Shown here in pieces: positions 1 through 11,222 of a DNA stretch of 11,222 nt; positions within the stretch are counted from its first letter, which is position 1; every line of letters starts with the position of its first letter. This stretch comes from Candidatus Raymondbacteria bacterium RIFOXYA2_FULL_49_16 (GTDB lineage: Bacteria; Fibrobacterota; OXYB2-FULL-49-7; XYB2-FULL-49-35): contig MFYT01000047.1 in NCBI GenBank assembly GCA_001789205.1, forward strand, positions 48,415 to 59,636, written 5' to 3'. Under the pieces are notes generated by a model. The model searched no databases. It saw nothing but the letters and a program-made list of their open reading frames with translations, and was not told where the DNA came from. The position numbers and the translations under genes were made by a program.

Positions 1-1
1 C

Positions 2-649
2 TTCATGAAAAAAACAAATATCACACGGCATCTGGTGTATCACTCCGGGTCTTATCCCACGGAAAAATATATTGAACTGGATCTGAATTATCTGTCAGAT
101 ATTCTTTTTGCGCCCTCTTTGGCTTTTGGATGGGAATTCGGAAAAAACTACTTCGGACTTAGCGGATATTTTTCTCCGGGATTTCATGAAAACAGGAAAT
201 TCCTCAATGCGCAAAAAGATACGTTCAATTTTGAAACAGACGGTCCCACGTACGGCGGTTTCTTTGAATTCTGGCGCATGGCCCTGGCAATACCCAATTT
301 CCTATATTTCGGTCCAGGTGGTTCACTGGGATACCTGAAACGGCAGCACGGTCTTGGTCAAGCAGGCAACGCGGTCTCGGCAACAGATACCGCACAATAT
401 TATCCTGATTTTTCCTATGACGACCCATTGGGGACTGAATACCTCTATTTCGGAGGGCTCATGGTCCGCATGAGAATCGGGTACAAACATGTTTTTATCC
501 TCGTCACCGACCGTTTCCTCATGGGCGTAAAATACCCAATTTCCACCTCTTCGTATGGAACAACGTATCTTGGAATGACCGAATCTGTCCAGCCAACCGA
601 ATTCGCCGCTGAAAACACACTCTGGGCGGGACTGCAATTCAGGTTTTAG
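2..649 (+). CDS. Outer-membrane beta-barrel protein, 5'-truncated by window edge
   Basis: The reading frame is open from the first base of the window, and the first in-frame ATG (5) has no ribosome binding site in the 4 bases visible and no signal peptide after it, so the gene most likely begins upstream and only its C-terminal about 215 residues are here. The protein shows alternating aromatic and Gly-rich strands (for example 'LAFGWEFGKNYFGLSGYFS' and 'LYFGGLMVRMRIGYKHVFIL') and ends in '...LWAGLQFRF'. A terminal Phe closing an amphipathic strand is the usual Bam-recognised end of outer-membrane barrels. I infer an outer-membrane or surface location; substrate and role are unknown. It is on the same strand as the CsgG-family operon but separated from it by a gene on the opposite strand, so it belongs to a different transcript. 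No specific family recognised. Confidence 0.7.
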   Translation, partial: FMKKTNITRHLVYHSGSYPTEKYIELDLNYLSDILFAPSLAFGWEFGKNYFGLSGYFSPGFHENRKFLNAQKDTFNFETDGPTYGGFFEFWRMALAIPNFLYFGPGGSLGYLKRQHGLGQAGNAVSATDTAQYYPDFSYDDPLGTEYLYFGGLMVRMRIGYKHVFILVTDRFLMGVKYPISTSSYGTTYLGMTESVQPTEFAAENTLWAGLQFRF

Positions 650-676
650 GAGCTGCAGAACAGTCCCCTGCGCTCG

Positions 677-856
677 CTATGCTTTCTTATAAATATTAAG
701 CCCGATTTTAATTTCTTCCTTTTCTGGCAAGGAAATATTTCCTTCAGTCGTGCTGATAATCAGGCTTTTACCTGATGCCGACTTTCCGAAATCCTTTGAA
801 AGATCGACCGTTATGGTCAGCACATTGCCATTCACCTTCATGTCGCAGTTTTTCAT
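677..856 (-). CDS. Small conserved protein of unknown function (59 aa)
   Basis: The frame is open up to 943, but the start is placed at the ATG at 856-854 because AGGGG lies 7 bases before it on the minus strand; the upstream extension is basic, Cys-rich and lacks a ribosome binding site. The product begins MKNCDMKVNGNVLTITVDLS and continues with 'DFGKSASGKSLIISTTEGN' and 'IKIGLNIYKK'. I recognise this as a small soluble protein seen in many anaerobes and deltaproteobacteria with the core pattern 'NVLTI.(V/I)DLSK.FG.S.SGK..II..T.GN...P......IGLN.Y+K'; it has no experimentally known role that I know of. It has no signal peptide or membrane segment, so it is probably cytoplasmic. It is divergent to the CsgG-family operon and convergent with the partial barrel gene; only 27 bases separate the two stop codons. 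Confidence 0.75.
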   Translation of the reverse strand: MKNCDMKVNGNVLTITVDLSKDFGKSASGKSLIISTTEGNISLPEKEEIKIGLNIYKKA

Positions 857-884
857 AAAACATCCCCTTTGTGTAAAATATTTA

Positions 885-910
885 TTGACTGGTTTTCGTT
901 CCCACATAAT
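885..910 (+). promoter_or_regulatory. Candidate promoter TTGACT-N14-CATAAT upstream of CsgG operon
   Basis: TTGACT (885-890) matches the sigma-70 -35 consensus at 5 of 6 positions, and CATAAT (905-910) matches the -10 at 5 of 6, but the 14-base spacer is shorter than the usual 16-18. The same two hexamers with the same spacing occur again at 8566-8591. The mRNA would have a leader of about 115 bases before the start at 1034. Function is inferred only. Confidence 0.25.
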
Positions 911-970
911 GTACCTTTTTACACAGCAAGGTTCAAGCCTCATCTGTTAAAACCACTGATCCGTTTTACC

Positions 971-999
971 TTGTTTTCACGGCTAGCAAGGTGTATTTT
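971..999 (+). promoter_or_regulatory. Alternative promoter candidate for CsgG operon
   Basis: TTGTTT (971-976), a 17-base spacer and TATTTT (994-999) have ideal sigma-70 spacing but only 3/6 and 4/6 hexamer matches. It would start the transcript near 1006, giving a leader of about 28 bases. It is an alternative to the site at 885-910. Confidence 0.2.
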
Positions 1000-1033
1000 C
1001 TTAGCACACGGTTTTACCAGGCAAGGACGTTCA

Positions 1034-1963
1034 ATGCAAACCTTCTGGACCTTTGTCATGCGTTACTCAAAACCGGCTCCCCGGCGCCATATCATCTTTA
1101 TCCTGGTTTTTGTACTCTCAAGCGTTTTTATACACGCGGCCCAGCAACCCTGCGGAAACAACCTCAAACATCGTGTCGCCGTTGTTTCCGTGGACAACCG
1201 TACCCTGTACGGCCAGGAAAGGATCGGCAATGCAGTGCGGGACATGCTGACCACGGAAATTGCCAAAACCGGTTGCTTTGTCCTTGTTGAACGTGAACAG
1301 CTTGCCAAAGCCATGGCCGAGCAAGCACTTGGCCAAACCGGCGCAATGGATGAAGCCTCTGCTCCCAAGGTGGGCAAGCTCCTTGGCGCTGAATTCGTGC
1401 TTGTGGGCAGTGTGACCCAATTTGCAGTTCGTACCGAGGCTTCGGAATCGTTTTTCAGCGACAGCAAGACCCAATTCGCAGACGCTGCAGTGGACATCAA
1501 ACTTATCAATACCGAGACTGGAGAAATCACATTATCCCTTAATGGCACCGGCCATGCAAAGCGCACCTACAAAAGCGTGCTGGGTATGGGTTCTTCCGGT
1601 GGATACGATGAGGCGCTGGAGCAGCAGGCGCTTCGTTCCAGCATCGAAGGATTTGCGATAAAAATTGCCTCTGAAATCGAAAAAATGCCCTGGATGTGCT
1701 ATGCTGTTATCCGCAACACGCAGGCATATCTCGATGCTGGTTCGCGTTCGGGCATTGCTGTTGGACAGCAGTACGATATTTTTACCAAAGGCGAGGCAAT
1801 CTACAGCCCATCAACAGGTGCGCTATTGGGATACGATGAAGCAAAAACAGGCACTGTGCAGGTAGACCGCCTGCTTGGTGTAGATGGGGCCATTGCCATA
1901 GCTGTTTCAGGAACACTTCCTGAAAAAGAAGGGATTGTACGCCGTGCAGCCAGCAGGCCGTAA
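1034..1963 (+). CDS. CsgG-family envelope protein with FlgT-C-like tail
   Basis: The start is the ATG at 1034, preceded by AAGGA with 6 bases of spacing; the frame is open further upstream but without start signals. The 309-residue product has a signal peptide (hydrophobic core about 19-33, 'FIHAA' cleavage region about 32-36) without a lipobox. Residues about 47-217 match the CsgG/HfaB fold: 'RVAVVSVDN', 'IGNAVRDMLTTEIAKTG.F.LVER', 'KVGKLLGAEFVLVGSVTQF', then the strand carrying 'DIKLINTETGEITLSLNGTG'. Residues about 221-305 ('YLDAGSRSGIAVGQQYDIF', 'STGALLGYDEAKTGTVQV') resemble the C-terminal domain of flagellar protein FlgT. CsgG proteins form outer-membrane secretion pores or periplasmic assembly rings. 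This is the first gene of a five-gene operon; the next starts 9 bases after its stop. Whether it forms a pore is not decidable here: the family is clear, the function is inferred. Confidence 0.85.
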   Translation: MQTFWTFVMRYSKPAPRRHIIFILVFVLSSVFIHAAQQPCGNNLKHRVAVVSVDNRTLYGQERIGNAVRDMLTTEIAKTGCFVLVEREQLAKAMAEQALGQTGAMDEASAPKVGKLLGAEFVLVGSVTQFAVRTEASESFFSDSKTQFADAAVDIKLINTETGEITLSLNGTGHAKRTYKSVLGMGSSGGYDEALEQQALRSSIEGFAIKIASEIEKMPWMCYAVIRNTQAYLDAGSRSGIAVGQQYDIFTKGEAIYSPSTGALLGYDEAKTGTVQVDRLLGVDGAIAIAVSGTLPEKEGIVRRAASRP

Positions 1964-1972
1964 AAAATACCC

Positions 1973-2602
1973 ATGCGCTGTTTAAGAATAATCATCATTG
2001 TAGCAGCGGTCTTTCTCTTTGATTGCTGCGTTTCCACGCGCGGCTATAAGACGCCCGGCTTTGTGTCGCCTCTTCCTGTAGCGGTTCTCCCCCTCAACAA
2101 TATGAGCAATGATCTGAAAGCAGCCCAGATGTTCAGGGAGCTGTTTAAAAACTCGCTCCAGGACCTGGGATATTCGGTTGCAAAAAATAATGACGTGGAT
2201 TTCCTGCTGCAGCGTAATGGCCTCACTGACGGCGGGCAGCTCACAAATATTCCTCCTGAAAAACTATGTGAGATGCTGGGTGTGGACGCTGTGTTCATCG
2301 GCACCCTGGAAAAAGCAGGCCAACTGACCACCGGCGTATATAACAAGAATCATGTAAAAGCCAGTATGAAACTCTTTCGCCAAAAAGAACTTCTCTGGTC
2401 CGATGCTGCTGAAGCCAGTACAAAAAATGTGGGGCTCAGCGGCAAGGCCATTGGCGATGCCTTTGTAAAAAGGGTCGGCGGCAAAGCGCTCTCAAAATTC
2501 AATGGTCACCCCCTGCTCATGCTGACCGAGCAGGTGATCCTCGATTTGCAGCAGAAACTTCCCGGCAAACGCGTCACGCCCACAGGGTGGGAGAAACGAT
2601 GA
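1973..2602 (+). CDS. DUF799 / GNA1162-type putative lipoprotein
   Basis: The 209-residue protein has a strong N-terminal hydrophobic segment (residues 5-16) ending 'LFDCCVS', a plausible but non-canonical lipobox (Asp or Cys instead of Gly/Ala/Ser at -1). The body has the signature of the DUF799 family, whose best known member is Neisseria GNA1162: 'PVAVLPLNNMSNDLKAAQMF' at 35-54, 'LGYSV' at 65-69, 'LLQRNGLTDGGQL' at 78-90, 'LCEMLGVDAVFIGTL' at 98-112 and a hydrophobic C-terminal helix at about 179-196. Members are periplasmic or surface lipoproteins commonly encoded beside CsgG-like genes, often with a small DUF4810 lipoprotein that is absent here. There is no good ribosome binding site, so translation is probably coupled to the CsgG gene 9 bases upstream. 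The stop overlaps the next start as ATGA (2599-2602). Confidence 0.85.
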   Translation: MRCLRIIIIVAAVFLFDCCVSTRGYKTPGFVSPLPVAVLPLNNMSNDLKAAQMFRELFKNSLQDLGYSVAKNNDVDFLLQRNGLTDGGQLTNIPPEKLCEMLGVDAVFIGTLEKAGQLTTGVYNKNHVKASMKLFRQKELLWSDAAEASTKNVGLSGKAIGDAFVKRVGGKALSKFNGHPLLMLTEQVILDLQQKLPGKRVTPTGWEKR

Positions 2603-3732
2603 GCCTGAGGACTCTGTATCTTTTTATATGCATTGGCATTGCCTGCACTGTTGGCCGAGCCGAAACATTTGATCGCATTGTGCTCAAGGACATGACGGTT
2701 ATCAAAGCCAGCCTGGTCAAAGAGGTTGGCGATTCGCTGGCATACTTTGAGCTGAACGACCCAGATTTCACAAAACATATGGTGGGTCGCGATCAGGTAT
2801 TCAAATGGGTGCGGGCAACCCCGCAAACAGAAGCGCCCCAGACAGCGGTTCCTCAGCCGGCTACTCCCCCTTCTCAAAAAGTGGTGGCGTCTGACTCAAA
2901 CCACATGAAACAGCAGAGTCCGCGTTTGGAAAGCGCTCCAGCGCCTGAGATCAAAGAAACTGCTATGGATACTATTCCTGTTGTGGACTACCAGATCGTT
3001 ATTGCACGCATCGACTCAATAGAACGGAGTAAAAATCAGCCGGCCGCGATTGCCGCACCTGTCCGGAATCCCGTTACACCAGTCATAGTGTCACAGGAGG
3101 CGGCCTCAAGTACTGCCTCTGCTATTATTTTAGAAACAGATCCTAGCGACGCTGTTCCTGAAAATTTGACAAAAGTGCGTTTAGATCCGCCCACAGGAAC
3201 TGAAGGGGTAAAGATCATGCCGCGTTCAGGCATGTTCGCCCTGAACATCAACCCATCCATCTCGTCGTTTGGGGCTGGTTTACGCGCCTGGAGCGCCGCA
3301 GGTTTTGGATTCAACGCCAAAGCCGCAGTGCTGTGGGGAAGCGCAAGCGGGTTTCTGGTCAATGGTGAAATCATGCAAGCCCTGAATAAACAAGGGCGCG
3401 TGCGCTGGTATGGTCTCCTGTCAATCGGATATACCTGGGAGACCATTACAACGCCAGCCATAGACATAATGAGTGTCCATATCCCAAGCACCTCCATGGA
3501 TCTCTCTTTTTTAAACTATTGTTTTGGCCTGGGAGCTGAATGGCGGACAGGGATCAACCGCAACCATGGATGGGCCCTTGAGCTCGCTTATCAGGGCGGC
3601 AGCGCCGAATACGAAACAGAGGGTTACACCATGGATTATGGATATGGCTACTCCTACCCTGTGCCACCGCAGAAGCATACTGTTAAATTATCACCTGTTT
3701 ATTTTGGATTAACATATGCATATTATTTTTAA
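2599..3732 (+). CDS. Secreted protein: N-terminal 'DRIVLKD' domain, linker, C-terminal beta-barrel
   Basis: The start is the ATG at 2599, in an ATGA overlap with the previous stop, with GGGAG 5 bases before it; a GTG at 2587 in frame is inside that signal and rejected. The 377-residue product has a signal peptide (cleavage near 'GRA-ETF', residue 21). Residues 22-72 ('DRIVLKDMTVIKASLVKEVG' then 'FELNDPDFTKHMV') match a small domain often seen at the start of FCB-group envelope proteins ('DxIxLKdGxvIxgkV...'). Residues about 73-205 are a low-complexity linker rich in Pro, Ala, Gln and Ser. Residues about 212-377 are alternating Gly/aromatic strands ending in 'LTYAYYF', typical of an outer-membrane barrel of about eight strands. 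The domain order suggests a barrel with a periplasmic N-terminal domain. The barrel family was not identified. The last 17 bases overlap the next gene. Confidence 0.75.
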   Translation: MSLRTLYLFICIGIACTVGRAETFDRIVLKDMTVIKASLVKEVGDSLAYFELNDPDFTKHMVGRDQVFKWVRATPQTEAPQTAVPQPATPPSQKVVASDSNHMKQQSPRLESAPAPEIKETAMDTIPVVDYQIVIARIDSIERSKNQPAAIAAPVRNPVTPVIVSQEAASSTASAIILETDPSDAVPENLTKVRLDPPTGTEGVKIMPRSGMFALNINPSISSFGAGLRAWSAAGFGFNAKAAVLWGSASGFLVNGEIMQALNKQGRVRWYGLLSIGYTWETITTPAIDIMSVHIPSTSMDLSFLNYCFGLGAEWRTGINRNHGWALELAYQGGSAEYETEGYTMDYGYGYSYPVPPQKHTVKLSPVYFGLTYAYYF

Positions 3733-4828
3733 CACATCCCGCGCATGCCTGTTGGTTCTCCTGTTCGCAGGAGCCAACAGTTTACATGGCCAGCAAACAA
3801 GATCAGGTCTTGCGTTGGATAAAGCAGCGTCATCTGCGCCCGTTGCACGAGGCTCTCTTAAAGTTTTCTCAGAACCAGCCGGGGCCGAGATTCTTTTAAA
3901 CACCAAGGCCATGGGGATTACTCCATTAAAAATCATTAATATTGACGCAGGAGAATACAAACTATCACTTCGTCTCCAGGGATTCACACCATACGAGACC
4001 AGCATAAAAATACTGGCAAACGAGACACAAAATCTATCGCTGGCTCTAAAAGCCGTGGAGCAGCCTCTGCCTCCACCTGCTCCTGTTTTTGCCACGATTA
4101 CAGTTGCGACCACGCCCACTGGCGCAGCTCTTTCCATCAACGACCAGCCGGTTGGCACAACACCCTTTCGTTGTGATACCATGGCGCCTGGTCCATACAA
4201 ACTGCGGCTCGAATTGGAAGGATACGATCCCCTTGAAGGGTCGGTTATGCTAAAAGCAGGGGAAACGCGGCCGGTTGAGAAAAAAATGATCCGGCAATAC
4301 GGAACTCTTGCAGTGGCAACCACACCGCCCGGAGCTGCCCTTTCATTGAATGACCAGCCTTCTGGCACCACACCCTATAAAAATGAAAAGCTCTTGCCTG
4401 GTAATTACGCCCTATTACTCGAATTACCCGGTTACACCAACATATATGAAAGTATTGTCATGTTCAAAGATACAGCCATAAGCAGGCAATTCGCGCTCTC
4501 ACATTCAGCAGCCTGGCAGGATTCAGTCAAAGCCTTTGCCCTGGCAAAATCGAAACATGGACGAGTAGTGCGTCGTGTCTGGTTTGCCTGCCTTGCGGCA
4601 GCAGCGGCAGGCACGGGCTATTATTTTGACACACAGGTTGCAGCGGCGGCCGACAGACAAGACCAGATACAGACCGATTATCGCGCTGCCACTACGGATT
4701 TTTCAACCTACCAAGAACGTTATAGCAATGCCGGAAAAAAGGTAAAAGACAATTCCAAGGTGCGCAACATTCTCTATAGCGTGGCAGGCGCATTTGCCCT
4801 GTGCTTCGTGATTTCAATCCCGTTTTAG
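3716..4828 (+). CDS. Triple-PEGA-domain membrane protein
   Basis: The start ATG at 3716 lies 17 bases inside the preceding gene, with only a weak GGA upstream, so translational coupling is likely. The 370-residue product has a signal peptide (residues 1-25, '..NSLHGQQ'). Three PEGA repeats of about 70 residues follow at 46-114, 125-193 and 195-262; each has the pattern 'G.L.V.(T/S)(T/E)P.GA.(I/L).(I/L)N......TP......L.PG.Y.L.L.L.GY'. Repeats 2 and 3 are the most alike, so the last duplication is the most recent. Residues 284-303 and 350-369 are hydrophobic and probably membrane-spanning, enclosing a charged, Gln/Asp-rich loop. PEGA domains are extracytoplasmic and often act in envelope binding or sensing. 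The likely topology is repeats in the periplasm with a C-terminal hairpin in the inner membrane; this is inferred. Confidence 0.85.
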   Translation: MHIIFNTSRACLLVLLFAGANSLHGQQTRSGLALDKAASSAPVARGSLKVFSEPAGAEILLNTKAMGITPLKIINIDAGEYKLSLRLQGFTPYETSIKILANETQNLSLALKAVEQPLPPPAPVFATITVATTPTGAALSINDQPVGTTPFRCDTMAPGPYKLRLELEGYDPLEGSVMLKAGETRPVEKKMIRQYGTLAVATTPPGAALSLNDQPSGTTPYKNEKLLPGNYALLLELPGYTNIYESIVMFKDTAISRQFALSHSAAWQDSVKAFALAKSKHGRVVRRVWFACLAAAAAGTGYYFDTQVAAAADRQDQIQTDYRAATTDFSTYQERYSNAGKKVKDNSKVRNILYSVAGAFALCFVISIPF

Positions 4829-4843
4829 TATGGAGTTTTTGAC

Positions 4844-7291
4844 ATGCTGATAAAAATAGCGCAAGGGCTGCTCCTACTGGCGGTGTTTGGATTTCTGCAC
4901 TGTTCAAAAGGCAGCGGGCCATTTGAACGCGACAACCTGCTCGATCCGGAAGGCACAAATTGGCACCCGCCCATGGTCATTGCCATGGACGATAGTTTGA
5001 TAGCGGTTGGAGACAGTATCACCATTCGCGCGTCAGGTAGTGATCCCAATGGAACCGTTATGGAATACCTGTGGGCGCTTGACGGTTTTTCATATAAAAA
5101 CAAAACAGATAGCGGTGAAATCACGATTGCTTTTCAGACCGCGGGCATAAAGACCGTACTGGTCAAAGTGCTGGATAACGATAGCATTGAATCCGAGACC
5201 GACAGCATTATTATTATCGTGATGGGTGATGCGCCTATCAATGTTTCACCCGTAAACGGCGTATTGTCACAAACGGCCAGGCCAACGTTGCGCTGGATTC
5301 CCGGCAAGTTCAACAGCAGTTTCACGGTCTTGCTCGATACCGTGAATCCTCCCGTCTCGGTTAAAAAAACAGGCGTAACAGACAGTTCGTTTGCCGATAC
5401 AACCAGGGACCTGAAATACGGCAAAACCTACTACTGGCGGATTATCGGCGTAGATCCCTTTAGCCAAACCGCGCCTGGCGAAGTGTGGCAATTCAACACC
5501 CCATTGACATCAGGCATGAAACTCATCTCAGCGGCTGGACATGTTTTTTCCATGGGTCAAAACACTACTGCCATGCCAGTGCATTCTGTGCAATTCACCT
5601 ATGATTTTTTTATGGACAGCTCCGAAGTAACACAGGAGGATTTTTTCCGGATCATGGGGACAAACCCCTCCTCTTTTTCAGAAACGTCCAACCTTCCTGT
5701 GGAATATGTGACGTGGTTCGACGCAGTATTATACTGTAACAAAAAAAGCGAGCTGGAAGGGAAAGATACTGTATACGTATACACCTGGATTTCCGGAACA
5801 CCGGGGAACGGCTGTAGCGGACTGACCGGCCTTTCCATTGACATGAGCAAAGACGGGTATCGCTTGCCAACAGAGGCGGAATGGGAATATGCCTGCCGCG
5901 CTAACACAGCCACTGAATACTACTGGGGCAATGGGGCTTCTAACGCGTATGCCTGGTATTCCTCGAATACTGCAACCATACAACCCGTTGCCACCAGGCT
6001 GCCAAACGCCTTTGGGTTGTACGACATGGCTGGAAATGTGCGGGAATGGTGTAATGACTGGTACACGAGTTATAGCAATAACATGGTATATGACCCTGTT
6101 GGGCCAGCATATGGCACCTATCGTGTGTTACGTGGTGGTGCATATGACGATCCCTTTATTAATACCTTTGCTTCCGCCTATCGGACAAACGACTATCCCT
6201 ATACTCGGTCCACCAGCACTGGTTTCCGGGCAGTGCTGAGTCTATCTGTCTCAACACCTGTTATCATATACCAACCGCAATCCCAGACAGTAGACATTGG
6301 GCAAACCGTTACCTTCAGCGTATGGGCAAATGGGTATCCGCCCCCAGCTTGCCAATGGCAGAAAAATGGTATTGATATCAGCGGAGCGACATTCGCGAAT
6401 TACATTATCGCTTCAGCACTGCCATCAGATTCCGGGGTATATACGGTAGTGGTATCAAACAGCCGGGAGCGGGTAAAAAGCGATTCTGCGGTGCTAACAG
6501 TAATTGATACAACCACGATAAAGTATGTTACCACGGACAGCATGGTCTCTATTTCCGGCGCAATGTTCCCAATGGGTTCGGATCTGAACGCTGATGAGCA
6601 GCCAATTCACACGGTATCCATAAGCGGTTTTTTTATGAGCAATACCGAGGTGACGCAAGGCGAGTATGTGCGAGTCATGGGCGTCAATCCCTCATATTTT
6701 GCCAGCGACACAAATCAACCCGTGGAAAACCTGACCTGGTTCGACGCAGTGCTCTATTGCAATAAACGAAGCGTTTTGGAAGGTCGGGATTCGGTATACT
6801 CGTATATTGGAATTTCCGGGATCCCGGGCAATGGCTGTACAGGACTGACTGGACTTGCGATCACCATGACCAACAACGGGTACCGTCTGCCAACAGAAGC
6901 TGAATGGGAATTTGCCTGCCGCGCTGGAAGTGTTGACGACTTCTTATGGGGTTCATATCCGCCAAATTCCATACAGGATACGACACTCATTGATAGCAAC
7001 GCATGGTGGGCAAACAACAGCGGCAACATTTCGCATGCTGTTGCCCAAAAAAGATACAATGGGTTTGAGCTGTACGACATGACCGGCAATGTGCAGGAGT
7101 GGTGTAATGACTGGTATGACGCCTATGGCAGTGGCATGGAATACGATCCCATTGGGCCAATGAGCGGTACCTCCCGCATTACGCGCGGCGGTTCATGGAC
7201 CAGCAATGGAATCGACCTCCGTTGCGCTGCCCGGATATACCTTCCCCCTGTCCGGGTCAACTGGCTCGGTTTCCGGGTAGTTTCCCGGTAA
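4844..7291 (+). CDS. Lipoprotein with PKD, Fn3-like, FGE, Ig and second FGE domain
   Basis: The start ATG at 4844 follows GGAG with 8 bases of spacing. The 815-residue product begins with a lipoprotein signal (residues 1-20, 'FGFLHC', Cys20, with an unusual His at -1), then a PKD-like domain (about 42-126), an Fn3-like domain (130-219, 'YYWRIIGVD'), FGE-sulfatase (SUMF1-type) domain 1 (about 226-466), an I-set Ig domain (473-554, 'QPQSQTVDIGQTVTF', 'YQ/QWQKNG', 'SDSGVYTVVVSN') and FGE domain 2 (565-815). FGE landmarks are present twice: 'EVTQ', 'MG.NPS.F', 'V.(Y/N)(V/L)TWFDAVLYCNK', 'GYRLPTEAEWE(Y/F)ACRA', 'GLYDM.GNV.EWCNDW', 'RGG(A/S)(Y/W)' and 'GFR'. In both modules the catalytic Cys pair that formylglycine-generating enzymes carry after RGGS is absent, so sulfatase activation is unlikely; a ligand-binding or structural role is inferred. 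It is the last gene of the operon; a 105-base gap follows. Confidence 0.9.
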   Translation: MLIKIAQGLLLLAVFGFLHCSKGSGPFERDNLLDPEGTNWHPPMVIAMDDSLIAVGDSITIRASGSDPNGTVMEYLWALDGFSYKNKTDSGEITIAFQTAGIKTVLVKVLDNDSIESETDSIIIIVMGDAPINVSPVNGVLSQTARPTLRWIPGKFNSSFTVLLDTVNPPVSVKKTGVTDSSFADTTRDLKYGKTYYWRIIGVDPFSQTAPGEVWQFNTPLTSGMKLISAAGHVFSMGQNTTAMPVHSVQFTYDFFMDSSEVTQEDFFRIMGTNPSSFSETSNLPVEYVTWFDAVLYCNKKSELEGKDTVYVYTWISGTPGNGCSGLTGLSIDMSKDGYRLPTEAEWEYACRANTATEYYWGNGASNAYAWYSSNTATIQPVATRLPNAFGLYDMAGNVREWCNDWYTSYSNNMVYDPVGPAYGTYRVLRGGAYDDPFINTFASAYRTNDYPYTRSTSTGFRAVLSLSVSTPVIIYQPQSQTVDIGQTVTFSVWANGYPPPACQWQKNGIDISGATFANYIIASALPSDSGVYTVVVSNSRERVKSDSAVLTVIDTTTIKYVTTDSMVSISGAMFPMGSDLNADEQPIHTVSISGFFMSNTEVTQGEYVRVMGVNPSYFASDTNQPVENLTWFDAVLYCNKRSVLEGRDSVYSYIGISGIPGNGCTGLTGLAITMTNNGYRLPTEAEWEFACRAGSVDDFLWGSYPPNSIQDTTLIDSNAWWANNSGNISHAVAQKRYNGFELYDMTGNVQEWCNDWYDAYGSGMEYDPIGPMSGTSRITRGGSWTSNGIDLRCAARIYLPPVRVNWLGFRVVSR

Positions 7292-7360
7292 CTGATAAAA
7301 CTGCCGGTTTATTTAAAACATCTTATCAAGGTATGTGGTACTGACCAAACCGTACGTATC

Positions 7361-7390
7361 TTGACAATTACACGGCGCAAGCGCTATTTT
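7361..7390 (+). promoter_or_regulatory. Candidate sigma-70 promoter for the 7397 lipoprotein gene
   Basis: TTGACA (7361-7366, perfect -35), an 18-base spacer and TATTTT (7385-7390, 4/6 of the -10) lie just before the ATG at 7397. Transcription starting 6-7 bases past the -10 would begin at or next to the start codon, giving a leaderless mRNA; this fits the absence of a ribosome binding site there. The rest of the gap 7292-7360 shows no clear terminator. Confidence 0.35.
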
Positions 7391-7396
7391 TTACAC

Positions 7397-8293
7397 ATGG
7401 GTTTTTATCAGTCGTGTAACCGCAAAGCGCCGTTACTTTTGCTTGCGCTGTTTCCAGTGATATTTTTAACCAGTTGCGTGACAGTGAGGAATATTACCGA
7501 AAAAAGCATTATGCGTTCGAACCCGCAACTATCATCCATTGAAACAGCCAATGCTGTTCCGCGCAAATCAATACTTCTTTCCGGGACCGTCCTGCGCTAC
7601 ACCGGGACATTACGGCCAATCGTTGTCCACGATTCATCCGCAACAATCTCATCCCCGTATTTGTTTATCACGGACTCGGCATTCATCGATAACACATCAA
7701 TCATGTATCAGTCCACAACAGTAATTAATGGCAGTATCGCCTATTCACTTTCCAACTATCTGTTGTTAGGAAGCACAATTGCCGCATCAGCCGGGACATT
7801 GGCCGACGTGCCAAAGTCTTTCCAGCAATACCTTACCAGAGACACCAAGGAAGTCTCGATATTTTTCCGGTTCAATACCTATAGCAAACCCTGGTCATTC
7901 TCCTGGAGGCCTGAACTGCTTATCGGGAATGTCACAGGCGAGAACTTCTACAAAGTTGACAGCCTCATGGACTCAACACATATTGATTTTGAATTCCGGT
8001 CCCTGACCAACACCATAACGCTCCGATACCAGATAAATAAAGGAATTGGTTTTTTTTGGGGGGTCAATTTCATCTCACGTCCCTACGCAGTCACGAACAG
8101 GTCTTTGATCACAGAGTCATTCATAACCCCCTATGTTGGCGCGGATCTGAGGCTTTCAAGGGAATTAACCCTTAGCCTTTGCGTATCCAAACCCACGGCC
8201 TCAATACTTGAGAATTACACCTTTCCCATGCAACTAGGCGCCAAAATCGAATGGCAATGGTTTTTCCGAAGGAACCAGGAAGCAACACCCTAA
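7397..8293 (+). CDS. Lipoprotein with beta-barrel-like body, unknown function
   Basis: The frame is open from a TTG at 7361, but the ATG at 7397 puts the signal peptide at the N-terminus and is preferred; no clear ribosome binding site precedes it. The 298-residue product has a textbook lipobox, LTSC at residues 24-27, so it is almost certainly a lipoprotein. After a 30-residue polar stretch the body alternates strands and turns ('IMYQSTTVINGSIAYSLSNY', 'EVSIFFRFNTYSKPWSFSW', 'GIGFFWGVNFISRPY', 'GADLRLSRELTLSLCVS', 'LGAKIEWQWFF'), resembling the 'porin-like' barrel proteins common in FCB bacteria, and probably sits at the outer membrane. It lacks the terminal aromatic residue (it ends in 'RRNQEATP'). 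I do not recognise a family. The DUF2007 gene follows after 59 bases on the same strand. Confidence 0.7.
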   Translation: MGFYQSCNRKAPLLLLALFPVIFLTSCVTVRNITEKSIMRSNPQLSSIETANAVPRKSILLSGTVLRYTGTLRPIVVHDSSATISSPYLFITDSAFIDNTSIMYQSTTVINGSIAYSLSNYLLLGSTIAASAGTLADVPKSFQQYLTRDTKEVSIFFRFNTYSKPWSFSWRPELLIGNVTGENFYKVDSLMDSTHIDFEFRSLTNTITLRYQINKGIGFFWGVNFISRPYAVTNRSLITESFITPYVGADLRLSRELTLSLCVSKPTASILENYTFPMQLGAKIEWQWFFRRNQEATP

Positions 8294-8352
8294 TAGGAAA
8301 AGCATCTAAAGAATTATGCCAAATGCGGCAAAACGCTGTGAGAAGAAAGATA

Positions 8353-8565
8353 ATGGACAATATCGAATACGTTGAAATTCTAAAAACAAACAGCATGACA
8401 GATCTGTCCATGATCAATATGATATTGTCCGATGCAAAAATCGAATATTACATCGAGAACGAAACCACCCTGTTTATTCTGCCGCCAATGGCATTACCCC
8501 GTGTCATGGTTCTTAAAGAGCAGTCAGACGAAGCAATCATGCTGCTCAAGACGTACGATTTGTAA
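8353..8565 (+). CDS. DUF2007-family small protein
   Basis: The start is the ATG at 8353, giving 70 residues beginning MDNIEYVEILKTNS; the frame is open further upstream to 8251 but that part overlaps the end of the lipoprotein gene and is basic and unlike the family. A weak AGAAAG precedes the ATG. The pattern 'YVEILKTNSMTDLSMINMIL', then 'DAKIEYYIENE' and the closing 'VMVLKEQSDEAIMLLKTYDL' matches DUF2007 ('putative signal transducing protein'), a ferredoxin-like fold in which a helix and a short beta sheet are followed by 'V.V...D.EEA...L'. No signal peptide or membrane segment, so it is probably cytoplasmic. Its biochemical role is not established. It is probably co-transcribed with the lipoprotein gene. 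Confidence 0.75.
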   Translation: MDNIEYVEILKTNSMTDLSMINMILSDAKIEYYIENETTLFILPPMALPRVMVLKEQSDEAIMLLKTYDL

Positions 8566-8591
8566 TTGACTCAATGACTTTATAACATAAT
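8566..8591 (+). promoter_or_regulatory. Candidate promoter, second TTGACT-N14-CATAAT copy
   Basis: TTGACT (8566-8571) starts right after the DUF2007 stop codon and CATAAT (8586-8591) follows after 14 bases, the same arrangement as at 885-910. It would drive the short ORF at 8653 with a leader of about 55 bases. The short spacer argues for caution. Confidence 0.25.
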
Positions 8592-8652
8592 CTTTTATTG
8601 CATTTATCACCAGCCAAACGTATATTTTACTCCTTCATTTTTCGGAGCAAGA

Positions 8653-8727
8653 ATGGTAAAAAACATACTCTGCATCTCCTGCTTTGTTCTCTGCCTTACC
8701 ATAACCGCTGGTGAAATGAAAATGTGA
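8653..8727 (+). pseudogene. Truncated or interrupted small secreted-protein gene
   Basis: GGAG (8644-8647) lies 5 bases before the ATG at 8653, a good start. The ORF encodes only 24 residues, beginning MVKNILCISCFVLCLTITAG and closing EMKM, then TGA. It is a complete Sec signal peptide: basic N-end, hydrophobic core and a 'TITA' cleavage site, with nothing after it. The stop codon is the first codon of the hairpin at 8725-8775, which begins TGATGA. The hairpin is 51 bases long, a multiple of three, and the same frame continues after it without a stop to 8841 ('ENGSIRECGIRKETKYIRFVG'). I infer that a gene for a small secreted peptide was interrupted by, or truncated next to, the palindromic element. 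Alternatively it may be a genuine very short leader peptide, or chance. Confidence 0.4.
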
Positions 8728-8775
8728 TGAACGACAATTATAATTGAGCCCCTCAATTTTAATTGTCGTTCATCA
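8725..8775. repeat. Near-perfect 24-bp inverted repeat (hairpin, 3-base loop)
   Basis: The left arm 8725-8748 and right arm 8752-8775 pair at 23 of 24 positions; the single mismatch is T8741 against T8759, and the loop is CCC (8749-8751). The arms start TGATGAACGACAATTA and contain a smaller perfect palindrome, CAATTATAATTG (8735-8746). There is no T run on the plus strand after it; on the minus strand the bases after the stem are fairly T-rich (8714-8724), so a minus-strand terminator for the gene ending at 8974 is possible. The long stem, the tiny loop and its position against a truncated ORF also fit a palindromic mobile unit (MITE or REP-like). No transposase is nearby. The hairpin itself is certain; its function is not. 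Confidence 0.85.
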
Positions 8776-8903
8776 GAAAATGGCTCAATCCGTGAATGCG
8801 GCATAAGAAAGGAAACTAAATATATTAGATTTGTGGGCTAAATAAAAATGTGCGAAAAAATATTGACACTACCGGTTCCCGTGCCCTACTCGACAGCTTA
8901 ATC

Positions 8904-8936
8904 GATCAAATTAACTTGATCCTGGTTTTAAGGATC
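8904..8936. repeat. Two overlapping small palindromes (GATC-ended)
   Basis: GATCAAATTAACTTGATC (8904-8921) is an almost perfect 18-base palindrome; only bases 7 and 12 do not pair. It overlaps GATCCT (8918-8923) and AGGATC (8931-8936), which form a 6-bp stem with a 7-base loop. The two structures share GATC at 8918-8921 and are mutually exclusive. An operator, an attenuating alternative structure in the 3' end of the minus-strand mRNA, or chance are all possible. Confidence 0.35.
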
Positions 8937-8973
8937 GTTCGGGTGAGTAAAGAAAACAGATTATAACGTTTCC

Positions 8974-10050
8974 TTATGGTAGATACACCATCTTCCCCAC
9001 CACGGTTTTTCCTCCTACCCTCACCCTGCAATAATAAACCCCCCCCGGCAACCTTGAAGCATTCCATTCCAAGGGTTGCGAACCTTGCGCTGCCAGCCGA
9101 TCCACCAGCTTTCCGCGAACATCATAGATATCAACATCTGCTTTCTGGCTTATGGATATTTTTGTGAAAGGATTGAACGGATTGGGCACTATGGTCACTT
9201 TAATATCGAAATTGCTCTGTGGAACTTTCTCCGTGGAAACACTGTCGCTAAGGTTGCCATAAACTACGAGATGAGTAGTGTTGCCATCCGTAGTCCATGG
9301 ATGAATTGGCGGATAATACCCGGTTGTATTTAAATAACAAGCTTCATTTGCAAATGTTGTAAATTCACCTGTACTTCCTTCTCCTGAACGAGAAAGCAAT
9401 GCGACAGCGTATTTACCATTATGATGTTGTACAATCCAATCTATTTGTTTTGTAATAGGAACCCTAACAAAATGACTGTCCACAGATGTTGGAAGGTTTT
9501 CCAGTAGAACGTTAAAAGCAAAGGTATCCGCGGTACCTTCGACTAAATCAAGAGAATAATCAAGAGATGCCGGTAGAAGCAGGTCTTGATAGACTGCATC
9601 ATCGGACAAACCACCAGGAACTCCATCCCACATTTCAATGCCAGCGGTTACATCTACGACCCCACACCTGATGTTGATGGGGCCGCTGTGGCACCACGGA
9701 ATACTAGAAGGTCTCGCGTACCAATATTCGCCTCGGATAAAGGCCGAATCTACTCTTCCGGTCATTGCTGAATCATTGATATGCGTTGAATAAAACAAAC
9801 TGCACCATCCATAAGTATCATAGATACCTGATCCGCATGAAAACCCGCTTTCCGCATACCCAAGGCCAACCGAGTTGTTGCATGTAGCAATTTTCCCCTC
9901 ATGCATAATCGCGTCTACAGGCAGGGCCGGGCCAGGACTGTCGGCCAGGGCATAGTGGTTCTGCAGGGCCTTGTACCAGAAGACGTGGGTCTCCTGGCTG
10001 TAGAGGCTTGAAACGAGGATCAATGACAAGGTTAATAGGTATTTAAACAT
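8974..10050 (-). CDS. Secreted protein with C-terminal T9SS-type sorting domain, beta-sandwich-like
   Basis: The start is the ATG at 10050-10048, preceded by AAAAGG with 7 bases of spacing; the open frame continues to 10245 but only as a shadow of the neighbouring gene. The 358-residue product has a signal peptide (MFKYLLTLSLILVSSLYSQ, residues 1-19). Residues about 286-358 form a por/T9SS type A sorting domain: 'IVPNPFNPFTKISIS', 'VDIYDVRGKLVDRL', 'LPGGVYYCRVRVGGKTVVGK'. The middle (about 90-265) has a pattern like DNRLRE/CBM96-type beta-sandwich modules ('VDSAFIRGEYW', 'VRVPITKQIDWIVQHHNGKY', 'GEFTTFANEAC', 'THLVVYG'); this is a weak match. Seven Cys in the mature chain could form disulfides. 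It is the second gene of a two-gene unit, 46 bases after the stop of the upstream gene. Likely exported to the surface or medium; function unknown. Confidence 0.8.
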   Translation of the reverse strand: MFKYLLTLSLILVSSLYSQETHVFWYKALQNHYALADSPGPALPVDAIMHEGKIATCNNSVGLGYAESGFSCGSGIYDTYGWCSLFYSTHINDSAMTGRVDSAFIRGEYWYARPSSIPWCHSGPINIRCGVVDVTAGIEMWDGVPGGLSDDAVYQDLLLPASLDYSLDLVEGTADTFAFNVLLENLPTSVDSHFVRVPITKQIDWIVQHHNGKYAVALLSRSGEGSTGEFTTFANEACYLNTTGYYPPIHPWTTDGNTTHLVVYGNLSDSVSTEKVPQSNFDIKVTIVPNPFNPFTKISISQKADVDIYDVRGKLVDRLAAQGSQPLEWNASRLPGGVYYCRVRVGGKTVVGKMVYLP

Positions 10051-10096
10051 ATTTATACCTTTTTCTGTTCGCATAATTATCCAGCATGGGTGCCCC

Positions 10097-11173
10097 CTAT
10101 CGGAGAAAAACAATCTGAATGGTCTTGGTGAAATAATTCGTTCTAACTCTGTAAAAGTAAATACCGCCCGGCACATAATTGCCACGCCCATCCTTGCCGT
10201 CCCAGGATTCGGTATAGGTGCCTGCAGGCTGGTTTGGACGCTCACATCGTTTTATCACAACTCCACGTATGTTAAATACAATTATCGACACATTATAAGT
10301 ATTATTTGATTTTGGTATAACTGGCAATTGATATTTCAGGGTTGTGGCGGGATTAAAAGGATTCGGGTAATTTGAGATTGCATATTCAGATGGATACGAA
10401 TTTTCCGCGGACAATGAATCTAAAAGGCCGTCACTTTTGTTATTAAATGCTATTGGTTTACCTAGCCCTTCATCCCGAATACGAATACTGACAGTAGCAC
10501 CATTCTCTATATGAAAAGGCGGACTGATGGTTATTGTCCCCCCGGCAAGAAAGTCAACTTTTGCCCCACTATCTACAATTGAAGAATCCATTGGCATATC
10601 CCCATTTGACGCTACTCTTCTGTCGTACTGGTATCCGATGTTGAAAGTCATGTTTCGGACTGTCCGCCCGTAATGCACATAAAATGATAAATTAACCGGA
10701 TCATAAGGACAATAATCAATGGCGTGTCTAAATAGAGGGTCAGTGTTCCATTTGGAGTCAACTATGCCCCATTCGGTAGTTTGGATTGCTGAATGATCAT
10801 TCCCATAAGATACCTTTTCTGTCCAGCCTGAGTAACCTTTTTCTACGTAGCTACCATCGGTAATATATGCTGCGTCTGAGTTATTCCCAATAGGCCCGCC
10901 CTCGGACATGTTCCATGCAAAAGAATGGCAGATATATAACATACTTGCATCGGATAATAGTGTAGCGTTCGGATAAAGCTCTTGGAAAAGGGCATTTAAC
11001 GCAGCCATAGTGCTATCGTTATACTCAGGTCCTGAATAGTGAAGCAGAACCGGAGTCCCTTTAGGCGTATAAATGGTATCAATAACAACATACCCATCAG
11101 CATTACCAACGGTGGTCAAACTCATGAGTAAAGCAGTAAGTATTAGTGAAATTGTTTGTCGAGTAGAACTCAT
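10097..11173 (-). CDS. Secreted papain-like (NlpC/P60- or CHAP-like?) protein with T9SS sorting domain
   Basis: The start is the ATG at 11173-11171; AAAGGAGG lies 5 bases before it and excludes the GTG at 11179, which overlaps that signal. The 358-residue product has a signal peptide (residues 1-25, cleavage near 'GNA-DG'). Residues about 75-160 show 'YICHSFAWNMSEGG' (Cys82), 'AAYITDGSYV', 'VSYGNDHSAI' (His127), 'GIVDSKW' and 'PLFRHAIDYCPY' (His150). A Cys at the start of a helix, followed by a 'DHSAI' strand, is the arrangement of papain-like cell-wall hydrolases and amidases, so Cys82 and His127 are possible catalytic residues; this is inferred by eye. Residues about 164-235 look like beta strands, then the sorting domain at 268-358 has 'NYPNPFNPATTLKYQLP', 'VFNIRGVVIKR', 'WDGKDGRGNYVPGGIYFYRV'. 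It is the first gene of the minus-strand unit; its promoter is outside or at the edge of the window. Confidence 0.75.
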   Translation of the reverse strand: MSSTRQTISLILTALLMSLTTVGNADGYVVIDTIYTPKGTPVLLHYSGPEYNDSTMAALNALFQELYPNATLLSDASMLYICHSFAWNMSEGGPIGNNSDAAYITDGSYVEKGYSGWTEKVSYGNDHSAIQTTEWGIVDSKWNTDPLFRHAIDYCPYDPVNLSFYVHYGRTVRNMTFNIGYQYDRRVASNGDMPMDSSIVDSGAKVDFLAGGTITISPPFHIENGATVSIRIRDEGLGKPIAFNNKSDGLLDSLSAENSYPSEYAISNYPNPFNPATTLKYQLPVIPKSNNTYNVSIIVFNIRGVVIKRCERPNQPAGTYTESWDGKDGRGNYVPGGIYFYRVRTNYFTKTIQIVFLR

Positions 11174-11178
11174 AGCCA

Positions 11179-11186
11179 CCTCCTTT
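11179..11186 (-). promoter_or_regulatory. Strong ribosome binding site deciding the start at 11173
   Basis: AAAGGAGG on the minus strand, 5 bases before the ATG, is the best Shine-Dalgarno sequence in the window. It overlaps an in-frame GTG at 11179 and so rules it out as the start. The remaining 36 bases to the window edge show no promoter. Confidence 0.8.
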
Positions 11187-11222
11187 GTGCATAAAGCCCG
11201 TGGGAAGACACTACAAACCCCC

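Follow-up and report, generated by a model that had tools for sequence, protein, structure and literature searches.

Genes for a CsgG-family protein, a DUF4810 protein and a GNA1162 lipoprotein are annotated side by side in meningococcus (PMC5282872). The Vibrio flagellar H-ring is made up of FlgO, FlgP and FlgT (PMC7990780). Treponema TvpA and other FGE-fold variable proteins belong to the FGE subclass of the C-type lectin fold, and serve ligand binding, not catalysis (PMC5006420). Fib_succ_major proteins (TIGR02145) are present in 17-119 copies in most of the Fibrobacteres genomes listed, and a cellulose-attachment or cohesin-like role has been proposed for them (PMC4704652). Both FGE and Fib_succ_major appear among the targets of diversity-generating retroelements (PMC4159848). 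Literature searches found no described system with the five-gene set reported below or with its pair of PEGA-tail and lipoprotein genes, no papers joining PEGA with CsgG, or PEGA with Fibrobacter, and no named partner for Fib_succ_major proteins.

The window, i.e. the whole stretch of DNA analysed (11,222 nucleotides), corresponds to positions 48415-59636 of contig C47, in a genome of 5.43 Mb (112 contigs, completeness 100). It contains an operon, regarded here as a version of the known CsgG-GNA1162 module to which a PEGA-tail/lipoprotein pair typical of the phylum is attached. As in the meningococcal module, CsgG-family and GNA1162 genes are adjacent, their products are exported, and no curlin genes accompany them. 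The operon differs from that module in several respects: Pfam finds no DUF4810 product among the five, whereas DUF4810 is present in relatives; gene order is reversed relative to most phylum relatives; in place of a single-copy lipoprotein, the PEGA part is a three-copy protein with a predicted membrane tail; an FGE lipoprotein is added. With the H-ring, the operon shares related fold families (FlgO/TolB-like and, probably, FlgT_C-like), but no flagellar genes are seen beside it, and neither LPP20, which we take to be the family of FlgP, nor FlgT_N is found in the window.

Layout and products of the five genes

The features of the operon, and of the reading frame preceding it, are the following:

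5..649, + strand: probable C-terminal barrel part of a TolB/CsgG-PEGA protein from upstream, lying outside the five-gene unit
1034..1963, + strand: gene 1, exported protein of the CsgG family, 309 aa, C-terminal domain probably of FlgT_C/TsaP type, no lipobox (PF03783, profile)
1973..2602, + strand: gene 2, GNA1162-like (DUF799) lipoprotein, 209 aa (PF05643, 2.2e-14; profile against 4hrv)
2599..3732, + strand: gene 3, exported protein, 377 aa from the ATG, with a small N-terminal domain, a linker of about 130 residues and a probable outer-membrane barrel
3716..4828, + strand: gene 4, triple-PEGA protein, 370 aa, with a 105-residue C-terminal tail (PEGA x3)
4844..7291, + strand: gene 5, lipoprotein, 815 aa, with Cys20, a conserved N-P/L-x-D-P motif, and PKD, FGE-fold, Ig and FGE-fold domains

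The preliminary description had reported five genes on one strand, and the ORF coordinates confirm it: all reading frames are open, and the junctions between genes 1/2, 2/3, 3/4 and 4/5 measure +9, -4, -17 and +15 bases, the ATG of gene 3 (2599) overlapping the stop of gene 2 in a 4-base ATGA. An export signal had also been claimed for every product, and a hydrophobic N-terminal segment of the export type does open five out of five. Lipobox-like cysteines are found in gene 2 (LFDC|C) and gene 5 (GFLHC).

Gene 1 matches PF03783 with an E value of 1e-28, and a profile of seven homologues matches CsgG structures. The C-terminal domain had been labelled FlgT_C. The label is weak but sound: FlgT_C is absent from the Pfam matches of gene 1, it scores below the cut-off in one homologue (E 0.003, 18.3 bits vs 27), and the homologue alignment (n=7) matches a repeat (3jc8, E 1.5e-4) of TsaP, a secretin-associated protein. 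For gene 2, the GNA1162 family profile matches structure 4hrv at 4.6e-31. Matches to CsgG, GNA1162, LpoB, TolB_N and FlgO overlap in proteins of the CsgG/GNA1162 type, in line with what would be one common fold. As genes 1 and 2 lie in trees on long branches, with no supported sisters, no origin is claimed for either. Eighteen CsgG-like places are found in the source genome: about 9 have a large exported protein or lipoprotein (541-2647 residues) immediately downstream, and about 5 an apparent C-terminal barrel of their own. In the same genome, L208:13-7764 and L209:1-7943, directly 3' of TolB/CsgG-like genes, encode exported proteins, the first 2583 residues long and the second at least 2647.

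Gene 3 has no Pfam match. Over residues 216-380 it is similar (E 6.6e-6) to the N-terminal part of a protein of the OmpA type, in which an OmpA domain is found, and its C-terminus, PVYFGLTYAYYF, is compatible with a barrel signal. A crude score of strand amphipathy was equalled in 68 of 500 shuffles, the AlphaFold2 model of gene 3 alone is useless (pLDDT 34), and profile comparison with the 170-residue barrels of relatives gave no match (probability 2.5%). Judging from the sequence, the C-terminal part is a probable outer-membrane barrel.

The three PEGA copies of gene 4 are recognized by Pfam with an E value of 3e-45. A single strong hydrophobic segment is present, at 352-370; in the structure model the third PEGA domain is well predicted, and the two-helix tail is of low confidence. 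Location of the protein in the inner membrane is predicted from that segment and that tail. The tail defines a phylum family, A7, with the pattern RR..FG..AAG.G.YF..RN..Y......SIPF.

Pfam finds two FGE-sulfatase copies in gene 5 (E 2e-87), along with PKD- and Ig-type domains. The best match of the FGE domains is TvpA (2y3c, 3.8e-32), with which they share the FGE subclass of the C-type lectin fold; unlike TvpA, gene 5 has two FGE copies, combined in a single lipoprotein with domains of the PKD and Ig types. The catalytic cysteine pair near the C-terminus is absent from both (RVLRGGAYDDPFINTFASAYR and RITRGGSWTSNGIDLRCAAR, vs RVLRGGSYLCHDSYCNRYR in the enzyme), and catalytic cysteines are likewise absent from the FGE domains of all PEGA-tail/lipoprotein pairs compared. 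A catalytic FGE role was rejected for lack of the pair; since the domains also resemble a variable protein, binding is likelier than catalysis. Gene 5 scores 245.8 bits against TIGR02171 (Fibrobacter lipoprotein), below the curated cut-off of 544. Searching the genome contigs with gene 5 returned mostly unrelated FGE proteins.

Distribution of the operon parts

Comparisons within the phylum were based on a sample of 167 genomes from 40 genera. The preliminary description had taken the five genes as one system, with the five families expected to co-occur. Their co-occurrence across the phylum fails as a strict test, because the exact five-gene set is present in 0 other genomes of the 167. In favor of a single system, PEGA and barrel genes do accompany CsgG-GNA1162 in relatives, and CsgG-like domains are found fused to PEGA as well as to FGE. 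The parts of the operon are not unique: it looks like the joining of two recurrent sub-modules.

The first one, CsgG with DUF799 (GNA1162), had been described as a module, and this holds both in the phylum and in a second one. GNA1162 is found in 7 of the 167 genomes, and each of the six others has, in the same cluster, a CsgG gene similar to gene 1 (E 1e-25 to 1e-32). In four of them (G155, G166, G057, G154) the cluster runs on with a lipoprotein of one PEGA copy and a putative small-barrel protein about 170 residues long; a DUF4810-like TPR lipoprotein precedes it in three (G155, G057, G154). The order in G053 is CsgG, PEGA-like, barrel (OMP_b-brl_2, 3e-10), DUF4810, GNA1162 and a Fib_succ_major lipoprotein. 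Of 247 genomes from the phylum of a Desulfobacterales MAG, 65 have GNA1162 above cut-off: among the best 18 loci, CsgG is alongside in 15 and a PEGA lipoprotein in 9. Several CsgG-GNA1162 loci of this phylum also hold LPP20, TPR-SLH and FlgT_N/FlgO-like genes, a further likeness to the H-ring; no flagellar genes were recognised in these neighbourhoods. In the phylum of a Bacteroides MAG, GNA1162 is above cut-off in 0 of 299 genomes. A genuine CsgG-GNA1162 module is supported.

A conserved cluster of another phylum (L245, L247, L248, L249, L250, L251) comprises LPP20, a TPR-SLH lipoprotein, FlgT_N/FlgO-like, GNA1162, CsgG, PEGA and FecR, and adjoins housekeeping genes. It resembles the H-ring set and may be a relative of it without flagellar role.

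The second sub-module is the pair formed by an A7-tail PEGA gene and a lipoprotein gene directly downstream, marked by a Cys...NPxD motif; genes 4 and 5 fit this definition. By profile, the tail family occurs in 80 of the 167 genomes and 31 of the 40 genera, with up to 27 copies per genome; in the class of an Ignavibacteria MAG it gave 0 of 197, with no positive control there. In a set of 14 loci with a readable downstream side, picked by similarity to gene 4 (one through gene 5), the PEGA-tail gene is followed on the same strand by a lipoprotein gene in all 14, at -35 to +64 bases, and all 14 lipoproteins feature a conserved N-P-x-D motif after the cysteine, which reads N-L-L-D in gene 5. In a second set from the same families (ten tail matches, one repeating an earlier locus) a lipoprotein is next in 8 of 9 loci, while the tail proteins of Fibrobacteraceae have a lipoprotein neighbour in 4 of 11 only. 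G053 has 27 places matching the PEGA-tail family, which suggests a large paralogous expansion.

At 12 loci, from 11 genomes, the domain filling the lipoprotein slot is FGE. In relatives (L184, L187, L269, L271) the lipoprotein that follows a PEGA-tail gene has Fib_succ_major in this place, where the window has FGE domains; LamG (L194) and metallophosphoesterase (L190, L192) are also found. At L269 (6669-7976 and the gene downstream of it), a single lipoprotein has two Fib_succ_major domains and one FGE domain, which supports the two as interchangeable heads.

At ten loci (L184, L185, L188, L193, L194, L195, L162, L269, L270, L271) a local profile places a CsgG/TolB-like domain ahead of the PEGA copies; of the three analysed by Pfam, CsgG was confirmed in L184 and L195, and none was found in L162. 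A CsgG-FGE fusion occurs in an Eisenbacteria MAG (L031; Pfam 6.5e-7 for CsgG, 2.7e-48 for FGE). Apparent fusions of CsgG to FGE in L034, L074 and L079, seen by local profile only and unconfirmed by Pfam, were left out of the counts.

Possible role of the operon and alternative readings

With a probability of roughly 0.45, the five genes encode one assembly spanning the envelope, which anchors or displays the lectin-like FGE lipoprotein. The recurring gene pairs, the fusions, and the TvpA match and missing cysteines of the FGE domains speak for it; the single occurrence of the five-gene set in the phylum sample, the lack of a lipobox in gene 1 and the looser tie in Fibrobacteraceae speak against it. 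The overlapping fold matches, the TsaP match, the gene 4 model, the missing cysteines and the TvpA match suggest that genes 1-3 provide a platform at the outer membrane, gene 4 an adaptor in the inner membrane, and gene 5 a lipoprotein that binds a ligand. The products of genes 1 and 2, sharing a fold of the TolB_N/LpoB/FlgO type, would form an oligomeric platform at the periplasmic face of the outer membrane, and the FlgT_C-type domain of gene 1 may provide ring contacts, comparable to those of TsaP and of the flagellar H-ring. The barrel of gene 3 would fix or open the outer membrane. The PEGA protein would be fixed to the inner membrane through the helices of its C-terminal tail and would span the periplasm up to the platform, so that the products might form one envelope-spanning structure. 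Gene 5 is assumed to be exposed at the cell surface; its two non-catalytic FGE domains, C-type-lectin-like in fold, would serve ligand binding, a surface glycan being the likeliest candidate.

Genes 1-3 and genes 4-5 may instead be two independent modules lying side by side, co-transcribed by neighbourhood only: a Neisseria-type unit for outer-membrane maintenance or secretion, and a pair of PEGA adaptor and lectin lipoprotein. We regard this as rather unlikely. Pairs of the gene 4-5 type do occur in many genomes without stand-alone CsgG and GNA1162, and the CsgG/GNA1162 genes of relatives have a single-PEGA lipoprotein and no FGE lipoprotein; the 17-base overlap at the gene 3/4 junction and the fusion of CsgG-like domains to PEGA-tail proteins argue against independence, the fusions indicating that gene 4 normally has a partner of the CsgG type.

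Two further readings give the operon a role in secretion. Gene 5 could be a periplasm-facing ring part with FGE fold, like GldK/PorK, serving, on a PEGA/CsgG scaffold, the T9SS export of nearby sorting-domain proteins, two of which are encoded at 8974-11179. GldK (TIGR03525) is among the closest NCBIfam models (1.8e-37), but its score of 129.6 bits is far from the cut-off of 350, on which ground GldK membership was rejected; moreover, Fib_succ_major, LamG or phosphoesterase takes the place of this domain at other loci, which counts against a core part of a secretion system, as such a part should not vary so. This makes the reading improbable. Little probability is also assigned to gene 1 as a curli-type pore, with a ring of beta-hairpins exporting the lipoprotein or another substrate. 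The match to PF03783 covers model positions 7-199 of 210, and, at alignment level, residues corresponding to the CsgG hairpin regions are present; yet gene 1 lacks the lipidation site that most of its homologues have, Pfam and NCBIfam scans show no CsgA/B/E/F-type gene among the window products, similarity to PDB is weak (1.4e-4) despite the profile, and the CsgG-like relatives in the source genome mostly retain the TolB-like half only.

The reading as one assembly may be extended, though the extension is itself doubtful. Fibrobacterota might possess an undescribed, often multi-copy envelope system, where a TolB/CsgG-type protein and a PEGA adaptor with inner-membrane tail hold or export a cognate lipoprotein with a lectin-like head that differs from copy to copy by exchange (FGE, Fib_succ_major, LamG); this operon would be the most complete form of the system, with outer-membrane ring and barrel. 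If true, such a multi-copy PEGA-adaptor/lipoprotein system would explain attachment to insoluble polysaccharide. The mechanism by which Fibrobacterota hold on to cellulose or chitin is unsettled. As the lipoprotein slot (FGE or Fib_succ_major) is now tied to a fixed genetic partner and, via fusions, to the CsgG/TolB fold, the question of attachment becomes testable.

Surroundings of the operon

A 19-N assembly gap (C47 48396-48414), directly before the window, cuts an upstream TolB-PEGA gene. The upstream neighbour reads TolB-like, PEGA, gap and the barrel-like ORF 5-649, corresponding to the kind with a C-terminal barrel of its own; this ORF is probably no independent gene but the barrel end of the interrupted one.

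On the other side, 69 bases 3' of gene 5, a possible sixth gene (7361-8293) features a lipoprotein-like start and barrel-like strands, and a TTGACA-type promoter-like site is found at its start; neither Pfam nor NCBIfam gives a match for its product. Positions 8251-8565 encode a small DUF2007 protein. Finally, the - strand encodes two exported proteins (8974-10245 and 10097-11179) with C-terminal domains of the T9SS sorting type or FlgD-like, and from them a type IX secretion system is likely present in the source genome.
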